Source: Romboutsia timonensis
Lineage (GTDB): Bacteria > Bacillota > Clostridia > Peptostreptococcales > Peptostreptococcaceae
Direction of reading: 5' to 3'
Length of the DNA stretch: 64,000 nucleotides
NCBI RefSeq assembly: GCF_900106845.1
Contig: NZ_LT629850.1
Span: 302,747-366,746, forward strand
This document shows, piece by piece, positions 1 to 64,000 of this stretch. The position numbers and the translations under genes were made by a program. The first letter of the stretch is position 1. Each line of letters starts with the position of its first letter. A model generated the notes under the pieces. The model was not told the DNA's origin. It saw only the letters and a program-made list of their open reading frames with translations, and ran no database searches.

Positions 1-45
1 GCACAGGAGTTTTTAAATAATAAATAGAAATAAAGGAGAGAGAGT

Positions 46-1302
46 ATGAAATCATTTTGGAATAATTATAAGTCTTCTATAGTATTGCTAGGAGCTATAT
101 TACTAGGTGGTATAGTAGGCGCAACTATGGGAGAAAAAGCAGTAGTTTTAAAACCTATAGGAGAATTATTCTTAAACTTATTATTCATGACATTAGTACC
201 ATTAGTATTTTTCAGTGTTACATCTGCAATAGCTAATATGGGCGGAGGAATGCAGAGATTAGGAAAGATACTAAAGAGTATAGTTATAGTATTTTTAGGA
301 ACGGCTTTAGTTGCTGCTGTTATAGGATTAGTTGGAGTACTTTTAATGAATCCAACAAAAGGATTAGATACATCATTATTTAAAGATATAATATCATCTG
401 CTAACGATAGTTCAGCAACAGAAAAAGTAGGATTATTACAACAAATAGTAAATACATTCACTGTAAATGACTTCTCATTATTATTATCTAGATCAAATAT
501 GTTACAATTAATAGTATTCTCAATATTATTTGGTATAGGTACTTTAATGGCAGGAGAATCTGGAAAGTCAATAGCTAAGTTTGTTCAATCAGGTTCAGCA
601 GTTATGATGAAAGTAATCAATATAATAATGATGGCAGCACCAATAGGACTTGGATGTTACTTTGCCAATGTTATAGGAGAGTTAGGATCACAGTTATTAT
701 CAGGGTACTTAAGAGTAACTATATTATACTTAATATTAACAGCAGTAATTTACTTTGGTTTATTTACTTTATATGCATTTATAGCTGGTGGAAAAGATGG
801 AATAAAGGCATTCTGGTCAAATGCAGTATCTCCAACAGTTACATCATTAGCAACTTGTTCAAGTGCAGCTTCAATACCTGTAAACTTAGATGTAACTAAG
901 AAAATGGGTGTTCCAGAAGATATAGCAGAAACTGTTATACCATTAGGAGCTAATGTTCACAAAGATGGTTCAGTTGTAACTGGCGTATTAAAAATAGCAT
1001 TTTTATTAGGATTATTAGGAACTAATATGAATACTATTCCAATGATGTTAGCTATATTAGGTGTTGCATTTATAAACGGTGCAGTTATGGGAGCTATACC
1101 AGGTGGTGGATTTATGAGTGAAATGTTAATAGTAAGTGCATTTGGAATAGATCCAGCATTACTTCCAATAATAGTTGTTATAGGAACAATATTAGATGCT
1201 CCTGCAACATTATTAAACTCAACTGAAAATACAGTATGTGCTATGCTTGTAGCAAGACTTGTAGAAGGTAAGGATTGGTTAAAAAATAAAATAAATAATT
1301 AA
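46..1302 (+). CDS. Dicarboxylate/amino acid:cation symporter (DAACS family)
   Basis: Integral membrane transporter of the glutamate/dicarboxylate sodium- or proton-symporter family; 418 aa is normal for it. The sequence shows about eight hydrophobic segments, the serine-rich reentrant-loop motif TSLATCSSAAS near residues 266-276, and PLGANVHKDGS near 299-309. The second motif corresponds to the family's PxGATxNxDG substrate and cation site but has His in place of the usual Met/Asn, so the substrate could differ from glutamate. The start follows AAGGAGAG with good spacing. It stands alone ahead of its own terminator, and nothing nearby identifies the substrate. Confidence 0.9.
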   Translation: MKSFWNNYKSSIVLLGAILLGGIVGATMGEKAVVLKPIGELFLNLLFMTLVPLVFFSVTSAIANMGGGMQRLGKILKSIVIVFLGTALVAAVIGLVGVLLMNPTKGLDTSLFKDIISSANDSSATEKVGLLQQIVNTFTVNDFSLLLSRSNMLQLIVFSILFGIGTLMAGESGKSIAKFVQSGSAVMMKVINIIMMAAPIGLGCYFANVIGELGSQLLSGYLRVTILYLILTAVIYFGLFTLYAFIAGGKDGIKAFWSNAVSPTVTSLATCSSAASIPVNLDVTKKMGVPEDIAETVIPLGANVHKDGSVVTGVLKIAFLLGLLGTNMNTIPMMLAILGVAFINGAVMGAIPGGGFMSEMLIVSAFGIDPALLPIIVVIGTILDAPATLLNSTENTVCAMLVARLVEGKDWLKNKINN

Positions 1303-1307
1303 TATAC

Positions 1308-1338
1308 ATAAGAGTGCTAAATGCACTCTTATTTTTTG
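1308..1338 (+). terminator. Rho-independent terminator after the symporter
   Basis: Stem ATAAGAGTGC / GCACTCTTAT (1308-1317 with 1323-1332), loop TAAAT, followed by a run of T. Confidence 0.9.
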
Positions 1339-1430
1339 TTATATATCATTAATAATAAATATTGATTTATATAGAATAATCTAGTAAATTAAAACTTGGT
1401 TTAAAGTAAAGAGTATTTAAGGAGTAACAT

Positions 1431-3089
1431 ATGGATAAAAGCACTATATTTTTACAATTACTTGAAAAATCAAGTTTAACAATAGTATTATTTATAATAA
1501 TTACTAAAATAAAAGGATTTAAGTATATATTTCAAAAGGAAAATTATAAATTAAAGGATTTATTAGTTATATCATTAATATTTACTGATTTAGCTATACT
1601 TGGTACATATAATGGAATAGATGTACAAGGGTCTCTTGCAAATACGAGAATAATAGCCATTGTATCAGGTGGAGTTTTATTTGGACCATTAGTTGGTATA
1701 ACTTCAGGTATTATATCTGGTTTTCATAGATATATAATAGATATTGGAGGTATAACAGCTTTTCCATGTTTTATATCTTCTATATTTGCAGGAGTACTAT
1801 CTGGATTTTTTTATCAAAAAATTAGTAGCAGATATAAGTGGGTGTATGGAATAGCATGTGGAGTAATATCCGAGAGTTTTTCTATGATTTTAATATATTT
1901 CTTATCAAAACCTCATAATATTGCAATTGGAATAATAAAAAAGATTTATATACCAATGATTGTTGGACAAATTAGTATAGGTTTTCTAATATCTATAGTT
2001 GATGCCATAAAAAAAGAAAAAGAAGAAGTAGCTGCTATGCAGTCGAAGTTAGCTTTAGATATTGCGAACAAAACATTACCATATTTTAGATCTATAAATG
2101 AAGAGTCTCTAGAGAAAATATGCAGGATAATAAAAGATGAAATAAACTCTGATGCAGTTAGTATTACTAATAGAAATGAAGTATTAGCATATGTTGGAGT
2201 TGGGGAAGATGCGTTTAAAGCTCCTTATACAGAAATTAGTAATATAACTAAATGCTCAATAAAAGAAAATAAAATTTTAAATATACAAGTAAAAAAAGAG
2301 GAAAGTTCAATAAGTGAAAAAGCAGATTTAAAGACTGCTATGATAATACCATTAACAGATTCTCAAGGTGTAGTTGGTACATTGAAGATTTACTATGCAA
2401 AGAAATATGATATGAGTCATTCTAAAAAATCTTTAGCTATAGGTTTATCACAAATTATTTCAACACTTATGGAAATATCAAAAATAGAAAAGATAGAAAA
2501 TGAAAGGAAAAAATCAGAGATAAAAGCTTTACAAAGACAAATTAATCCACATTTTTTATTTAATGCATTAAATACTATAACTTCATTTATTAGAATTAAT
2601 CCAGATAAAGCAAGAAAGCTTATTATAAATTTATCTACTTATATGAGATACAATCTGGAAGTAAATGATAACTTAATAGATATAAATAAAGAATTAGAGC
2701 AAGTAAAAGCATATGTAGAAATAGAAAAAGCAAGGTTTGGAGATAAACTTACAGTTTTATATGATATAGATGAAAATATAGAAGCAAAGATTCCAAGCCT
2801 TACAATACAGCCACTTGTTGAAAATGCGATCATACATGGAATAAGAAAAAATGGTGGTTGTGGAACTGTAGTTATTGGAGTAAAGAAAGAAGATGGATAT
2901 ACCAGAGTATGGGTAGAAAATGATGGTATAGCTATAGATCTTGATGTGATAAAAAAGGTATATAGTGGAGAAATGCCAGATAATAAAATTGGACTTTATA
3001 ACGTTCATTTAAGATTAAAATTAATATATGGACAAGGTTTAAATATATATAGATTAGACCCTGGAACTAAAATGGAATTTTATATATAG
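1431..3089 (+). CDS. LytS-family sensor histidine kinase (BtsS/YpdA-like)
   Basis: Membrane sensor kinase of 552 aa. The N-terminal ~195 residues are hydrophobic with the 5TM-5TMR LYT architecture (GGVLFGPLVGITSGIISG is typical). A GAF-like region follows, then the HPK8/LytS phosphoacceptor box INPHFLFNALNTI with His at residue 374, and an ATPase domain (PLVENAIIHGI N-box, KIGLYNVHLRL). AAGGAG precedes the ATG. It lies 10 bp upstream of its response regulator, and a CstA-type carrier follows. In Enterobacteria, relatives of this kinase (BtsS, YpdA) sense extracellular pyruvate and switch on pyruvate carriers. A pyruvate signal here is inferred from family and neighbourhood. Confidence 0.88.
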   Translation: MDKSTIFLQLLEKSSLTIVLFIIITKIKGFKYIFQKENYKLKDLLVISLIFTDLAILGTYNGIDVQGSLANTRIIAIVSGGVLFGPLVGITSGIISGFHRYIIDIGGITAFPCFISSIFAGVLSGFFYQKISSRYKWVYGIACGVISESFSMILIYFLSKPHNIAIGIIKKIYIPMIVGQISIGFLISIVDAIKKEKEEVAAMQSKLALDIANKTLPYFRSINEESLEKICRIIKDEINSDAVSITNRNEVLAYVGVGEDAFKAPYTEISNITKCSIKENKILNIQVKKEESSISEKADLKTAMIIPLTDSQGVVGTLKIYYAKKYDMSHSKKSLAIGLSQIISTLMEISKIEKIENERKKSEIKALQRQINPHFLFNALNTITSFIRINPDKARKLIINLSTYMRYNLEVNDNLIDINKELEQVKAYVEIEKARFGDKLTVLYDIDENIEAKIPSLTIQPLVENAIIHGIRKNGGCGTVVIGVKKEDGYTRVWVENDGIAIDLDVIKKVYSGEMPDNKIGLYNVHLRLKLIYGQGLNIYRLDPGTKMEFYI

Positions 3090-3099
3090 AGGAGATATT

Positions 3100-3849
3100 A
3101 TGAAAGCAATTATAGTAGAGGATGAATTTCCAGCTAGAGAAGAATTAAAATATTTTATAAAAAATTTTAGTAAAATAGAGATATTAAATGAGTTTGACAA
3201 TGGAGTAGAAGTATTAAAATTTATACAAGAAAATATAGTTGATGTAATATTTTTAGACATAAATATTCCTTTATTAGATGGTATGCTGCTTGCAAGAACT
3301 ATAAATAATTTCAAATTTAAACCTAAGATAGTATTTATAACAGCATATAAAGAACATGCAGTAGATGCATTTGAGTTAGAAGCGTTTGATTATATATTAA
3401 AGCCTTATTCTGATGATAGGATAATATCTATGTTAAATAAACTAGAAAAAAGCTACTCTAGTAATATAAGTATAGATAACAAGTTAGAAGAAGAAAAAAA
3501 GTTTGTTCAAAAATCAAAAGCTTCAAGTATTAGTTTATGGAAAAATGATAAGTTAAGAGTAGTAAATATAAAAGATATATATTACTGTGAAGCTAGAGAA
3601 AGAGAAACTATAGTATATACAAAAGATAGTGAATATATCGTAAAAGAATCTATAAAAGAATTTGAAAAAAATTTAGATACAAACCTATTTTTTAAAACAC
3701 ACAGGTCTTATATAGTAAATATATCCAAGATAAATGAAATAATACCTTGGTTTAATAATACGTATAAATTAAAGTTAGATGATATAAATTCAGAAATACC
3801 TGTTAGTAGAAGTAAAATTAAAGATTTTAGAATAATTATGAACATATAA
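3100..3849 (+). CDS. LytTR-type response regulator (BtsR/YpdB-like)
   Basis: 249 aa. The receiver domain (residues ~1-120) has the acidic pair E7-D8, phosphoacceptor Asp53 in IFLDINIP, and Lys in LKPYSD. The C-terminal LytTR DNA-binding domain (~145-249) shows the usual FKTHRSYIVNISKI motif. It is the cognate partner of the kinase encoded just upstream (AGAGGAGAT ribosome binding site in the 10-bp gap). Its probable target is the promoter just downstream, where two copies of a 10-bp element lie 21 bp apart centre to centre, the spacing expected for a LytTR dimer. Confidence 0.9.
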   Translation: MKAIIVEDEFPAREELKYFIKNFSKIEILNEFDNGVEVLKFIQENIVDVIFLDINIPLLDGMLLARTINNFKFKPKIVFITAYKEHAVDAFELEAFDYILKPYSDDRIISMLNKLEKSYSSNISIDNKLEEEKKFVQKSKASSISLWKNDKLRVVNIKDIYYCEARERETIVYTKDSEYIVKESIKEFEKNLDTNLFFKTHRSYIVNISKINEIIPWFNNTYKLKLDDINSEIPVSRSKIKDFRIIMNI

Positions 3850-3913
3850 ATGCATTTAATGTAGTAAATAATGCATTTCATGTAAAAAAACTAAATTAAA
3901 CACAAAATATAAT
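3850..3913 (+). promoter_or_regulatory. Tandem operator-like repeat and -10 element upstream of cstA
   Basis: A 14-bp direct repeat, ATGCATTTAATGTA at 3850-3863 and ATGCATTTCATGTA at 3871-3884 (13 of 14 identical), sits on one DNA face. A perfect TATAAT follows at 3908-3913. The -35 region is only an A-run, as expected for an activator-dependent promoter. The core TGCATTTAAT-N11-TGCATTTCAT closely matches the E. coli YpdB site as I remember it (GGCATTTCAT, N11, repeated). Binding by the neighbouring LytTR regulator is inference. Confidence 0.7.
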
Positions 3914-3969
3914 GTATCATACTAAATGAAATAATAATTGATACTTAAATTAATAAAGGAGAAGACGGT

Positions 3970-5400
3970 ATGATAACATTTATATCTTGTTTAGCAATTT
4001 TAATAATTGGCTACTTTGTTTATGGAACATATGTAGATAAAAACGCAAAGTTAAGCGATGACAATCAAACACCAGCAGTTAGATTAGAAGATGGTGTTGA
4101 CTATATGCCAATGCCTTGGTATAAAGTATTTTTAATACAATTCTTAAATATAGCAGGTACAGGACCTATATTCGGTGCTATAATGGGAGCATTATTTGGA
4201 CCAGTAGCATTTTTATGGATAACATTTGGTACTATATTTGCAGGTGGAGTACATGATTACTTATCAGGTGTTATATCTATGAAGCATGATGGTACTTCTG
4301 TTTCTGAAATAGTTGGTATATACTTAGGCGATGGAATGAAAAAGGTAATGAGAGTATTCTCTGTTATACTATTAATATTAGTTGGTACAGTTTTCGTTAC
4401 ATCTCCGGCAGGATTATTAACATCTATGACAGGAATTGATAAAAATATATGGGTAGTTTTAATAATAATATACTATATAGTTGCTACAGTTTTACCAGTA
4501 GATAAGGTTATAGGTAAAATATATCCAATATTTGGTGCATCTTTATTATTCATGGCAATAGGTTTAGCAGGAGCTATGATAATAGGACACTTTAATGGAA
4601 GTATGGTAATGCCTGAAATGACATTACAAAACTTACATCCAAGTGGATTATCTATATTCCCATTCTTATTTACAACTATAGCTTGTGGAGCTTTATCAGG
4701 ATTCCACTCTACACAATCACCTATGATGGCAAGATGTATAAATAGAGAGAGTGAAAGTAAAAGAGTATTCTATGGAGCAATGGTTGTAGAAGGTATAGTG
4801 GCTTTAATATGGTGTGCAGTTACAATAGCATTCTTTGGAGAAAGTGGAGTTATACAATCGGCTCTTGATAGCTTCGGAGGTCAATCAGGAGTTGTAAGTC
4901 ATATATCTAAAGAGTTATTAGGTCCAATAGGTGCAGTTCTTGCAGTACTTGGTGTTGTTGCTTGTCCTATAACAAGTGGAGATACAGCATTTAGAAGTGC
5001 AAGACTTACAATAGCTGATGCCTTCAATATAAAGCAAGACGGATTATTAAGCAGATTTAAATTAGCAATACCACTATTTGCAGTTTGTGTATTCTTAACT
5101 ACTATAGATTTCAATATAATATGGAGATACTTTGCTTGGTCTAACCAAACATTAGCTACTATATTCTTATGGACAGCGACAGTATACTTAATAAAAAATG
5201 AAGCTAATTACTGGATATCTTTAATACCGGCAACATTTATGAGTTCTGTATGTGTATCTTATATATTACAAGCACCAGAAGGATTTAGATTAAATGCTAT
5301 GTTATCTAATGGAGTAGGTGTAGTTGCTGCAATAGTATTATTTGTATTATTTATGTTAAATAAAAATAAATTTGTGAAAAACAAAGATTCTAAAATATAG
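3970..5400 (+). CDS. cstA: CstA-family (pyruvate/peptide) carbon starvation transporter
   Basis: Multi-pass membrane protein of 476 aa, the compact form of the CstA/BtsT family (E. coli CstA is about 700 aa). Family landmarks seen are the N-terminal YFVYGTYVDK, the segment FLNIAGTGPIFGAIMGALFGP, GGVHDYLSGVISMKHDG and ALSGFHSTQSPMMARC. Members of this family are proton-coupled pyruvate carriers, and some were first described as peptide transporters. The gene follows a LytS/LytTR pair and a tandem-repeat operator, the same logic as the enterobacterial pyruvate-sensing systems. The start is preceded by AAAGGAG. Confidence 0.9.
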   Translation: MITFISCLAILIIGYFVYGTYVDKNAKLSDDNQTPAVRLEDGVDYMPMPWYKVFLIQFLNIAGTGPIFGAIMGALFGPVAFLWITFGTIFAGGVHDYLSGVISMKHDGTSVSEIVGIYLGDGMKKVMRVFSVILLILVGTVFVTSPAGLLTSMTGIDKNIWVVLIIIYYIVATVLPVDKVIGKIYPIFGASLLFMAIGLAGAMIIGHFNGSMVMPEMTLQNLHPSGLSIFPFLFTTIACGALSGFHSTQSPMMARCINRESESKRVFYGAMVVEGIVALIWCAVTIAFFGESGVIQSALDSFGGQSGVVSHISKELLGPIGAVLAVLGVVACPITSGDTAFRSARLTIADAFNIKQDGLLSRFKLAIPLFAVCVFLTTIDFNIIWRYFAWSNQTLATIFLWTATVYLIKNEANYWISLIPATFMSSVCVSYILQAPEGFRLNAMLSNGVGVVAAIVLFVLFMLNKNKFVKNKDSKI

Positions 5401-5411
5401 CTTAATAAAAT

Positions 5412-5446
5412 AAAAAAGATAAACCAATTAGGGTTTATCTTTTTTT
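5412..5446 (+). terminator. Terminator after cstA, joined to repeat copy A
   Basis: Stem AAAAAAGATAAACC / GGTTTATCTTTTTT (5412-5425 with 5432-5445). Its T-tract is also the left inverted end of the dispersed repeat that begins at 5440. Confidence 0.9.
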
Positions 5447-5590
5447 ACGCTTAAGGATATTATAATATTTAAAAAAATGTGGATAACTTCTGAATGTAAG
5501 TAATATCAATAAGTTGGTTTTGAGCGTAAAAAAGATTTTGAGCAACGGACGAAGTCGTTGGCGACATGAGTGAAGCGAATTTTTTATTTA
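5440..5590 (+). repeat. Dispersed intergenic repeat, copy A (full length)
   Basis: About 150 bp in two modules. Module 1 (5440-5534) is bounded by imperfect 15-bp inverted ends, TTTTTTTACGCTTAA and TTGAGCGTAAAAAAG, around an AT-rich core containing ATGTGGATAACTTC. Module 2 (about 5534-5590) begins TTTTGAGCAACGG, has the foldable stretch AAC-G-GAC-GAA-GTC-GTT, and ends GAAGCGAATTTTTTATTT. Copy B at 41555 is nearly identical and copy C at 61937 is diverged. With the flanking terminators it accounts for most of the 5401-5716 gap, and I found no gene in it. Confidence 0.85.
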
Positions 5591-5684
5591 AAGTACTATA
5601 TAAAAACTTTGAAATTATATTAGTATCACAATAGAAAAAATATAGTCATTAACTTAATAAATATAGATTTATATATTAATTAAA

Positions 5685-5711
5685 AATGGATAGGCAATAT
5701 ACCTATCCATT
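5685..5711 (-). terminator. Terminator after ychF
   Basis: Inverted repeat AATGGATAGG / CCTATCCATT (5685-5694 with 5702-5711). Read on the minus strand it follows the ychF stop and is succeeded by TTTTTAAT. Confidence 0.85.
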
Positions 5712-5716
5712 ATATA

Positions 5717-6814
5717 TTATACGTTAAATCTGAATAATATAACATCTCCATCTTTAACTACATATTCTTTACCTTCAAGTCTAACTAATCCTTTTTCCTT
5801 AGCAGCAGTCATAGTACCAACTTGTACTAAATCATTAAATGCTATAGTCTCTGCTCTTATGAAACCTCTCTCTATATCAGAGTGTATCTTACCACCAGCA
5901 GCTGGAGCTTTAGTTCCAACTTTTATAGTCCAAGCTCTAACTTCTTGAGGTCCAGCAGTTAAGTAAGATATAAGTCCAAGTAATGCATAAGAAGATTTTA
6001 TTAACTTATCAAGACCAGATTGCTCAAGTCCTAAAGTTTCTAAGAATTCTTTCTTTTCTTCTTCAGTATCAAGTTCAGCTATTTCTGCTTCTATTTGAGC
6101 ACAAACAACAACAACTTCTGCATTTTCAGTAGCAGCAAATTCTCTTACTTTAGCAACGTATGCATTATTTTCACCTTCATCAGCTAAATCATCTTCACTT
6201 ACATTTGTAGCATATATTACAGGCTTTGATGTAAGTAAGTTTAATGAATCAACGAAAGCTTTTTGATCTTCACTAAAGTCCATAGTTCTAACACACTTAC
6301 CATCTTCTAAAACAGCCATTATTTCTTTTAAGAATTCAACTTCAGCAGCTACAGATTTATCAGCTTTAGCAGCTTTAGTTGATTTTTGTATTCTTCTATC
6401 TAATATTTCTATATCAGAGAATATTAATTCTAAGTTTATAGTTTCTATATCTCTTAAAGGATCAACAGAACCATCAACGTGAACAACATTTCCATCTTCG
6501 AAACATCTAACCACGTGAACTATAGCGTCAACTTCTCTTATATGAGATAAGAATTTATTTCCTAAACCTTCACCTTTAGAAGCTCCTCTAACAAGTCCTG
6601 CTATATCACAGAATTCTATAGCAGTAGGAACTATTTTTTTAGAGTCATATAACTCTCTTAATTTTTCTAATCTTTCATCTGGAACAGAAACAACACCAAC
6701 GTTTGGCTCTATCGTACAGAAAGGATAGTTAGCAGACTCAGCACCTGCTTGTGTTATTGCATTAAATAGTGTACTTTTACCTACGTTTGGTAAACCAACT
6801 ATACCTAATTTCAT
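5717..6814 (-). CDS. ychF: Ribosome-binding GTPase/ATPase YchF (Obg family)
   Basis: 365 aa from the chosen start, the usual length for YchF. I take ATG at 6814, not the upstream in-frame codon at 6838, because GAGAGGA sits eight bases ahead of it and the product then begins MKLGIVGLPNVGKST as in homologues. The Walker A motif is at residues 7-15. The usual NKxD specificity motif is replaced by NVSE, the feature linked to ATP preference in YchF. The C-terminal ~85 residues form the TGS domain. It acts on ribosomes and in stress responses. It is a single minus-strand gene among + genes, with its own terminator. Confidence 0.95.
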   Translation of the reverse strand: MKLGIVGLPNVGKSTLFNAITQAGAESANYPFCTIEPNVGVVSVPDERLEKLRELYDSKKIVPTAIEFCDIAGLVRGASKGEGLGNKFLSHIREVDAIVHVVRCFEDGNVVHVDGSVDPLRDIETINLELIFSDIEILDRRIQKSTKAAKADKSVAAEVEFLKEIMAVLEDGKCVRTMDFSEDQKAFVDSLNLLTSKPVIYATNVSEDDLADEGENNAYVAKVREFAATENAEVVVVCAQIEAEIAELDTEEEKKEFLETLGLEQSGLDKLIKSSYALLGLISYLTAGPQEVRAWTIKVGTKAPAAGGKIHSDIERGFIRAETIAFNDLVQVGTMTAAKEKGLVRLEGKEYVVKDGDVILFRFNV

Positions 6815-7035
6815 ATATATCGTCCTCTCTTTTGTCAATTTTATTTATAAATTTAAACAACCTATTAAGTTATGAAGTAGGCTTAATAAGCTAACTTATC
6901 AAGTTTATTTAGTATTTGTGTAGACATACATTCTAATTATACAACATATATATAATAGATGTAAACTATACAATTAAGTTAATACAAATAATAAAAACTT
7001 ATTTAAAAATTAATTTTTGTGGTGAGGTTGATTTT

Positions 7036-8145
7036 ATGTTATTTTCTATAATCTTATTTTCATCGTTAGCGTTGAGCTTTATATTAAAAGGAAGTTATGA
7101 AAACATATTTATAGTTTTAGCAACAATGGCATTTTATAAGCAAGTAATAGTTAATAAAAATTATAAAAATTTAATTTATGGAGCATTGATTTCGTTTATT
7201 GGGATAAACTTGGTTATATCTTTTATATTTAAAGACTATATAGTAATTAAAAATACGCAACCTACAAAAGAAAAAGAAGAGACTTTAGTTTTGTTAGTAT
7301 CAGAAGGTGAGGATAAAAATTATAATATAAGAGAGCGTTCGACTCAAATTTACTATGAAGAAGGTTATAAAGCTATGATTACTGGTATAAGCAATTTATA
7401 TAATTATAAAAGCCATTATAGTAAATTAGGGTTTAGTGAATTTAAGCATAAAGCAGAAGAAATAGCAGAAAAATTAAGGCATAGTTTAGGAAATGGATAT
7501 AGAGTTGTTAATTCATATATGTATTCAAAGCCTTATTTTGAATACTCAGTAGAATCAATTATCGAACAAGGATACACAAAAATAATAATATGTCCTTTAT
7601 TTATGACAGAAGGAACTGATTACGATGTTTTCATGGAAAGATATGAAGAATTAAATCTTGCATCTAGGAACATAGCAGGCGTTGAAGTATTAGAACCATT
7701 TTATAATGCTAATAATTTAGCACAGCTTTATAAAGATGAAATTTTAAAGAATATAAGAAAATCAGAAGAGGACAGCGGAGTACTATTAATTGGACTTCAT
7801 AATAAAAATAATTTAGAGCAAGACATATTATTTAGAGAAAGAATAAAAAAATACATAGAAGATGCTGAAAAAGATATAGATATCCAAATAAAATTGCCTC
7901 TTTTAGAAAATAATAAAAAAGATATAATTAAATCAGGTGAAGAACTTTTAGAATATGGAATAAGCACTTTATATGTTGTTGCACCAACATCTACTATAGA
8001 TACTATGTACACTAGACATTTAGTCAATAGTATACTTGAAGAACTAGATATGGGTGATACTAGATTTTATTATATAGATCCACCGGATAAAATAAATACT
8101 TTAGTTGATACACTTTATACAAAAATAATACTTATGCAAATTTAG
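7036..8145 (+). CDS. Membrane-anchored protein with a ferrochelatase/CbiX-like domain
   Basis: 369 aa. Residues 1-66 hold about three hydrophobic segments. The soluble remainder looks like two halves of the class II chelatase fold. The half around residues 150-220 reads SKPYFEYSVESIIEQGYTK then IIICPLFMTEGTDYD, which resembles ferrochelatase/CbiX text (neighbours of the second metal-site helix, then the 'PLY' strand). The second half contains VLLIGLHNKNN in the place of the family's HGT-type metal ligand motif. No haem or cobalamin genes are near, and the typical catalytic His/Glu pair is not obvious, so chelatase activity is doubtful. GGTGAGG precedes the ATG. The fold assignment is from pattern reading only. 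Confidence 0.55.
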   Translation: MLFSIILFSSLALSFILKGSYENIFIVLATMAFYKQVIVNKNYKNLIYGALISFIGINLVISFIFKDYIVIKNTQPTKEKEETLVLLVSEGEDKNYNIRERSTQIYYEEGYKAMITGISNLYNYKSHYSKLGFSEFKHKAEEIAEKLRHSLGNGYRVVNSYMYSKPYFEYSVESIIEQGYTKIIICPLFMTEGTDYDVFMERYEELNLASRNIAGVEVLEPFYNANNLAQLYKDEILKNIRKSEEDSGVLLIGLHNKNNLEQDILFRERIKKYIEDAEKDIDIQIKLPLLENNKKDIIKSGEELLEYGISTLYVVAPTSTIDTMYTRHLVNSILEELDMGDTRFYYIDPPDKINTLVDTLYTKIILMQI

Positions 8146-8277
8146 TAAAAAATAAGAGTTATAATATTTTTTATAGCCCGGGAAATATGGCATTATTTGT
8201 TGTAGTGTATTAAGGTTTTGGTAAAATTACAGAAAATATATCAAAAGTTAATGATAGAAATATTATAAATTAAAAAT

Positions 8278-8321
8278 AAAAAGTAGAATTATTACAATTC
8301 TACTTTTTATTTTGTTATAAT
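8278..8321 (+). terminator. Terminator, with an adjacent -10 element for the next gene
   Basis: Stem AAAAAGTAGAAT / ATTCTACTTTTT (8278-8289 with 8297-8308) followed by ATTTTG. A possible promoter, TTACAA (8292-8297), 18 bp, TATAAT (8316-8321), overlaps it and would serve the phosphatase gene. Confidence 0.75.
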
Positions 8322-8362
8322 ATTACAATAAGAATTATATCTTAAGAATGGAGGTATTTTAT

Positions 8363-9142
8363 ATGATAGATATTCATTGTCATATTGTTCCAAATATTGA
8401 TGATGGAGCAAAAAGTTTAGATGATGCTTTAGAAATGGCTAAAATTGCATACGATGAAGGAATAAGAAAAATAGTTAATACATCTCATTATCATCCAAAT
8501 TTTGAATATAAAAAAGGAAAAGAACTTTTTGAAAGTGTAAAAGAGTTTAATAATATACTTAAATTAAATAATTTAGATATAGAAGTACTTATAGGAAATG
8601 AACTTTATTATAGTGAAGATATAATAGAAATTATAGAGCAAAAAGAGTTTTATACACTAAATAATAGTAAATATTTACTAATAGAATTTCCACCGATTAG
8701 ATTTCCTAAAAATATAGTAGATATAATATATGAAATAAAAATAAGAGGGTATGTACCGATATTAGCTCATGTTGAAAGATATAAAGAAGTGCAGGAAAAT
8801 GTAAATATAATTTATGATTGTATAAAAGAAGGAGCTTTAATTCAAGTTAATTCATCAAGTATAATTGGTAAAAATGGAAAAGAAGCAGAAAGAGTAAGTG
8901 AAATATTACTCAATAATAATATGATACATTTTATAGCTACAGATGCACATTCAAGTACAAGACGTAGACCTATAATAAGAGAAACTTATGATTATATAGT
9001 TAGAAAATATGGAGAGCAAAAAGCGGAAATGTTATTTATACAAAATCCATATAAAGTTATAGAAGATAAAGAAATATCTATAGAATCTCCTAGAAAATAT
9101 GAAAAATCTAAAGGATTTTTTAAAAAATTATTTAAAAAATAG
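8363..9142 (+). CDS. CpsB/YwqE-type PHP-family protein phosphatase
   Basis: 259 aa from ATG 8363, chosen because GGAGGT lies at 8350-8355. An in-frame ATG 15 bases earlier overlaps that site. The N-terminus MIDIHCHIVPNIDDGAK is the PHP metal motif of the CpsB/CapC family, manganese-dependent tyrosine phosphatases that reverse bacterial tyrosine kinases controlling capsule synthesis. Further metal-ligand candidates are the internal HYHPNF, AHVERY and TDAHSSTRR motifs. The tail is Lys-rich. No tyrosine kinase or capsule genes lie in the window; lgt follows 10 bp downstream, so the substrate is unknown. Confidence 0.85.
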   Translation: MIDIHCHIVPNIDDGAKSLDDALEMAKIAYDEGIRKIVNTSHYHPNFEYKKGKELFESVKEFNNILKLNNLDIEVLIGNELYYSEDIIEIIEQKEFYTLNNSKYLLIEFPPIRFPKNIVDIIYEIKIRGYVPILAHVERYKEVQENVNIIYDCIKEGALIQVNSSSIIGKNGKEAERVSEILLNNNMIHFIATDAHSSTRRRPIIRETYDYIVRKYGEQKAEMLFIQNPYKVIEDKEISIESPRKYEKSKGFFKKLFKK

Positions 9143-9152
9143 AGGTGTATAA

Positions 9153-9896
9153 ATGGACAGAGTTGCATTTAGTATATTTGGTATAGATGTTATGTGGTAT
9201 GGAATACTTATGGCATCAGGAATGATACTAGGAACAATTATAGCTTTAAAAGAAGCTAAGAGAGTTGGTATTAGTGAAGATAGTGTACTTGATTTAGCAA
9301 TAATAGCTATACCTATGGGACTTCTTGGTGCAAGATTATATTATGTTTTATTTAATTGGGGATATTATTCTCAAAATCCATCTCAGATACTTAATTTTAG
9401 AGGTGGAGGAATGGCAATACATGGAGCATTAATTGCTGGACTACTTACAGGATATATATTTACTAAAATTAAGAAAATTAACTTCTTAAAAATGGCAGAT
9501 ACTATTATGATAGGTATGCCTCTTGCGCAAGCTATAGGAAGATGGGGAAACTTTATAAACCAAGAAGCTCATGGAGGGCCAACTAATTTACCATGGGGAA
9601 TTATGGTAGATGGAGTAAAAGTGCATCCAACATTTTTATATGAATCAATATGGGATGCATTAATATTTGTATTCTTATGGATGTTTAGAAAGAAAAAGAA
9701 ATATGAAGGTCAAATTATAGTATACTATATAGGTCTTTATTCTTTAGGAAGATTTTTTATAGAAGGACTTAGAACTGATAGTTTAATGATAGGACCATTA
9801 AGAATGGCACAAGTTATAAGTTTAGTTGGTGTTATTGGTGCTATAATTGCACATATATATTTATCTAAAAAAGAAAATAATAAAACAAAAGAATAA
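9153..9896 (+). CDS. lgt: Prolipoprotein diacylglyceryl transferase
   Basis: Membrane enzyme that adds diacylglycerol from phosphatidylglycerol to the lipobox cysteine of prolipoproteins, the first step of lipoprotein maturation. 247 aa with about seven hydrophobic segments. The Lgt signature [14 protein letters not shown] is near residues 128-141, preceded by the conserved [15 protein letters not shown] and [18 protein letters not shown] are further family blocks. Start ATG with AGAGGTG. Possible clients in this window include the BMP-type lipoprotein at 62306, and lspA (57328) performs the next step. Confidence 0.96.
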
Positions 9897-9915
9897 AAAC
9901 AAGGAGAGAATTAAA

Positions 9916-10851
9916 ATGGAATTTCATCACGTGTCCGTACTCTTAAATGAGTGCATAGAAAACTTAAATATAAAGCCTGACGGAGTATATGTAGACTGTA
10001 CTATGGGAGGAGCAGGACACTCTAAGGAGATAGTTAAAAGACTATCTGATAATGGATTATTTATAGGATTTGACCAAGATAAAAATGCTATAGCTACTGC
10101 GAAAGAAAGATTAAGTGAGTATAGCGATAGAGTTAGATTTGTTCACAGTAATTTTGAAAATATAAAGGAAGAACTAGCAAAAATAGGAGTTTATAAAATA
10201 GATGGAGTACTTGCTGACTTAGGTGTATCATCTCATCAATTAGATGAAGCTGATAGAGGATTTTCATATATGCAAGATGCTCCACTTGATATGAGAATGG
10301 ATGTAAGATGTGACTTTTCTGCATACGATGTTGTTAATACCTACAGTGAAGAAGAGTTAGCTAAAATAATAAAAGATTATGGAGAAGATAACTGGGCTAA
10401 ACGTATAGCCAAATTCATAGTAGATGAAAGACAAGAAAAACCAATAGAAACTACAGGAGAACTTGTAGAAGTTATAAAAAAAGCAATACCTAAAAAAGCA
10501 AGGATAGATGGTCCACATCCTGCAAAAAGAACTTTCCAAGCTATAAGAATAGAGGTTAACAATGAGCTTGGAGTCATAACAAAGATGATAGATGATGCTG
10601 TTTCTATAATGAATGAAGGAGGAAGAGTTTGTATAATAACTTTCCATTCATTAGAAGATAGAATAGTAAAAAACGAATTTAGAGACTTAGCATTAGACTG
10701 TGTATGTCCATCACATTTACCTATATGTCAATGTGATAAAGAATCACTAGTGAAGGTTATAACTAGAAAGCCTATACTTCCAAGTAAAGAAGAAATAGAG
10801 GAAAATCCAAGATCAAGAAGTGCTAAATTAAGAGTAGCAGAGAGAATATAA
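9916..10851 (+). CDS. rsmH: 16S rRNA (cytosine-1402-N4) methyltransferase
   Basis: SAM-dependent methyltransferase acting on C1402 of 16S rRNA (also called MraW). 311 aa from ATG 9916, selected because AAGGAGAG precedes it and the product begins [12 protein letters not shown] as in homologues; the open frame runs 23 codons further back into lgt. The SAM-binding motif [10 protein letters not shown] is at residues 27-36, and [21 protein letters not shown] and the cysteine-containing [12 protein letters not shown] are typical. It sits at the head of the dcw region, as in many Firmicutes, but is separated from ftsL by 370 bp with a hairpin. Confidence 0.96.
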
Positions 10852-10864
10852 TTAAAATATAGTG

Positions 10865-10925
10865 ATATATTAAAGAGGGTTATGTAAAGTAATTGAATTA
10901 TTTTATATAACCTCTTTTAATATAT
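10865..10925 (+). terminator. Large hairpin after rsmH
   Basis: About 24-bp imperfect stem: 10865-10888 (beginning ATATATTAAAGAGGG) pairs with 10901-10925 (ending CCTCTTTTAATATAT) around a 12-base loop. There is no clean T-tract after it, so it may act as a processing or stability structure as well as a terminator. Confidence 0.6.
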
Positions 10926-10954
10926 AAAAATATATCATTTAAGGAATTAAGCAC

Positions 10955-11060
10955 TTTTTATACACTTTGATTTTGGTGAAGCCGACTTTAAGCAATGGAT
11001 GTGTCCGAAGCATATCGTATGTTTTATAAAATGTTTAACTTATATGTCGCTTAAGGTTAT
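10955..11060 (+). repeat. Diverged copy D of the dispersed repeat
   Basis: TTTAAGCAATGGATGTGTCCGAAG...CATATCG parallels TTGAGCAACGGATGTATCC...ATATCG of copy C (62035-62075). Alignment is partial and by eye. The rest of the 10926-11224 gap is AT-rich, with no gene or clear promoter that I can support. Confidence 0.45.
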
Positions 11061-11224
11061 GTAAATATTACACTAAAATCTAATATATAACATGAATTAA
11101 TATATAGTTTAAAATTTTTAGATATTGATAAGATATTCTGTGTTAATTTTTCTAAAACTTTTAAAAGGGACATCTAGCATTTATCACAAATATATAACTA
11201 ATTAGAGTATACAGAGGTGGATAA

Positions 11225-11590
11225 ATGAAAAAGAAGATTAAAACTGATAAAGTTAAAAACATAAATGAATATAAAAAAGAAAAGAAGAATAAATATAAAA
11301 AGAGAAAAAATAGAAAGATAAAAAAAGTAATATTAAGATTTGGATTAATCATAGTTTGTTTTTTAATAATTATTATTAATATATGTGGATACTCAGTTGT
11401 GGGTAATCTTAAATATGATATATATTACTTAAAAAAAGAGCTAAGACAGGAGGAAATAAGGTTAGATGAGTTAAAAGCGAAAGTAGATACAAATAGTTCT
11501 ATAAGAGAAATAGAAGAAAAAGCGAAAGAAGAGCTTAATATGGATTATCTTAAGAAAAACCAAATTAGATATATCGAAGTAGAGAATTAA
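11225..11590 (+). CDS. ftsL: FtsL-like septum formation protein
   Basis: 121 aa bitopic membrane protein. Residues 1-36 are extremely basic (Lys/Arg every second position), 38-56 are hydrophobic, then a coiled-coil region (YYLKKELRQEEIRLDELKAKV). It has the size and shape of FtsL/DivIC, which form the divisome scaffold with DivIB outside the membrane. Its position between rsmH and a class B penicillin-binding protein gene is the classical ftsL locus. Sequence identity in this family is low, so position and architecture carry the call. Start ATG with AGAGGTGG. Confidence 0.85.
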   Translation: MKKKIKTDKVKNINEYKKEKKNKYKKRKNRKIKKVILRFGLIIVCFLIIIINICGYSVVGNLKYDIYYLKKELRQEEIRLDELKAKVDTNSSIREIEEKAKEELNMDYLKKNQIRYIEVEN

Positions 11591-11606
11591 AAAAGGAGGG
11601 GGAAAC

Positions 11607-13586
11607 TTGAAAAAGATAAAACGAATGAGTAAGAAAAGATTAGTGCTTGTTCTTATACTAGCATGTGGTTTATTTTTTGCACTTACGTTTAGAACTGGAT
11701 ATCTTCAAATTATAAAAGGGGATTGGTTAAGTACTAAGGCTATTGATCAACAAACAAGGGAAATACCTATAGAACCTAAGAGAGGAACTATATATGATAG
11801 AAATATGAAAGAAATAGCTGTAAGTATTACAAAATATACAGTATGGTGTAAACCAGTAGAAGTAAAAGATAAAGAAGCTGCAGCAAAGCAAGTAGCTGAA
11901 ATATTAGGGAAAGAATATGACGACGTATACAAATCAATATCAAAAAAGAACATGGCATTAGTAAAAGTACAGAGATGGATAGATGATGAAAAAGCAAGTA
12001 AAATAAGAGAGGCTAAAATATCTGGAATATGGGTAGCTGAAGATAATCAGAGATATTATCCATATGGAAACTTTGCAGCGTATGTTTTAGGTCATACATC
12101 AGCAGATTCACAAGGTATAGCTGGAGTTGAGATGCAATATGATAAGCATTTAAAAGGAACAGCGGGAAAACTTATTGTAAGTACTGATGCATCAGGTAGA
12201 GAGATTCCACAAGGTTTAGAAAAATATTATGAGCCAGTACAAGGAAATGGTTTAATATTAACTATTGATGAGGTTATACAGCACTATACTGAAAAGGCGG
12301 TTCAGAAGGCATACGAATTAAATAATGCAAAAAGGGTAACAGTTGTAGCTATGGATCCTAAAACAGGTGATATATTATCTATGGCATCAAAGCCTGATTA
12401 TGATCCAAATGATTCTAGAACTCCGATATATCCATACTACCAAGAAGAATTAGATAAATATGATGAAAAAGATAAGATAAAAGGATATTATCAAATGTGG
12501 AGAAATCCAGCTGTAAGTGATACATATGAGCCAGGTTCTACATTCAAGTTGATAACATCTTCAGCAGGTATTGAAGAAGGTGTTGTTAAAGAAAGTGATA
12601 AATTTACTTGTACAGGAAGTTTAACTATAGGTGGAAGAAGAATCAAATGTTGGAGACACTACAGACCACATGGTGAACAAACATTTGCAGAAGGTGTACA
12701 AAACTCTTGTAACCCTGTATTTATGACTGTAGCAGAACGATTAGGTGTAGCTAAAATGTATGATTACATAGAGGCTTTTGGTTTTATGGAAAAAACAGGT
12801 ATAGACTTACCTGGAGAAGCTAAAGGTATAGTTTATAATGAAAAAAATGTGGGACCAGTTGAACTTGCAACAATGTCTTTTGGTCAATCTATATCAGTAA
12901 CACCAATGCAGCTTATAAGAGCAATTTCTACAATAGCAAATGATGGAAAAATGATGCAGCCAAGAGTAGTAAAAGGATATACTGATAATAAGGGTAATGT
13001 AATAGAAGAGATCGAACCTAAAATGATAAGACAGGTAGTTTCAGAAGATACAGCTGATAGAATGATGAAAATAGCAGAATCAGTTGTTAGTAAAGGTGGA
13101 GGTCATGCAGCATATATACCAGGATATAGAATAGGTGGAAAGACTGGTACTGCTCAAAAAGTTGTAGATGGTAGATATGCTCAAGGTAAATACATATGTT
13201 CATTTATGGGAATAGCACCAACAGATGATCCACAAATAGTAGTTCTTGCAATAGTAGATGAACCAACTGGTGTAAGTGCATTTGGTAGTACAACAGCAGG
13301 TCCTATAATTAAGGAAATTATGAGTGAGGTGTTACCGTATTTAGGTGTAGAACCAGTATACACTGAAGAAGAAAAGAAAGAACTACAAAAAAATCAAGTG
13401 GTAGTGCCAGATATAAGAAATTTAGCTATAGAAGATGCAGTTAAAATATTAGAAGAAAGTAATCTAAAAGCTAACTTGGATCCAGATATAGAAATTCCAG
13501 AAGGCTCAAAAGTAGTAGATATGTTCCCTAAACCAGGAGTTAAAGTAGATGAAAACTCAAGCATAATGCTCTATTTTAACAACTAA
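11607..13586 (+). CDS. spoVD: Class B penicillin-binding transpeptidase, SpoVD type
   Basis: 659 aa. N-terminal membrane anchor (~11-30), dimerisation domain, transpeptidase domain with the catalytic STFK at 311-314, SCN at 367-369 and KTGTAQ from 512, and a C-terminal PASTA domain (~600-659, VPDIRNLAIEDAVKILEESNL). The PASTA tail and the neighbouring spoVE favour the sporulation-specific SpoVD, which builds the spore cortex with SpoVE, over vegetative FtsI. The start is TTG at 11607 after AAGGAGGGGG, with 16 bp from ftsL. SpoVD and FtsI are close homologues, so an additional role in division cannot be excluded. Confidence 0.9.
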   Translation: MKKIKRMSKKRLVLVLILACGLFFALTFRTGYLQIIKGDWLSTKAIDQQTREIPIEPKRGTIYDRNMKEIAVSITKYTVWCKPVEVKDKEAAAKQVAEILGKEYDDVYKSISKKNMALVKVQRWIDDEKASKIREAKISGIWVAEDNQRYYPYGNFAAYVLGHTSADSQGIAGVEMQYDKHLKGTAGKLIVSTDASGREIPQGLEKYYEPVQGNGLILTIDEVIQHYTEKAVQKAYELNNAKRVTVVAMDPKTGDILSMASKPDYDPNDSRTPIYPYYQEELDKYDEKDKIKGYYQMWRNPAVSDTYEPGSTFKLITSSAGIEEGVVKESDKFTCTGSLTIGGRRIKCWRHYRPHGEQTFAEGVQNSCNPVFMTVAERLGVAKMYDYIEAFGFMEKTGIDLPGEAKGIVYNEKNVGPVELATMSFGQSISVTPMQLIRAISTIANDGKMMQPRVVKGYTDNKGNVIEEIEPKMIRQVVSEDTADRMMKIAESVVSKGGGHAAYIPGYRIGGKTGTAQKVVDGRYAQGKYICSFMGIAPTDDPQIVVLAIVDEPTGVSAFGSTTAGPIIKEIMSEVLPYLGVEPVYTEEEKKELQKNQVVVPDIRNLAIEDAVKILEESNLKANLDPDIEIPEGSKVVDMFPKPGVKVDENSSIMLYFNN

Positions 13587-13593
13587 AAGTAAC

Positions 13594-13718
13594 ATATAGT
13601 TAGAAATACCTTCAAAAATATATAAATATAGTATATAATTAATAGGTTGATATTTATAAGGGGGGCAATGTATATGGATTTATACATTGCCTTTTATTAA
13701 GAAAATATAGTTAGAAAT
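13594..13718 (+). repeat. 14-bp direct repeat flanking a promoter/terminator cassette
   Basis: ATATAGTTAGAAAT occurs at 13594-13607 and again at 13705-13718. Between them lie a possible promoter (TTCAAA 13611-13616, 17 bp, TATAAT 13634-13639) and the hairpin at 13664. The arrangement resembles a short insertion with a target duplication, but could be a simple local duplication. Confidence 0.5.
13664..13695 (+). terminator. Terminator/attenuator between spoVD and murF
   Basis: Perfect 11-bp stem GGCAATGTATA / TATACATTGCC (13664-13674 with 13681-13691), loop TGGATT, then CTTTTATT. A short ORF, MDLYIAFY, starts at 13674 within the stem, eight bases after a run of G that could be a ribosome binding site. 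Confidence 0.75.
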
Positions 13719-13740
13719 TAAAATATAAGGAGGATTGAGT

Positions 13741-15114
13741 ATGAATAGTCTAACGATATCAGAACTAGCAATTGCTACAAAAGGTAAATTAGTAATTGGA
13801 AATGAAAGTGACACTATAAATGACATAGTTATAGATAGTAGAAAAGCAAACAAAGATAATGTATTTGTTGCTGTAATAGGAGAAAACTTAGATGGTCACC
13901 AATTTATGCAATCAGCATATGAAAATGGATGTAAAACATTCATAAAAAATGCAAGTAGTAGCATAAAATTAAATAGTTCGGATATAAATTTAATAGAAGT
14001 AAAAGATACTCAAATAGCATTAGGTGATATTGCTAAATACTATAAAGAAAAGTTTGATATACCATATATAGGAGTAACAGGAAGTGTAGGAAAAACAACA
14101 ACAAGAGATATGATATACGCTACAGTTTCTTCAACATTTCATACACTAAAGAATCAAGGTAACTTAAATAATCATTTTGGAGTTCCTTTAACTTTATTTA
14201 ATTTAGATGACTCTTATGAGTGTGCAGTTATAGAAATGGGTATGTCGCACTTTAAAGAAATAGAATATTTAGCCAATATAGTAAATCCTAAAATAGGTGT
14301 TATATCTAATATCGGTTTATCGCATATTGAAAACTTAGGGTCTCAGGAAGGGATACTACAAGCTAAAATGGAAATAGCAACTAATTTTAATGAATCGAAT
14401 ACTTTGGTTGTTAATGGAGACGATAAATTTTTAGGAACTTTAAAGGGAAAAAATCTTGAGTATAAATTAAAAACATTTGGATTCAATAAAGATAATGATA
14501 TATACTGCGAAAGTTATGTGATGGGTGAGGAAGATTTAACTTTTGTTTGTTATATAGATAGTAAAAAAGAAGAAATATTCATACCTACAGTAGGAGAACA
14601 TAACATTTATAATGCAATGGCAGCTATATTAGTAGGAAGAGAATTAAACATATCTTTAGAAGATATAAAACGTGGATTAAGAAACTTTAAAGCAACTAAA
14701 ATGAGATTAGACATAATAAAAAATGATAAAATGACAATAATTAATGATGCATACAATGCAAGCCCTGACTCTATGGAAGCTGCTTTAAAAATACTTGGAA
14801 GATACAAAAATAGAAAAGTAGCTATACTTGGAGATATGTTTGAAATGGGTGAACATACTGAATATGGACATCGTCTAGTAGGAAAGTCTGCCGTAGATAA
14901 TACAGATGTAATAATAGCTATAGGAAAAGACTCAAAATTTATATCTGAAGAAGCTAAAGCTCTAGGATTTAATGAAAATAACATACATCATTTTAATACA
15001 AAAGAAGAGGCTATAGAAAAAATAGATGAACTTGTAAAAAAAGATGATGTAGTTTTAGTTAAGGCATCTAGAGGTATGGAATTAGAAAAAATAGTAGAAT
15101 ATCTTAATAAATAA
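13741..15114 (+). CDS. murF: UDP-N-acetylmuramoyl-tripeptide--D-alanyl-D-alanine ligase
   Basis: Cytoplasmic Mur ligase that adds D-Ala-D-Ala to the UDP-MurNAc-tripeptide with ATP. 457 aa. I use ATG 13741, spaced correctly from AAGGAGG, and not the TTG two codons upstream. The ATP-binding loop GVTGSVGKTTT is at 111-121, followed by the ligase blocks NLNNHFGVPLTLF and EMGMSHFKEIEYL, and the C-terminal DAYNASPDSMEAAL substrate loop. First gene after the spoVD terminator; mraY follows 41 bp downstream. Confidence 0.96.
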   Translation: MNSLTISELAIATKGKLVIGNESDTINDIVIDSRKANKDNVFVAVIGENLDGHQFMQSAYENGCKTFIKNASSSIKLNSSDINLIEVKDTQIALGDIAKYYKEKFDIPYIGVTGSVGKTTTRDMIYATVSSTFHTLKNQGNLNNHFGVPLTLFNLDDSYECAVIEMGMSHFKEIEYLANIVNPKIGVISNIGLSHIENLGSQEGILQAKMEIATNFNESNTLVVNGDDKFLGTLKGKNLEYKLKTFGFNKDNDIYCESYVMGEEDLTFVCYIDSKKEEIFIPTVGEHNIYNAMAAILVGRELNISLEDIKRGLRNFKATKMRLDIIKNDKMTIINDAYNASPDSMEAALKILGRYKNRKVAILGDMFEMGEHTEYGHRLVGKSAVDNTDVIIAIGKDSKFISEEAKALGFNENNIHHFNTKEEAIEKIDELVKKDDVVLVKASRGMELEKIVEYLNK

Positions 15115-15155
15115 TCATAAAAGAAATAGCCAACAAGGGAGAGGAGATATATATT

Positions 15156-16124
15156 ATGTTAGGAATAACAGAACTTACTTATACATCGTTGATTTCGTTT
15201 CTAATAGTAGTTATATTAGGTCCAATATTTATACCTATGTTAACTAAATTTAAATTTGGTCAAACAGTAAGAGATGATGGACCGAAAACACACTTAGCTA
15301 AAAATGGAACACCTACAATGGGTGGAATATTAATGATCGTAGCTATACTGATAACAGGACTTACTAGAAGTAAAGTAGGACCAGATATGGTTATAGGTCT
15401 TATATGTATATTTGGATTTGGATTAATAGGTTTTATAGATGACTTCATAATAATAAAAAAGAGAAGATCATTGGGACTAAAACCTTGGCAAAAAATCGTA
15501 ATGCAATTTGGATTAGCTTTATATGTAGCTAATTATCAATATACTGTATCTGCAAGTGCACCTCAGCTTATGGTACCATTTACAGATATAGCAATAAATT
15601 TAGGGCCATTATATGTTCCTATAATGATATTTGTAATAGTTGGAACAGTTAATGCTGTTAACTTAACAGATGGTTTAGATGGATTAGCATCAGGAATAAC
15701 ATTAATAGTATCTACATTCTTTATGTTACTTGCATCTTATTCAGGTGTTGCAAACACAGAAGTTGCTGTATTAGCAGCGGCTACTATTGGTGCTTGTTTA
15801 GGATTCTTAGGATTTAATGCATACCCTGCAAGGATATTTATGGGTGACACAGGTTCAATGGCTTTAGGTGGAGCAGTTGTTGCTTTTGCAATACTTACAA
15901 ACAGTGTACTTTTAATACCATTAGTTGGAGGTATATACTTTGCAGAAGCTATATCAGTTATACTTCAAGTAGCATCATTTAAATTAACAGGAAAAAGAAT
16001 ATTTAAAATGGCTCCTATACATCACCATTTTGAACAATGTGGATGGCCTGAGACTAAGGTAGTATTTACATTCTGGATAGTAACTATAGTGCTTGCTTGG
16101 ATAGGTATAATAGCAATATTTTAG
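15156..16124 (+). CDS. mraY: Phospho-N-acetylmuramoyl-pentapeptide transferase
   Basis: Integral membrane enzyme that transfers phospho-MurNAc-pentapeptide to undecaprenyl phosphate, giving lipid I. 322 aa with about ten membrane segments. Signature blocks seen are PTMGGI, FIDDFI (metal-binding Asp pair region), NAVNLTDGLDGLASG, and the C-terminal MAPIHHHFEQCGWPE histidine motif. GGGAGAGGAG precedes the ATG. It works between MurF and MurG, both encoded in this cluster. Confidence 0.97.
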   Translation: MLGITELTYTSLISFLIVVILGPIFIPMLTKFKFGQTVRDDGPKTHLAKNGTPTMGGILMIVAILITGLTRSKVGPDMVIGLICIFGFGLIGFIDDFIIIKKRRSLGLKPWQKIVMQFGLALYVANYQYTVSASAPQLMVPFTDIAINLGPLYVPIMIFVIVGTVNAVNLTDGLDGLASGITLIVSTFFMLLASYSGVANTEVAVLAAATIGACLGFLGFNAYPARIFMGDTGSMALGGAVVAFAILTNSVLLIPLVGGIYFAEAISVILQVASFKLTGKRIFKMAPIHHHFEQCGWPETKVVFTFWIVTIVLAWIGIIAIF

Positions 16125-16140
16125 TTCGGGGGTATAAACA

Positions 16141-17499
16141 ATGAATCTAAAAAATAAAAAAGTTTTATTAGTTGGTTTAGCAAAAACTGGTGTATCTACA
16201 ATTAAACATCTAAATAGATTAGGTGCAAAAGTGGTTGTAAATGATATAAAAGATAAAGATAAGTTAAAAGATATATTAGATGAACTTTCTGATTTAAACA
16301 ATGTAGAATATATATTAGGACATCACCCTGAAAATATAGATGATATAGATATGACAGTTGTATCTCCAGGAGTACCATTAGATTTACCTTTTATATTAAA
16401 GATAAAATCTAAAAATATAGAGATAATAGGAGAGGTAGAATTAGCGTATAGACTTTCTAAAAATCCAATATTTATTGGTATAACAGGAACTAACGGAAAA
16501 ACAACTACAACATCTTTAGTAGGAGAAATATTTAAAAAGGCTAATAGAGATACTTATATAGTTGGAAATATAGGAAATCCTGTAATAGATACAGTAGGTG
16601 TTGCTAATGAAAATTCTGTACTAGTTACAGAATTAAGTAGTTTTCAACTTGAAAGTATAGCTACTTTTAAGCCTCATGTAAGTGCAATACTAAACTTTAC
16701 AGAGGATCATTTAAATAGACATCATACTATGGAAGCTTATATGGAAGCAAAGGCTAGAATATTTGAAAATCAAGATAGCAAAGACTTCTGTGTATTAAAT
16801 TATGATGATGAAGATGTAAGATCTTTATCAGATAATGTAAAAGCTAAAAAAATATTCTTTTCTAGGAAAAAAAGTTTAGAGTGTGGAATATATTTAGATG
16901 AAGCTAAAAATATCATTGTGAATATAGATGAAAAAATTACACTTTTAAATAAAGATGAACTTAGTCTTCCTGGTGACCATAATCTAGAAAACTGTATGGC
17001 TGCAGCAGCAATAGCATATGTATCTAATATAGATATAGATACTATAAGAGAAGTATTAAAAACTTTTGCTGGAGTTGAGCATAGACAAGAGTTTGTAAGA
17101 AACTTAAAAGGAGTAATGTTTGTAAATGATTCAAAAGCTACAAATCCAGACTCAAGTATAAAAGCTGTTCAATCTTATAATAGGCCTATAGTATTAATAG
17201 CTGGTGGTATGGATAAACAAAGTAGTTTTGATGAATTTTTAGATGCAGCAAAAGAAAATGTATATGCATTAGTTTTACTAGGTGAAACAGCACAAAAGAT
17301 AAAAGAGTGTGCTCAAAATAAAGGATTTGATAACATAACTGTAGTAAAAGATATGAAAGAAGCAGTAAATGCTTCTTATCAAATTGCTAAAGATGGTGAT
17401 GTAGTTTTATTATCACCTGCATGCGCAAGTTGGGATATGTATAAAAGTTTTGAAGTAAGGGGTATTGACTTCAAAGATAATGTAAACAATTTAAAGTAA
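16141..17499 (+). CDS. murD: UDP-N-acetylmuramoylalanine--D-glutamate ligase
   Basis: ATP-dependent Mur ligase adding D-glutamate to UDP-MurNAc-L-Ala in the cytoplasm. 452 aa, normal length. N-terminal Rossmann-like UDP-binding domain, then the P-loop GITGTNGKTTTT (residues 113-124), NFTEDHLNRH, and the C-terminal domain with NDSKATNPDSSIKA and LLSPACASWDMYKSFEVRG, all diagnostic of MurD. Start ATG 16 bp after mraY with a GGGGG site. Confidence 0.97.
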   Translation: MNLKNKKVLLVGLAKTGVSTIKHLNRLGAKVVVNDIKDKDKLKDILDELSDLNNVEYILGHHPENIDDIDMTVVSPGVPLDLPFILKIKSKNIEIIGEVELAYRLSKNPIFIGITGTNGKTTTTSLVGEIFKKANRDTYIVGNIGNPVIDTVGVANENSVLVTELSSFQLESIATFKPHVSAILNFTEDHLNRHHTMEAYMEAKARIFENQDSKDFCVLNYDDEDVRSLSDNVKAKKIFFSRKKSLECGIYLDEAKNIIVNIDEKITLLNKDELSLPGDHNLENCMAAAAIAYVSNIDIDTIREVLKTFAGVEHRQEFVRNLKGVMFVNDSKATNPDSSIKAVQSYNRPIVLIAGGMDKQSSFDEFLDAAKENVYALVLLGETAQKIKECAQNKGFDNITVVKDMKEAVNASYQIAKDGDVVLLSPACASWDMYKSFEVRGIDFKDNVNNLK

Positions 17500-17533
17500 C
17501 CTCTTATCTAGGGAATGGAGGGAAAGCTTTATA

Positions 17534-18664
17534 ATGGCCAAAGAAGCTTTAAAAAAACAAATTGATAAGAGTACTAAAACAGAATTTGATAGTGTAATAT
17601 TTTATACAACTATGACTTTAGTATTTATAGGTATCATTATGGTGTTTAGTGCAAGTTTTGTTCAATCTGCTTTTAAACACAATGATTCTTATTACTTCTT
17701 AAAAAGAAATGCTATTTATGCTACTTTAGGATTTATATCTATGATTATAATATCTAATATAGATTATAGATTTTGGAAGAAAAATGCTAAAGCAATAGGA
17801 ATAGTATCAGTTATACTATTACTTTTGGTATTAACACCATTAGGTATAAAAGCAAATGGTGCAAGACGTTGGTTAGGATTTGGAGCATTTACTATACAAC
17901 CAGCAGAAATTGCAAAGTTTGCTACTATTATAATCACAGCAAAGTTTATAGAAAAAAGATATGATTACATGAAGTCTTTAACAAAAGGAGTTCTGCCTAT
18001 TCTTATAGTTCCTGGGTTATTCTTTGCTTTAATAATGCTTCAACCAAATATGTCTACAGCAGGAACTATAATATTAGTTACATTTGTTATGATATTTGTA
18101 GCAGGTCTTAATATGAAGTTTGTTATAGCTATGTTTGGAAGTGGGGTTGGTTTATTTTTACTTTTAGCCCTTACATCTGAGTATAGATTAAAACGTATAT
18201 TATCATTCTTAGATCCATTTCAAGATCCATTAGGTAATGGATACCAGGTTATACAAGGCCTTTATGCATTAGGCTCAGGAGGGTTATTTGGAATGGGTCT
18301 TGGAAAAAGTCAACAAAAATGGTTTTACATACCTGAGCCACAAAATGACTTTATATTTGCAATAATAGGTGAAGAATTAGGACTTATAGGATGTGCAGTA
18401 GTAATAATGTTATTTGTTATACTAGTATATAGGTGTGTAAGAATAGCGTTAAATTGCACTGATATATTTACATGTATGGTTGTAATAGGTATAGGTGCCC
18501 AAATAGGAATCCAAGCTGCATTAAATATAGCAGTAGCAACTTCATCAATGCCAGTTACCGGAGTGGCACTACCATTTATAAGCTATGGAGGAACCTCACT
18601 TATTATATTTATGAGTGCTGTTGGTATAGTATTAAACATTTCAAAACATGTCAAAATGAACTAA
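17534..18664 (+). CDS. spoVE: SEDS-family peptidoglycan polymerase SpoVE/FtsW
   Basis: 376 aa polytopic membrane protein of the shape, elongation, division and sporulation family, a glycosyltransferase polymerising lipid II with a partner class B PBP. Family blocks seen include NGARRWLGFGAFTIQPAEIAK, MLQPNMST (with the catalytic-region Asp replaced in a typical Firmicutes manner), GYQVIQGLYALGSGGLFGMGLGKS and PVTGVALPFISYGGTS. Its presumed partner is the spoVD product. In clostridial dcw clusters this position is occupied by spoVE; whether it also serves division is not visible from the sequence. Confidence 0.9.
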   Translation: MAKEALKKQIDKSTKTEFDSVIFYTTMTLVFIGIIMVFSASFVQSAFKHNDSYYFLKRNAIYATLGFISMIIISNIDYRFWKKNAKAIGIVSVILLLLVLTPLGIKANGARRWLGFGAFTIQPAEIAKFATIIITAKFIEKRYDYMKSLTKGVLPILIVPGLFFALIMLQPNMSTAGTIILVTFVMIFVAGLNMKFVIAMFGSGVGLFLLLALTSEYRLKRILSFLDPFQDPLGNGYQVIQGLYALGSGGLFGMGLGKSQQKWFYIPEPQNDFIFAIIGEELGLIGCAVVIMLFVILVYRCVRIALNCTDIFTCMVVIGIGAQIGIQAALNIAVATSSMPVTGVALPFISYGGTSLIIFMSAVGIVLNISKHVKMN

Positions 18665-18678
18665 CAGGAGATGATTAA

Positions 18679-19914
18679 ATGAAAGTCTTATTATCAGGCG
18701 GTGGAACTGGAGGACATGTATATCCAGCTATAGCCATCGCAAATAAAATAAAAGAAGAAAATCCTGATGCAGAGATATTATTTGTAGGAACAGAAAAAGG
18801 AATAGAGTCTGAAATAGTTCCTAAATATGGATATGAACTAAAAACAGTAACAGTTCAAGGATTTAAAAGAAAGATAGATTTAGATAATGTTAAAAGAGTT
18901 TTTAAACTATTTAAAGGTTTAGAGCAATCTAGAAAAGTAGTTAAAAAATTTAAGCCTGATATAGTAATAGGCACAGGTGGATATGTAAGTGGGCCTGTAT
19001 TATTTAATGCAGCTATGAGCAAAGTTCCAACTGTAGTACATGAACAAAACTCTTTCCCAGGCGTTACTAATAAAATACTTGCTAAAATGGTTACAACAGT
19101 ATTAACTAGTTTTGAAGATTCACATCAAAGATTTCCAGAAGGAACTAGAGACAAATTAGTGCTTACAGGAAATCCAGTTAGAAAAGAAATATTAGTAGCT
19201 AGAAAATCTATAGCAAGAAGAAACTTAGGTATAAGTGAAGATAAAAAAATGGTTCTTTGCTATGGTGGTAGCGGAGGATCTAGAAAAATAAATGATGCTA
19301 TGAAATTAGTAGTTAGAAATATGGTTAAAGATGATGTTGCTTTTATATTTGCAACTGGAAAATCATATTATGATGAATTTATTAGTAGCATAGAAGATTT
19401 AAATTTAAAGCCATATCAAAGAGTAGTTCCATACTTAGAAGATATGGCAAATGCGCTAGCTGCAAGTGATTTAGTTATAGGAAGTGCAGGCGCAATATCA
19501 TTAGCTGAAATAACAGCACTTGGAAAGCCGTCTATAATAATACCAAAAGCATATACTGCAGAAAATCATCAAGAATACAATGCTAAAAGCATAGAAAAAC
19601 AAGGTGCAGGAGTTGCTATACTTGAAAAGAACTTAACTGATGTAAGTTTAAATGATGCAGTAACTAGACTTTTAGGAAATAGAGAAGAATTATTAGAAAT
19701 GGCTAATAAAAGTAAAGAAATAGGAAAACCAGAAGCTATAGACCTTATATATGATGAAATTTTAAAAATATATAATGCTAATAATAAGGAAAAGTTACAT
19801 AAAAAAGAAAGCAAAAAATCTAAAAAAGAAGAAAATACTGATACTAATGTAGACTTAGATAAAAAAGAAGATACAAGTAGTCAAGGTAAAGTAATAGGAA
19901 TAAAGAAAAAGTAA
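18679..19914 (+). CDS. murG: UDP-GlcNAc--lipid I GlcNAc transferase MurG, with charged C-terminal tail
   Basis: Peripheral membrane glycosyltransferase converting lipid I to lipid II. The N-terminal GGGTGGHVYPAIAIA (from residue 7), TGGYVSGPVLFNA and VVHEQNSFPGVTN blocks and the C-terminal GSAGAISLAEITALGKPSIIIP are diagnostic. At 411 aa it is about 50 residues longer than usual. The extra tail (about 370-411) is almost wholly Lys, Glu, Asp, Ser and Thr (KKESKKSKKEENTD...) and is probably disordered. AGGAGATG lies 8 bases upstream of ATG. Confidence 0.96.
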   Translation: MKVLLSGGGTGGHVYPAIAIANKIKEENPDAEILFVGTEKGIESEIVPKYGYELKTVTVQGFKRKIDLDNVKRVFKLFKGLEQSRKVVKKFKPDIVIGTGGYVSGPVLFNAAMSKVPTVVHEQNSFPGVTNKILAKMVTTVLTSFEDSHQRFPEGTRDKLVLTGNPVRKEILVARKSIARRNLGISEDKKMVLCYGGSGGSRKINDAMKLVVRNMVKDDVAFIFATGKSYYDEFISSIEDLNLKPYQRVVPYLEDMANALAASDLVIGSAGAISLAEITALGKPSIIIPKAYTAENHQEYNAKSIEKQGAGVAILEKNLTDVSLNDAVTRLLGNREELLEMANKSKEIGKPEAIDLIYDEILKIYNANNKEKLHKKESKKSKKEENTDTNVDLDKKEDTSSQGKVIGIKKK

Positions 19915-19919
19915 CATAT

Positions 19920-19981
19920 ATCCCCTCTAGTACATAGCTTAAAATTATAGGCACTATGATTTTAACAGCACTAGGGGGGAT
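19920..19981 (+). promoter_or_regulatory. Hairpin that pairs with the murA ribosome binding site
   Basis: Left arm 19920-19931 (ATCCCCTCTAGT) pairs with 19970-19981 (ACTAGGGGGGAT), 12 bp with one G-U. The right arm contains the AGGGGGG Shine-Dalgarno of murA, seven bases before its GTG. An inner stem TTAAAAT / ATTTTAA lies in the loop. Translational control is inferred. Confidence 0.7.
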
Positions 19982-19986
19982 TATTT

Positions 19987-21249
19987 GTGTGTAAATATAT
20001 AGTTAGTGGTGGAAATAAAATAGAAGGTAAGCTAAATATAAGAGGAGCTAAAAATTCTATTTTACCTATAATGGCCGCTACTATACTAAATGAAAATAAA
20101 AGTATAATTCATAATGTACCTAATATATCCGATGTTTATATAATGATAAAAATATTAGAAAGTATAGGATGTAAAGTTGATTATGAACCTGATACTTTAA
20201 TTATAGACAGCTCTAATATAAATTCAGGAGAGATAGATGAAGAATATGTTAGGCAAATGAGGTCGTCAATAATAATTATGGGGGCAATGATAGGAAGATT
20301 AAATTATACAAAAATAAGCTATCCTGGAGGGTGTGCTATAGGATCAAGACCTATAGATTTACATTTAAAAGCACTTAAGAAATTAGGTATAAAAATAGAA
20401 GAAAAAAATGGATATATAAAATGTTTTAAAGATAATTTAAAATCAGCTACAATTAATTTAGAATTTCCGAGTGTAGGAGCAACAGAAAATGCTATATTAG
20501 CCGCAATAAAAGCAAAGGGAATTACAAAAATATACAATGCGGCCAGAGAACCTGAAATAGAAGATTTAGCAAAATTTTTAAATGCTATGGGAGCAAAAAT
20601 AAATGGAGCAGGAACTAGTTATATAGAGATTGAGGGCGTTAATAGGTTAAATGAAGTTGAATATGAAGTTATACCAGATAGAATTGCTATAGGAACATAT
20701 ATGATTGCAAGTGCCATAACTGGTGGCACTTTAGAAGTAGATAAGGTAGTGCAAGATCATATGGAACCTATATGTGATAAGCTAAGAATAGCTGGATGTG
20801 ATATAAAATATACTGAGAAGGGGTTAATTTTAGTAGCACCTAAAAAAATAAAAGCTGTAGACTTAGTAAAAACTTGTCCTCATCCAGGATTCCCAACTGA
20901 TATGCAATCTCAACTTATGGCACTTATGACATTGTCAGATGGTGTGAGTGTATTTCATGAGACTATTTTTGAAAATAGGTTTATGCATTGTGCAGAACTT
21001 ATTAGAATGGGAGCTAATATAAAATATATAACAGAAAATATATGCATGGTAAATGGAGTAGAAAAACTACACGGTGCAAGAGTTAAATCTCCTGATTTAA
21101 GGGGAGGAGCATCTTTAGTATTAGCAGCACTAGCAGCCGATGGTAAAAGTGAAATCAGTGATATATATCATATAGAAAGAGGATATGAAAACTTTGAAAA
21201 TGTATTAAGAAGTCTTGGTGCAGATATAATTAAATTAAAAGATGAATAA
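19987..21249 (+). CDS. murA: UDP-N-acetylglucosamine 1-carboxyvinyltransferase
   Basis: First committed step of peptidoglycan synthesis: transfer of enolpyruvate from PEP to UDP-GlcNAc, the fosfomycin target. 420 aa, standard. Active-site Cys116 lies in SYPGGCAIGSRPIDLHL, so the enzyme should be fosfomycin-sensitive in principle. Lys22-Asn23 (AKNSILP) and the C-terminal LRGGASLVLAALAADG are also diagnostic. The start is GTG at 19987, whose G-rich ribosome binding site is buried in a 12-bp hairpin. Its place inside the dcw cluster after murG is also seen in related clostridia as I recall. Confidence 0.96.
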   Translation: MCKYIVSGGNKIEGKLNIRGAKNSILPIMAATILNENKSIIHNVPNISDVYIMIKILESIGCKVDYEPDTLIIDSSNINSGEIDEEYVRQMRSSIIIMGAMIGRLNYTKISYPGGCAIGSRPIDLHLKALKKLGIKIEEKNGYIKCFKDNLKSATINLEFPSVGATENAILAAIKAKGITKIYNAAREPEIEDLAKFLNAMGAKINGAGTSYIEIEGVNRLNEVEYEVIPDRIAIGTYMIASAITGGTLEVDKVVQDHMEPICDKLRIAGCDIKYTEKGLILVAPKKIKAVDLVKTCPHPGFPTDMQSQLMALMTLSDGVSVFHETIFENRFMHCAELIRMGANIKYITENICMVNGVEKLHGARVKSPDLRGGASLVLAALAADGKSEISDIYHIERGYENFENVLRSLGADIIKLKDE

Positions 21250-21270
21250 AGGCCTTAAGGCCTTTTTATA
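21248..21270 (+). terminator. Terminator after murA
   Basis: AAAGGCC-TTAA-GGCCTTT stem followed by TTATA. Confidence 0.9.
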
Positions 21271-21413
21271 TTTAATAAAGAAATTTTAGGTAATTAATTA
21301 AGTAAATTAATAAATTTATAAGTTAAAAAATAATATAAATTAAGATATATGTAGGAGATAGCACTACAAAAGTTGTATTTATATATAAAATACAGATTAA
21401 GAGGGGTACATAG

Positions 21414-22151
21414 ATGAAAAAAAATAAAAAAAGGATAAACACTAGTAAAGTAGTTATTATTTTTAGTCTTATATTAATTGTAGTTATAGTTTTATACACA
21501 TCACTAAATAGTGGAATATTCAATAGTGATAATATTGAAATAGAGGGGAATAAATATGTTGAATCTGAGTATATTATAAAAGCTTTAGAGGTAAACAATA
21601 ACAAAAATATATTTAGATATAATATAAAAGATATGGAAGAAATATTATTAAATAATAAATATATTGATAAAGTTGAAATAAAAAGATTACTACCAAATAC
21701 TTTAAAGGTTAGTATAATAGAAAAAGAAATAGTGGCGAATTTATATAATGAAGAAATATATTGTTATATAGACAAAGAAGGTAATTTTGTAGATGAAATT
21801 GATGAAAATAATAAAGATAATGAAGTAATTACAGTACATATAGATTATAATAAAACTGATTCACAAGAGATAAAATTTAAGAATGAAGAAAATAAAAAAA
21901 GGTTACTATACTTATTAGAGTATATAAAAGAAGAAGGTATTTATAAAAAGATAGACAATATAGATATGACAAAACCTAATTCTATAAATATGAGCACTAA
22001 GGAGGATATAAATATACTACTAAATAGTGATGAAGAGTTAAAATATAATATATCTAGATTAGCAATGATTTTAGCTGATTTACAGAATAAGAAACAAAAA
22101 GGAGGAGAAATTGATTTATCTACTGGAAAGTATGCTTTATATAGGCCTTAA
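21414..22151 (+). CDS. divIB: Cell division protein DivIB/FtsQ
   Basis: 245 aa bitopic protein: basic Lys-rich start, one membrane segment (~15-35), then a POTRA domain (IEIEGNKYVESEYIIKAL ... VEIKRLLPNTLKVSIIEKE) and a beta domain ending in EIDLSTGKYALYRP, which is typical of the family. It acts outside the membrane with FtsL and DivIC in the divisome. Encoded after the murA terminator and ahead of two DUF881 genes, the same order as divIB-ylxW-ylxX-sbp in B. subtilis. Ribosome binding site AGAGGGG. Confidence 0.9.
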   Translation: MKKNKKRINTSKVVIIFSLILIVVIVLYTSLNSGIFNSDNIEIEGNKYVESEYIIKALEVNNNKNIFRYNIKDMEEILLNNKYIDKVEIKRLLPNTLKVSIIEKEIVANLYNEEIYCYIDKEGNFVDEIDENNKDNEVITVHIDYNKTDSQEIKFKNEENKKRLLYLLEYIKEEGIYKKIDNIDMTKPNSINMSTKEDINILLNSDEELKYNISRLAMILADLQNKKQKGGEIDLSTGKYALYRP

Positions 22152-22178
22152 AAATTAAGTCCAATAGGAGTTGATATT

Positions 22179-22856
22179 ATGAAAATAAAAATTCCCTATA
22201 AAAGTGTAGTTGTTAGTAGTGTATTTTTAGGGGTATTAATAAGTCTTCAATTTAAGACTATCAATTTAGAGAATGAAGGAATGACTACATCTAAGAAAGG
22301 AGAGCAACTACTAATAGAGTTAAAATCATTAAAAAAAGAATCAAATAGCTTAAAAGAACAAATAAATACAATAAAAAGGGAAATAGATAAATACAAAGAA
22401 GATGAGGGAGATGATATTTTAAAATCTGAAATTAAGTATTATGAAGAATTAGCAGGATATACAAATGTTAAGGGTACTGGAATAATAGTTAAATTGATAA
22501 AAAATAGTTCAGAAGATAGTATAATTTATAATTATGACTTAATACTATCGATTGTAAATAAATTAAATTCAGCTCAAGCAAGTGCTATATCTATAAATGG
22601 AGAAAGAATAGTGTTTGATACATACTTAGACTTAAAAGATGATAGTTTATACATAAACAACACTAAAATAAAAGAGCCAATAACTATAAAAGCTATAGGA
22701 AATAAAGAAACATTAGAGTCTGCACTTAGAATTAAGTATGGTATTGCTTGGGAGATAGAGAAATATTATAACTATAAAGTTGATATAAAAAGTGACGATA
22801 ATATAAGTATAAGTGGATATGATAAAAAAATAAAAGATATAGATTTTGGTAATTAA
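22179..22856 (+). CDS. DUF881 protein (YlxW/YlxX-like), first copy
   Basis: 225 aa. Signal-anchor at ~7-25, a coiled-coil (residues ~40-75, ELKSLKKESNSLKEQINTIKREI), then the DUF881 domain with the hallmark VKGTGIIVKL, ASAISINGERI and ITIKAIGNKETLESAL. Predicted to be anchored in the membrane and face outward. The family is found next to divisome genes in Firmicutes and has no established biochemical role. Its TAA abuts the ATG of a paralogue. Confidence 0.85.
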   Translation: MKIKIPYKSVVVSSVFLGVLISLQFKTINLENEGMTTSKKGEQLLIELKSLKKESNSLKEQINTIKREIDKYKEDEGDDILKSEIKYYEELAGYTNVKGTGIIVKLIKNSSEDSIIYNYDLILSIVNKLNSAQASAISINGERIVFDTYLDLKDDSLYINNTKIKEPITIKAIGNKETLESALRIKYGIAWEIEKYYNYKVDIKSDDNISISGYDKKIKDIDFGN

Positions 22857-23555
22857 ATGAATAAGAGAAAAAAATATATAAAACAAAAAATGGTTATGCT
22901 ATGCGCGTTTATATTAGGTATACTTATAGCTATATATATTAAGACTTTAAACCCAGAGAAGGTTTATATAACATTAGAAGAAAAGAAAAATTTAGAGCAT
23001 AAAATAGAAATAGAAAATAAACAAATAGAAAAGCTCAGAAATATTAAACTTGAATATGAGAAAGACTTAGAAGCATACGAGCAAAGATCATTAAATGAAA
23101 AATCTGTTAAGGAATTAATGGAATATGAATTATCATATTTAAAAGATGTTACAGGAGAATCTAAGGTAATAGGGGATGGAATAATAATAACTATAAAAGA
23201 TAGTGAAAATGATTTAAAAGAAAATCAAAATCCAAATGAACTTATAGTTCATGATATAGATATATTAAGAATTGTAAATGATTTAAAAAAAGCAGGAGCT
23301 ATAGCAATATCTATAAATGGAGAAAGATTACTTACATTAAGTAAAATAAAGTGTTCGGGTTCAACTATAAAAGTAAATGATACTACTTATGGACAACCAT
23401 TTATAATTAAAGCTATAGGAGACTTAAATACATTAAAGGCTTCAGTGACTTCTCCACAATCATATACTAATATATTACAGGAAGTATACGGTATTTATAT
23501 AAAAGTAGAAGAAAAAAATGATATTATAATAAATTCTTTCAAAAAATATGAATAA
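22857..23555 (+). CDS. DUF881 protein (YlxW/YlxX-like), second copy
   Basis: 232 aa paralogue of the preceding gene, with the same order of signal-anchor (~10-27), coiled-coil (~37-75) and DUF881 domain (VIGDGIIITIKD, AIAISINGERLL, FIIKAIGDLNTLKASV). The ATG immediately follows the upstream TAA, so the two are probably translationally coupled; no separate strong ribosome binding site is visible. Function unknown; division-associated by context. Confidence 0.85.
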   Translation: MNKRKKYIKQKMVMLCAFILGILIAIYIKTLNPEKVYITLEEKKNLEHKIEIENKQIEKLRNIKLEYEKDLEAYEQRSLNEKSVKELMEYELSYLKDVTGESKVIGDGIIITIKDSENDLKENQNPNELIVHDIDILRIVNDLKKAGAIAISINGERLLTLSKIKCSGSTIKVNDTTYGQPFIIKAIGDLNTLKASVTSPQSYTNILQEVYGIYIKVEEKNDIIINSFKKYE

Positions 23556-23616
23556 AAAGTATTAAAAAACTTGAAAAATATATTAGTTTCAAAGTAAAAT
23601 AGAAAAGGTGAGCATT

Positions 23617-23970
23617 ATGATATGGATACTAGCAGGGCTAGCACTTGGAGTAGTAGTAGGATTTTATATTCCATTTACATATCCAGCAAATTATTCTTTA
23701 TACATGTCAGTAGCAATACTTGCCACTATAGATTCAATATTTGGTGCAGTAAAGTCAGGATTAAACGGTAAATATGATAATTTAATCTTTGCAACTGGAT
23801 TTATAGGAAATGCGTTATTAGCTATAATATTGACGTATATAGGGGATAGATTAGGTCTTCCGCTTTATTATGTCGCTATATTAGTATTTGGGTCGAGATT
23901 ATTTGACAATTTATCGGTGATAAGGAGACATATTGTTACAAAAATTAGTGATAAAAAAAGAGGAAAATAA
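23617..23970 (+). CDS. sbp: Small basic protein Sbp (DUF1290)
   Basis: 117 aa hydrophobic protein of the DUF1290 family, named after B. subtilis sbp, which lies in the same place between ylxX and ftsA-ftsZ. About four membrane segments; family blocks are YSLYMSVAILATIDSIFGAVKSGL and NALLAIILTYIGDRLGLPLYYVAILVFGSRLFDNLSVIRR. I use ATG 23617 because AAAAGGTGA precedes it; a GTG three codons earlier overlaps that site. Role unknown. ftsZ, not ftsA, comes next. Confidence 0.85.
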   Translation: MIWILAGLALGVVVGFYIPFTYPANYSLYMSVAILATIDSIFGAVKSGLNGKYDNLIFATGFIGNALLAIILTYIGDRLGLPLYYVAILVFGSRLFDNLSVIRRHIVTKISDKKRGK

Positions 23971-23999
23971 ATATTTTTGTGGAATAACTTACTTAAGAA

Positions 24000-24030
24000 T
24001 TAACAAAAATTTAGAATTAAATGATATAAT
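24000..24030 (+). promoter_or_regulatory. Possible promoter of ftsZ
   Basis: TTAACA at 24000-24005 and a perfect TATAAT at 24025-24030. The spacer is 19 bp, longer than ideal. It is in the only gap between sbp and ftsZ. Confidence 0.45.
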
Positions 24031-24075
24031 TAATACATACATTTACTTACAATCATAAAATAAGGAGGTCTATAT

Positions 24076-25224
24076 ATGCTAAACTTTGACGTAGAAATAG
24101 ATGGTCTTGCGCAAATTAAAGTAATCGGTGCAGGTGGCGGTGGAAATAACGCAGTTAATAGAATGGTAGAAGCTCAGCTTCAAGGTGTAGAGTTTATAGC
24201 AGTTAACACAGATAAGCAAGCTCTACATACATCAAAAGCTGAACATAAAATTCAAATAGGTGAAAAGCTTACTAGAGGACTAGGAGCAGGAGCAAATCCT
24301 GAAGTAGGAAAGAAAGCAGCAGAAGAAAGTAAGGATGAAATTATAAAAGTACTTGAAGGTGCTGATATGGTATTTGTTACAGCTGGTATGGGTGGAGGAA
24401 CAGGTACTGGTGCAGCTCCTGTTATAGCTCAGCTTGCAAAGGAAATGGGAATTCTTACAGTAGGAGTTGTTACTAAGCCATTCGTATTTGAAGGTAAAGT
24501 AAGAATGAAAAATGCTGAAAATGGGATAGCGGAATTAAAATCTAAAGTAGATACATTAATAACTATACCTAATGATAGATTATTACAAATAGTTCAAAAG
24601 AACACTTCTATGTTAGATGCATTCTCTATGGCAGATGATGTATTAAAACAAGGTATACAATCAATATCTGACCTTATAGCAGTACCAGGTCTTATAAACT
24701 TAGACTTTGCAGACGTTACTTCTGTAATGAAGGAACAAGGTCTAGCTCATATGGGTATAGGTAATGCAACAGGGGAAAATAGAGCTATAGAAGCAGCTAG
24801 AGAAGCTATACAATCTCCACTTCTTGAAACTTCAATAAGAGGAGCCAAAGGAGTATTACTTAATATAACAGGTGGGGCTAATTTAGGTCTTCTTGAAATA
24901 AATGAAGCATCAACTTTAGTTCAAGAATCTTGCGATCCAGAAGCTAATATAATATTTGGAGCTTCTATAAGAGAAGATTTAGCTGAAGAAATAAGAATAA
25001 CAGTAATAGCTACAGGATTTGATGAAGCAAAGCATATGGAACCAGAAGTAATAGAAAAGGTTAAAACTTCACCGAAGCCAACATTAAATACAGCTCCGAT
25101 AACTACTAAACCTAGCGAAGTAGAAGTAAAAGAAGAAGTTGCTGTTACTAGAGAAGAGCCAAGAAGAAGTTCTATATTAGATGATGATATGGAAATACCA
25201 ACTTTCTTAAGAAGAAGAAGATAA
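24076..25224 (+). CDS. ftsZ: Cell division GTPase FtsZ
   Basis: Tubulin homologue that forms the cytokinetic ring. 382 aa. GTP-binding [13 protein letters not shown] near 18-30, the tubulin signature GGGTGTG at 106-112, T7-loop region [11 protein letters not shown], a linker, and the C-terminal conserved peptide [10 protein letters not shown] that binds membrane tethers. AAGGAGG precedes the ATG. No ftsA lies between sbp and ftsZ, so SepF (45522) is the obvious membrane tether encoded in the window. Confidence 0.98.
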
Positions 25225-25231
25225 ATATATT

Positions 25232-25257
25232 AAGAAGCCAATAGGCTTCTTTTTTTA
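25232..25257 (+). terminator. Terminator after ftsZ
   Basis: AAGAAGCC-AATA-GGCTTCTT followed by TTTTT. Confidence 0.9.
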
Positions 25258-25347
25258 TGTATAAGAAAACTATGAAATAAAAATTTTTTATAGATAACAT
25301 ATTAATATAAAAATATCAATAGATTTAGAATTATAAAAAATAATATT

Positions 25348-25448
25348 TTGAAATACTTCACCCATGCAGTGGCTCAAACAACAGATATTACTAAATTAGT
25401 AGCAAGTTTTATATCATTAGCGATATGAATGAAGTAAATTTTTTATTT
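25348..25448 (+). repeat. Decayed copy E of the dispersed repeat
   Basis: The end CATTAGCGATATGAATGAAG then TAAATTTTTTATTT matches module 2 of copy A (CGTTGGCGACATGAGTGAAG, then CGAATTTTTTATTT) with a few changes; the left part is barely recognisable. I see no gene between ftsZ and spoIIGA. Confidence 0.55.
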
Positions 25449-25600
25449 AGAATATTCATATTTATTAGTAAAAAAATAAGATAAAATTTTACTTATATTA
25501 AATTAATTCAACAAATAAACAATACAGAAATATAAGTAACTAATATTTAATAGTAAAATGCTTTCTTTTTTTGTTTATTTATACTATAAATTAAATTTCT

Positions 25601-25648
25601 TTCGACTATTAAAAATGACATAAAATAAAGCATAGTTCAACTTATAAT
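25601..25648 (+). promoter_or_regulatory. Spo0A-type spoIIG promoter
   Basis: TTCGACT at 25601-25607 is a reverse-strand 0A box (AGTCGAA against TGTCGAA). ATGACA at 25615-25620 (5 of 6 to TTGACA) and TATAAT at 25643-25648 are separated by 22 bp. The B. subtilis spoIIG promoter also has a 22-bp spacer and Spo0A boxes at the -35. Confidence 0.65.
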
Positions 25649-25678
25649 ATATTACAAAGGTTAAAGGGGGGGAATGTA

Positions 25679-26521
25679 ATGTATATAGAATACTACATTA
25701 TAGAAAACCTATTAATAAATTATATTATTATAAGTTGTACTTCTATTCTTATAAAAAGGCATACTAACGAAAAAAAAAAATGGATAGGTGCTTTTTTAGG
25801 AACTATATACTCAGTTGCATATCTATATCCTACTTTAGGCGTATTATTTACATTGCCATTTAAGTTAATAATTATGACATTTATAATATTGACATCATTC
25901 ACCTATAAAGATAAAAAAGAATTTATAAGAATATCTTTAGTGTTTTACTTAGTAAATGTTTTTATATGTGGAAGTACCTACTTTATAATCTACTTTACAG
26001 GTATAGAGCATATGAAAATATCATTCTTAATAGTATGTACTTATATAAGTTGTGAATTGCTTAAATACATATATCGGGACATAAAAAATCTTAAATATAT
26101 TAAGGACATAAAAAAAACAATAGATATAAATTTACTTGGTAAACATTTTACATGTGAGGCGTTAGTAGATAGTGGAAACTTACTAAAAGATCCTTTAGGT
26201 AATAATGAAGTTATAATAGTTAAATCAAGGGCACTAAAGGGGATTATAAGTGATGAGTTAGTAGAATATAACTATGAGAATATGGATGTATTCAAAGTGC
26301 AGAATATTATAAGTTCTTCAGATGAAATATTATCCTCAAGGGTAAGACTTATTCCATATAAGCATGCAGGAAGCAATAGTGGTTCAATAATTTTAGGGAT
26401 TAAAGCTGACTACATTGAAATTGATAAAAATAAAATAAGTAATGTTGTTATTGGGCTATCTAATTTTGATGATTCAGAATATGATGCTATTTTGAATCCA
26501 AATATATTACAGGGGATTTAA
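25679..26521 (+). CDS. spoIIGA: Sporulation sigma-E processing peptidase SpoIIGA
   Basis: 280 aa. The N-terminal ~150 residues form about five membrane segments. The C-terminal half is an aspartic-protease-like domain with the active-site motif ALVDSGNLL, Asp164. In the mother cell it cleaves pro-sigma-E in response to a forespore signal. It is directly followed by sigE, as in all spore formers. The start follows a strong G-run (AAAGGGGGGG). Confidence 0.93.
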
Positions 26522-26544
26522 ATAAAAAAAAGGGGGAGATTAAA

Positions 26545-27267
26545 GTGAAGTCATTAATATCAAAGGTATTAAATAAAATAGTATTTATATTAATTAAGCT
26601 TAATATTATAAAGCCAAAAAGTATTTTTTATATGGGAGGAGTAAATATATTACCTCCACCATTAAGTGCAGAAGAAGAAATGGAATTACTACAGCAATTA
26701 GAAACTGATGATAGTATAAAGCAAATTTTAATAGAAAGAAATCTAAGACTAGTTGTATATATATCTAGAAAATTTGAAAATACAGGTATAGATATAGAAG
26801 ATCTAATATCTATAGGTACAATAGGACTTATAAAAGCAGTAAATACTTTTAAATTGAATAAAAATATAAAATTAGCTACATATGCATCTAGATGTATAGA
26901 AAATGAAATTCTTATGTACCTTAGAAAAAATAATAAGAAAAAAATTGAAGTTTCATTTGATGAACCGTTAAATATAGATGTAGATGGTAATGAATTATTG
27001 TTATCTGATGTACTAGGAACTGAAAATGATGAAATATACAAAATTATAGAGGAAGAGATAGATAAAGACTTATTAGTTATGGCACTAGATAGATTATCAG
27101 ATAGAGAAAAGCAAATAATGGAGTTGAGATTTGGGTTAACTACAAGGGGTAGAGAAAGAACTCAAAAGGAAGTTGCTACAATGCTTGGAATATCTCAGTC
27201 TTATATATCAAGATTAGAAAAGAAAATAATATCTAGATTAAAAAAAGAAATGAAAAAATTTGTATAG
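26545..27267 (+). CDS. sigE: RNA polymerase sporulation sigma factor E (pro-form)
   Basis: 240 aa. The first ~27 residues ([20 protein letters not shown]...) are the amphipathic, membrane-binding pro-sequence removed by SpoIIGA. Region 2 includes [38 protein letters not shown] and [18 protein letters not shown]; region 4 includes [12 protein letters not shown] and the helix-turn-helix [24 protein letters not shown] start after GGGGGAG. It directs early mother-cell transcription, for which spoIVA in this window has a plausible promoter. Confidence 0.97.
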
Positions 27268-27279
27268 ATAAATAAATTA

Positions 27280-27344
27280 CTCTTAAAAGTATAAAAATAT
27301 ATGATGTGTAAATAATTTCATATAAGAAAACTTTTAAGAGAGGA
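27280..27344 (+). promoter_or_regulatory. Hairpin overlapping the sigG ribosome binding site
   Basis: Perfect 11-bp inverted repeat CTCTTAAAAGT (27280-27290) / ACTTTTAAGAG (27330-27340). The right arm runs into the Shine-Dalgarno GAGAGGA (27338-27344). An out-of-frame ATG at 27350, four bases before the sigG start, opens a five-codon ORF. Confidence 0.65.
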
Positions 27345-27353
27345 CTGAAATGT

Positions 27354-28127
27354 ATGCAAATAAATAAAGTTGAAATCTGTGGTGTAAATACATCTGAACT
27401 TCCAGTTCTTAAAAATAATCAAATGATGGAGCTTCTTTTAAAAATAAAAGAGGGAGATGAAGAAGCTAGGCAAGAGTTTGTTAGAGGTAATTTAAGATTA
27501 GTTTTAAGTGTGATACAAAAATTTAATAACAGAGGGGAAAACATAGATGACTTATTTCAAATAGGTTGTATAGGACTTATAAAAGCAATTGATAATTTTG
27601 ATTTAAGTCAAAATGTAAGATTTTCAACTTATGCGGTACCTATGATAATAGGAGAAATAAGAAGGTACTTAAGAGATAATAATCCTATAAGAGTAAGTAG
27701 GTCATTAAAAGATATTGCATATAAGGCATTGCAAGTTAGAGAAAGATTAGTAAGAAATAATGCTAAAGAACCAACAGTATCGGAAATAGCAAAGGAGCTA
27801 GAACTAGAAGTAGAGGATGTAGTCATGGCTCTAGATGCAATACAAGATCCAATATCTTTATTTGATCCAGTATACCAAGATAATGGAGATGCAATATTTG
27901 TAATGGATCAAGTACAAGATAAAAAGGATACAGACGAAAATTGGTTACAGGAAATAGCATTAAAAGAAGCTATTAAGAAATTAAACAGTAGAGAAAAATT
28001 GGTATTGGATTTAAGATTTTACAAAGGAAGAACTCAAATTGAGGTAGCAGATGAAATAGGTATATCACAAGCACAAGTATCAAGAATAGAAAAAAATGCA
28101 TTAAAAAATATGAAAAAATATATATAA
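27354..28127 (+). CDS. sigG: RNA polymerase sporulation sigma factor G
   Basis: Forespore-specific late sigma factor, 257 aa. The start MQINKVEICGVNTSELPVLKN is the conserved N-terminus of sigma-G. Region 2 (RGNLRLVLSVIQKFNNRGENIDDLFQIGCIGLIKAIDNFD) and region 4 (REKLVLDLRFYKGRTQIEVADEIGISQAQVSRIEK) are intact. It follows spoIIGA-sigE as in B. subtilis, 87 bp after sigE, with a hairpin over its ribosome binding site that could limit translation from read-through spoIIG mRNA. Confidence 0.97.
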   Translation: MQINKVEICGVNTSELPVLKNNQMMELLLKIKEGDEEARQEFVRGNLRLVLSVIQKFNNRGENIDDLFQIGCIGLIKAIDNFDLSQNVRFSTYAVPMIIGEIRRYLRDNNPIRVSRSLKDIAYKALQVRERLVRNNAKEPTVSEIAKELELEVEDVVMALDAIQDPISLFDPVYQDNGDAIFVMDQVQDKKDTDENWLQEIALKEAIKKLNSREKLVLDLRFYKGRTQIEVADEIGISQAQVSRIEKNALKNMKKYI

Positions 28128-28142
28128 TGAATTTATTATTAT

Positions 28143-28170
28143 CGTTGGTATTTATGTACCAACGTTTTTT
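28143..28170 (+). terminator. Terminator after sigG
   Basis: CGTTGGTA / TACCAACG stem (28143-28150 with 28157-28164) followed by six T. Confidence 0.93.
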
Positions 28171-28204
28171 ATATGGATAAGTTATAAAAATATGAAGCTA
28201 TAAA

Positions 28205-28233
28205 TTGGAAATTTTTACATGAAATGATATAAT
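28205..28233 (+). promoter_or_regulatory. Promoter of the agr-type locus
   Basis: TTGGAA (28205-28210), 17 bp, TATAAT (28228-28233), just after the sigG terminator and 30 bp before the first gene. A vegetative (sigma-A) promoter by pattern. Confidence 0.65.
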
Positions 28234-28263
28234 ATAAATATATATTAAATAGGAGGAAATTTT

Positions 28264-28737
28264 GTGTTAGAATCATCTTTAGTTTATATAATTACGAGGA
28301 CTTTTCCTGAAAGTTTAATTTTAGTATTATCTGGAGTAGTTTTGTTAGGTATAAATATAGATAAGAAAAGGATATTTAAAGATGGAATAATTTTAGGAAT
28401 GATAATAGGAATTATAAGGTTACTACCTATAACTTTTGGAGTTCATTCAATATTGTCTATGATATCCCTATGTATAATACTGCTTAGATATGATAACAAT
28501 GATATAGTAAAATCTATGGTATCTACTTGTCTTGTATGGATATCATTAGCACTTAGTGAATGTATTTATATATTAATATCTATATCATTTTTAAATATAA
28601 AAGTTGAAAGATTAACTGATAATACAACTTTACAGGGAGCAATTATAACACTTCCGTCATTATTAATAATGTTTTTAATAGTGTTATTATTAAAGTATGC
28701 AAAAGATAATATATTAAAGTTTAAAGTAAGAGGTTAA
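28264..28737 (+). CDS. Small membrane protein, possibly a kinase-less AgrC-like sensor domain
   Basis: 157 aa, almost entirely hydrophobic: about five membrane segments (near 8-29, 41-58, 60-75, 85-112, 126-146). I do not recognise a named family with certainty. Its start (SLVYIITRTFPESLILVLSGVVLLGINID) resembles the N-terminal membrane domain of Firmicutes AgrC-like GHKL sensor kinases, but there is no kinase domain and no frameshifted remnant before agrB. GTG start after AGGAGG; it ends two bases before agrB, so the two are cotranscribed and probably coupled. It could be a peptide receptor fragment, an export partner of AgrB, or something unrelated. Confidence 0.6.
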   Translation: MLESSLVYIITRTFPESLILVLSGVVLLGINIDKKRIFKDGIILGMIIGIIRLLPITFGVHSILSMISLCIILLRYDNNDIVKSMVSTCLVWISLALSECIYILISISFLNIKVERLTDNTTLQGAIITLPSLLIMFLIVLLLKYAKDNILKFKVRG

Positions 28738-28739
28738 AT

Positions 28740-29390
28740 ATGGGTGGGATAGAGAAAATAGCACTAAATTTATCTACTAGGCTAGGAAATAAACTTGATA
28801 AAGGTGAAGAAGAAAAAGCTATTCTAAATTATGGATTATTTATAATTATGCATACTTTTATAGGTATAATTATTACATTATTAGTAGGATTAATAACTGG
28901 AATGTTAATTGAAATCTTACTAATAACTATTACTAGTGCATTATTTAAAAGATATACTGGTGGTGTTCATGCAAGTACACCAGAAATATGTTTAATTATT
29001 GGAGTTATATTATCATTAATACTATCGATATTATGTAGATTTATAGTTATTAATATAGATATAAATAAAATTGTTTTTGCAGGAATGATAATAATAGCAT
29101 TTTCTTATTACATGATATACTATAATTGTCCAGTTTCTTCTAAAAATAAACCACTGAAGAATGAAAAAACTAGAAAAAAGTTAAAAAAGAAAGCATTTAT
29201 TTTACTTAATATATATACTATTTTGCTTATAATGTTATATATTATATATTATATTTTAAAGATAAGTATTGTAAAAAGTATTATAACATCTTTTATATTA
29301 GGGATATTTTTTCAGATGTCATCGTTGACAAATATAGGATCAAAAACTATAAATTTATTGGATAAAGTATTTGCTTTTCTTAATAAATAA
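28740..29390 (+). CDS. agrB: AgrB-type peptide-processing membrane endopeptidase
   Basis: 216 aa cysteine endopeptidase that removes the C-terminal part of the AgrD propeptide and closes the thiolactone ring. The catalytic block RYTGGVHASTPEIC carries His77 and Cys84, the same positions as in S. aureus AgrB, and about five membrane segments follow. The gene lies between the small membrane protein (2 bp gap) and the agrD ORF (73 bp downstream). No agrC or agrA is present nearby. Confidence 0.92.
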   Translation: MGGIEKIALNLSTRLGNKLDKGEEEKAILNYGLFIIMHTFIGIIITLLVGLITGMLIEILLITITSALFKRYTGGVHASTPEICLIIGVILSLILSILCRFIVINIDINKIVFAGMIIIAFSYYMIYYNCPVSSKNKPLKNEKTRKKLKKKAFILLNIYTILLIMLYIIYYILKISIVKSIITSFILGIFFQMSSLTNIGSKTINLLDKVFAFLNK

Positions 29391-29463
29391 AGTATTGATA
29401 TGATTTTAGAATAATTATTAAATTATTTAAAAATATATTTTATCAAGATAGGGAGATTTAAAA

Positions 29464-29583
29464 ATGAATTTTTTATTTAACACTTTATCAGAATTAATAT
29501 TAGGTGTAGCTAAAGGAGCATCAACTTATTGTGCACTTGTATTTTTTGAACCAGAAATACCCAAATCGTTAAAAGAAAAATAA
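29464..29583 (+). CDS. agrD: AgrD-type autoinducing peptide precursor
   Basis: 39-residue ORF. ATG 29464 follows GGGAG at 29451-29455. It shows the three parts of AgrD: an amphipathic leader (MNFLFNTLSELILGVAKG), a signal core with a single Cys23 (STYCALVF), and the acidic recognition tail FEPEIPKSLKEK, whose PxxPKSL core is typical of clostridial AgrD. Lining the tail up with remembered C. perfringens AgrD, where the ring is five residues, predicts a cyclo-thiolactone Cys23-Ala-Leu-Val-Phe27. A terminator follows four bases after the stop. Confidence 0.88.
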   Translation: MNFLFNTLSELILGVAKGASTYCALVFFEPEIPKSLKEK

Positions 29584-29586
29584 TAG

Positions 29587-29623
29587 AAAAACCATAAGGA
29601 CATACAGAACCTTATGGTTTTTG
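29587..29623 (+). terminator. Terminator after agrD
   Basis: AAAAACCATAAGG / CCTTATGGTTTTT (29587-29599 with 29610-29622). Confidence 0.92.
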
Positions 29624-29655
29624 ATTAATGGTAATATTTAATTAGGTGAAGTTAT

Positions 29656-31329
29656 ATGAGTAGTTTTGAACAGAAAAGAAATAAACAAGTATTTGAGATA
29701 ATTGTAATATTAAAAATTATATATATAGCACTAAGTATGATAGCTATATCAAGTACATACAAATTCAAGAAAGAAACTACAGATATTATATGGATGCTTA
29801 TTGTATTTAGTATAATATTAGTTTTTGTATTAGCTTATTTTTATTGGATAGTGTTTTATATAAGAGATAGAATAGATAAACCTTCTAGAATAGCTGATTA
29901 TATAGAAATGACGATTATGATAAGTGTTTTTATACTTTCAATGATAACTACAGGATTACAAGATAGTGGGTATAAATTACTTGGAATTTTTATAGTATTA
30001 ATTAGTGCTATACAATTTGGTAGAAATTATAGCTTAGGTGTTGCTAGTATTTCTACAATTATAATATTGCTTATAGATTTTATATCAGTTGGACTAGATA
30101 AACAAACTTTAAGTCAATATTTTGAAAATGATTTAGTTTTATTGAGTGCATTATTTGTAACCGCATTTATATTAGGTATGTATGTAGATATAGAAAGAGA
30201 ACATAGTAAAGAACTAAAAAATCTAGCTAATATAGATGAATTAACAGGGCTGTATAATCATAGATATTTTCAAGAGTTTTTACAAAAATCTATTGATAAT
30301 GCAGATAAGAAAAATCAAGAAGTTTCATTACTATTTATGGATATAGATTACTTTAAAAATTTCAATGATATTAATGGGCATCAAGCTGGAGATTTACTTC
30401 TTAAGGAAATTAGTCAAATAATGAAATCTTGTATTAGAGGTTCTGATGTTGTAGCAAGATATGGGGGAGAAGAATTTGCAGCCATACTCCCAAATACTAC
30501 AGAAAATAATGCAGTAAAAATAGGTGAACGAATTAGATCATCTATACAAAATACATATTTTAAAGGACAAGAAAATCAGCCAGATAAAAACATAACTATA
30601 TCAATAGGTGTATCATCATATCCAAAAAAAGCTATAAATAAGCATCAATTAATCAATACTGCTGATGATGCATTATATAGGGCAAAATCATTTAATAGAA
30701 ATAGAGTTGAACTATATCGTAGTGTATTAGATGACTTATCTGAAAATATGGACATAAATAAAGATACTGTAAGATCTTTAAAAGCTTTTATAAGTATGAT
30801 AAATATAAAAGATAGATATACGTATGCACATACAGAAAGAGTAGTTATATATACTAAGTACTTTGGTGAATATCTAGATTTAACTAAAGCTGAAAAGATT
30901 AGGCTACAAGTGTCGGCATATCTTCACGATATAGGTAAGTTAGAAATACCAGATGATGTTTTAAACAAAAAAGAAAAACTAACGGAATCAGAGAGACAGA
31001 TGTTTATTAATCATCCTCAAGCAGGTGTTGATTTGATAAAAGATATAAAGCAACTTGATGAATTTAAACCAATAATAAAACATCATCATGAAAGGTATGA
31101 TGGTAAAGGATATCCAAGTGGTCTAAAAAGAACAGAGATACCTTATTTATCGAGGATACTTACAATAGCAGATAGCTTTGATGCTATGACGTCTAATAGA
31201 CCTTACAATAAAGTAAAAACTCAGGAAGAAGGAATTAAAGAGTTAAGGGATAATGCGGGTACACAGTTTGATCCAGATTTAGTTGAAAAATTCATAGATA
31301 TGCTTGATAAATATAAAGATAAATTTTAA
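29656..31329 (+). CDS. Membrane GGDEF and HD-GYP cyclic-di-GMP protein
   Basis: 557 aa. Residues ~10-180 contain about five or six membrane segments (a 5TM-type sensor). The diguanylate cyclase domain (~190-355) has an intact GGEEF at 270-274 and the inhibitory RxxD site (RGSD, 261-264) five residues before it. The C-terminal HD-GYP phosphodiesterase domain (~365-557) has HDIGK (His424-Asp425), HHHER and GYP at 485-487. Both activities look intact, so it could make and break c-di-GMP. The ribosome binding site is weak (TTAGGTGAAG, ATG 29656). It follows the agrD terminator, so expression is probably separate. Confidence 0.9.
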   Translation: MSSFEQKRNKQVFEIIVILKIIYIALSMIAISSTYKFKKETTDIIWMLIVFSIILVFVLAYFYWIVFYIRDRIDKPSRIADYIEMTIMISVFILSMITTGLQDSGYKLLGIFIVLISAIQFGRNYSLGVASISTIIILLIDFISVGLDKQTLSQYFENDLVLLSALFVTAFILGMYVDIEREHSKELKNLANIDELTGLYNHRYFQEFLQKSIDNADKKNQEVSLLFMDIDYFKNFNDINGHQAGDLLLKEISQIMKSCIRGSDVVARYGGEEFAAILPNTTENNAVKIGERIRSSIQNTYFKGQENQPDKNITISIGVSSYPKKAINKHQLINTADDALYRAKSFNRNRVELYRSVLDDLSENMDINKDTVRSLKAFISMINIKDRYTYAHTERVVIYTKYFGEYLDLTKAEKIRLQVSAYLHDIGKLEIPDDVLNKKEKLTESERQMFINHPQAGVDLIKDIKQLDEFKPIIKHHHERYDGKGYPSGLKRTEIPYLSRILTIADSFDAMTSNRPYNKVKTQEEGIKELRDNAGTQFDPDLVEKFIDMLDKYKDKF

Positions 31330-31333
31330 AAAG

Positions 31334-31359
31334 ATGACCAATATAGGTCATTTTTTTTT
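31334..31359 (+). terminator. Terminator after the GGDEF/HD-GYP gene
   Basis: ATGACC / GGTCAT (31334-31339 with 31346-31351) followed by nine T. Confidence 0.85.
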
Positions 31360-31414
31360 GCCCAAGTTCATAATTATTTTTATAAATATATTTTTTATTG
31401 AGAGGAGATATAAT

Positions 31415-31678
31415 ATGATAAGAGTATCTGATATAATGGAAAAGGAAATAATAAATGTAAAAAATGGAAAAAGGATGGGATTTATAACAGATATAGATAT
31501 GGATATTAATGAAGGAAAAGTAATATCATTTTCTATATCTGGAGATAGTGGACGTGCTTTTTTTTCTAGAGGATATGAAGAAGAGGCAATATCTTGGAAT
31601 GATATACTAAAAATAGGATGTGATACTATAATAGTAAATATAGGATCAGAGTTTAATTTAGACGAATTTAATATATAG
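31415..31678 (+). CDS. ylmC: YlmC/YmxH-family sporulation protein (PRC barrel)
   Basis: 87 aa. I start at ATG 31415 (after GAGAGGAGAT), although the frame is open 37 codons further back across the preceding terminator. [30 protein letters not shown] is the PRC-barrel motif of the YlmC/YmxH family, common in spore formers; biochemical role unknown. In B. subtilis ylmC also follows sigG closely, which implies that the 3 kb agr and c-di-GMP segment was inserted between the two. Confidence 0.88.
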
Positions 31679-31697
31679 CTACAAAGGAGGACTAAAG

Positions 31698-32156
31698 ATG
31701 CAATGCCCTTATTGTAATCATAAAGAATGTAAGGTAATAGATTCTAGACATACGGATTCAAAATCTATAAGAAGAAGAAGAGAGTGTGAGGCATGTAAGA
31801 AAAGATTTACAACTTATGAAAAAATAGAAACAACACCTATTATGGTAATAAAAAAAGATAATACCAGAGAGTACTTTGACGGAGACAAAATAAAATATGG
31901 TATATTAAAATCTTGTGAAAAGAGACCTGTATCAATTGAACAAATTGAAGAAATAGTAGCGTTTATTGAAAATGAAATAAACAAGCACTATATTTCAGAA
32001 ATAGAAACTGAAAAAATTGGAGAAATGGTAATGGATAAATTAAAAGATGTAGATGAAGTGGCATATGTAAGATTCGCATCTGTTTATAGACAATTTAAAG
32101 ATATAAATACTTTCGTAACAGAATTAAAAAATATACTTATGGAGAGAGAAGACTAA
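31698..32156 (+). CDS. nrdR: Transcriptional regulator NrdR
   Basis: 152 aa zinc-ribbon/ATP-cone repressor of ribonucleotide reductase genes. The N-terminal ribbon [17 protein letters not shown]...CEACKKRF supplies four Zn-binding cysteines. The ATP cone follows ([31 protein letters not shown]), sensing ATP/dATP. The end ([25 protein letters not shown]) is characteristic. AAAGGAGG precedes the ATG. It is in a tight operon with ylmC and pgeF; no nrd genes are in the window. Confidence 0.97.
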
Positions 32157-32157
32157 G

Positions 32158-32868
32158 ATGAACAACTATATAACAATACAACAAATAGATGAAAAGATAG
32201 ATTTTGTTAATTTAGCTATAACACTTAGCAATGTAAATTCAAAATCTAGAGAAGATATGGAAGTAGTTTGTAAAGATGGAAATTTCAATATAGAAAATTT
32301 AACTAGTAATATCCAAATACACTCAGATATAGTTAATAAAATAGATGAAAGTAATATAGGACAAAAAAAAGAGGGAGATGCATTAATAACAAATATACCT
32401 AATACACCTTTGCTGATATTTACAGCTGATTGTGTACCTATCGCTATAATTGATAAAAAGAACAAAGCTATAGGACTAGCCCATGCTGGATGGAGAGGAA
32501 CTTATGATGCAATAGCTAAAAAAACTATAGAAAAAATGGTAGATAATTATAATACAAATCCTAATGATTTAGTCTGTGTTATAGGTCCATCTATTGGTCC
32601 TTGTTGTTATGAGGTATCTAAAGATTTAGTTGAAAAATTTAACATGAATTTTACAAATAGTACAGAAAAATTTTATACAATAGAAGAAGATAAATATAAA
32701 TTAGATTTATGGAAGATTAATGAGCATATACTAAGGGAATGCGGAGTTAAAGATGAGAATATAATAAATCTAAATTTATGTACTAGCTGTAATAGTGATA
32801 AATTTCACTCTTATAGAAAACATAACAAAACACCAGAAAGAATAGGTACTATACTACAGATAAAATAA
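32158..32868 (+). CDS. pgeF: Peptidoglycan editing factor PgeF / multicopper-oxidase-fold protein (YlmD)
   Basis: 236 aa member of the YfiH/LACC1 family. Metal-site blocks are LLIFTADCVPIAIID, GLAHAGWRGTYDAIAKK (His), and CTSCNSDKFHSYRKHNKTPER (Cys/His). In E. coli the protein prevents L-Ser replacing L-Ala in peptidoglycan precursors; homologues have purine nucleoside phosphorylase-like activity. It starts one base after nrdR ends and is the counterpart of ylmD in the sigG-ylmC-ylmD order. Confidence 0.9.
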   Translation: MNNYITIQQIDEKIDFVNLAITLSNVNSKSREDMEVVCKDGNFNIENLTSNIQIHSDIVNKIDESNIGQKKEGDALITNIPNTPLLIFTADCVPIAIIDKKNKAIGLAHAGWRGTYDAIAKKTIEKMVDNYNTNPNDLVCVIGPSIGPCCYEVSKDLVEKFNMNFTNSTEKFYTIEEDKYKLDLWKINEHILRECGVKDENIINLNLCTSCNSDKFHSYRKHNKTPERIGTILQIK

Positions 32869-32884
32869 AGGAGGATATATTATA

Positions 32885-33574
32885 ATGAAGCCTAAGATCC
32901 TTATTATAGATGATGAGATTCATATAGTAGAACTTATTAGATTTAACCTAGAAACATCAGGATATGAAGTAGATATTGCATATGATGGACTGGATGGATA
33001 TCTTAAGATAAAAGAAAATGCACCACATTTGGTACTTCTAGACTGGATGTTACCTAATATAAGTGGTATAGATATGTTAAAGAAAATAAGAAATGATAAA
33101 TCACTATCTGATATACCAGTTATAATGCTAACTGCTAAAAATATGGAAAGTGATAAAATAGAAGGGTTAGAATTAGGCGCAGATGATTATATAACAAAGC
33201 CATTTAGCATAAAAGAACTATTAGCTAGAGTTAGTTCAGTTCTTAGAAGATATAATATAAATAAAGAAAATGTTGAGAATGTTTTAACTGTAGGAAGTTT
33301 AAATGTAAATCTTCTTAAGCATGAAGTTTTTAAAGGAAATGAAAAAATTGATTTAACTCTTAAAGAATTTGAATTATTAAAGCTATTGCTTGAAAATAAA
33401 GGTAAGGTACTTTCAAGAAATTATCTTTTAGATAAAATATGGGGATATGATTATTATGGAGAAACCAGAACAGTAGATGTCCATATTAGATATTTAAGAA
33501 AAAAAATAGAAGGGGATAATTCATCAGAAAAATATATACAAACTATTAGAGGAGTAGGGTATAAGATAGATTAA
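32885..33574 (+). CDS. OmpR/PhoB-family response regulator (PhoP-like)
   Basis: 229 aa. Receiver domain with Asp9-Asp10, phosphoacceptor Asp53 (LLDWMLP) and Lys in TKPFSIKEL; C-terminal winged-helix domain (~135-229) with LLENKGKVLSRNYLLDKIWGYDYYGETRTVDVHIRYLRKKI. It matches the phosphate regulator PhoB/PhoP group best, but no phosphate genes are nearby. AAAGGAGG precedes ATG, and its partner kinase follows 18 bp later. Confidence 0.9.
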   Translation: MKPKILIIDDEIHIVELIRFNLETSGYEVDIAYDGLDGYLKIKENAPHLVLLDWMLPNISGIDMLKKIRNDKSLSDIPVIMLTAKNMESDKIEGLELGADDYITKPFSIKELLARVSSVLRRYNINKENVENVLTVGSLNVNLLKHEVFKGNEKIDLTLKEFELLKLLLENKGKVLSRNYLLDKIWGYDYYGETRTVDVHIRYLRKKIEGDNSSEKYIQTIRGVGYKID

Positions 33575-33592
33575 AAGTTAGGAGACACCTTT

Positions 33593-34876
33593 ATGGATAA
33601 TGTTGTATTAATTTTTATAACGCTAATGGCATCTACAGTATCGATAATATGTATTAGATACAATATAAGACTTAGAAATTATCTAAAAGTATTTATAGAA
33701 ATATCTAAACAAATAAGTAATAGAGAATTTCACTCTAGGCTAAATATAGATGCAAGAGGAGAACTTGGAGAATTAAGCAAAAACTTTAATGACATGATAG
33801 ATATAATGAATAGCAAAATCGAGGAAGTAGAATATAATCATCTTCAAATGACATCTATACTAAAAAGCATATCTCATGGAATTTTAGCTGTTGATATTGA
33901 TGGTAATATAATGCTTATAAATGAGGAAGCTAAAAGAATATTAAAGTGCGATAAATATGAGATTATAGAGGGGAAAAATATAAATCTTATAATAAATGAA
34001 TTAAGTCTACTAAAAGAAATTGCTTTATTTAAAGGATCTAAAGAAAGTAAATATATAGAACTTACAACTGATGATGAAATAGTGTATAGTATAAACCTAG
34101 ATCCTATATATTTGCAAGATATGGATAATATAATAATTGGTTCAATTATAAATATTAAAGATATAACTGAAAAAGTTAAATTAGAAAATATGAGGACTGA
34201 CTTTGTTGCTAATGTAAGTCATGAACTAAAAACCCCTCTTACATCTATAAGCGGATTTGTAGAAACCTTAAAGTTAAATGAAAATATAGATATAGAAACT
34301 AGAAATAGGTTTTTAGGAATAATTGAAAGTGAATCTGATAGGCTAAAAAGACTTATAGATGATATATTATTACTATCATTTATAGAAAAGAAAGAAACTA
34401 AATCTATAGAATTAGTGAATATATATGAAGTTTTTATGGAAGTATACGAAATGACGCATTACTTTGCTAAATCTAAGAATATAAATGTAAGCTATAAGTT
34501 TAGTGATCAAAATATATCAATATTATCTAATCGAGATTATGTAAAACAAATATTTTTAAATTTAATTGATAATGCCATTAAATATACACCAGAAAATAAG
34601 GATGTATATGTAGAAGTTTATTATGATAAAAATAACTTAGTAATCAAAGTAGGCGATAATGGAATAGGTATACCTAAAGAAGATATAAAAAGAATATTTG
34701 AAAGATTTTATAGAGTGGATAAAGCTAGAAGCAGAGAGGTAGGCGGGACTGGTCTAGGTCTTGCTATAACTAAACATATAGTAAAGAATTTAGATGGAAC
34801 TATAAATGTAAAAAGTGAATTAGGACAAGGTAGTGAATTTATTATTACTATACCAAAGAAAAATTTCCTTAAATAG
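33593..34876 (+). CDS. PhoR-like sensor histidine kinase without an extracellular domain
   Basis: 427 aa: a single membrane segment (~3-22), HAMP-like region (~25-80), PAS domain (~85-195), dimerisation/phosphoacceptor box FVANVSHELKTPLTSISGFVETL with His210, and ATPase with LIDNAIKYTPENK, GDNGIGIPKED and GGTGLGLAI. The phosphoacceptor text is typical of PhoR. Only a few residues precede the membrane segment, so the signal must be sensed in the membrane, in the PAS domain or through a partner. The last codons form part of the terminator. Confidence 0.9.
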   Translation: MDNVVLIFITLMASTVSIICIRYNIRLRNYLKVFIEISKQISNREFHSRLNIDARGELGELSKNFNDMIDIMNSKIEEVEYNHLQMTSILKSISHGILAVDIDGNIMLINEEAKRILKCDKYEIIEGKNINLIINELSLLKEIALFKGSKESKYIELTTDDEIVYSINLDPIYLQDMDNIIIGSIINIKDITEKVKLENMRTDFVANVSHELKTPLTSISGFVETLKLNENIDIETRNRFLGIIESESDRLKRLIDDILLLSFIEKKETKSIELVNIYEVFMEVYEMTHYFAKSKNINVSYKFSDQNISILSNRDYVKQIFLNLIDNAIKYTPENKDVYVEVYYDKNNLVIKVGDNGIGIPKEDIKRIFERFYRVDKARSREVGGTGLGLAITKHIVKNLDGTINVKSELGQGSEFIITIPKKNFLK

Positions 34877-34891
34877 AGGAAATTTTTTTTT
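34861..34891 (+). terminator. Terminator overlapping the end of the kinase gene
   Basis: AAATTTCCT / AGGAAATTT (34861-34869 with 34877-34885) followed by TTTTTT; the stop codon is in the loop. Confidence 0.9.
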
Positions 34892-34960
34892 GTTTTTGTG
34901 CAAACTAACTTTAATTACAGTTTTATGTTAGTAAGGTAGAAATAAAAGGAGTTGATACAG

Positions 34961-35893
34961 ATGAAGGAAAGTCTTATAGCAGATGACTTGTTTAGGCGTG
35001 CATTTATAGTAGCTTTACTTATAGGAGTACTGTGCAGAGGATTAGTATTACGGGTGACTGATAAACAGTATCCATCTAGACCTCAAGACTACTTAGAGCA
35101 GATAATAATATCTGGATTATCAGCATCTCTTGGTGCAATAGCATTTCCTGCTCTTATAGATAAAGAATTTTCAGCATTAACATTTTTTGCTGTAGCAATA
35201 CAACAATTTCAAGGTTTATCGCAAGAAGAAAGGATTACAATAGAAAATATAGATAATGGAGAGGTGGTGCCTAAAGGAGCAGCATATATAGAAGAAATAT
35301 CATCTACATATGAAAGTAGAAGTTATATAAGTCTATTTTCATCATTAGTTGCTTCAGTGGTATATATATATTGCGCTAGAGCTTATAAGTTTGGCTTTTT
35401 ACCATGTACCATTTTAGCTGCAATAGGTGGAGTTATAGTAGGATTTATTTTTAAAAGATATTTAAGAAGAAGTAGTATAGGAGATATAGCTGATGTAGTA
35501 GAGGCTAAGATTAATTTCGATGGTCCAATACTTAAAGTTAATGATGTATTTATAGAAAATATAGGTTTAGAGGATACTAGAAGTAAATATTTAAAAGAAG
35601 GTATTGCAATAGAGATTATACCTAAAAATATGAAGGCTTATGGGGTTGTTAGTGACTTGGGACAGAGACAAGCAGTGCTTCATAACTTATTTATTCACTT
35701 TGGGATAAATAAGGATATAGATGAAAAGGATTTATTAGCTACAACGAAAATAAATTTAGATAAAAATACAGTAGTTATTCCATATTTACCTCTTGTTAAA
35801 GATATTGATGAATTAATAAAAGTAGTGAAAAGTACACCTATATTAGAAGTATCTAAGGGAAAACAAAGTGCCTATAGTGGTGAAAAATTATAA
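34961..35893 (+). CDS. YIEGIA-family membrane protein, copy 1
   Basis: 310 aa from ATG 34961 (AAAGGAG at 34945-34951); a TTG three codons earlier is not needed. About four hydrophobic segments lie in the N-terminal ~180 residues, then a soluble tail. The name motif appears as AAYIEEISSTYESRSY (about residues 107-122), with IGDIADVVEAKI and LGQRQAVLHNLFIHFGI as shared blocks. The family is confined to spore-forming Firmicutes; no function is established to my knowledge. A paralogue and a small partner gene follow, making a three-gene unit. Confidence 0.82.
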   Translation: MKESLIADDLFRRAFIVALLIGVLCRGLVLRVTDKQYPSRPQDYLEQIIISGLSASLGAIAFPALIDKEFSALTFFAVAIQQFQGLSQEERITIENIDNGEVVPKGAAYIEEISSTYESRSYISLFSSLVASVVYIYCARAYKFGFLPCTILAAIGGVIVGFIFKRYLRRSSIGDIADVVEAKINFDGPILKVNDVFIENIGLEDTRSKYLKEGIAIEIIPKNMKAYGVVSDLGQRQAVLHNLFIHFGINKDIDEKDLLATTKINLDKNTVVIPYLPLVKDIDELIKVVKSTPILEVSKGKQSAYSGEKL

Positions 35894-35906
35894 GAGGGGT
35901 GAGAAA

Positions 35907-36839
35907 ATGGACAAGATATTTTTTATAGGAATTATTATTGGGATATTATCGAGACTTATAATGTTACATTTAGATCAAAAGCAATATCCAACTGAACCAA
36001 ATATTTTGCTATCGCAATTAGTTTTAGCATTTGTTGCATCAGCTTTAGGCTCTCTATTAGTACCAGCGCTTATAGAGCGTTCATATACATCTATTACTTT
36101 CTTATCTTTAGCAGCACAACAATTTAGGCAAGTGAGAGATAATAGAAGGGATACCCTACAAAATTTAGAAGATGTACAATTGATACAAAGAGGAAATGCT
36201 TTTATAGAAGAAATAGCTAGAACATATGAAGTTAGAAATTATACTTGTATAGTAACGTCATTTCTTACAGTAGGGATTTATTATATAATATCAAGCGAGT
36301 TCAAATTAGGAGATACTACGTCAATTATAATTAGCTCTATATGTGGATTAGTTTTAGCATTTATACTTAAAAAATTACTTACAAGACAGAGTATTGGTGA
36401 TATAGCAGATGTAGTGCCTTCTAAAATTAGTTTTGTAGATGAATGCATTATGCAAATAGGAGAATTAAAAGGTATAACTAATATAGGGTTAGAGGTAGAT
36501 AGAGAAAAATATTTATCTCAGGGGTTAGGAATAGAAATAATACCAAAGGATAAAAGTTATGCTAATGTAGGAACTATATATGATCCAGGTCAACGTCAAG
36601 CTATTATATATAATATATACTCTAGAATAGGAATTTTAAGAGAAGAAGATGAACCTGCTTTTTATCCGTTACCGAGAATGAATCTGAATAATGGAAGTCT
36701 TATGATAGCTGTTGTTCCAGTAGATAAAGATATAAATAAATTGATAGATGCAGTTAAATCATGTCCTATTTTATCTAGTGCAAAGGGTAAAAATGTATCA
36801 TTAAAAAATTATAAAATAGACAAGAAGGGAAGTGTATAG
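35907..36839 (+). CDS. YIEGIA-family membrane protein, copy 2
   Basis: 310 aa from ATG 35907. GAGGGGTGAG supplies the ribosome binding site; the open frame extends back 13 codons into copy 1 but without a site. It keeps the same layout as copy 1 with clear homology: AFIEEIARTYEVRNY for the name motif, SIGDIADVVPSKI, and DPGQRQAIIYNIYSRIGI. The two copies are well diverged, so the duplication is not recent. A possible hetero-oligomeric membrane complex with copy 1 is inference. Confidence 0.82.
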   Translation: MDKIFFIGIIIGILSRLIMLHLDQKQYPTEPNILLSQLVLAFVASALGSLLVPALIERSYTSITFLSLAAQQFRQVRDNRRDTLQNLEDVQLIQRGNAFIEEIARTYEVRNYTCIVTSFLTVGIYYIISSEFKLGDTTSIIISSICGLVLAFILKKLLTRQSIGDIADVVPSKISFVDECIMQIGELKGITNIGLEVDREKYLSQGLGIEIIPKDKSYANVGTIYDPGQRQAIIYNIYSRIGILREEDEPAFYPLPRMNLNNGSLMIAVVPVDKDINKLIDAVKSCPILSSAKGKNVSLKNYKIDKKGSV

Positions 36840-36841
36840 GT

Positions 36842-37042
36842 ATGGGAATGAATATAGGTATAACTGATTATACTCTGGGTATAATTACAACTGACAAAAA
36901 TATGAAACCAGTTGGAGGGTGTCCTATAATTTATGCAAATGATAATAAAGATTTGCAAAATAAAGCTATGCTAATGGCAAAAAGTGTTGGTGGAATGGTT
37001 CACGCTATTACTAAGGAAACTTTAATTATAGTTAAGCATTAA
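36842..37042 (+). CDS. Small capping-complex subunit for YIEGIA
   Basis: 66 aa soluble protein, MGMNIGITDYTLGIITTD..., of the small family that databases call 'capping complex subunit for YIEGIA'; I recognise it by its start, the GGCPIIYA motif and its fixed position after YIEGIA genes. Ribosome binding site GGAAGTG; two bases after copy 2 ends. The name implies a physical complex, but I know of no experimental demonstration. Confidence 0.75.
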   Translation: MGMNIGITDYTLGIITTDKNMKPVGGCPIIYANDNKDLQNKAMLMAKSVGGMVHAITKETLIIVKH

Positions 37043-37066
37043 AAGGTACCATATGGTACCTTTTAT
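37041..37066 (+). terminator. Terminator after the YIEGIA unit
   Basis: Palindrome AAAAGGTACCAT / ATGGTACCTTTT, starting in the stop codon region and followed by ATAAT. Confidence 0.8.
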
Positions 37067-37084
37067 AATCTGACAAATATTGAC

Positions 37085-37112
37085 TTGATTTAATAAAACA
37101 TGTTATTATAAT
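37085..37112 (+). promoter_or_regulatory. Possible promoter of the DUF512-der operon
   Basis: TTGATT (37085-37090), 16 bp, TATAAT (37107-37112), in the gap after the YIEGIA terminator. Confidence 0.55.
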
Positions 37113-37200
37113 ATGATGTTTAAAGAAACGGATATAATGCTTATAACTTATTTAAGTTATAAAAATTAAATTAATATAAAAAGAAAAGTGGTGATTATAT

Positions 37201-38529
37201 ATGGAAGTAAATGTAAAAAATACAAATAATGTAATAAGTAAAGTATATAAAGATAGTATCGCAGATGAGTTAGGAATAGAGGTTGGTGATTTACTTATTT
37301 CTATAAATGGGGAACCTATACATGATATAATAGAATATAGATTCTTATTAAGTGATGAATACTTAGAAGTAGAAATACAAAAGCAAAATAGAGAAGTGTA
37401 CATATATGAGATTGAAAAGGATTATGATGATGATTTAGGTATTGAATTTACTAATCCAATAATAGATAAAGCTAAAAGTTGTAGAAATAAATGTGTATTT
37501 TGCTTTATAGATCAATTGCCTAAAGGAATGAGAGAAACTCTTTATTTTAAAGATGACGACTCAAGACTTTCATTTTTACAAGGGAACTTTGTAACTCTTA
37601 CTAATATGAGCGAAGAGGATATAAATAATATAATAAAATACAGAATAAGTCCTATAAATATATCAGTTCATACAACAAATCCTGAACTTAGAAAAACTAT
37701 GATAAAGAATAAATTTGCAGGTAACTTATATAGTATAATGGAAAGATTAGCAGAAGCACAAATTCAAATGAATTGTCAGATTGTTTTATGTCCTGGATAC
37801 AATGATAAGGAAGAATTAGAAAGAACGGTATCAGATTTAACTAAATTATATCCTTATGTAAATAGTGCAGCAGCTGTTCCTGTTGGAATAACTAAGCATA
37901 GAGAACACTTACCAAATCTAGAGATATTTAATGAAAAAACAGCAGGCGAAACTATTGACCAAGTAGACAAGCTACAGAAAAAATATCTTAAAGAATTAGG
38001 AACTAGATTTATATTTTTATCAGATGAGTTTTATATAATGGCAAATAGAAAGCTATTAGACTATGATGAATATGAAGGATTTATACAATTTGAAAATGGA
38101 GTAGGTATGATAAGTAAATTTGAAAGAGAAATAAAAGACTACTTAGAAAACTTATCAGAAGACCATAAATCTAAAATAAAGAAAGTATCTATTGCTACAG
38201 GGCATTCAGCATATGAATTTATGTGTGAAATGGCAAAATGTATAATGGAAAAATGCCCTAATGTGCAGATAGATGTTTATAAAATAATAAATAATTTCTT
38301 TGGAGATACAATAACTGTTTCAGGTCTTGTAACAGCAACAGATATAATAGATCAACTAAAGGATAAAAATTTAGGTGAGACTTTATATATACCAAGAAGT
38401 ATGCTAAAAGCTGATGAAGAAATATTTTTAGATAATATAACTTTAGAAAATTTAAGCGACATCATGGGACTTGAAGTTGTACCTTGTTTAAATGAAGGTA
38501 AAGACTTTATAGATAAAATTTTGAAATAA
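37201..38529 (+). CDS. DUF512 protein: PDZ-like plus radical-SAM-like Fe-S domain
   Basis: 442 aa. Residues ~1-70 form a PDZ-like domain (VISKVYKDSIADELGIEVGDLLISINGEPI). A cysteine triad C94-x3-C98-x2-C101 (CRNKCVFC) follows in FCFIDQLPKGMRETLYFKDDDSR, the radical-SAM cluster signature, and the C-terminal half is the DUF512 domain (ATGHSAYEFM...). A 4Fe-4S, SAM-dependent enzyme is likely; substrate unknown. The gene sits next to der in many clostridia and is cotranscribed with it here (14 bp gap), hinting at a role near translation or the ribosome. Confidence 0.82.
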   Translation: MEVNVKNTNNVISKVYKDSIADELGIEVGDLLISINGEPIHDIIEYRFLLSDEYLEVEIQKQNREVYIYEIEKDYDDDLGIEFTNPIIDKAKSCRNKCVFCFIDQLPKGMRETLYFKDDDSRLSFLQGNFVTLTNMSEEDINNIIKYRISPINISVHTTNPELRKTMIKNKFAGNLYSIMERLAEAQIQMNCQIVLCPGYNDKEELERTVSDLTKLYPYVNSAAAVPVGITKHREHLPNLEIFNEKTAGETIDQVDKLQKKYLKELGTRFIFLSDEFYIMANRKLLDYDEYEGFIQFENGVGMISKFEREIKDYLENLSEDHKSKIKKVSIATGHSAYEFMCEMAKCIMEKCPNVQIDVYKIINNFFGDTITVSGLVTATDIIDQLKDKNLGETLYIPRSMLKADEEIFLDNITLENLSDIMGLEVVPCLNEGKDFIDKILK

Positions 38530-38543
38530 GAAAGGAGATTATT

Positions 38544-39869
38544 ATGAGTGATAATAGACCAGTAGTTGCGGTAGTAGGAAGACCGAATGTTGGAAAATCA
38601 ACATTATTTAATAAATTAGCAGGAAAAAGAATATCTATAGTAGAAGATACTCCTGGAGTAACTAGAGATAGAATATTTACAGAGGTAGAGTGGTTAAATC
38701 ATTACTTTACATTAATAGATACAGGAGGTATAGAGCCAGATAATGGAGATATAATATTATCTCATATGAGAAATCAAGCTATGCTTGCTATGGATATGGC
38801 TCATATAATACTTTTCGTGGTTGATGGAAAATCAGGATTAACAGCAGCAGATAGAGAGGTTGCTCAAATTCTTAGAAAGACTAAAAAACCAGTTATACTT
38901 GTAGTAAATAAAATAGATAGTCAAAGTCAATTTGACAATGTATATGATTTTTATGAATTAGGACTTGGAGTTCCATTTGCAATATCAAGTGCTAATAGTA
39001 TGGGTCTTGGAGACTTATTAGATGAAGTTGTTCAAAATTTCCCAGAAGGATTAAATACTGAGTATGACGAAGATATAATAAGAGTTGCTATAACAGGTAA
39101 GCCTAATGCTGGTAAAAGTTCTATACTTAACAATATATTAGGTGAAGAGAGAGTTATAGTAAGTCCTATTGCAGGGACAACAAGAGATGCTGTTGATACT
39201 TATGTAGAAAAAAATGGACAAAAGTTCCTTCTTATAGATACAGCAGGTCTTAGAAGAAAAAGTAAAATATATGAAACAGTAGAAAAGTACAGTGTAATAA
39301 GATCTATGGCTGCAGTAGATAGAGCAGATGTAGTATTAATAGTAATAGATGCAAAAGAAGGAATAACAGAACAAGATACAAAGGTTGCAGGAATAGCTCA
39401 TGATGAAGGTAAAGCTTGTGTATTTGTAATAAACAAGTGGGACTTAATAGAAAAAGACAACAAAACTTTAGGAAATTATACTAAAGAAGTTAAAGAAAAA
39501 TTCCCATTCATGATGTATGCACCAGTAATATTTGTTTCAGCAAAAACTAATCAAAGAATGAATAAAATATTAGAAACAGTTGAATATGTAGCAAGTGAAC
39601 ATGCTAAGAGAGTATCGACTTCTGCATTAAATGATGTAATAGGTGAAGCGGTAATGTTAAACCAACCACCATCAGATAAAGGTAAGAGACTAAAGATTTA
39701 CTATGGATCACAAACTGGAGTTAAACCACCTAAGTTTACTTTATTTATAAATGATAAGAACTTAACTCACTTCTCATATCAAAGATATCTTGAAAATAAA
39801 ATAAGAGAAAACTTTGGATTTGAGGGTACACCAGTACAATTTGAATATAGAGAAAAAAATAAAAAATAA
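38544..39869 (+). CDS. der: Ribosome assembly GTPase Der (EngA)
   Basis: Double-domain GTPase for 50S subunit maturation. 441 aa. First G domain GRPNVGKST at 12-20, DTPGVTRD, DTGG, NKID; second G domain GKPNAGKSS near 187-195, AGTTRDAVD, DTAGLRRK, NKWD; C-terminal KH-like domain with PPKFTLFINDKNLTHFSYQRYLENKIRENFGFEGTP. AAGGAG precedes the ATG. The der-plsY-gpsA-spoIVA order resembles the B. subtilis der-gpsA-spoIVA region. Confidence 0.98.
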   Translation: MSDNRPVVAVVGRPNVGKSTLFNKLAGKRISIVEDTPGVTRDRIFTEVEWLNHYFTLIDTGGIEPDNGDIILSHMRNQAMLAMDMAHIILFVVDGKSGLTAADREVAQILRKTKKPVILVVNKIDSQSQFDNVYDFYELGLGVPFAISSANSMGLGDLLDEVVQNFPEGLNTEYDEDIIRVAITGKPNAGKSSILNNILGEERVIVSPIAGTTRDAVDTYVEKNGQKFLLIDTAGLRRKSKIYETVEKYSVIRSMAAVDRADVVLIVIDAKEGITEQDTKVAGIAHDEGKACVFVINKWDLIEKDNKTLGNYTKEVKEKFPFMMYAPVIFVSAKTNQRMNKILETVEYVASEHAKRVSTSALNDVIGEAVMLNQPPSDKGKRLKIYYGSQTGVKPPKFTLFINDKNLTHFSYQRYLENKIRENFGFEGTPVQFEYREKNKK

Positions 39870-39891
39870 ATTTAACTAAGGGGGAATAAAT

Positions 39892-40497
39892 ATGCTTAGT
39901 TATATATTGATTGTCATAATTGCTTATCTTTTAGGTAATATATCTACTTCATATATAATAGCTAAAAAAATGATGGATGTAGATATAAGAACTCAGGGAT
40001 CTGGAAATGCGGGATCTACAAATGTACTTAGAACTTTAGGTAAAAAAGCTGGTGCAATGACTTTTATAGGTGACTTATTAAAAGGTGTTATAGCAGTTCT
40101 TATAGCAAAGTTAATAGCTACAATATCAGGGGTTGATATAGCTACAGCAGGATATTTAGCTGTAGTGGGTGTTGTATGTGGACATAACTGGCCAGCATTT
40201 TTAGGATTTAGAGGTGGAAAAGGTGTAGCAACTTCTTTAGGTTCTATGATAGCTATAAATCCTGTTTTAGCATTATCATGTTTTGGAATATTTTTAGTTA
40301 TAGTAGCAATTACTAAATATGTATCTTTAGGAGCTATAGTTGGTATATCTATGTCTCCTATAATGATGATATTTACTAAAAATAGTAAAGGGTTAATAGC
40401 TACATTATTCTTAACTGTATCAGTAATATATACTCATAGAGAGAATATAAAAAGATTACTAAGTGGAACAGAAAGAAAATTAGGTGAAAAAAAATAA
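39892..40497 (+). CDS. plsY: Glycerol-3-phosphate acyltransferase PlsY
   Basis: Membrane acyltransferase that uses acyl-phosphate to acylate glycerol-3-phosphate, the first step of phospholipid synthesis. 201 aa, about five membrane segments; motif 1 GSGNAGSTNVLRTLGKKAG, motif 2 GHNWPAFLGFRGGKGVATSLG and the LGAIVGISMSP region are present. Its substrate is produced by GpsA, encoded next (17 bp downstream, with ATG at 40526). Confidence 0.96.
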   Translation: MLSYILIVIIAYLLGNISTSYIIAKKMMDVDIRTQGSGNAGSTNVLRTLGKKAGAMTFIGDLLKGVIAVLIAKLIATISGVDIATAGYLAVVGVVCGHNWPAFLGFRGGKGVATSLGSMIAINPVLALSCFGIFLVIVAITKYVSLGAIVGISMSPIMMIFTKNSKGLIATLFLTVSVIYTHRENIKRLLSGTERKLGEKK

Positions 40498-40525
40498 TTT
40501 TAAATACTGTTAGGTGGTGTTTAAT

Positions 40526-41548
40526 ATGGAAAAAGTATGTGTATTAGGAACTGGAAGTTGGGGAAGTGCATTAGGATTAACTTTGGCTAAAAAAGGCTAT
40601 GAAGTTAGCATGTGGACACTTAACGAAGAACAGGCTAAAAGAATAAATAAAACTAAAGAAAATATAGATTATTTACCAGGTGTATTATTTCCAAATAATA
40701 TGACTGTTACAACTTCTTTAGAAGAAGCTGTATTAAATAGTATAATTATAGTTTTAGCAGTTCCATCACAAGCTATAAGAAGTGTATGTAATCAAATAAA
40801 GCCATTTATAAAAGATGAACAGATAATAGTTGATGTAGCAAAAGGTTTAGAAAAAGGTACGGGTCTTAGATTATCAGAAGTAGTAGAGGAAGAGCTTCCG
40901 AATAATCCATATGTAACTTTATCAGGACCATCTCATGCAGAAGAAGTTGCGAGAGATATACCTACTACAGTAGTTGTAGCATCTACTAATTTAGAAGTGG
41001 CTCGAAGAGTTCAAGATATATTTATGGGACCTAAGTTTAGGGTTTATACAAATCCAGATATAGTTGGAGTGGAACTTGGAGGAGCATTAAAAAATATAAT
41101 AGCTTTTGGAGCAGGTATATGTGATGGATTAGGTCTTGGAGACAATTCAAAAGCAGCTCTTATGACTCGTGGAATTAGAGAGATAAGTAGATTAGGGGTT
41201 GCTATGGGAGCAGATGCTTCTACTTTTTCTGGGCTATCAGGAATAGGTGACTTAATTGTAACTTGTACTAGTATGCATAGTAGAAATAGAAGAGCAGGGA
41301 TTTTAATAGGACAAGGAAAGAGCTTAGAAGAAACTTTAGAAGAGGTGAAAATGGTAGTAGAAGGAATAACTGCTACAGAAGTAGCTTATGAGGTTTCTAA
41401 AAAATTAAATGTAGATATGCCTATAACAAGTGCAATATACTCTATACTACATAGTAATTTAAACCCTAATGAAGTGGTAATAGACTTAATGATGAGAAAT
41501 AAAACTCATGAAATGGAAGAAATAGTAAGTGAAAAGCTAGGATTTTAA
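40526..41548 (+). CDS. gpsA: Glycerol-3-phosphate dehydrogenase [NAD(P)+]
   Basis: 340 aa cytosolic enzyme reducing dihydroxyacetone phosphate to sn-glycerol-3-phosphate. I start at ATG 40526, spaced from AGGTGGTG, not the GTG at 40514 inside that site. Rossmann motif VLGTGSWGSALG, catalytic-region ALKNIIAFGAGICDGLGLGDNSKAALMTRG and SGIGDLIVTCTSMHSRNRRAG are diagnostic. It feeds PlsY in the same operon. Confidence 0.97.
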   Translation: MEKVCVLGTGSWGSALGLTLAKKGYEVSMWTLNEEQAKRINKTKENIDYLPGVLFPNNMTVTTSLEEAVLNSIIIVLAVPSQAIRSVCNQIKPFIKDEQIIVDVAKGLEKGTGLRLSEVVEEELPNNPYVTLSGPSHAEEVARDIPTTVVVASTNLEVARRVQDIFMGPKFRVYTNPDIVGVELGGALKNIIAFGAGICDGLGLGDNSKAALMTRGIREISRLGVAMGADASTFSGLSGIGDLIVTCTSMHSRNRRAGILIGQGKSLEETLEEVKMVVEGITATEVAYEVSKKLNVDMPITSAIYSILHSNLNPNEVVIDLMMRNKTHEMEEIVSEKLGF

Positions 41549-41561
41549 TCCTAGCTTTTTT
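41532..41561 (+). terminator. Terminator after gpsA, joined to repeat copy B
   Basis: AAAAGCTAGGAT / ATCCTAGCTTTT (41532-41543 with 41548-41559), T-tract continuing into the repeat. Confidence 0.92.
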
Positions 41562-41706
41562 ACGCTTAAGAATATTATAATGCTTAAAAAAATGTTGATA
41601 ACTTCTTAATGTAAGTAATATCAATAAATTGGTTTTGAGCGTAAAAAAGATTTTGAGTAACGGACGAAGTCGTTGGCGACATGAGCGAAGCGAATTTTTT
41701 ATTTAT
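41555..41706 (+). repeat. Dispersed intergenic repeat, copy B (full length)
   Basis: Nearly identical to copy A. Inverted ends CTTTTTTACGCTTAA (41555-41569) and TTGAGCGTAAAAAAG (41635-41649), then module 2 with CGGACGAAGTCGTTGGCGAC and a GCGAATTTTTTATTT end. As in copy A the left end coincides with the T-tract of a gene terminator. Confidence 0.88.
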
Positions 41707-41770
41707 ATATTAGGGATTTTAAATTATCTATTAATTTAAAATGAATTTTTTAAAAAGAAATTTAAATTTG

Positions 41771-41799
41771 GAATAATAGTCCCACTGTGAAAATATAAT
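41771..41799 (+). promoter_or_regulatory. Sigma-E-type promoter of spoIVA
   Basis: GAATAAT (41771-41777), 14 bp, AATATAAT (41792-41799), against the B. subtilis sigma-E pattern GHATATT-N14-CATACAHT (6 of 7 and 6 of 8). spoIVA is a sigma-E gene in B. subtilis, and sigE is in this window. Confidence 0.5.
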
Positions 41800-41832
41800 C
41801 TATTAAGAAACTATATGCAGGAGGGGAACTTG

Positions 41833-43305
41833 ATGAATAACATATATGAAGATATAGCAAAAAGAACTCAAGGAGATATATACATAGGAGTAGTTGGCCC
41901 TGTTAGAACAGGTAAATCTACTTTTATAAGAAAATTTATGGAGAATCTTGTGTTACCAAATATAGAAAATGAATTTAAGAGAGAAAGAACACAAGATGAA
42001 ATACCACAAAGTGGATCAGGTAAGACTATAATGACTGTGGAACCAAAGTTTGTTCCAGCTGATGGAGTAGAAATAAAAATAAAAGATACAGTATCTTTAA
42101 AGGTTAGAATGGTTGATTGCGTAGGGTACATAGTAGATGGAGCTTTAGGACATGAGGAAGAAGGAAAACAAAGATTAGTGTCAACTCCTTGGTCACAAGA
42201 AGCAATGACTTTTGAAAAAGCAGCAGAAATAGGAACTAAAAAAGTTATAAGAGATCACTCAACATTAGGTATAGTAGTTTTAACTGATGGATCTGTAACA
42301 GGTATAGATAGAAAGAATTATCTTTCAGCTGAAGAAAGAGTAATAAATGAGTTAAAATCTTTAAATAAGCCATTTGCAGTTGTTTTAAACACATTAGATC
42401 CATATAGCGAGTCTACAGAATTATTAAGATCAGAGTTAGAGGAAAAATATGATGTACCTATAGTTCCTTTAAATGTTTTAGCTATGGATGAAGAAGATAT
42501 AGAAAATGTAATGGAAACTGTACTTTATGACTTCCCATTAAATGAAATAAGAATCAACTTACCTAAATGGGTAGAAGGATTAGAGAGAAATCACTGGATT
42601 AAAAATAATATAATCTTTACATTAAAACAAAGTATAGCAGAAATAGGCAAATTAAGAGATGTAGATAGTATAGTTAAAGGATTCTCAGAGCTAGAATTCT
42701 TAGAAGATACAGAAGTAGAAAATGTAGAACTTGGAGAAGGTGTTATAAGCATTGATTTAACAGCTAAACAAGATTTATTCTATAATGTATTAGAAGAAAA
42801 AAGTGGATTTAAAATAGATGGAGATCATCAATTATTAAACCTTGTAACTAAATTATCAAGAGTTAAAAATGAATATGATAAAATAGAAAGCGCTTTATAT
42901 GATGCTAAAACTAAGGGATATGGAGTTGTAGCACCTTCATTAGATGAACTTAGCTTAGAAGAGCCAGAAATAATAAAGCAAGGTAAACAATATGGAATAA
43001 AATTAAGAGCAAATGCACCTTCACTTCATATAATAAAAGCTGATATATCAACAGAAGTATCTCCTATAGTTGGAAATCAAACTCAAGGTGAGGAGATGAT
43101 TAAATATTTACTAGATACGTTTGAAGAAAATCCTAGTGAATTATGGGCATCAAATATGTTTGGAAAATCATTAAATGATTTAGTTAAAGAGCAATTACAA
43201 AGTAAGCTGTATACTATGCCAGAAGAAATAAGAGTTAAAATACAAAAAACATTACAAAAAATAATAAATGAAGGAAGTATGAATATAATAACTATATTAT
43301 TATAA
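41833..43305 (+). CDS. spoIVA: Stage IV sporulation protein A, spore coat base-layer ATPase
   Basis: 490 aa from ATG 41833 (AGGAGGGG upstream); the frame begins six codons earlier over the ribosome binding site. Walker A GPVRTGKST at 22-30 with Lys28; RMVDCVGYIVDGALGHEEEGKQRLVSTPW is the family block. ATP hydrolysis drives its polymerisation around the forespore as the platform for the coat. The C-terminal region (SLNDLVKEQLQSKLYTMPEEIRVKIQKTLQKIINEGSMNIITILL) is conserved and needed for localisation in B. subtilis. It is monocistronic, between the gpsA terminator and a 25-bp hairpin. Confidence 0.97.
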   Translation: MNNIYEDIAKRTQGDIYIGVVGPVRTGKSTFIRKFMENLVLPNIENEFKRERTQDEIPQSGSGKTIMTVEPKFVPADGVEIKIKDTVSLKVRMVDCVGYIVDGALGHEEEGKQRLVSTPWSQEAMTFEKAAEIGTKKVIRDHSTLGIVVLTDGSVTGIDRKNYLSAEERVINELKSLNKPFAVVLNTLDPYSESTELLRSELEEKYDVPIVPLNVLAMDEEDIENVMETVLYDFPLNEIRINLPKWVEGLERNHWIKNNIIFTLKQSIAEIGKLRDVDSIVKGFSELEFLEDTEVENVELGEGVISIDLTAKQDLFYNVLEEKSGFKIDGDHQLLNLVTKLSRVKNEYDKIESALYDAKTKGYGVVAPSLDELSLEEPEIIKQGKQYGIKLRANAPSLHIIKADISTEVSPIVGNQTQGEEMIKYLLDTFEENPSELWASNMFGKSLNDLVKEQLQSKLYTMPEEIRVKIQKTLQKIINEGSMNIITILL

Positions 43306-43306
43306 A

Positions 43307-43360
43307 ACTTCTACGTTAAAAAGGCTAAATATAATTATTTAGCCTTTTTAACGTAGAAGT
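43307..43360. terminator. Perfect 25-bp hairpin after spoIVA
   Basis: 43307-43331 is exactly complementary to 43336-43360, with a four-base loop TAAT. The stem contains AGGCTAAAT and an A5 run whose complement is T5. There is no T-tract outside it. It looks like a strong, possibly bidirectional terminator. Confidence 0.8.
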
Positions 43361-43435
43361 AAACTATAATATGGAAATTTATCTTAATAATTAAAAAATA
43401 GAAGAGGGATTAATAACTTTAGAAGTATTAAATAG

Positions 43436-43466
43436 ATATTTTGAGCAAAGTGAGTTTTTTTATTTA
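43436..43466 (+). repeat. Internally deleted copy F of the dispersed repeat
   Basis: ATTTTGAGCAAAGTGAG runs straight into TTTTTTTTATTTAC: the start of module 2 is fused to its end, without the central foldable stretch. The rest of 43361-43660 is AT-rich, with a short palindrome (AATCTAATATTAGATT) and no gene I can support. Confidence 0.5.
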
Positions 43467-43660
43467 CACGAAAATCTAATATTAGATTAATAAATATAAA
43501 AACTAAATATTTTAATATATATTAAAGAAAAACAAAAATTAAATTAGTAGAAAATAGTTAAACTATGTAGTGTTTTTGAAAATTTAATTAAAAGGAAATT
43601 CAATATTATTTGAAGAAATAGTATAAAAGTTTTAATGAAAGGGATTGGGGAGAGTTAGCC

Positions 43661-44770
43661 TTGAGAAAAATAAGAAAAATAAAGTACTCTAGATTATTTA
43701 TTATTATAATATTTGCTTATATACTACTTCAAATTACTATAAATATAATAGGAAATAATATTGAGACTTTGGTAATAGAAAGTGAAACTATAGAGCTAAA
43801 GGTAAGAGCAAAAGGATTAGTTATAAGAGATGAATATTTAATAAAATCAAATCAAAGTGGAAATATAAAAAATATGGCTAAGGATGGAGAAAAGTTAAAA
43901 AAAGGTGATGCACTAGCAGCTATATATAACAATAGTAAAAGCTTAGAAGAAAATAAAAATAAAAATAAAATAATTCAGTTGAATAAAGAAATTGAAGATT
44001 TAGAGGCTGAATATTCAAATAGTAAATCTAATTTAAGTAAAGAGTTAATAGATATTAAGATTAAAACTAAAAAAGAACAAAGAGCAGTTCTTAATTATGA
44101 AAATAATAAAAATGTAAATTATTTAAGTATGCCAACATCAGGTGTAGTATCCACTAAGTATGATGGATATGAGGATATATATACATTAGATAAATTAGAA
44201 AATTTAACAGCTAAGGATATAGAAGATGTAGAAAATAATTATAAAAAACTAGATATTGAGAATACATTTATAAAAGAATCAGAAGTAATAGCTAGAGTAA
44301 TACAAAGTGACTATTCATATATAGCTATACTTACTGAAAATGATATTTTTGAAGATAATCAAAAGGTTGAAATAGTATTTGATAGTGATAATGTACAAGG
44401 AAATGTGGAAGAAATATACAGAAATGGAGATAATAATGTAGTTATATTTAAAATAAGTAATCAAAATGTAGAAATTTATGATACAAGAGTAAAAGAATTT
44501 GATATAATATATAAGCAAATAGACGGTTTGAAAGTTCCGAAACAATCTATAGAAGAAGTAAACAATCAAAAGGGTGTATATGTATTAAATCAAGAGACTA
44601 GAAAAGTAGACTTTGTTGAATTAAAAACTATACAATATGAAGATGATGAAGTTATATTTATAGACTATTACAAGAATCAAAAAGAAGGTATAAAAACAAT
44701 TGACATACATGATGAAATCATTCTAAAGCCGAACAGTATAAATAAAAATATAAAAATAAGTAGGTGGTAA
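43661..44770 (+). CDS. HlyD-like membrane fusion/adaptor protein in the ylm operon
   Basis: 369 aa: short basic N-terminus, one membrane segment (~13-30), a biotinyl/lipoyl-like half (IKSNQSGNIKNMAKDGEKLKKGDALAAIYNN), a coiled-coil (~90-145), then the second half (LSMPTSGVVSTKYDGYEDIYTLDKL) and a beta-barrel domain near residues 205-270. This is the periplasmic-adaptor (HlyD) layout, but no ABC or RND partner is encoded here. TTG start after GGGGAGAG. It is followed one base later by ylmE, so it belongs to the division-associated ylmE-sepF-ylmG-ylmH-divIVA operon. Function unknown. Confidence 0.75.
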   Translation: MRKIRKIKYSRLFIIIIFAYILLQITINIIGNNIETLVIESETIELKVRAKGLVIRDEYLIKSNQSGNIKNMAKDGEKLKKGDALAAIYNNSKSLEENKNKNKIIQLNKEIEDLEAEYSNSKSNLSKELIDIKIKTKKEQRAVLNYENNKNVNYLSMPTSGVVSTKYDGYEDIYTLDKLENLTAKDIEDVENNYKKLDIENTFIKESEVIARVIQSDYSYIAILTENDIFEDNQKVEIVFDSDNVQGNVEEIYRNGDNNVVIFKISNQNVEIYDTRVKEFDIIYKQIDGLKVPKQSIEEVNNQKGVYVLNQETRKVDFVELKTIQYEDDEVIFIDYYKNQKEGIKTIDIHDEIILKPNSINKNIKISRW

Positions 44771-44771
44771 A

Positions 44772-45476
44772 GTGAGTGCAATTAGAGAAAATCTTGAATC
44801 AATAAAATTTAATATAAAAGAATCTGCTAATAATGCTAAAAGAAGTAGTGAAGATATAACTTTAATAGCAGTTACTAAAACAGTAGATGTTGATAAAATA
44901 TTAGAAGCCATAGAATATGGAGTTGCAGATGTGGGAGAGAATAAGCCACAAGAATTAGCAAGAAAATATGATATTATTGGAGATAAAGTTAAATGGCATT
45001 TAATTGGAAGCCTTCAAACTAATAAAGTTAAGTATATAATAGATAAGGTGCACATGATACACTCTTTAGATAGAGAATCTCTGTGTGAAGAAATTCAAAA
45101 AAGAGCTGAGAAAATAGATAGAATTATTGATTGTCTAGTTCAAGTAAACATATCTAAAGAAGATAGTAAACATGGATTATATGAAGAAGATGTTATAGAC
45201 TTTATCACAAATATTTCAAATAAGTACACTAATATTAGAATAAAAGGACTTATGACTATGGCACCATTTACTGAAAATGAAGATGAAGTAAGAGAAGTAT
45301 TTAGAAGTCTTAAAAATTTATCACTAGATATAGATAAATTAAATATACCTAATGTGTCTATGAAATACTTATCAATGGGAATGAGTAATGATTATAAAAT
45401 AGCAGTAGAGGAAGGTTCCACTATTGTTAGAGTAGGAACATCAATATTTGGTGAAAGAAATTATAATAATCAATAA
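44772..45476 (+). CDS. ylmE: YggS/YlmE-family pyridoxal phosphate homeostasis protein
   Basis: 234 aa fold-type III PLP-binding protein (PLPBP). The PLP lysine is Lys36 in LIAVTKTV; GVADVGENKPQELARK, WHLIGSLQTNKVKYI, RIKGLMTMAPFTENEDEVREVF and VRVGTSIFGERNY are diagnostic. It buffers PLP and affects amino-acid metabolism; it has no known enzymatic reaction. GTG start after AGGTGG; sepF follows. Confidence 0.95.
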   Translation: MSAIRENLESIKFNIKESANNAKRSSEDITLIAVTKTVDVDKILEAIEYGVADVGENKPQELARKYDIIGDKVKWHLIGSLQTNKVKYIIDKVHMIHSLDRESLCEEIQKRAEKIDRIIDCLVQVNISKEDSKHGLYEEDVIDFITNISNKYTNIRIKGLMTMAPFTENEDEVREVFRSLKNLSLDIDKLNIPNVSMKYLSMGMSNDYKIAVEEGSTIVRVGTSIFGERNYNNQ

Positions 45477-45521
45477 ATTAAATAATAAACTAAAGAATAA
45501 ATGAGTAGGAGGATGTTAATA

Positions 45522-45977
45522 ATGGGAGAAGGAATATTCAATAAATTTAAAAACTGGATAACTGAAGAGGAAGAAGATTTTGATGGTGTAGAAGAAGAAT
45601 ATGAGCAAGAAGATGAAGAGGAAGTAGAACAATTTACATCAATACCAAATACTAAAACGGCTAAAATTGTTAACTTGCATACAGCAAGCCCAATGAAAGT
45701 TGTTATAGTAGAACCTAAAAAATATGAGGAAGTTACTACTATAGCAGATCATTTAAAACAAAAAAAGGCAGTTATAGTTAATTTAGAAAACTTAAATGAT
45801 CCAGGGATTCGTAAATCAATATTTGAGTTTATGAATGGAGCAGTATACGTTTTAGATGGTGGAATACAAAAAGTTTCTAAGGGAATCTTTATACTAGCAC
45901 CTAATAATGTAGATATAGATTCTAGTATAAAAAAAGAATTAGAAAGTAAAACACTTTTCCCTTGGCAAAGTAAATAG
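45522..45977 (+). CDS. sepF: Cell division protein SepF
   Basis: 151 aa from ATG 45522, correctly spaced from TAGGAGG (45506-45512); two upstream in-frame ATGs overlap or precede that site. The amphipathic N-terminus MGEGIFNKFKNWI is the membrane-binding helix, followed by an acidic linker (residues ~15-40) and the SepF fold (VVIVEPKKYEEVTTIADHLKQKKAVIVNLENL, FMNGAVYVLDGGIQKVSKGIFILAP). SepF binds the FtsZ tail and tethers it to membrane; with ftsA absent from the dcw cluster it is the likely main anchor. Confidence 0.96.
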   Translation: MGEGIFNKFKNWITEEEEDFDGVEEEYEQEDEEEVEQFTSIPNTKTAKIVNLHTASPMKVVIVEPKKYEEVTTIADHLKQKKAVIVNLENLNDPGIRKSIFEFMNGAVYVLDGGIQKVSKGIFILAPNNVDIDSSIKKELESKTLFPWQSK

Positions 45978-46073
45978 TATTTGATTAAGTACTATAAGTA
46001 CTATATTAAAAAGATAATTCAAACTTAAAAGTTATATTTTAAAATACCTATATAAAAATAAAGGAGTGATAAT

Positions 46074-46331
46074 ATGAGCACAATAGGAATAGCGCTATAT
46101 TATTTATTTGATATATTATCATGGATTATAGTTATTAAAAGTTTTATGACATGGTTACCAAGTGGCGGTGGAAAATTTTATGATGTATTATCAACAATAA
46201 CAGAGCCTATAGAAGCACCAATAAGATCAGTGATGTATAAGTATACAAATGGACCAGTGGATTTTTCTCCAATGGTAGCTATACTTGCACTTATGCTATT
46301 AAAAAATGTAGCATTGAGAGTATTTATTTAA
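46074..46331 (+). CDS. ylmG: YggT-family membrane protein (YlmG)
   Basis: 85 aa with two hydrophobic segments (~3-25 and ~62-82) flanking the conserved SWLPSGGGKFYDVLSTITEPIEAPIR-type loop (here TWLPSGGG). The family sits next to sepF across Gram-positives and plastids and is implicated in division or nucleoid distribution; its mechanism is unknown. AAAGGAGTG precedes the ATG; ylmH starts 12 bp downstream. Confidence 0.92.
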   Translation: MSTIGIALYYLFDILSWIIVIKSFMTWLPSGGGKFYDVLSTITEPIEAPIRSVMYKYTNGPVDFSPMVAILALMLLKNVALRVFI

Positions 46332-46343
46332 GGCAATTATTAT

Positions 46344-47129
46344 ATGGATAAAATAAAACTTACTAATCATATAAAAGACATAGATTTAAAAAATAAAATG
46401 TTTAAAGTAATAGACAAAGCTAATAGTTGCTTAAAACATTATGATGTAAAATGTACTGATTTTTTAAATCCCTATGAAATAAAAAATGCAATAGCTATTT
46501 TAAATTCATTTAATGATATTAAATATAGTGTGGATGGAGGGTATGACAATGCAGAAAGAAAAGTTATATTTATATATCCATACTATATGGAATATGAGGA
46601 TATAGAATGTCCTCTAGAGATAGTTCAAGTAGAGGGAAACTTTAAATTTAAAGAGATATCTCATAAAGACTATCTAGGTGCGATACTTAACTTAGGTATA
46701 GTAAGAGAAAAAATAGGAGATATAATAATACATGACAATTTTTGCCAAGTTGTAGTAACTAGTGGTATATGTGATTTTTTAACTATAAACTTAAATAAAG
46801 TATCTAGGAATAAAGTTATTGTTAAAAAAATTTCTAGAGATGATATTATACCAAATTCACCAAACTACAAAGATATATCTTTTACAGTTTCATCACAAAG
46901 GTTAGATTGTATAATAAGTGGACTTTATAATATATCAAGACAAGATAGCTTAAAGTACATAAATGGTGAAAGAGTCCATGTAAACTATGAAAAAATAACT
47001 TCGCCGTCTAAAGAAGTTGAAGATAATTCATTAATATCTGTAAGAGGCAAGGGTAGGTCAATTATCATCAATGTAGGAGAGATTACAAAAAAAGGCAGAA
47101 TAAAAGTTCAAGCGAAGTTAATAGTATAG
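46344..47129 (+). CDS. ylmH: S4-domain RNA-binding protein YlmH
   Basis: 261 aa. The N-terminal two-thirds is the YlmH domain (LNPYEIKNAIAILNSFNDIKYSVDGGYDNAERKVIFIYP), the end an S4 domain (SFTVSSQRLDCIISGLYNISRQDSLKYINGERVHVNY). YlmH homologues bind stalled 50S-peptidyl-tRNA complexes in ribosome rescue, and the partial rqcH at the right edge acts in the same pathway. The ribosome binding site is weak (AAGGCAATT). Confidence 0.93.
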   Translation: MDKIKLTNHIKDIDLKNKMFKVIDKANSCLKHYDVKCTDFLNPYEIKNAIAILNSFNDIKYSVDGGYDNAERKVIFIYPYYMEYEDIECPLEIVQVEGNFKFKEISHKDYLGAILNLGIVREKIGDIIIHDNFCQVVVTSGICDFLTINLNKVSRNKVIVKKISRDDIIPNSPNYKDISFTVSSQRLDCIISGLYNISRQDSLKYINGERVHVNYEKITSPSKEVEDNSLISVRGKGRSIIINVGEITKKGRIKVQAKLIV

Positions 47130-47140
47130 GAGGGAAATAG

Positions 47141-47665
47141 ATGATAGCTCCAATAGAAATAGAAAATAAAGAATTTAAAAAAGTATTAAGGGGTTATAAA
47201 GAAGAGGAAGTAGATGAATTCTTAGACTTAGTAAAAGAAGACTATGAACAACTATATAGAGAAAATGCAGAGTTAAAGGAAAAGGTAAGGTTATATCAAG
47301 ACCAAATTAATAAATATGAGAATATAGAAGAAACATTGAATGCTACTTTAATAACTGCTCAAAGAGCTGCAGAAGATACTTGCAATGCGGCTAATAAAAA
47401 AGCTAGAATTATAGTTGAAGAAGCAGATTTAAAAGCGAGACAAGTTATAGAACAAGCTAATAATAGTGTTATAGAGATAAGAAAAGAATACGATTTAATG
47501 GTTAAGGAATTTAAAGTATTTAGAAATAAATTTAAATCGTTACTAGAAGATGAAATAAAAAGTATAGATGAAATATTCTATAATGTAGATGAAAATCCTA
47601 GTGGATTCGAAAATACTATGATGTATAACTTACAAAATGAAGCTGCAATTTCTAGTTTAGACTAA
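47141..47665 (+). CDS. divIVA: Septum/pole-site protein DivIVA
   Basis: 174 aa. N-terminal membrane curvature-sensing motif (IEIENKEFKKVLRGYKEEEVDEFLDLV) followed by a continuous coiled-coil (~30-150) and a short tail. It marks poles and septa and recruits division or chromosome-anchoring proteins. AGGAGGG precedes the ATG. Last gene of the ylm operon, directly ahead of the ileS leader, as in B. subtilis. Confidence 0.95.
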   Translation: MIAPIEIENKEFKKVLRGYKEEEVDEFLDLVKEDYEQLYRENAELKEKVRLYQDQINKYENIEETLNATLITAQRAAEDTCNAANKKARIIVEEADLKARQVIEQANNSVIEIRKEYDLMVKEFKVFRNKFKSLLEDEIKSIDEIFYNVDENPSGFENTMMYNLQNEAAISSLD

Positions 47666-47684
47666 AAGATTATTCAAAAAAACA

Positions 47685-47711
47685 TTGACTATTCAGAAAA
47701 ATTATTATAAA
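47685..47711 (+). promoter_or_regulatory. Possible promoter of the ileS leader
   Basis: TTGACT (47685-47690) and TATAAA (47706-47711) with a 15-bp spacer, upstream of the T-box. Confidence 0.5.
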
Positions 47712-47744
47712 ATTTTTTATTATAAAATAAAATACTATTTTAAA

Positions 47745-47992
47745 AGCAATGATGGAGACAGTAGACTTTAGATAATTTTACAGAGAGTTGGCATAAGCTG
47801 AGAGCCAATAAATTTATAAAGTTGAATATCACTCCTAAGCTGCAGGCTGAAAGACATTTGTTTATTAAGCTGTGCCGGTTAATGCCGTTAAACTATAGAG
47901 TGTAATATATATTAATTTAAATTTTAGTATATATTAAATTAGGGTGGTAACGCGATTAATACTCGTCCCTTTTTTAGGGAACGAGTTTTTTT
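47745..47992 (+). promoter_or_regulatory. Isoleucine T-box leader of ileS, with terminator
   Basis: The Stem I AG-bulge sequence AGAGAG (47781-47787 region), TTGGC...GCTGAGAGCCA pairing, specifier loop GAATATCACT with ATC (Ile) at 47828-47830, and T-box AGGGTGGTAACGCG at 47941-47954 (canonical ACCGCG is AACGCG here, a tolerated variant). The terminator ACTCGTCCC / GGGAACGAGT (47961-47986) ends in T7. Uncharged tRNA-Ile should favour read-through into ileS. This leader and the promoter fill the 420-bp gap after divIVA. Confidence 0.93.
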
Positions 47993-48086
47993 ATATTCAA
48001 AATAGTGTTATTTATTAAAACATCTTGTTTAAGCTTATTAAGATTAGATAAAAATTATAAATATAAACTTTAGAAAGGGTGATTTT

Positions 48087-51000
48087 ATGTCTAAATTTAA
48101 GTCATTAGTAGACAGTTCTGTAAAACAAGCAGAAGCAGAAGTTTCTAAGTATTGGAATGAAGTAAATATACTTGAGAAAACTTTAGAAAAAGGTAAAAAT
48201 GATCCAAGTTTCGTATTTTATGAAGGACCTCCAACTGCAAACGGAAATCCTGGAATACACCATGTTATAGCTAGAACTTTAAAGGATTCTGTTTGTAGAT
48301 ATAAAACTATGAACGGGTATCAAGTAAAAAGAAAAGCTGGATGGGATACTCATGGTTTACCAGTAGAAATACAAGTAGAGAAAGAATTAGGATTATCAGA
48401 TAAGCAACAAATAGAAGCTTATGGAATCGATAAGTTTAATGAAAAATGTAGAGATTCAGTATTCTCTTTTGAAAAGCAATGGAGAGAAATGACTGAAAGA
48501 ATGGCTTATGAAATAGATTTAGATAATCCATACATAACTCTAGATAATAACTATATAGAATCTGTATGGTGGATACTAGATAAGTTTAATAAAGAAGGAT
48601 ATATCTATGAAGGTCATAAGATACTTCCATACTGCCCAAGATGTGGGACAGGACTAGCTTCACACGAAGTTGCTCAAGGATATAAAGAAGTTAAAAATAA
48701 TACAGTAATAGCTAAATTCAAGAGAGTTGATGCAGATGAGTATTTCTTAGCATGGACAACTACTCCTTGGACTTTACCATCAAACGTTGCATTAACAGTA
48801 GGTCCAGAAGTTGATTATGTAAAAGTTAAGCAAAATGATGAAGTATACTATGTTGCTAAAGCCTTAGCTAACAAAGTATTAGGTGAAGACTATGAAGTAT
48901 TAGCTGAAATGAAAGGTAAAGATTTAGAACATGTTGAGTATGAACAATTAATGCCTTTCGTTACAACTGAAGAAAAAGCATTCTTTGTAACTTGTGGTGA
49001 TTATGTTACAACTGAAGATGGTACAGGTATAGTTCATACTGCACCAGCATTTGGTGAAGATGACTATAACTTAGGTAGAAAATATAACTTACCAGTTTTA
49101 CAACCAGTTGATGAAAGTGGTAAATTTACAGCAACTCCATGGGAAGGTAAATTCGTTATGGAGGAAGGCGTAGACGTTGAGATAATAAAATGGTTAGCTC
49201 ATGAAAATAAATTATTCTCTAAAGAAAAAGTAGCTCATAACTACCCACACTGCTGGAGATGTCAAACTCCACTTGTATACTATGCTAAGCCAAGCTGGTA
49301 TATAGAAATGACTAGATTAAAAGACCAATTAATAGCTAACAATAACACTGTTGAATGGTATCCAAACTTCGTTGGTGAAGGTAGATTTGGTAACTGGTTA
49401 GAAAACTTAAATGACTGGGCTATATCTAGAAGTAGATATTGGGGAACTCCACTTAATATATGGAAGTGTGAATGTGGTCATAAGCAATCAGTTGGTTCTA
49501 GGGCAGAACTTGCAGAGAAGGCTATAGAAGATGTAAATCCAGAAACTGTAGAACTTCATAGACCATATGTTGATGATATACACTTAAAATGTGATTGCTG
49601 TGGAAAGCCAATGACAAGAGTAACAGAAGTTATAGACTGTTGGTTCGATAGTGGATCTATGCCATTTGCACAACACCACTACCCATTTGAAAATAAAGAA
49701 AACTTTGAAGAATTATTCCCAGCAGACTTTATATGTGAAGGAATAGATCAAACTAGAGGATGGTTCTACTCATTACTTGCTATATCTACATTCGTTATGG
49801 GTAAAGCTCCATATAAGAGAGTTTTAGTTAATGACCTTGTACTTGATAAAGAAGGTAAGAAAATGAGTAAGTCTAGAGGAAATACTGTTAACCCATTTGA
49901 GTTATTTGACCAATATGGAGCAGATGCTTTAAGATGGTACTTATTATACGTATCTCCACCATGGACTCCAACAAGATTTGATGTTGATGGATTAAAAGAA
50001 GTTCAAAGTAAGTTCTTAGGAACTATGAAAAACGTATATAACTTCTTTACGTTATACGCAAATACAGATGAAGTAAATCCTAAAGATTTCTTCGTTGATT
50101 ACAAAAATAGACCGGAATTAGATAGATGGATATTATCTAAGTTTAACAACTTAAAGAAAGAAGTTGAAGAAAACTTAGAAATATTTGAATTAAATAAAAC
50201 GGTAAGAATGATACAAGATTTCATAAATGAAGACTTATCTAACTGGTATATAAGACGTTCAAGAAGAAGATTCTGGGCTACTGAATTAACAGAAGATAAG
50301 AAATCAGTTTACAACACAACTTATGAAATATTAACAGAGCTTTGCCAACTTATAGCTCCATTTGCTCCTTATATATCAGAAGAAATATACAGAAACTTAA
50401 CTGGTGAAGTATCTGTACATTTAAGTAATTATCCAAAAGCTAACTTAGAATTAATAAATCCAGAATTAGAAGAAAAAATGGATTTAGTTAAAAACTTAGT
50501 TACTTTAGGTAGAGCATCTAGAGAAGCTACAAGAATAAAAGTACGTCAACCAATACAAAAAGTATTAGTAGATGGTAAATTTAAAGATACTATAAGTGAT
50601 GTAGTAGATCTTATAAAAGAAGAACTTAACGTTAAGGAAGTTGTATTTGCTAAAGATTTAGGTGAATATATGAACTTTAGCTTAAAGCCGAACTTCAAAG
50701 TATTAGGACCTGTACTTGGTGCTAAGATGAAATTCTTTGCTGGAGCTTTAAATAAATTAAATTCTAATGAAGTTGCTCCAAAGCTTGAAGCAGGAGAAAC
50801 TTTAACTGTAGATATAGATGGAGAAAACTTTGAATTTAACAAAGATCATGTATTAGTAAATATATCTGCTAAAGAAGGATTTAATGTATCTATGGAAAAT
50901 AACTTATTCGTTATATTAGATACTACATTAACTACAGAGTTAATAGAAGAAGGATATGCAAGAGAATTTATATCTAAAATACAACAAATAAGAAAAGCAA

Positions 51001-51194
51001 GTAACTTTGATGTATTAGATAATATCGATATAGATTTCTGCGGTGATGATGAAATAGCTCAAGCTGTAGAAAACTTTAAAGATTATATAAAATCAGAAAC
51101 TTTAGCTTTAGAAATAAATAGAGTAGATGATGAATCTTTAGAAAAACACAATTTAAATGACCATATGACTGGCATAAAGGTTACTAGAAAATAA
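48087..51194 (+). CDS. ileS: Isoleucyl-tRNA synthetase
   Basis: 1035 aa class I synthetase, longer than the ~920-aa type 1 enzyme. The HIGH-equivalent GIHH is at 57-60 region (PPTANGNPGIHHV), followed by the editing (CP1) domain with TTTPWTLPSNVAL and DYVTTEDGTGIVHTAPAFGEDDY, KMSKSRGN at 592-599, and an extended C-terminal region without an obvious Zn-finger tail. Length and GIHH-type text place it with type 2 (archaeal/eukaryote-like) IleRS, a group often insensitive to mupirocin. Controlled by the Ile T-box. Ribosome binding site AAAGGGTG. Confidence 0.96.
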   Translation: MSKFKSLVDSSVKQAEAEVSKYWNEVNILEKTLEKGKNDPSFVFYEGPPTANGNPGIHHVIARTLKDSVCRYKTMNGYQVKRKAGWDTHGLPVEIQVEKELGLSDKQQIEAYGIDKFNEKCRDSVFSFEKQWREMTERMAYEIDLDNPYITLDNNYIESVWWILDKFNKEGYIYEGHKILPYCPRCGTGLASHEVAQGYKEVKNNTVIAKFKRVDADEYFLAWTTTPWTLPSNVALTVGPEVDYVKVKQNDEVYYVAKALANKVLGEDYEVLAEMKGKDLEHVEYEQLMPFVTTEEKAFFVTCGDYVTTEDGTGIVHTAPAFGEDDYNLGRKYNLPVLQPVDESGKFTATPWEGKFVMEEGVDVEIIKWLAHENKLFSKEKVAHNYPHCWRCQTPLVYYAKPSWYIEMTRLKDQLIANNNTVEWYPNFVGEGRFGNWLENLNDWAISRSRYWGTPLNIWKCECGHKQSVGSRAELAEKAIEDVNPETVELHRPYVDDIHLKCDCCGKPMTRVTEVIDCWFDSGSMPFAQHHYPFENKENFEELFPADFICEGIDQTRGWFYSLLAISTFVMGKAPYKRVLVNDLVLDKEGKKMSKSRGNTVNPFELFDQYGADALRWYLLYVSPPWTPTRFDVDGLKEVQSKFLGTMKNVYNFFTLYANTDEVNPKDFFVDYKNRPELDRWILSKFNNLKKEVEENLEIFELNKTVRMIQDFINEDLSNWYIRRSRRRFWATELTEDKKSVYNTTYEILTELCQLIAPFAPYISEEIYRNLTGEVSVHLSNYPKANLELINPELEEKMDLVKNLVTLGRASREATRIKVRQPIQKVLVDGKFKDTISDVVDLIKEELNVKEVVFAKDLGEYMNFSLKPNFKVLGPVLGAKMKFFAGALNKLNSNEVAPKLEAGETLTVDIDGENFEFNKDHVLVNISAKEGFNVSMENNLFVILDTTLTTELIEEGYAREFISKIQQIRKASNFDVLDNIDIDFCGDDEIAQAVENFKDYIKSETLALEINRVDDESLEKHNLNDHMTGIKVTRK

Positions 51195-51200
51195 TTTTAT

Positions 51201-51240
51201 AAACACCTTATGGAAATTTCCATAAGGTGTTTTATTTTTT
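51201..51240 (+). terminator. Terminator after ileS
   Basis: AAACACCTTATGGAAA / TTTCCATAAGGTGTTT, followed by TATTTTTT. Confidence 0.93.
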
Positions 51241-51459
51241 ACCTTTAAGGGAATTATATAGCTTTTTAATAGCTAGGATAAGTTAGAAAATACAGTTATA
51301 TAAATATATATTAATTTACATAAAATTAATTTAAAGAATTAATAAATTAAAGCAAATTTAATAATAAATTAAGAAGTTTTAGAAAGTATGTTAAAATACT
51401 ATCAAAATATGATAAAATATATACAAAGGGAAAATTTAATAGATATTAGGAGGCAATAT

Positions 51460-53160
51460 ATGGACGTAGGAGTAAAGTCACAGTCGAAACAAAAAAAATC
51501 TAAAATCCAAGGATTTATGGATAAGATTGAAATGCTTGGAAATAAATTACCGCATCCAGTGTTAATGTTTATATACATTTCTATATTTGTATTATTAGCA
51601 TCAGCAGTATTAGGTAGTTTAGGGGTTGTAGCACATACAACACTGGGGGATTTCCCAATAAATAACTTACTAGGTCAAGAACCAATAGAAGTTTTAAAAG
51701 TTGGAGCTAGTGGTGCTACTGTATCAGAAAGATATTCAAATGGTCTTTCTTACATAATAGGAACAGCTATAAATAACTTTATGGATATGAAAGCTATAGG
51801 TTCTATACTTATAATAATGTTAGCTATAGGTCTTATGGAACATAGTGGATACTTATCGATAGCAATGAAAAGTGTAGTTAAAGCAACACCAGTAAAACTT
51901 GTTACACCAGTTGTTATTTTCTTAGGAGTTATGTCAAATCTAGCATCAGATGCAGGGTATGTTGTTCTTATACCACTTGCAGCTTTAATGTATTATACCT
52001 TAGGTAGACATCCACTTGCAGGTCTTGCAGCAGGATTTGCTGGAGTTTCGGGAGGATTTAGTGCAAATCTTTTTGTAAGCTCAACTGATGCATTATTATT
52101 ACCATTTACGCAAGCATCTGCTGAAACTGGGGATGCACTTGCAGGAACTAATTTAGCAGGAAGTCTATCAGTAACTAGTAACTGGTTCTTTATGATGGCA
52201 TCTACTGCAGTTATAATGTTATTAGGTACTCTAGTTATAGATAAGTTTGTAGAACCAAGATTAGGTAAATACAATAAAAGTGAAGCTAGCATAGATCAAA
52301 ATCACAATGAAACTGAAAAGGAAATAAAAGCTTTTAAATTTACTAATAAAGTAATGTTAGTAGTATTAGGACTTATAGTATTAGCAGCTTTACCTTTAGA
52401 TAATGGAAATAAGATATTCTTATTAGGAGATTTATCAACTAATGTACCTTTATGGGGAACTAATGCTGAAGGATTACCAGCATTAGTAGAAGTAGATGGA
52501 TTCTTAAATTCTATATTCTTCCAAGGTGACATAGTAATGATGATAATGTTCGTTATATTTGCTGCTAGTGGATTAGTTTATGGATTTAAGTCAGGTAAAT
52601 TTGCTAAACCTGCAGATGTAGTTCCAGCAATGGTTAAAGCTATGGCAGATATGGCACCTATAATAGTTATATTATACTTTGTTGCACAGTTCTTAAATTA
52701 TTTTAATGATTCTCACATAGGTATATTAATAGCATCAATGGGAGCTAAATTAGTTGAAATGATACCACAAGGTAATATGTTTATGACTATAGTACTAATG
52801 GTTGCATTTATATTTTTAACAGCATTTGTTAATCTATTTATGGGTGGAGCATCTTCTAAATGGGGCTTACTTGCACCAATATTTGTACCAATATTAATGG
52901 TTGCAGGATTTACACCAGCAGGTGTTCAGTTAATATATCGTATAGGAGATTCAGCTACAAATGTAATATCTCCACTTATGAGCTATTTAGGAGTTATAGT
53001 AGTATTTGGTCAAAAATATAAAAAAGAATTTGGTGTTGGTAACTTAATATCAACAATGATGCCAATATCTATGGCGTTCTTATTTGGATGGACTGCATTT
53101 GCTATAATTTGGGCATTATTAGGATTCCCAATAGGTCCTGGGACAACATTCTTTATATAA
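51460..53160 (+). CDS. AbgT-family transporter
   Basis: 566 aa polytopic membrane protein from ATG 51460 (TAGGAGG upstream; the frame is open 24 codons earlier but without a site). AbgT-family blocks seen: LGNKLPHPVLMFIYISI near the start, GLMEHSGYLSIAMKSVVKATP, SNLASDAGYVVLIPLAALMY, GGFSANLFVSSTDALLLPFTQ, and ASSKWGLLAPIFVPILM. Named for E. coli p-aminobenzoyl-glutamate uptake; other members export sulphonamides. The substrate here is not evident. Stands alone between the ileS terminator and its own. Confidence 0.92.
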   Translation: MDVGVKSQSKQKKSKIQGFMDKIEMLGNKLPHPVLMFIYISIFVLLASAVLGSLGVVAHTTLGDFPINNLLGQEPIEVLKVGASGATVSERYSNGLSYIIGTAINNFMDMKAIGSILIIMLAIGLMEHSGYLSIAMKSVVKATPVKLVTPVVIFLGVMSNLASDAGYVVLIPLAALMYYTLGRHPLAGLAAGFAGVSGGFSANLFVSSTDALLLPFTQASAETGDALAGTNLAGSLSVTSNWFFMMASTAVIMLLGTLVIDKFVEPRLGKYNKSEASIDQNHNETEKEIKAFKFTNKVMLVVLGLIVLAALPLDNGNKIFLLGDLSTNVPLWGTNAEGLPALVEVDGFLNSIFFQGDIVMMIMFVIFAASGLVYGFKSGKFAKPADVVPAMVKAMADMAPIIVILYFVAQFLNYFNDSHIGILIASMGAKLVEMIPQGNMFMTIVLMVAFIFLTAFVNLFMGGASSKWGLLAPIFVPILMVAGFTPAGVQLIYRIGDSATNVISPLMSYLGVIVVFGQKYKKEFGVGNLISTMMPISMAFLFGWTAFAIIWALLGFPIGPGTTFFI

Positions 53161-53249
53161 TTAATATTGATAAATAAAAAATTATATTTATATAATTTAG
53201 AATATATATTATATAAATTGTATATAAAAATTGCGAATATAATTATTCG

Positions 53250-53286
53250 GCACGAGATTAGTAAATTAGTCTCGTGCTTTATTTTT
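53250..53286 (+). terminator. Terminator after the AbgT transporter
   Basis: GCACGAGATTAG / TTAGTCTCGTGC (53250-53261 with 53266-53277, two G-U pairs), followed by TTTATTTTT. Confidence 0.88.
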
Positions 53287-53323
53287 GTAAAAAATTAAAT
53301 TTAAAATATATTTATAAGTATGG

Positions 53324-53352
53324 TTGACAAAATATAAAATGGAACATAATAT
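53324..53352 (+). promoter_or_regulatory. Promoter of the mtnN-trpS operon
   Basis: Consensus TTGACA (53324-53329), 17 bp, TAATAT (53347-53352), placed just before the T-box leader. Confidence 0.65.
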
Positions 53353-53377
53353 AAATAATATAAATTAATAATTAAAT

Positions 53378-53606
53378 CCAGTGAAAAGGATTAGTAACTA
53401 AACAAACTTTAATACAGAGAGTTAAGAGTGCTGAGAACTTAACATAAAGAATTTAGTGAATGGACCTTGAAGGAGTTAGGTGAAATATAGTAGCCAAGAC
53501 GTGTCTGCACGTTATAGCAGAATTAAGTGATATACATTAAATTGTATATAATTTAGGTGGTACCGCGGAATAATCCGTCCTATATTTTTATAGGACGTTT
53601 TTTTAT
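53378..53606 (+). promoter_or_regulatory. Tryptophan T-box leader of mtnN-trpS
   Basis: Stem I begins near 53378; AGAGAGTTAAGAGTGCTGAGA is followed by the specifier loop GTGAATGGACC with TGG (Trp) at 53461-53463. The T-box AGGTGGTACCGCGG is at 53555-53568. The terminator CGTCCTATA / TATAGGACG (53576-53584 with 53589-53597) has a T7 tail. trpS is the second gene downstream, which supports the Trp reading. Together with the terminator and promoter it explains the 530-bp gap. Confidence 0.94.
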
Positions 53607-53691
53607 TTCAATTAATATTAACTAAAATATAAATTGAAAATTTTATAAAATTATATTAAAACAAATGACAAATATAAAGTAGGAGGACGTT

Positions 53692-54390
53692 ATGAATAGA
53701 ATAGGAATAATAGGAGCAATGGACGAAGAAGTAGATATATTAGTTGAGCTTATGGATATTAAAGAAACTATAGAAAAAGCTAGCTTAAAATTCTACAAAG
53801 GAACATTAGAAGGAAAAGATATAGTATTAGTAAGATGTGGTATAGGTAAAGTTAACTCTGCACTTTGCGCACAAATATTAATAAGTGAATTTGATGTAGA
53901 TGCAGTTGTTAACACTGGTGTTGCAGGTGCCCTACATTCAGAATTAGATGTTTTAGATATGGTAATTTCAACTGATGCTATACAATATGATGTAGATACA
54001 ACTGCATTTGGAGACCCAAAAGGAACAATACCAAGAATGGAAAGTTCTGTATTTGTGGCAGATGAAAAACTTATAAATGCAGCGTATGAATCTTCTATAA
54101 AAGAAATGAAATCGAATAAAGTATTAAAAGGAAGAGTGGCTACAGGAGATATATTTATAAGCTCTAAAGAGTTAAAAGAAGAATTAGTAAATGATTTTAA
54201 TGCTTATTGTGGGGAAATGGAAGGTGGAGCAATAGCTCACGTTTGTACTTTAAATAAAGTTCCATTTGTAATAATAAGAGCTATGTCAGATAAGGCTGAT
54301 GGAAGTGCAGATGTTACTTATGATGAGTTTGTTAAAGTTGCAGCTCATAATTCTAAGGATATAGTATTAAATATGTTAAAAGCATTATAG
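53692..54390 (+). CDS. mtnN: 5'-methylthioadenosine/S-adenosylhomocysteine nucleosidase
   Basis: 232 aa. Cleaves the glycosidic bond of MTA and S-adenosylhomocysteine to give adenine, recycling SAM by-products and feeding the LuxS route. MNRIGIIGAMDEEVDILVE start, VNTGVAGALHSELDVLDMVIS, the substrate-binding Glu in CGEMEGGAIAHVC and the catalytic Asp in RAMSDKADGSAD are all present. AGGAGG ribosome binding site. It is the first gene behind a Trp T-box, with trpS 11 bp downstream. Confidence 0.96.
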   Translation: MNRIGIIGAMDEEVDILVELMDIKETIEKASLKFYKGTLEGKDIVLVRCGIGKVNSALCAQILISEFDVDAVVNTGVAGALHSELDVLDMVISTDAIQYDVDTTAFGDPKGTIPRMESSVFVADEKLINAAYESSIKEMKSNKVLKGRVATGDIFISSKELKEELVNDFNAYCGEMEGGAIAHVCTLNKVPFVIIRAMSDKADGSADVTYDEFVKVAAHNSKDIVLNMLKAL

Positions 54391-54401
54391 GGGTGAAATA
54401 A

Positions 54402-55406
54402 ATGAGTGAAAAGAAAATAATATTTAGTGGAGCTCAACCATCTGGAAAAATGACTTTAGGAAATTATCTAGGAGCTATACAAAACTGGACTAAGCTTCAA
54501 GATGAATATGATTGTTTTTACAGCGTAGTTGATTTACATGCAATAACAGTACCACAAGAATCAAAAAATCTAAGAGCAAATACAATGCAATTATTAGCTC
54601 AATACTTAGCTTGTGGACTAGATCCAGAAAAAAATACTATATTTATACAATCTCATGTAAGTGCTCATGCAGAACTTATGTGGATATTAAATACAATGAC
54701 TTATATGGGTGAGTTAAGTAGAATGACTCAGTTTAAAGATAAATCACAAAAAAGTGAAGCAAACTTAAATGCAGGATTATTTACATATCCAGTATTAATG
54801 GCAGCAGATATATTATTATATCAAACAGACTTAGTACCAGTTGGAGAAGATCAAAAGCAACATTTAGAATTAGCTAGAGACTTAGCTGCTAGATTTAATA
54901 ATAGATACTCACCTACATTTAAAATACCAGAGCCATATATACCAAAAGAAGTAGGTAGAGTAATGAGCTTACAAGAACCTACAAAGAAAATGAGTAAATC
55001 TGATGAAAATGAAAATGCATTTATACTTTTAGCAGATGATGCAGACACTATAAGAAGAAAAATAAAAAGAAGTGTTACAGATTCATTAGGAGTAATAAGT
55101 TATAATGATGAACAACCAGGAATAAAAAACTTATTAGAAATATATTCTAAATTAGGTAACAAATCTATAGAAGAATTAGTGGCTATGTATGAAGGTAAAG
55201 GATACGGAATATTCAAAGAAGATGTAGCCGAAGTTATAGTTGAAAGTTTAAGACCTATAAGGGAGCAGTATAATGATCTTTTAAATAATAAAGATTATTT
55301 AGAAAAAGTATATGCTATAGGTGCGGAAAAAGCTGAAAGACAAGCTAGAAAAACTTTAAGAAAAGTTTATAAAAAAGTTGGATTAATAGAAAGAAAATTT
55401 TTATAA
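54402..55406 (+). CDS. trpS: Tryptophanyl-tRNA synthetase
   Basis: 334 aa class I synthetase. The first signature is PSGKMTLGNYLGA (TLGN in the HIGH position, a common TrpRS form); DLHAITVPQ, VPVGEDQKQHLELARDLAARFN and KMSKSDENENAFI follow. Cytosolic. GGGGTG ribosome binding site. Expression should follow the Trp T-box upstream of mtnN. Confidence 0.97.
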   Translation: MSEKKIIFSGAQPSGKMTLGNYLGAIQNWTKLQDEYDCFYSVVDLHAITVPQESKNLRANTMQLLAQYLACGLDPEKNTIFIQSHVSAHAELMWILNTMTYMGELSRMTQFKDKSQKSEANLNAGLFTYPVLMAADILLYQTDLVPVGEDQKQHLELARDLAARFNNRYSPTFKIPEPYIPKEVGRVMSLQEPTKKMSKSDENENAFILLADDADTIRRKIKRSVTDSLGVISYNDEQPGIKNLLEIYSKLGNKSIEELVAMYEGKGYGIFKEDVAEVIVESLRPIREQYNDLLNNKDYLEKVYAIGAEKAERQARKTLRKVYKKVGLIERKFL

Positions 55407-55419
55407 GATGTGATAAAAG

Positions 55420-55453
55420 GGAGTTGAAATGATAATATTTCAACTCCTTTTTC
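55420..55453 (+). terminator. Terminator after trpS
   Basis: GGAGTTGAAAT / ATTTCAACTCC (right arm 55437-55447), one bulged G on the left arm, then TTTTTCT. Confidence 0.9.
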
Positions 55454-55474
55454 TATTACATAAAAAGTTACTGA

Positions 55475-55506
55475 AAATATGAGCTAAGTGAATTTTTTAC
55501 TCAGAT
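55475..55506 (+). repeat. Remnant copy G of the dispersed repeat
   Basis: ATATGAGCTAAGTGAATTTT then TTACTCAG, against ACATGAGCGAAGCGAATTTT then TTATTTAG in copy B: only the 3' end of module 2 survives, again just after a terminator. Confidence 0.5.
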
Positions 55507-55568
55507 GCACATACAATGATTAACTTTTTCACATAATATTTACGTATTATCTTTTTACAAAAAAGGAA

Positions 55569-55958
55569 GTGAGGCATATTAAATATAAAGAAGATAATAA
55601 CCTAGAAAATCAAAATCCTATAAATATGAAAGACCTTGATAAAGTTATGAATGAATTAAATTTATGTGAAATAACATCAGAAGATTTAGGACTTATAAGA
55701 AGGTATTTAGAAAGATTAATTTTAATAATTGAGAGAAGTAGAATTAGAGAATATATGATGCTAACAGATAGTAAAAGAAGGTTATTTTTAATAAATTTTG
55801 TAGCAGGATTAGGGAAAGGATTTGGCCAAGCGATAGGTTTTACAGTCTTAGCAGCGTTAGTGCTTTACTTATTAAGTACATGGGTAGATTTGCCTGTAAT
55901 AGGTGCATTTATAGCAAAACTTATAAATATAGTAGATCAATATAGAGAGGGTAGATAA
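55569..55958 (+). CDS. DUF5665 membrane protein
   Basis: 129 aa. N-terminal ~85 residues are charged and helical (LGLIRRYLERLILIIERSRIREY); a conserved glycine-rich stretch leads into a membrane segment (GLGKGFGQAIGFTVLAALVLYLLSTWVDLPVIGAFIAKLINIV), which is the DUF5665 signature. The start is uncertain: GTG 55569 has AAAAGGA almost abutting it. ATG 55626 has no site, and an unusual ATT at 55578 would sit just after GGAAGTGAGG. Its end is two bases before the next gene. Function unknown. Confidence 0.72.
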   Translation: MRHIKYKEDNNLENQNPINMKDLDKVMNELNLCEITSEDLGLIRRYLERLILIIERSRIREYMMLTDSKRRLFLINFVAGLGKGFGQAIGFTVLAALVLYLLSTWVDLPVIGAFIAKLINIVDQYREGR

Positions 55959-55960
55959 AT

Positions 55961-56461
55961 ATGAATATAAATAAATATAAGGAAAAACTTTTAAAGGAAA
56001 AAGAAAAATTAACTGGATTAATAAGTGAAATGAGGGATAATACAGTTTTTGGGAATATAACTAATCATACTAGTGAAAGATATACTTCAGGTGAATTATC
56101 AAGCTATGATAATCATCCAGCAGATATAGGAACAGAGGTATATATGCAGGATATGCAAAATAGTCTAACTAATCATGAAGAAGGAAAGTTAAATAATATT
56201 GAAGACGCACTATACAAAATTGAAAATGGAACTTATGGTATATGTGATATTTGTCATCAGCAAATAGATAAAGATAGATTAGATATACTCCCTGAAACTA
56301 ACTTATGCTCTAATTGTGCAAAAAATCAACCAGATTTACATTTAACAAGTAGAGAAGAAAATCAAAGATTAATAAATAAAGGATATATGTTTTATGATGA
56401 AACAGTTATGAAGTTAAATGAAATGAATAAAATGCCTAAAGATGAGTCAGATAGGGATTAG
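55961..56461 (+). CDS. TraR/DksA-type zinc-finger protein, YteA family
   Basis: 166 aa. Coiled-coil N-terminus (~1-25), DNHPADIGTEVYMQDMQNSL block, then the DksA-type zinc finger with C95-x2-C98 (CDIC) and C116-x2-C119 (CSNC). The YteA/YlyA subfamily in spore formers modulates RNA polymerase; B. subtilis ylyA lies between ileS and lspA, a position comparable to this one. GAGAGGGTAG precedes ATG. Confidence 0.87.
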   Translation: MNINKYKEKLLKEKEKLTGLISEMRDNTVFGNITNHTSERYTSGELSSYDNHPADIGTEVYMQDMQNSLTNHEEGKLNNIEDALYKIENGTYGICDICHQQIDKDRLDILPETNLCSNCAKNQPDLHLTSREENQRLINKGYMFYDETVMKLNEMNKMPKDESDRD

Positions 56462-56484
56462 TCTGAAGAAAAGAGGTGTCTATC

Positions 56485-57258
56485 ATGAAAAAGATTATTA
56501 TTCAGTTTTCGGTAGCCTTACTTTTAATTACAGGTATTTATGTTTATAAATACAATAATGAGAAAGATTTAGAAGTTTCAAATATAAGTCAAGATATAAT
56601 GAATGATTATGAAGATATAATTATAAAACATGGAAATGAAGATGAAAAAGTAATCGCATTAACTTTTGATGACGGTCCAGATAAAGATTTTACTCCACAA
56701 GTTTTAGATATATTAAAGAAAAATAATGTAAAAGCAACATTTTTTGTAGTAGGAGAAAATGTTGAATGGAATGCTGAAATTTTAAAAAGACAACATGAGG
56801 AAGGCCATGAAATAGGGAATCATACCTTTACACATATAAATGTTTCTAAAAAAGGATATAACGATATATATAAAGAAATAAATAATACACAGCAAGCAGT
56901 GAAAAAGGTTATAGGGGAAGAACCTAAACTATTTAGACCTCCATATAGAGCAATAAGCAAAGCTATGTGTAACATAGTAAAAGAAAAGGATATGAATATA
57001 GTTTTATGGTCTAATTTAGATCCAAGAGATTGGTCAAATCCAGGTGTTTATTACATTGTAGATACAATAACTTCTAAAGTTCAAAATGGGACTATAATAC
57101 TTTTACATGATTACAATAACTTAAGAAATAAAAAATCTCAAACAGTACAAGCACTAGAGATTGTTATACCAAAGTTAAAAGAAATGGGATATAAGTTTGT
57201 TACAGTATCAGAGCTTATAGAAAACCTAGAGAAAGAGCAAACAATGCAAAAACAATAA
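56485..57258 (+). CDS. Polysaccharide deacetylase (NodB domain), membrane-anchored
   Basis: 257 aa from ATG 56485 (AAGAGGTG upstream; the GTG three codons earlier is inside that site). Signal-anchor at ~4-22, then a NodB domain: LTFDDGPDKD with catalytic Asp62 and metal Asp63, metal ligands His113 and His117 in HTFTH, FRPPYR, WSNLDPRDW and IILLHD. The set is complete, so it should be an active zinc- or cobalt-dependent deacetylase of peptidoglycan or another N-acetylated glycan, acting outside the membrane. PdaA/PdaB-like sporulation roles are possible but not decided. Confidence 0.9.
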   Translation: MKKIIIQFSVALLLITGIYVYKYNNEKDLEVSNISQDIMNDYEDIIIKHGNEDEKVIALTFDDGPDKDFTPQVLDILKKNNVKATFFVVGENVEWNAEILKRQHEEGHEIGNHTFTHINVSKKGYNDIYKEINNTQQAVKKVIGEEPKLFRPPYRAISKAMCNIVKEKDMNIVLWSNLDPRDWSNPGVYYIVDTITSKVQNGTIILLHDYNNLRNKKSQTVQALEIVIPKLKEMGYKFVTVSELIENLEKEQTMQKQ

Positions 57259-57261
57259 TAG

Positions 57262-57288
57262 AGGCTTCCAATTAGGAAGCTTTTTTTT
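57262..57288 (+). terminator. Terminator after the deacetylase
   Basis: AGGCTTCC-AATTA-GGAAGCTT followed by six T. Confidence 0.9.
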
Positions 57289-57327
57289 GTATAATAATAA
57301 TATATATTTATCAGGGAGGAAAAAATA

Positions 57328-57783
57328 TTGATATATGAATTGATAATAATTTTATTAATAGGTATAGATCAAATATCTAAATTATTAGCACTAAATTACT
57401 TAAAAGATATAAGGAGTATACCTATAATACAAAATGTATTCCATCTTACATATGTAGAAAATAGAGGTGCAGCATTTGGAATGTTCCAAAATAACCAAAT
57501 AATATTTATAATCGTAGCGCTTGTAGCATCTATATATGGATTATACTATTTACATACAAAAAAAGTAGATACAGTTGGAAAAGTTGGAATACTCCTTATA
57601 ATATCCGGTGCTATAGGGAATCTAATAGATAGAGTAAGGCTTGGGTTTGTAGTTGATTATTTTGACTTTAGAATAATATGGGAGTACGTATTTAATATAG
57701 CAGATATATTTGTAGTTTTAGGTACAATACTTTTATGTATATACATATTATTTTATGATGACAATAAAGAAAAGCAGAAGTAG
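57328..57783 (+). CDS. lspA: Lipoprotein signal peptidase
   Basis: Membrane aspartyl protease that cleaves prolipoproteins after Lgt has acted. 151 aa, four membrane segments. Catalytic Asp101 in GNLIDRVRLGFVVDYFDF and Asp126 in FNIADIFVVLG; DQISKLL (Asp14) and VENRGAAFGMFQ are also conserved. TTG start with GGGAGGA seven bases upstream. rluD begins eight bases after it. Confidence 0.96.
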   Translation: MIYELIIILLIGIDQISKLLALNYLKDIRSIPIIQNVFHLTYVENRGAAFGMFQNNQIIFIIVALVASIYGLYYLHTKKVDTVGKVGILLIISGAIGNLIDRVRLGFVVDYFDFRIIWEYVFNIADIFVVLGTILLCIYILFYDDNKEKQK

Positions 57784-57791
57784 GTGTAAAA

Positions 57792-58703
57792 ATGGATGAA
57801 GTAAAAGAGTTTATAGTAATAGAAGAGGAAGAAGGAGATAGATTAGATGTATATCTTTCCGAGCAATTAGGAGATATGTCTAGAAGTTATATACAAAAAC
57901 TAATAAAAGATAAAAAAGTAACTGTTAATGATAAAATAGAAAAAGCAAAGTACTTAGTAAAAGAAGATGACAAAATAGTTATACAAATACCAGCACCGAA
58001 GCTTTTAGAGGTAATACCTCAAGATATACCGATAAACATAGTATATGAAGATAAAGATGTGCTTATAGTAAATAAACCTCAAGATATGGTAGTTCATCCT
58101 GCTCCAGGAAATTATGAGGGAACATTAGTAAATGCTATATTATATCATTGTAAAGAAAATTTATCATCTATAAATGGAGTAATAAGACCTGGAATAGTTC
58201 ATAGAATAGACAAAGATACTTCTGGACTTTTAATGATAGCTAAGAATAATAATGCACATAATAGTTTAGCAGAACAGCTAAAAGAACATTCTATTACAAG
58301 AGAATACCAATTTATATGCCATGGTGTAGTTAAAGAAGATAAAATAACAGTAAATAAACCTATAGGAAGAAATCCTAAGGATAGATTAAAAATGGCAGTT
58401 GTTAAAGATGGTAAAAATGCAATAACTCATTTTGAAGTTATTAAAAGGTATGAAAACTTTACTCATATGAAGGCAAGGCTTGAAACAGGAAGAACTCATC
58501 AAATAAGAGTTCATGCATTATCAATAAATCATCCTTTATTAGGAGATGAAGTATATGGACCTAAAAATAATAAATTTAAGTTAAAAGGACAAACTTTACA
58601 TGCTAAAAAATTAGGATTTATACATCCTACAACTAAAGAATATGTTGAATTTGATTCGGAGCTACCAAAGTATTTTCAAGATATATTAAATAAGTTGAAA
58701 TAA
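57792..58703 (+). CDS. rluD: RluD-family 23S rRNA pseudouridine synthase (YlyB)
   Basis: 303 aa. N-terminal S4 domain (~12-70: DRLDVYLSEQLGDMSRSYIQKLIKDKKVTVN) and catalytic domain with HRIDKDTSGLLMIAK, nucleophile Asp140; ETGRTHQIRVHALSINHPLLGDEVYG is diagnostic. Modifies large-subunit rRNA. The lspA-rluD-pyrR-uraA order equals lspA-ylyB-pyrR-pyrP of B. subtilis. The exact target uridines cannot be read from sequence. Confidence 0.95.
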   Translation: MDEVKEFIVIEEEEGDRLDVYLSEQLGDMSRSYIQKLIKDKKVTVNDKIEKAKYLVKEDDKIVIQIPAPKLLEVIPQDIPINIVYEDKDVLIVNKPQDMVVHPAPGNYEGTLVNAILYHCKENLSSINGVIRPGIVHRIDKDTSGLLMIAKNNNAHNSLAEQLKEHSITREYQFICHGVVKEDKITVNKPIGRNPKDRLKMAVVKDGKNAITHFEVIKRYENFTHMKARLETGRTHQIRVHALSINHPLLGDEVYGPKNNKFKLKGQTLHAKKLGFIHPTTKEYVEFDSELPKYFQDILNKLK

Positions 58704-58706
58704 TGC

Positions 58707-58735
58707 TTGAAATATATATATGTTGAATATATAAT
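58707..58735 (+). promoter_or_regulatory. Promoter of the pyr genes
   Basis: TTGAAA (58707-58712), 17 bp, TATAAT (58730-58735), immediately upstream of the first PyrR attenuator. Confidence 0.7.
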
Positions 58736-58753
58736 GATTATAATGAAAGTATA

Positions 58754-59423
<670 letters not shown>

Positions 59424-59446
59424 GAGCATAAATTTATAAATATAGT

Positions 59447-59521
59447 GCCTTTTAATTCAGTACAGAGATGCTGAAAAAGGGAGAATAATTTCTCCCTAAA
59501 AAATTTACGGGAGGTTTTTTT
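59447..59521 (+). promoter_or_regulatory. PyrR-dependent attenuator 2, the orphaned leader of uraA
   Basis: Anti-antiterminator TTCAGTA-CAGAGA-TGCTGAA (59456-59475) with flanking CCTTTT / AAAGG. Antiterminator GGGAGAA / TTCTCCC (59479-59485 with 59490-59496). Terminator CTCCCTAAA / TTTACGGGAG (59492-59500 with 59504-59513, one bulge) and T7. The original uraA ribosome binding site GGGAGG (59509-59514) lies in the terminator stem, seven bases before an ATG that now opens only a six-codon ORF in the IS. Confidence 0.9.
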
Positions 59522-59524
59522 ATG

Positions 59525-60640
59525 CCTGAATTGTCAATTTAAATCAGACAAATTACTTATGAATCACTAAGCAAATGTAAGTAAGCTTTCAAATCCAGTT
59601 GCTTCTTTTATAACCTCATTTGGTGTTTTATAGTCTAGTGATTTTCTAGGTATAGAATTCCATTTATACGCAATCATATTTAATTCTTCTTGAGAATATG
59701 CAGATAAATCTGTAGACTTAGGTAAATCTTTTCTAACTATTCCATTTGAATTCTCATTTAGCCCTCTTTGACCTGGTGATCCAGGGTCTCCAAAGTAGAT
59801 TTCAATATTAACTGAACTATCTTTTTCTATGTCTGACCATTTTGAAAACTCTTTACCTCTATCAAATGTAATAGTAGATATACACGACTTATGTAAAGAT
59901 GATAGCCATTTGCAAATTGCTTCTTTAACATCCTCACTCTTTCTACTTGCTTTAAGTAATACAATATATTTTGAATACTTTTCTACTAAAGTAACTATAG
60001 CTGATTTTCTAGCTTTTCCTACAATAGTATCTCCCTCAAAATGGCCATATTCTATACTAGTTTTAGCATTAGGATACTTTTCATCTCTTTCATGAATTGT
60101 TTTACATGTATTAATTTTACCTCTTGTTTCGTTATGACCCTTCGGGTTATTTTTACCCTTACGTCTCAACTTATTTATATCTATTACACCTTGTTTTGCT
60201 AATTTGTATAATGTTTTTGTTGATATTTTTTCATCTTTTCCATCTATTTTATCTCTTCCTGCGATAGCATCTAAAGACCAATCATTTTCTAGCTTATTAT
60301 TGATATCATCTAATTTTTCTTTGCTTAATACAATGGGCTTTCTTCCACATCTAGATTTATTTATTAGGTATTGATTATATATTTCTTGAACAGTAAGTCC
60401 TTGCATAAATAGCTTGTAATATCTGTAAACTTTATCTTTTCCAATTTTCATTCTTTGAGCGCAAGCTCTTGCTTTCACGCCTAAATAGTAATTTGCTTCT
60501 AGATTTGTTAGCTGATTTATGTTAATATGATTAAAAGACATTTTTGGTACTCCTTTTGTTGATTTTAGTAGGTTAACTAAGTATATCATAAGTGTCTTTT
60601 TTTGTTTATATATTTGTCTGATTTAATTATACAATTCAGG
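59525..60640 (-). mobile_element. IS30-family insertion sequence, complete, 1116 bp
   Basis: Terminal inverted repeats match 26 of 29 bp: left 59525-59553 (starting CCTGAATTGTCAATTTAAAT) against the complement of right 60612-60640 (starting CCTGAATTGTATAATTAAAT). They are flanked by a 3-bp direct repeat ATG (59522-59524 and 60641-60643), a target duplication size usual for IS30. It holds one intact transposase gene on the minus strand and appears recent and potentially active. Confidence 0.92.
59567..60541 (-). CDS. IS30-family transposase
   Basis: 324 aa from ATG 60541, which follows AAAGGAGT; an in-frame codon 16 residues earlier lacks a site. N-terminal helix-turn-helix region, NKSRCGRKPIVLSKEKLDDI, then the IS30 DDE core: first Asp in YGHFEGDTIVGKARKSAIVTLVEKYSKY, second in TITFDRGKEFSKW, Glu in RGLNENSNGIVRKDLPKSTD, ending WNSIPRKSLDYKTPNEV. 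All catalytic residues are intact. It is transcribed opposite to uraA. Confidence 0.95.
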   Translation of the reverse strand: MSFNHININQLTNLEANYYLGVKARACAQRMKIGKDKVYRYYKLFMQGLTVQEIYNQYLINKSRCGRKPIVLSKEKLDDINNKLENDWSLDAIAGRDKIDGKDEKISTKTLYKLAKQGVIDINKLRRKGKNNPKGHNETRGKINTCKTIHERDEKYPNAKTSIEYGHFEGDTIVGKARKSAIVTLVEKYSKYIVLLKASRKSEDVKEAICKWLSSLHKSCISTITFDRGKEFSKWSDIEKDSSVNIEIYFGDPGSPGQRGLNENSNGIVRKDLPKSTDLSAYSQEELNMIAYKWNSIPRKSLDYKTPNEVIKEATGFESLLTFA

Positions 60641-61885
60641 ATGAAAAAAACAGTATTATCAATACAACATTTATTAGCAATGTTTGGAGCCACAGTATTA
60701 GTTCCAATATTAACAGGATTTAATCCTTCAGTTGCAATTTTTTGTGCAGGTATAGGTACATTAATATTCCATTTCTGTACAGAAGGAAAAGTACCAGTAT
60801 TTTTAGGTTCAAGTTTTGCATTTATACCATTGATATTATCAGTTAAAGAAGCATTTAATGGTGACTTAGCTTATGCTCAAGGTGGTATAATGGTAGCTGG
60901 TTTAATTTATGTTATATTATCTTTTGTAATAAAGATGGTTGGAGTAGATAAGATAAAAAGATATTTCCCACCACAAGTTACAGGAGCAATGATAGCTGTT
61001 ATAGGTCTTAATTTATTACCAACAGCATTTGATATGGCATCAAATAATATTATGATAGCAATGATAACATTAGCTATAGCGCTTATTATAAATAACTTTG
61101 GTAAAGGATTTATAAAGCAATTAGGGATATTAATCGCAGTTATTATAGGATATATATTAAGCTTAGTATTAGGAGTGGTAGATACAATTACTATAGCACA
61201 AGCTAGTTTATTTGAAATACCAAAGTTTACGTTACCAAAGTTCAGTTTAGAAGCAATTGTTATAATAGCGCCAGTTGTATTAGCAGTTTTTATGGAACAT
61301 ATAGGAGATATGACAACAAATGGAGCAGTAGTAGGTAAAAACTTCTTAGAAAATCCAGGTTTAAATAAAACATTACTTGGAGATGGATTAGCTACTATAG
61401 TAGCAGGGTTTCTAGGAGGTCCAGCAAATACTACTTATGGAGAAAATACAGCGGTACTTGCACTAACTAAAAACTATGATCCATCATTACTTAGACGTAC
61501 AGCAGTATTTGCAATATGTTTATCTTGTATAGGAAAGTTTGGAGGATTTTTACAAAGTATACCAACCGCTGTTATGGGTGGTATAAGTATATTATTATTC
61601 TCTATGATAACTTTAGTTGGAGTAAAAACTGTAAAAGATAGTGGATGTATAAAAAACAAGAAAAATATAATTATAATATCAACAATAATGGTGATAGGTT
61701 TAGGAACTACTTACTTAAGTGATAAAGGTATAGTTATAGGTATACCAGTTACACAGGATGTAACAATAACAGGACTTAGCTTAGCAGCAATAGTAGGTAT
61801 AGTATTAAACGTATTATTAAACAATTCAAATACAGATTCAAAAGAAGATGAAGAAGCAGTTAAAGTAAGAACAACAACTGCATAA
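60641..61885 (+). CDS. uraA: Uracil permease (NCS2 family)
   Basis: 414 aa proton-linked uracil importer with about 12-14 membrane segments. MKKTVLSIQHLLAMFGATVLVPILTGFNPSVAIFCAGIGT, GSSFAFIPLI, VAVFMEHIGDMTTNGAVVGKNF and GGPANTTYGENTAVLALTKNYDP are family blocks. The coding region is intact from ATG 60641, but the IS30 element ends on the base before it. No Shine-Dalgarno remains: CAGG abuts the ATG. An in-frame TTG at 60602 inside the IS end also lacks a site. Expression is therefore probably reduced or relies on IS-derived signals, and PyrR control is lost or distant. Confidence 0.93.
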   Translation: MKKTVLSIQHLLAMFGATVLVPILTGFNPSVAIFCAGIGTLIFHFCTEGKVPVFLGSSFAFIPLILSVKEAFNGDLAYAQGGIMVAGLIYVILSFVIKMVGVDKIKRYFPPQVTGAMIAVIGLNLLPTAFDMASNNIMIAMITLAIALIINNFGKGFIKQLGILIAVIIGYILSLVLGVVDTITIAQASLFEIPKFTLPKFSLEAIVIIAPVVLAVFMEHIGDMTTNGAVVGKNFLENPGLNKTLLGDGLATIVAGFLGGPANTTYGENTAVLALTKNYDPSLLRRTAVFAICLSCIGKFGGFLQSIPTAVMGGISILLFSMITLVGVKTVKDSGCIKNKKNIIIISTIMVIGLGTTYLSDKGIVIGIPVTQDVTITGLSLAAIVGIVLNVLLNNSNTDSKEDEEAVKVRTTTA

Positions 61886-61895
61886 ATAAATTAAG

Positions 61896-61943
61896 ATGCC
61901 TATGCATAGAATAAAATATTGATCTATGTATAGGTATTTTTTA
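61896..61943 (+). terminator. Terminator after uraA, joined to repeat copy C
   Basis: ATGCCTATGCATAGA / TCTATGTATAGGTAT (61896-61910 with 61923-61937, G-U pairs included), followed by TTTTTT. Confidence 0.85.
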
Positions 61944-62107
61944 CGTATAATGAAATTATATAATGAAAAAAATGTGGATGACCTATGAATATGAGCAATA
62001 TCAATAACTTTATAAAAGTAAAAAATGATATTTTGAGCAACGGATGTATCCATAGCGTAAGCAAGGATATATCGTTGGCGAAATGAGCGAAGCGAATTTT
62101 TTATTAC
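61937..62107 (+). repeat. Dispersed intergenic repeat, copy C (full length, diverged)
   Basis: Module 1 has ends TTTTTTACGTATAA and TATAAAAGTAAAAAA and keeps ATGTGGATGACC...CAATATCAATAA. Module 2 starts TTTTGAGCAACGGATGTATCC and ends ATGAGCGAAGCGAATTTTTT; its central foldable part is longer than in copies A and B. Again fused to a terminator. It fills much of the 61886-62305 gap. The remainder is AT-rich leader DNA of the next gene, with CGAAC at 62250-62254 and GTTC at 62279-62282. Confidence 0.78.
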
Positions 62108-62305
62108 AGGAAAACTATATTGTATAAAAATTCAAAGGAATTCATTATTTTTAAATAAACATATATTAGTAAGTAAAAATTTAATAAGAAAAATTAAGTA
62201 AAAAGTATAGACAAATTTAAATAAAAATTATAAAATAGAAATCTATTTGCGAACAAAAATAAAAAGTATATAAAAAAAGTTCACAAAAATTATAGGAGGG
62301 CAATT

Positions 62306-63325
62306 ATGAAATTTAAAAAATTATTATCACTATCAACAGCCTTTTTAGTATCAGCATCTATATTAACTGGATGTGGATCAAATAAAGGTACAGAGAAAAA
62401 TGATATTTCAGTAGGAATAGTATTAGGTGCTGGGAGTATAAATGATCAATCATTTAACCAATCAACTTGGGAAGGGTTACAAAAAGCTAAGGATGATTTT
62501 GGAATAGAAATAAAATATTTAGAATCAAAACAAGAAAGTGATTACATACAAAATATAGAAACACTTATGGATGAGGATACAGACCTAATAATAGGTGTTG
62601 GATATCAGTTAAAAGATTCTATAGAGGAATCAGCTAAGAATTATCCAGAACAAAAATTTGCAATATTAGATGAAACATATGATACAATACAAGAAAATGT
62701 CATTCCAGTTGTATTTAAAGAAGAAGAATCTGCATATTTAGTAGGTGTAATGGCTGCGAAGATGAGCAAAACTAATAAAGTTGGATTTATAGGTGGATTA
62801 CCAGCACCATCAGTAGTTAGATATCAATATGGATATAAATATGGAGTTACAAACACAAATAAAGATACTCAGATATTAGAACAATATGTAAATTCATTTA
62901 CAGATCAAGCAAAAGGAAAATCTATAGCTAAACAAATGCAATCATCAAATGCAGATATAATATTAGCTGCAGCAGGTGATTCGGGAACAGGGGCTATAGA
63001 AGCAGCAAAAGAAGCTAATAAATATGCTATAGGTGTAGATAGAGATCAAAGTGATCTAGCACAAGAGAATGTATTAACTTCAGCTGTTAAGAAACTAAAT
63101 GTTGCATCTTATGACTTAGTTAAGGATTTAGTAGAAGGAACATTCAAAGGTGGAGAAGAGAAAGTATATGGACTTAAAGAAGGTGGAGTTGGAATAGTAG
63201 AAAATACTAAAAATTTAATACCACAAGATGTAATGGATTATGTTAATAAAGAAGCTGATAAAATAAAAAATGGTGAAATAAAGATACCTAAAACTGAAGA
63301 AGAATATAATCAACTTATAAAATAA
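62306..63325 (+). CDS. BMP-family substrate-binding lipoprotein (PnrA-like)
   Basis: 339 aa. Signal peptide with lipobox ILTGC, acylated Cys23. The BMP domain starts ISVGIVLGAGSINDQSFNQSTWEGL and continues with IGVGYQLKDSIEESAKNYPEQKFAILD, KVGFIGGLPAPSVVRYQYGYKYG, ILAAAGDSGTGAIEAAK and AIGVDRDQSDL. This ABC-import binding-protein family typically captures purine or other nucleosides (PnrA, Med). Permease and ATPase genes are not adjacent. AGGAGGG precedes ATG. Confidence 0.93.
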   Translation: MKFKKLLSLSTAFLVSASILTGCGSNKGTEKNDISVGIVLGAGSINDQSFNQSTWEGLQKAKDDFGIEIKYLESKQESDYIQNIETLMDEDTDLIIGVGYQLKDSIEESAKNYPEQKFAILDETYDTIQENVIPVVFKEEESAYLVGVMAAKMSKTNKVGFIGGLPAPSVVRYQYGYKYGVTNTNKDTQILEQYVNSFTDQAKGKSIAKQMQSSNADIILAAAGDSGTGAIEAAKEANKYAIGVDRDQSDLAQENVLTSAVKKLNVASYDLVKDLVEGTFKGGEEKVYGLKEGGVGIVENTKNLIPQDVMDYVNKEADKIKNGEIKIPKTEEEYNQLIK

Positions 63326-63330
63326 ATGTA

Positions 63331-63367
63331 AAAAGAGTTAATCTATATTATGAGATTAACTCTTTTT
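63331..63367 (+). terminator. Terminator after the lipoprotein gene
   Basis: AAAAGAGTTAATCT / AGATTAACTCTTTTT (63331-63344 with 63353-63367). Confidence 0.9.
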
Positions 63368-63426
63368 ATATTATGAGATTTTATAATAATATATCTTAAT
63401 TAATTTGATTATTTACTTATTATATA

Positions 63427-64000
63427 TTAATTATCGAACTTAGATTTTAATTTAACTACTAATTCTTCTGTAGGAGTTACGTAGATAGTGTTGTTAGTAT
63501 CATAAATAACCATTCCAGGTTTTGCTCCATTAGGTTTTTTAACATTTTTTTTCTTAGTATAATCGACTGGTACCTGTGAAGACATCTTTGATTTACTAAA
63601 GAATGCAGCAAGCATTGCACCTTCAAATATAGTTTCATCTGGAACTTCTTTTCCTTCGGTCTTTATGATAACATGTGAACCAGGTATATTTTTAGTATGC
63701 ATCCAGATATCTTCATTAGAAGCTACTTTTAGAGTAAGATGATCATTTTGTTTATTATTTTTCCCTACTAAAATTTTAAAACCATTAGAACTAACAAATT
63801 CATGAGGTTTAGTAGTTAATTTAGTTTCTTTTTTACTATTATTTTTAGATCTTAGGTATCCAACTTTACCTAGTTCCTCTCTTATATCCATTAACTCAGC
63901 TAAGTTTTCACAGTTTTCTATACTAAGCATAATATTTTCTAAATAGTCTATTTCTTCTTTAGTTATTTCCATTTGAGAGGTAATTTCTTTTTTTGCAGTT
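63427..64000 (-). CDS. rqcH: RqcH / NFACT-family ribosome quality-control protein, C-terminal part
   Basis: Partial gene: the minus-strand frame stays open to the window edge, upstream of the internal Met at 63972, so the N-terminal part (usually ~390 residues) lies outside. The visible ~190 residues contain the end of the coiled-coil and the NFACT-R domain: FKILVGKNNKQNDHLTLKVASNEDIWMHTKNIPGSHVIIKTEG and MLAAFFSKSKMSSQVPVDYTKKKNVKKPNGAKPGMVIY. RqcH binds stalled 50S-peptidyl-tRNA and adds C-terminal alanine tails. The family was formerly called fibronectin-binding protein FbpA. Confidence 0.93.
   Translation of the reverse strand, partial: TAKKEITSQMEITKEEIDYLENIMLSIENCENLAELMDIREELGKVGYLRSKNNSKKETKLTTKPHEFVSSNGFKILVGKNNKQNDHLTLKVASNEDIWMHTKNIPGSHVIIKTEGKEVPDETIFEGAMLAAFFSKSKMSSQVPVDYTKKKNVKKPNGAKPGMVIYDTNNTIYVTPTEELVVKLKSKFDN

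What the first reader, a model, noticed from the sequence alone, without database searches (positions are those of the whole stretch)
34961..37066. Tandem divergent YIEGIA genes with their small partner: a possible membrane complex of unknown role
Two 310-aa paralogues keep the same membrane layout and name motif but are well diverged, and a 66-aa soluble gene follows two bases later. The unit is flanked by terminators and lies upstream of DUF512-der and spoIVA. The stoichiometry suggests a hetero-oligomer capped by the small protein, probably in sporulation.
Basis: partly seen in the sequence, partly recalled or inferred. Interest (0 to 1): 0.5.

Follow-up and report, generated by a model that had tools for sequence, protein, structure and literature searches.

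The report
Split YphB-type spore membrane complex
This is a known but functionally obscure spore-membrane gene cluster (YIEGIA/YphB plus its small partner) whose membrane gene was duplicated in one bacterial family into an acidic and a basic copy, which looks like a self-assembling complex that became a two-part one.

Summary
Two 310-aa paralogues (38% identical, both Pfam YIEGIA) are followed two bases later by a 66-aa protein (Pfam YIEGIA_cap). Both families are already named, and the C. difficile operon matching by gene order, CD2636-CD2634, is reported as forespore-expressed with two of three products found in spores, so the sporulation guess is supported.

New here: one old duplication inside one taxonomic family. 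All 53 tandem loci examined (47 distinct genomes) hold A, B and one cap; in 8 of 8 sampled genomes elsewhere with two YIEGIA genes there are two caps. A helix motif nearly invariant in non-tandem proteins (R..R..E) was partitioned: A has Q..A/S..E, B has R..R..R/K/M, giving an acidic A and a basic B. This suggests an ancestral homo-oligomer that became an A-B hetero-oligomer; the five dispersed copies examined keep R..R..E. Outside the family a SpoIIP-type gene usually lies directly upstream, pointing to forespore envelope remodelling.

Not shown: physical contact, stoichiometry, function. Residue coupling of YIEGIA with cap was about as strong as with an unrelated neighbour. SepF-like (cap) and MscS-like (YIEGIA) resemblances rest on predicted models and lack profile support.

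The parts
34854..34892 (+). terminator of the upstream sensor kinase gene
   Evidence: terminator scan; fold -17.2 kcal/mol, z -6.2
34897..34907 (+). conserved TGTGCAAACTA element directly after the T run; candidate -10 region of the operon promoter
   Evidence: pattern TG.[AG][ACT]A[AC]A[CA]TA, chosen after looking at the sequences, in 51 of 52 upstream regions of tandem loci, about 0.9 expected in mononucleotide shuffles; the loci are related by descent; role as promoter is inferred
34961..35893 (+). YIEGIA-A, 310 aa, acidic paralogue (hairpin motif Q84..S87..E90)
   Evidence: PF14045 E 1.1e-101; clade A 53 of 53 tandem loci, support 0.999
35907..36839 (+). YIEGIA-B, 310 aa, basic paralogue (hairpin motif R74..R77..R80)
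   Evidence: PF14045 E 3.5e-103; clade B 53 of 53, support 0.997; model pLDDT 81, pTM 0.74
36842..37042 (+). YIEGIA_cap, 66 aa, predicted strand-strand-helix-strand-strand; two histidines nearly invariant in the family (H54 and the C-terminal H66)
   Evidence: PF21835 E 2.7e-18; H in 98% and 93% of 221 caps; model pLDDT 81.8
37040..37065 (+). stem-loop after the cap gene, likely terminator with a short T run
   Evidence: fold -14.6 kcal/mol, z -5.4; not listed by the terminator scan

Best explanation
The three genes are the Peptostreptococcaceae form of the YphB/YIEGIA-cap system, a complex made in the forespore and kept in the inner membrane region of the spore. Each YIEGIA protein has four probable membrane helices, a long charged helical hairpin and an alpha/beta domain, the last two predicted to face the forespore interior; the small cap protein would bind on that side. 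In most spore formers that have the system one YIEGIA would form a homo-oligomer through the hairpin. Here the gene was duplicated once within the family, and the two copies divided the hairpin's charges (A acidic, B basic), so the working unit is most likely an A-B hetero-oligomer sharing one cap protein. Its likely job is to hold or regulate part of the forespore envelope machinery; outside this family a SpoIIP-type peptidoglycan amidase gene usually lies directly upstream. Shown: gene content, duplication history, charge partition, co-occurrence. Reported for C. difficile by others: forespore expression and spore association. Inferred: family name of the host (from relatives), topology, oligomer, cap contact, envelope role.
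For: Co-occurrence: YIEGIA in 55 and cap in the same 55 of 71 genomes of the family; SpoIVA and SpoIIP each in 54 of 71, both missing only from the 75%-complete G031 among these 55. Phylum sample: YIEGIA 166 of 398, cap 165 of 398, the one exception (G360) lying at a contig end; of the 166, 164 also have a SpoIVA match (340 of 398 overall, 336 over its cut-off), lists compared by eye. Order: cap downstream on the same strand in 220 of 220 loci, two with a gap over 150 nt. Duplication: A 53 of 53 and B 53 of 53 monophyletic; A+B clade 0.997; A+B with the eight family singles a clade of 114, support 0.997. Partition: motif R84-R87-E90 is RRE in 158 of 167 non-tandem proteins (SRE 7, KRE 2); A is Q[AS]E in 53 of 53; B is RR[RKM] in 53 of 53. 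Hairpin net charge: non-tandem -1.05, A -4.55, B +1.42; non-tandem pairs differ by 5 or more in 0.2% of pairs, A and B of one locus by 6.0 on average. Five dispersed second or third copies with their own cap, of nine known, were examined and all keep R-R-E. Rate covariation over 20 genomes: A-B r 0.96, partial 0.60 after eight controls; the adjacent response regulator and sensor kinase 0.55. Expression: CD2636-CD2634 lowered in sigF and sigG mutants, CD2635 and CD2634 detected in spores (PMC3789822).
Against: No direct evidence of contact. Mean-field coupling of YIEGIA with cap (maximum 6.5, top-10 mean 5.9) was matched by YIEGIA with Der segments (maximum 7.2-7.7, top-10 mean 5.6-6.1); only the top-50 mean was somewhat higher for cap (5.0 against 4.4-4.6). 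Loss of conserved residues in A and B is not complementary overall: of 62 positions A lost 17, B 13, and 9 are the same, against 3.6 expected by chance. A and B each descend from one lineage, so the partition is one evolutionary event. B's hairpin charge alone is not outside the ancestral range (14 of 167 non-tandem proteins are at +1 or more), and B is also more basic in the C-terminal region (+4.2 against -0.7 in A and -0.6 in non-tandem proteins), so B may simply be basic. The swapped charges could be balanced within each hairpin. Much of the rate covariation is shared with SpoIVA and SpoIIP (A-SpoIVA 0.82, A-SpoIIP 0.78 after the six neighbours); in the full regression SpoIVA-SpoIIP (0.65) exceeds A-B, and B-cap (0.53) is no higher than B-SpoIVA (0.56). 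CD2636 was not detected in spores. B. [quoted passage not shown]
Confidence: 0.58

Rival explanations
1. A and B are separate homo-oligomers with different timing or partners (for example one for engulfment, one for maturation), and the charge differences reflect adaptation to different partners, not to each other.
For: A and B of one locus are only 33-40% identical; CD2635 and CD2634 were detected in spores but CD2636 was not (PMC3789822 Table 1); the nine shared losses show both left the ancestral state.
Against: One shared cap gene in 53 of 53 tandem loci, whereas 8 of 8 other sampled genomes with two YIEGIA genes have two caps; very high A-B rate covariation; same operon and regulon in the C. 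difficile table. Absence of a membrane protein from a proteome is weak evidence.
Confidence: 0.27
2. YIEGIA is a gated channel of the MscS kind: membrane helices followed by soluble beta and alpha/beta domains forming a vestibule that the small protein plugs.
For: Foldseek's first PDB hit is a YnaI-MscS chimera (E 0.048, probability 0.35, TM 0.20); YnaI, MscS and MSL1 rows at Z 4.7-6.2 in the second look, the C-terminal part alone aligning at rmsd 3.5-4.0 over about 86 residues.
Against: The long MscS-type alignments have rmsd near 30 A, and de novo, TRAP and BAR proteins score alike or higher; profile comparison with 23 MscS proteins gave a probability of 0.3%; strong couplings pair residues 170-174 with 206-212, which does not fit a separate MscS beta domain.
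Confidence: 0.08
3. The cap protein is a SepF-type polymer-forming protein, and the complex is a curved membrane scaffold rather than a capped oligomer.
For: The cap model's best PDB matches are SepF C-terminal domains (Foldseek probability up to 0.97, E 0.11); in the second look six of the first seven rows are labelled SepF and the seventh, 3p04, I recall as C. glutamicum SepF (best Z 4.3, 50 residues, rmsd 2.6).
Against: Small model from seven sequences; no E-value under 0.001; hhalign against 31 SepF proteins scored 14.0, and 2 of 13 control segments scored higher (18.1, 14.5); the alignment covers only SepF residues 85-136 in the best row.
Confidence: 0.12

Closest known systems
B. subtilis YphB (YIEGIA, PF14045) with its cap (PF21835)
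   Same: same two Pfam families; B. subtilis is the only one of 14 control genomes that matches each of them; sigma-F dependence reported (PMC12017682 passage)
   Different: here a fixed tandem pair with one cap and a charge-partitioned hairpin; the B. subtilis genes themselves were not fetched or compared
C. difficile CD2636-CD2635-CD2634 operon
   Same: same order of sensor kinase, two membrane proteins and small protein, with spoIVA further on; sigma-F/G dependent (PMC3789822)
   Different: identified by gene numbers and annotation only; sequences of that strain were not compared here
SpoIIP-YIEGIA-arCOG02159 neighbourhood noted by PMC5898192
   Same: a SpoIIP and yphB neighbourhood was described there (passage) and a SpoIIP-type gene is seen upstream in 135 of 158 non-family loci here
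   Different: not found in any of 62 loci of this family, some with short flanks; here a response regulator and sensor kinase lie upstream

Membership tests
YIEGIA protein family (PF14045) | full-length match above the Pfam gathering score | tested here: met
   339.9 and 344.8 bits against a cut-off of 27
YIEGIA protein family (PF14045) | the name motif YIEGIA and other near-invariant residues | tested here: inconclusive
   motif reads YIEEIS in A and FIEEIA in B; A lost 17 and B 13 of 62 positions at least 90% conserved in 158 non-tandem proteins
YIEGIA protein family (PF14045) | occurs in spore formers | tested here: met
   164 of 166 positive genomes in a phylum sample also have a SpoIVA match, lists compared by eye; in the family 44 of 60 good genomes, the same number as for SpoIVA
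YIEGIA_cap (PF21835) | match above the gathering score | tested here: met
   65.8 bits against 24.1
YIEGIA_cap (PF21835) | forms a complex with, and caps, YIEGIA | tested here: inconclusive
   fixed gene pairing, but coupling about equal to control; no solved relative found by sequence
SepF (PF04472) | sequence profile match | tested here: not met
   no SepF hit for the cap in Pfam at E 1; hhalign at control level
SepF (PF04472) | fold of the C-terminal domain | tested here: inconclusive
   best structural matches are SepF, but Z 4.3 and E 0.11
MscS channel (PF00924) | sequence profile match | tested here: not met
   no MS_channel family among the hits of A, B (E 1) or of 14 other YIEGIA members (E 10, weak hits partly filtered); hhalign probability 0.3%
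MscS channel (PF00924) | fold and heptameric pore | tested here: inconclusive
   low-Z rows, the long ones with very high rmsd

The most novel reading that the evidence does not exclude
A sporulation-specific homo-oligomeric membrane scaffold evolved into an obligate, electrostatically matched A-B hetero-oligomer in one bacterial family, and the ancestral complex works with a dedicated SpoIIP-type amidase to steer peptidoglycan remodelling from the forespore side.
Probability: 0.25. Interest if true: 0.68.

Novelty: new variant of a known kind. Interest (0 to 1): 0.47.

Why it matters
YIEGIA and its cap are widely conserved forespore membrane-complex candidates without a known job. The split copies give a testable handle: if A's acidic and B's basic hairpins meet, charge-swap mutants define the assembly interface, and the adjacent SpoIIP-type gene of other spore formers suggests where to look for a phenotype (envelope remodelling, maturation, germination). 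In C. difficile the matching operon is reported as forespore-expressed and spore-associated, so the result bears on how such spores are built.

Tried and rejected
Coupling analysis between YIEGIA and cap (214 proteins, effective number 138.5): top scores beat random pairing (6.5 against at most 4.4 in six permutations), but a control with four Der segments from 117 of the same loci reached about the same or higher values, so it was set aside.

Mirror-tree with six neighbour genes alone looked decisive (23 loci, A-B partial 0.93); adding SpoIVA and SpoIIP showed that most of it is a shared sporulation-gene rate (20 loci). The weaker result is the one reported.

MscS and SepF membership: not supported by profiles. 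Overall complementary loss of conserved residues: not supported, because shared losses exceed expectation. Sigma-G/F/E consensus scan upstream: scores indistinct; only a conserved element after the terminator stood out. Search of viral contigs for more relatives: none. NCBIfam gave no hit for A or cap and none above cut-off for B. Literature: 'YIEGIA' occurs in 4 papers of the library, of which passages of 3 were seen; 'yphB' in 19, 17 of them unrelated by title; a recalled B. subtilis name, seaA, gave nothing relevant in the listings; the Pfam accessions and DUF3189/DUF1614 gave 6 papers, unrelated by title.

The non-tandem set is 158 proteins (without L082 and the eight family singles, but with four dispersed copies) and 167 (with them). 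Of 30 MscS loci 23 proteins passed a motif filter. The second copies of G106, G178, G422 and G467 were not fetched.

Full report
What is there. The window holds, at 34961-35893, 35907-36839 and 36842-37042 on the + strand, two 310-aa proteins and a 66-aa protein. The long ones are members of Pfam YIEGIA and the short one of Pfam YIEGIA_cap; none reaches an NCBIfam cut-off. A terminator hairpin precedes the unit and a strong stem-loop follows it. The nearest named relative of B, at 92% identity, is an uncultured Romboutsia, so the window is probably from Romboutsia or a close relative in the Peptostreptococcaceae (inference). Its own genome has exactly these two YIEGIA genes and one cap.

Distribution. 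In 71 genomes of the same taxonomic family, 55 have YIEGIA (46 with two, one with three, eight with one) and the same 55 have the cap (one each, two in the genome with three YIEGIA). SpoIVA and SpoIIP occur in 54 each, the only absentee among the 55 being a 75%-complete genome. In a phylum sample of 398 genomes, 166 have YIEGIA and 165 the cap; in the exception the contig ends 44 bases after the YIEGIA match. A SpoIVA match is in 340 of 398 (336 over the cut-off), and in 164 of the 166 by comparing the lists by eye; the two without (G142, G349) are draft assemblies. So in this sample the system is nearly confined to genomes with SpoIVA but present in only about half of them. The cap follows YIEGIA on the same strand in 220 of 220 loci; in two of these the gap exceeds 150 nt.

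The tandem pair. All 53 tandem loci (47 distinct genomes and 6 named records that may repeat some of them) have A, B and one cap. In the tree of 273 proteins A and B are each a clade and together one clade (support 0.999, 0.997, 0.997); with the eight single-copy proteins of the family they form a clade of 114 (0.997), the eight being a clade of their own (0.98). One duplication within the family explains this. Eight genomes outside the family also have two YIEGIA genes, and all eight have two caps; one genome (G379) has two cap matches and one YIEGIA, against the rule. Sharing one cap between two YIEGIA genes is therefore special to this family in what was sampled.

Divergence of A and B. Of 62 positions at least 90% conserved in 158 non-tandem proteins, A lost 17, B 13 and nine are the same, where 3.6 would be expected by chance. 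The overall pattern is thus not complementary. But one place is: a helix motif R-x-x-R-x-x-E, RRE in 158 of 167 non-tandem proteins, is Q-x-x-A/S-x-x-E in 53 of 53 A proteins and R-x-x-R-x-x-R/K/M in 53 of 53 B proteins. The 40-column windows with the largest A-B charge difference start at columns 65-84, around this motif: mean net charge of columns 82-123 is -4.55 in A, +1.42 in B, -1.05 in non-tandem proteins. Pairs of non-tandem proteins differ by five or more charges in 0.2% of cases; A and B of the same locus differ by 6.0 on average; but 14 of 167 non-tandem proteins are at +1 or more, so B alone is not extreme. B's C-terminal region is more basic as well (+4.2, A -0.7, non-tandem -0.6). 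Five dispersed second or third copies, each with its own cap, keep the ancestral motif (four further ones were not fetched). These copies are a natural control: duplication by itself does not break the motif. The simplest reading is that a face meeting its own kind in a homo-oligomer became an acidic face meeting a basic one. It remains a single evolutionary event, and pairing within each hairpin is not excluded.

Covariation of rates. Among 20 genomes the distance matrices of A and B correlate at 0.96, B and cap at 0.83, A and cap at 0.76. They also correlate strongly with SpoIVA and with the non-adjacent SpoIIP, which supports a sporulation role and explains most of the signal. After regression on all other controls A-B is 0.60, B-cap 0.53, A-cap 0.27; for comparison the response regulator and sensor kinase next door (taken as an interacting pair from general knowledge) give 0.55, SpoIVA-SpoIIP 0.65, B-SpoIVA 0.56, B-SpoIIP 0.52 and cap-SpoIIP 0.51. 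This favours a link of A with B, leaves B-cap undistinguished from general sporulation covariation, and proves no contact. Residue coupling of YIEGIA and cap was about equal to the Der control.

Structure. The model of B (14 sequences, pLDDT 81, pTM 0.74) has five helices, then an alpha/beta domain. Several top couplings fit its order of elements: 71-105 joins the two hairpin helices, 8-122 and 125-143 membrane helices, 170-174 with 206-212 two strands; others join membrane and soluble parts and may be noise; distances in the model were not measured. Positive residues suggest that hairpin and C-terminal domain face the cytoplasm (inference). PDB searches gave no significant match; MscS-type rows recur but profiles do not support them. 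The cap model resembles the SepF C-terminal domain best, again without profile support. No relative with a solved structure was found by sequence. Two cap histidines are nearly invariant, 98% and 93%.

Expression and literature. In PMC3789822 (section on the sigma-G regulon and the first quarter of the regulon overview with Table 1 read; other passages by search) the genes CD2636, CD2635 and CD2634 form one operon with ratios 0.20/0.34, 0.33/0.50 and 0.27/0.65 in sigF/sigG mutants; the promoter is marked 'sigma-G?'; CD2635 and CD2634 were detected in spores and CD2636 was not; the authors write that CD2635 and CD2636 may be involved in germination. The listed genes between CD2641 and CD2629 (sporulation protein, nrdR, 'cytotoxic factor', sensor kinase, the three genes, spoIVA) match the window's YlmC-type gene, nrdR, pgeF, kinase, A, B, cap and spoIVA; sequences were not compared. 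PMC6174930 (passage) names CD2635 among spore proteins, calls it a virion protein and repeats the germination idea. PMC8624511 (passage) lists a B. cereus protein with a YIEGIA homologue among uncharacterised spore inner-membrane proteins. PMC12017682 (passage) states that B. [quoted passage not shown] A short element directly after the upstream terminator is conserved in 51 of 52 tandem loci (pattern chosen after inspection, loci related by descent) and may be the forespore promoter's -10 region, fused to the terminator; this would fit the question mark in the C. difficile table (inference).

Operon context. Outside this family a SpoIIP-type gene lies upstream of YIEGIA in 109 of 126 loci longer than 6 kb and in 135 of 158 of all lengths, ending a median of 3 nt from the YIEGIA open frame; three of three such genes tried match Pfam SpoIIP; DUF3189 genes follow in 92 of 126. 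The 23 loci without it include the four dispersed copies. Of 28 non-family genomes chosen for few contigs, 24 have two or more SpoIIP-family genes; 10 of 10 family genomes tried have one, not adjacent. PMC5898192 (passage) had noted the SpoIIP-yphB neighbourhood. The adjacent, extra SpoIIP suggests that YIEGIA works beside a peptidoglycan amidase acting on the outer side of the same membrane. This is the basis for the envelope-remodelling proposal, and it is guilt by association.

Verdict. A real, conserved membrane system of known families, forespore-expressed where that was measured; the tandem A/B form is an old, family-specific variant best read as a hetero-oligomer.

Noticed in passing
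L104:2782-4005, L147:2731-4029, L143:4808-6058 and 135 of 158 non-family loci in all: A SpoIIP-type gene lies directly upstream of YIEGIA, mostly in genomes with more than one SpoIIP-family gene; DUF1614 (L104) lies further upstream and DUF3189 genes downstream.
   Followed up: partly
34897-34907: TGCACAAACTA-type element right after the terminator T run, in 51 of 52 tandem loci.
   Followed up: partly
L062 (G278): YIEGIA reading frame with one in-frame TAA in a genome that has SpoIVA; pseudogene or assembly error.
   Followed up: no
L082 (G030:C1:1799872-1800705): A third, dispersed YIEGIA with its own divergent cap in a genome that also has the tandem pair; it keeps the ancestral motif.
   Followed up: partly
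L117 (G379): Two cap matches after one YIEGIA gene in overlapping frames, possibly a frameshifted cap.
   Followed up: no
phylum sample: 10 of 101 genomes show no SepF match, several of them with YIEGIA.
   Followed up: no
L173 (G425): The cap lies about 1.7 kb downstream of YIEGIA, the only insertion over 300 nt seen between them in 220 loci.
   Followed up: no
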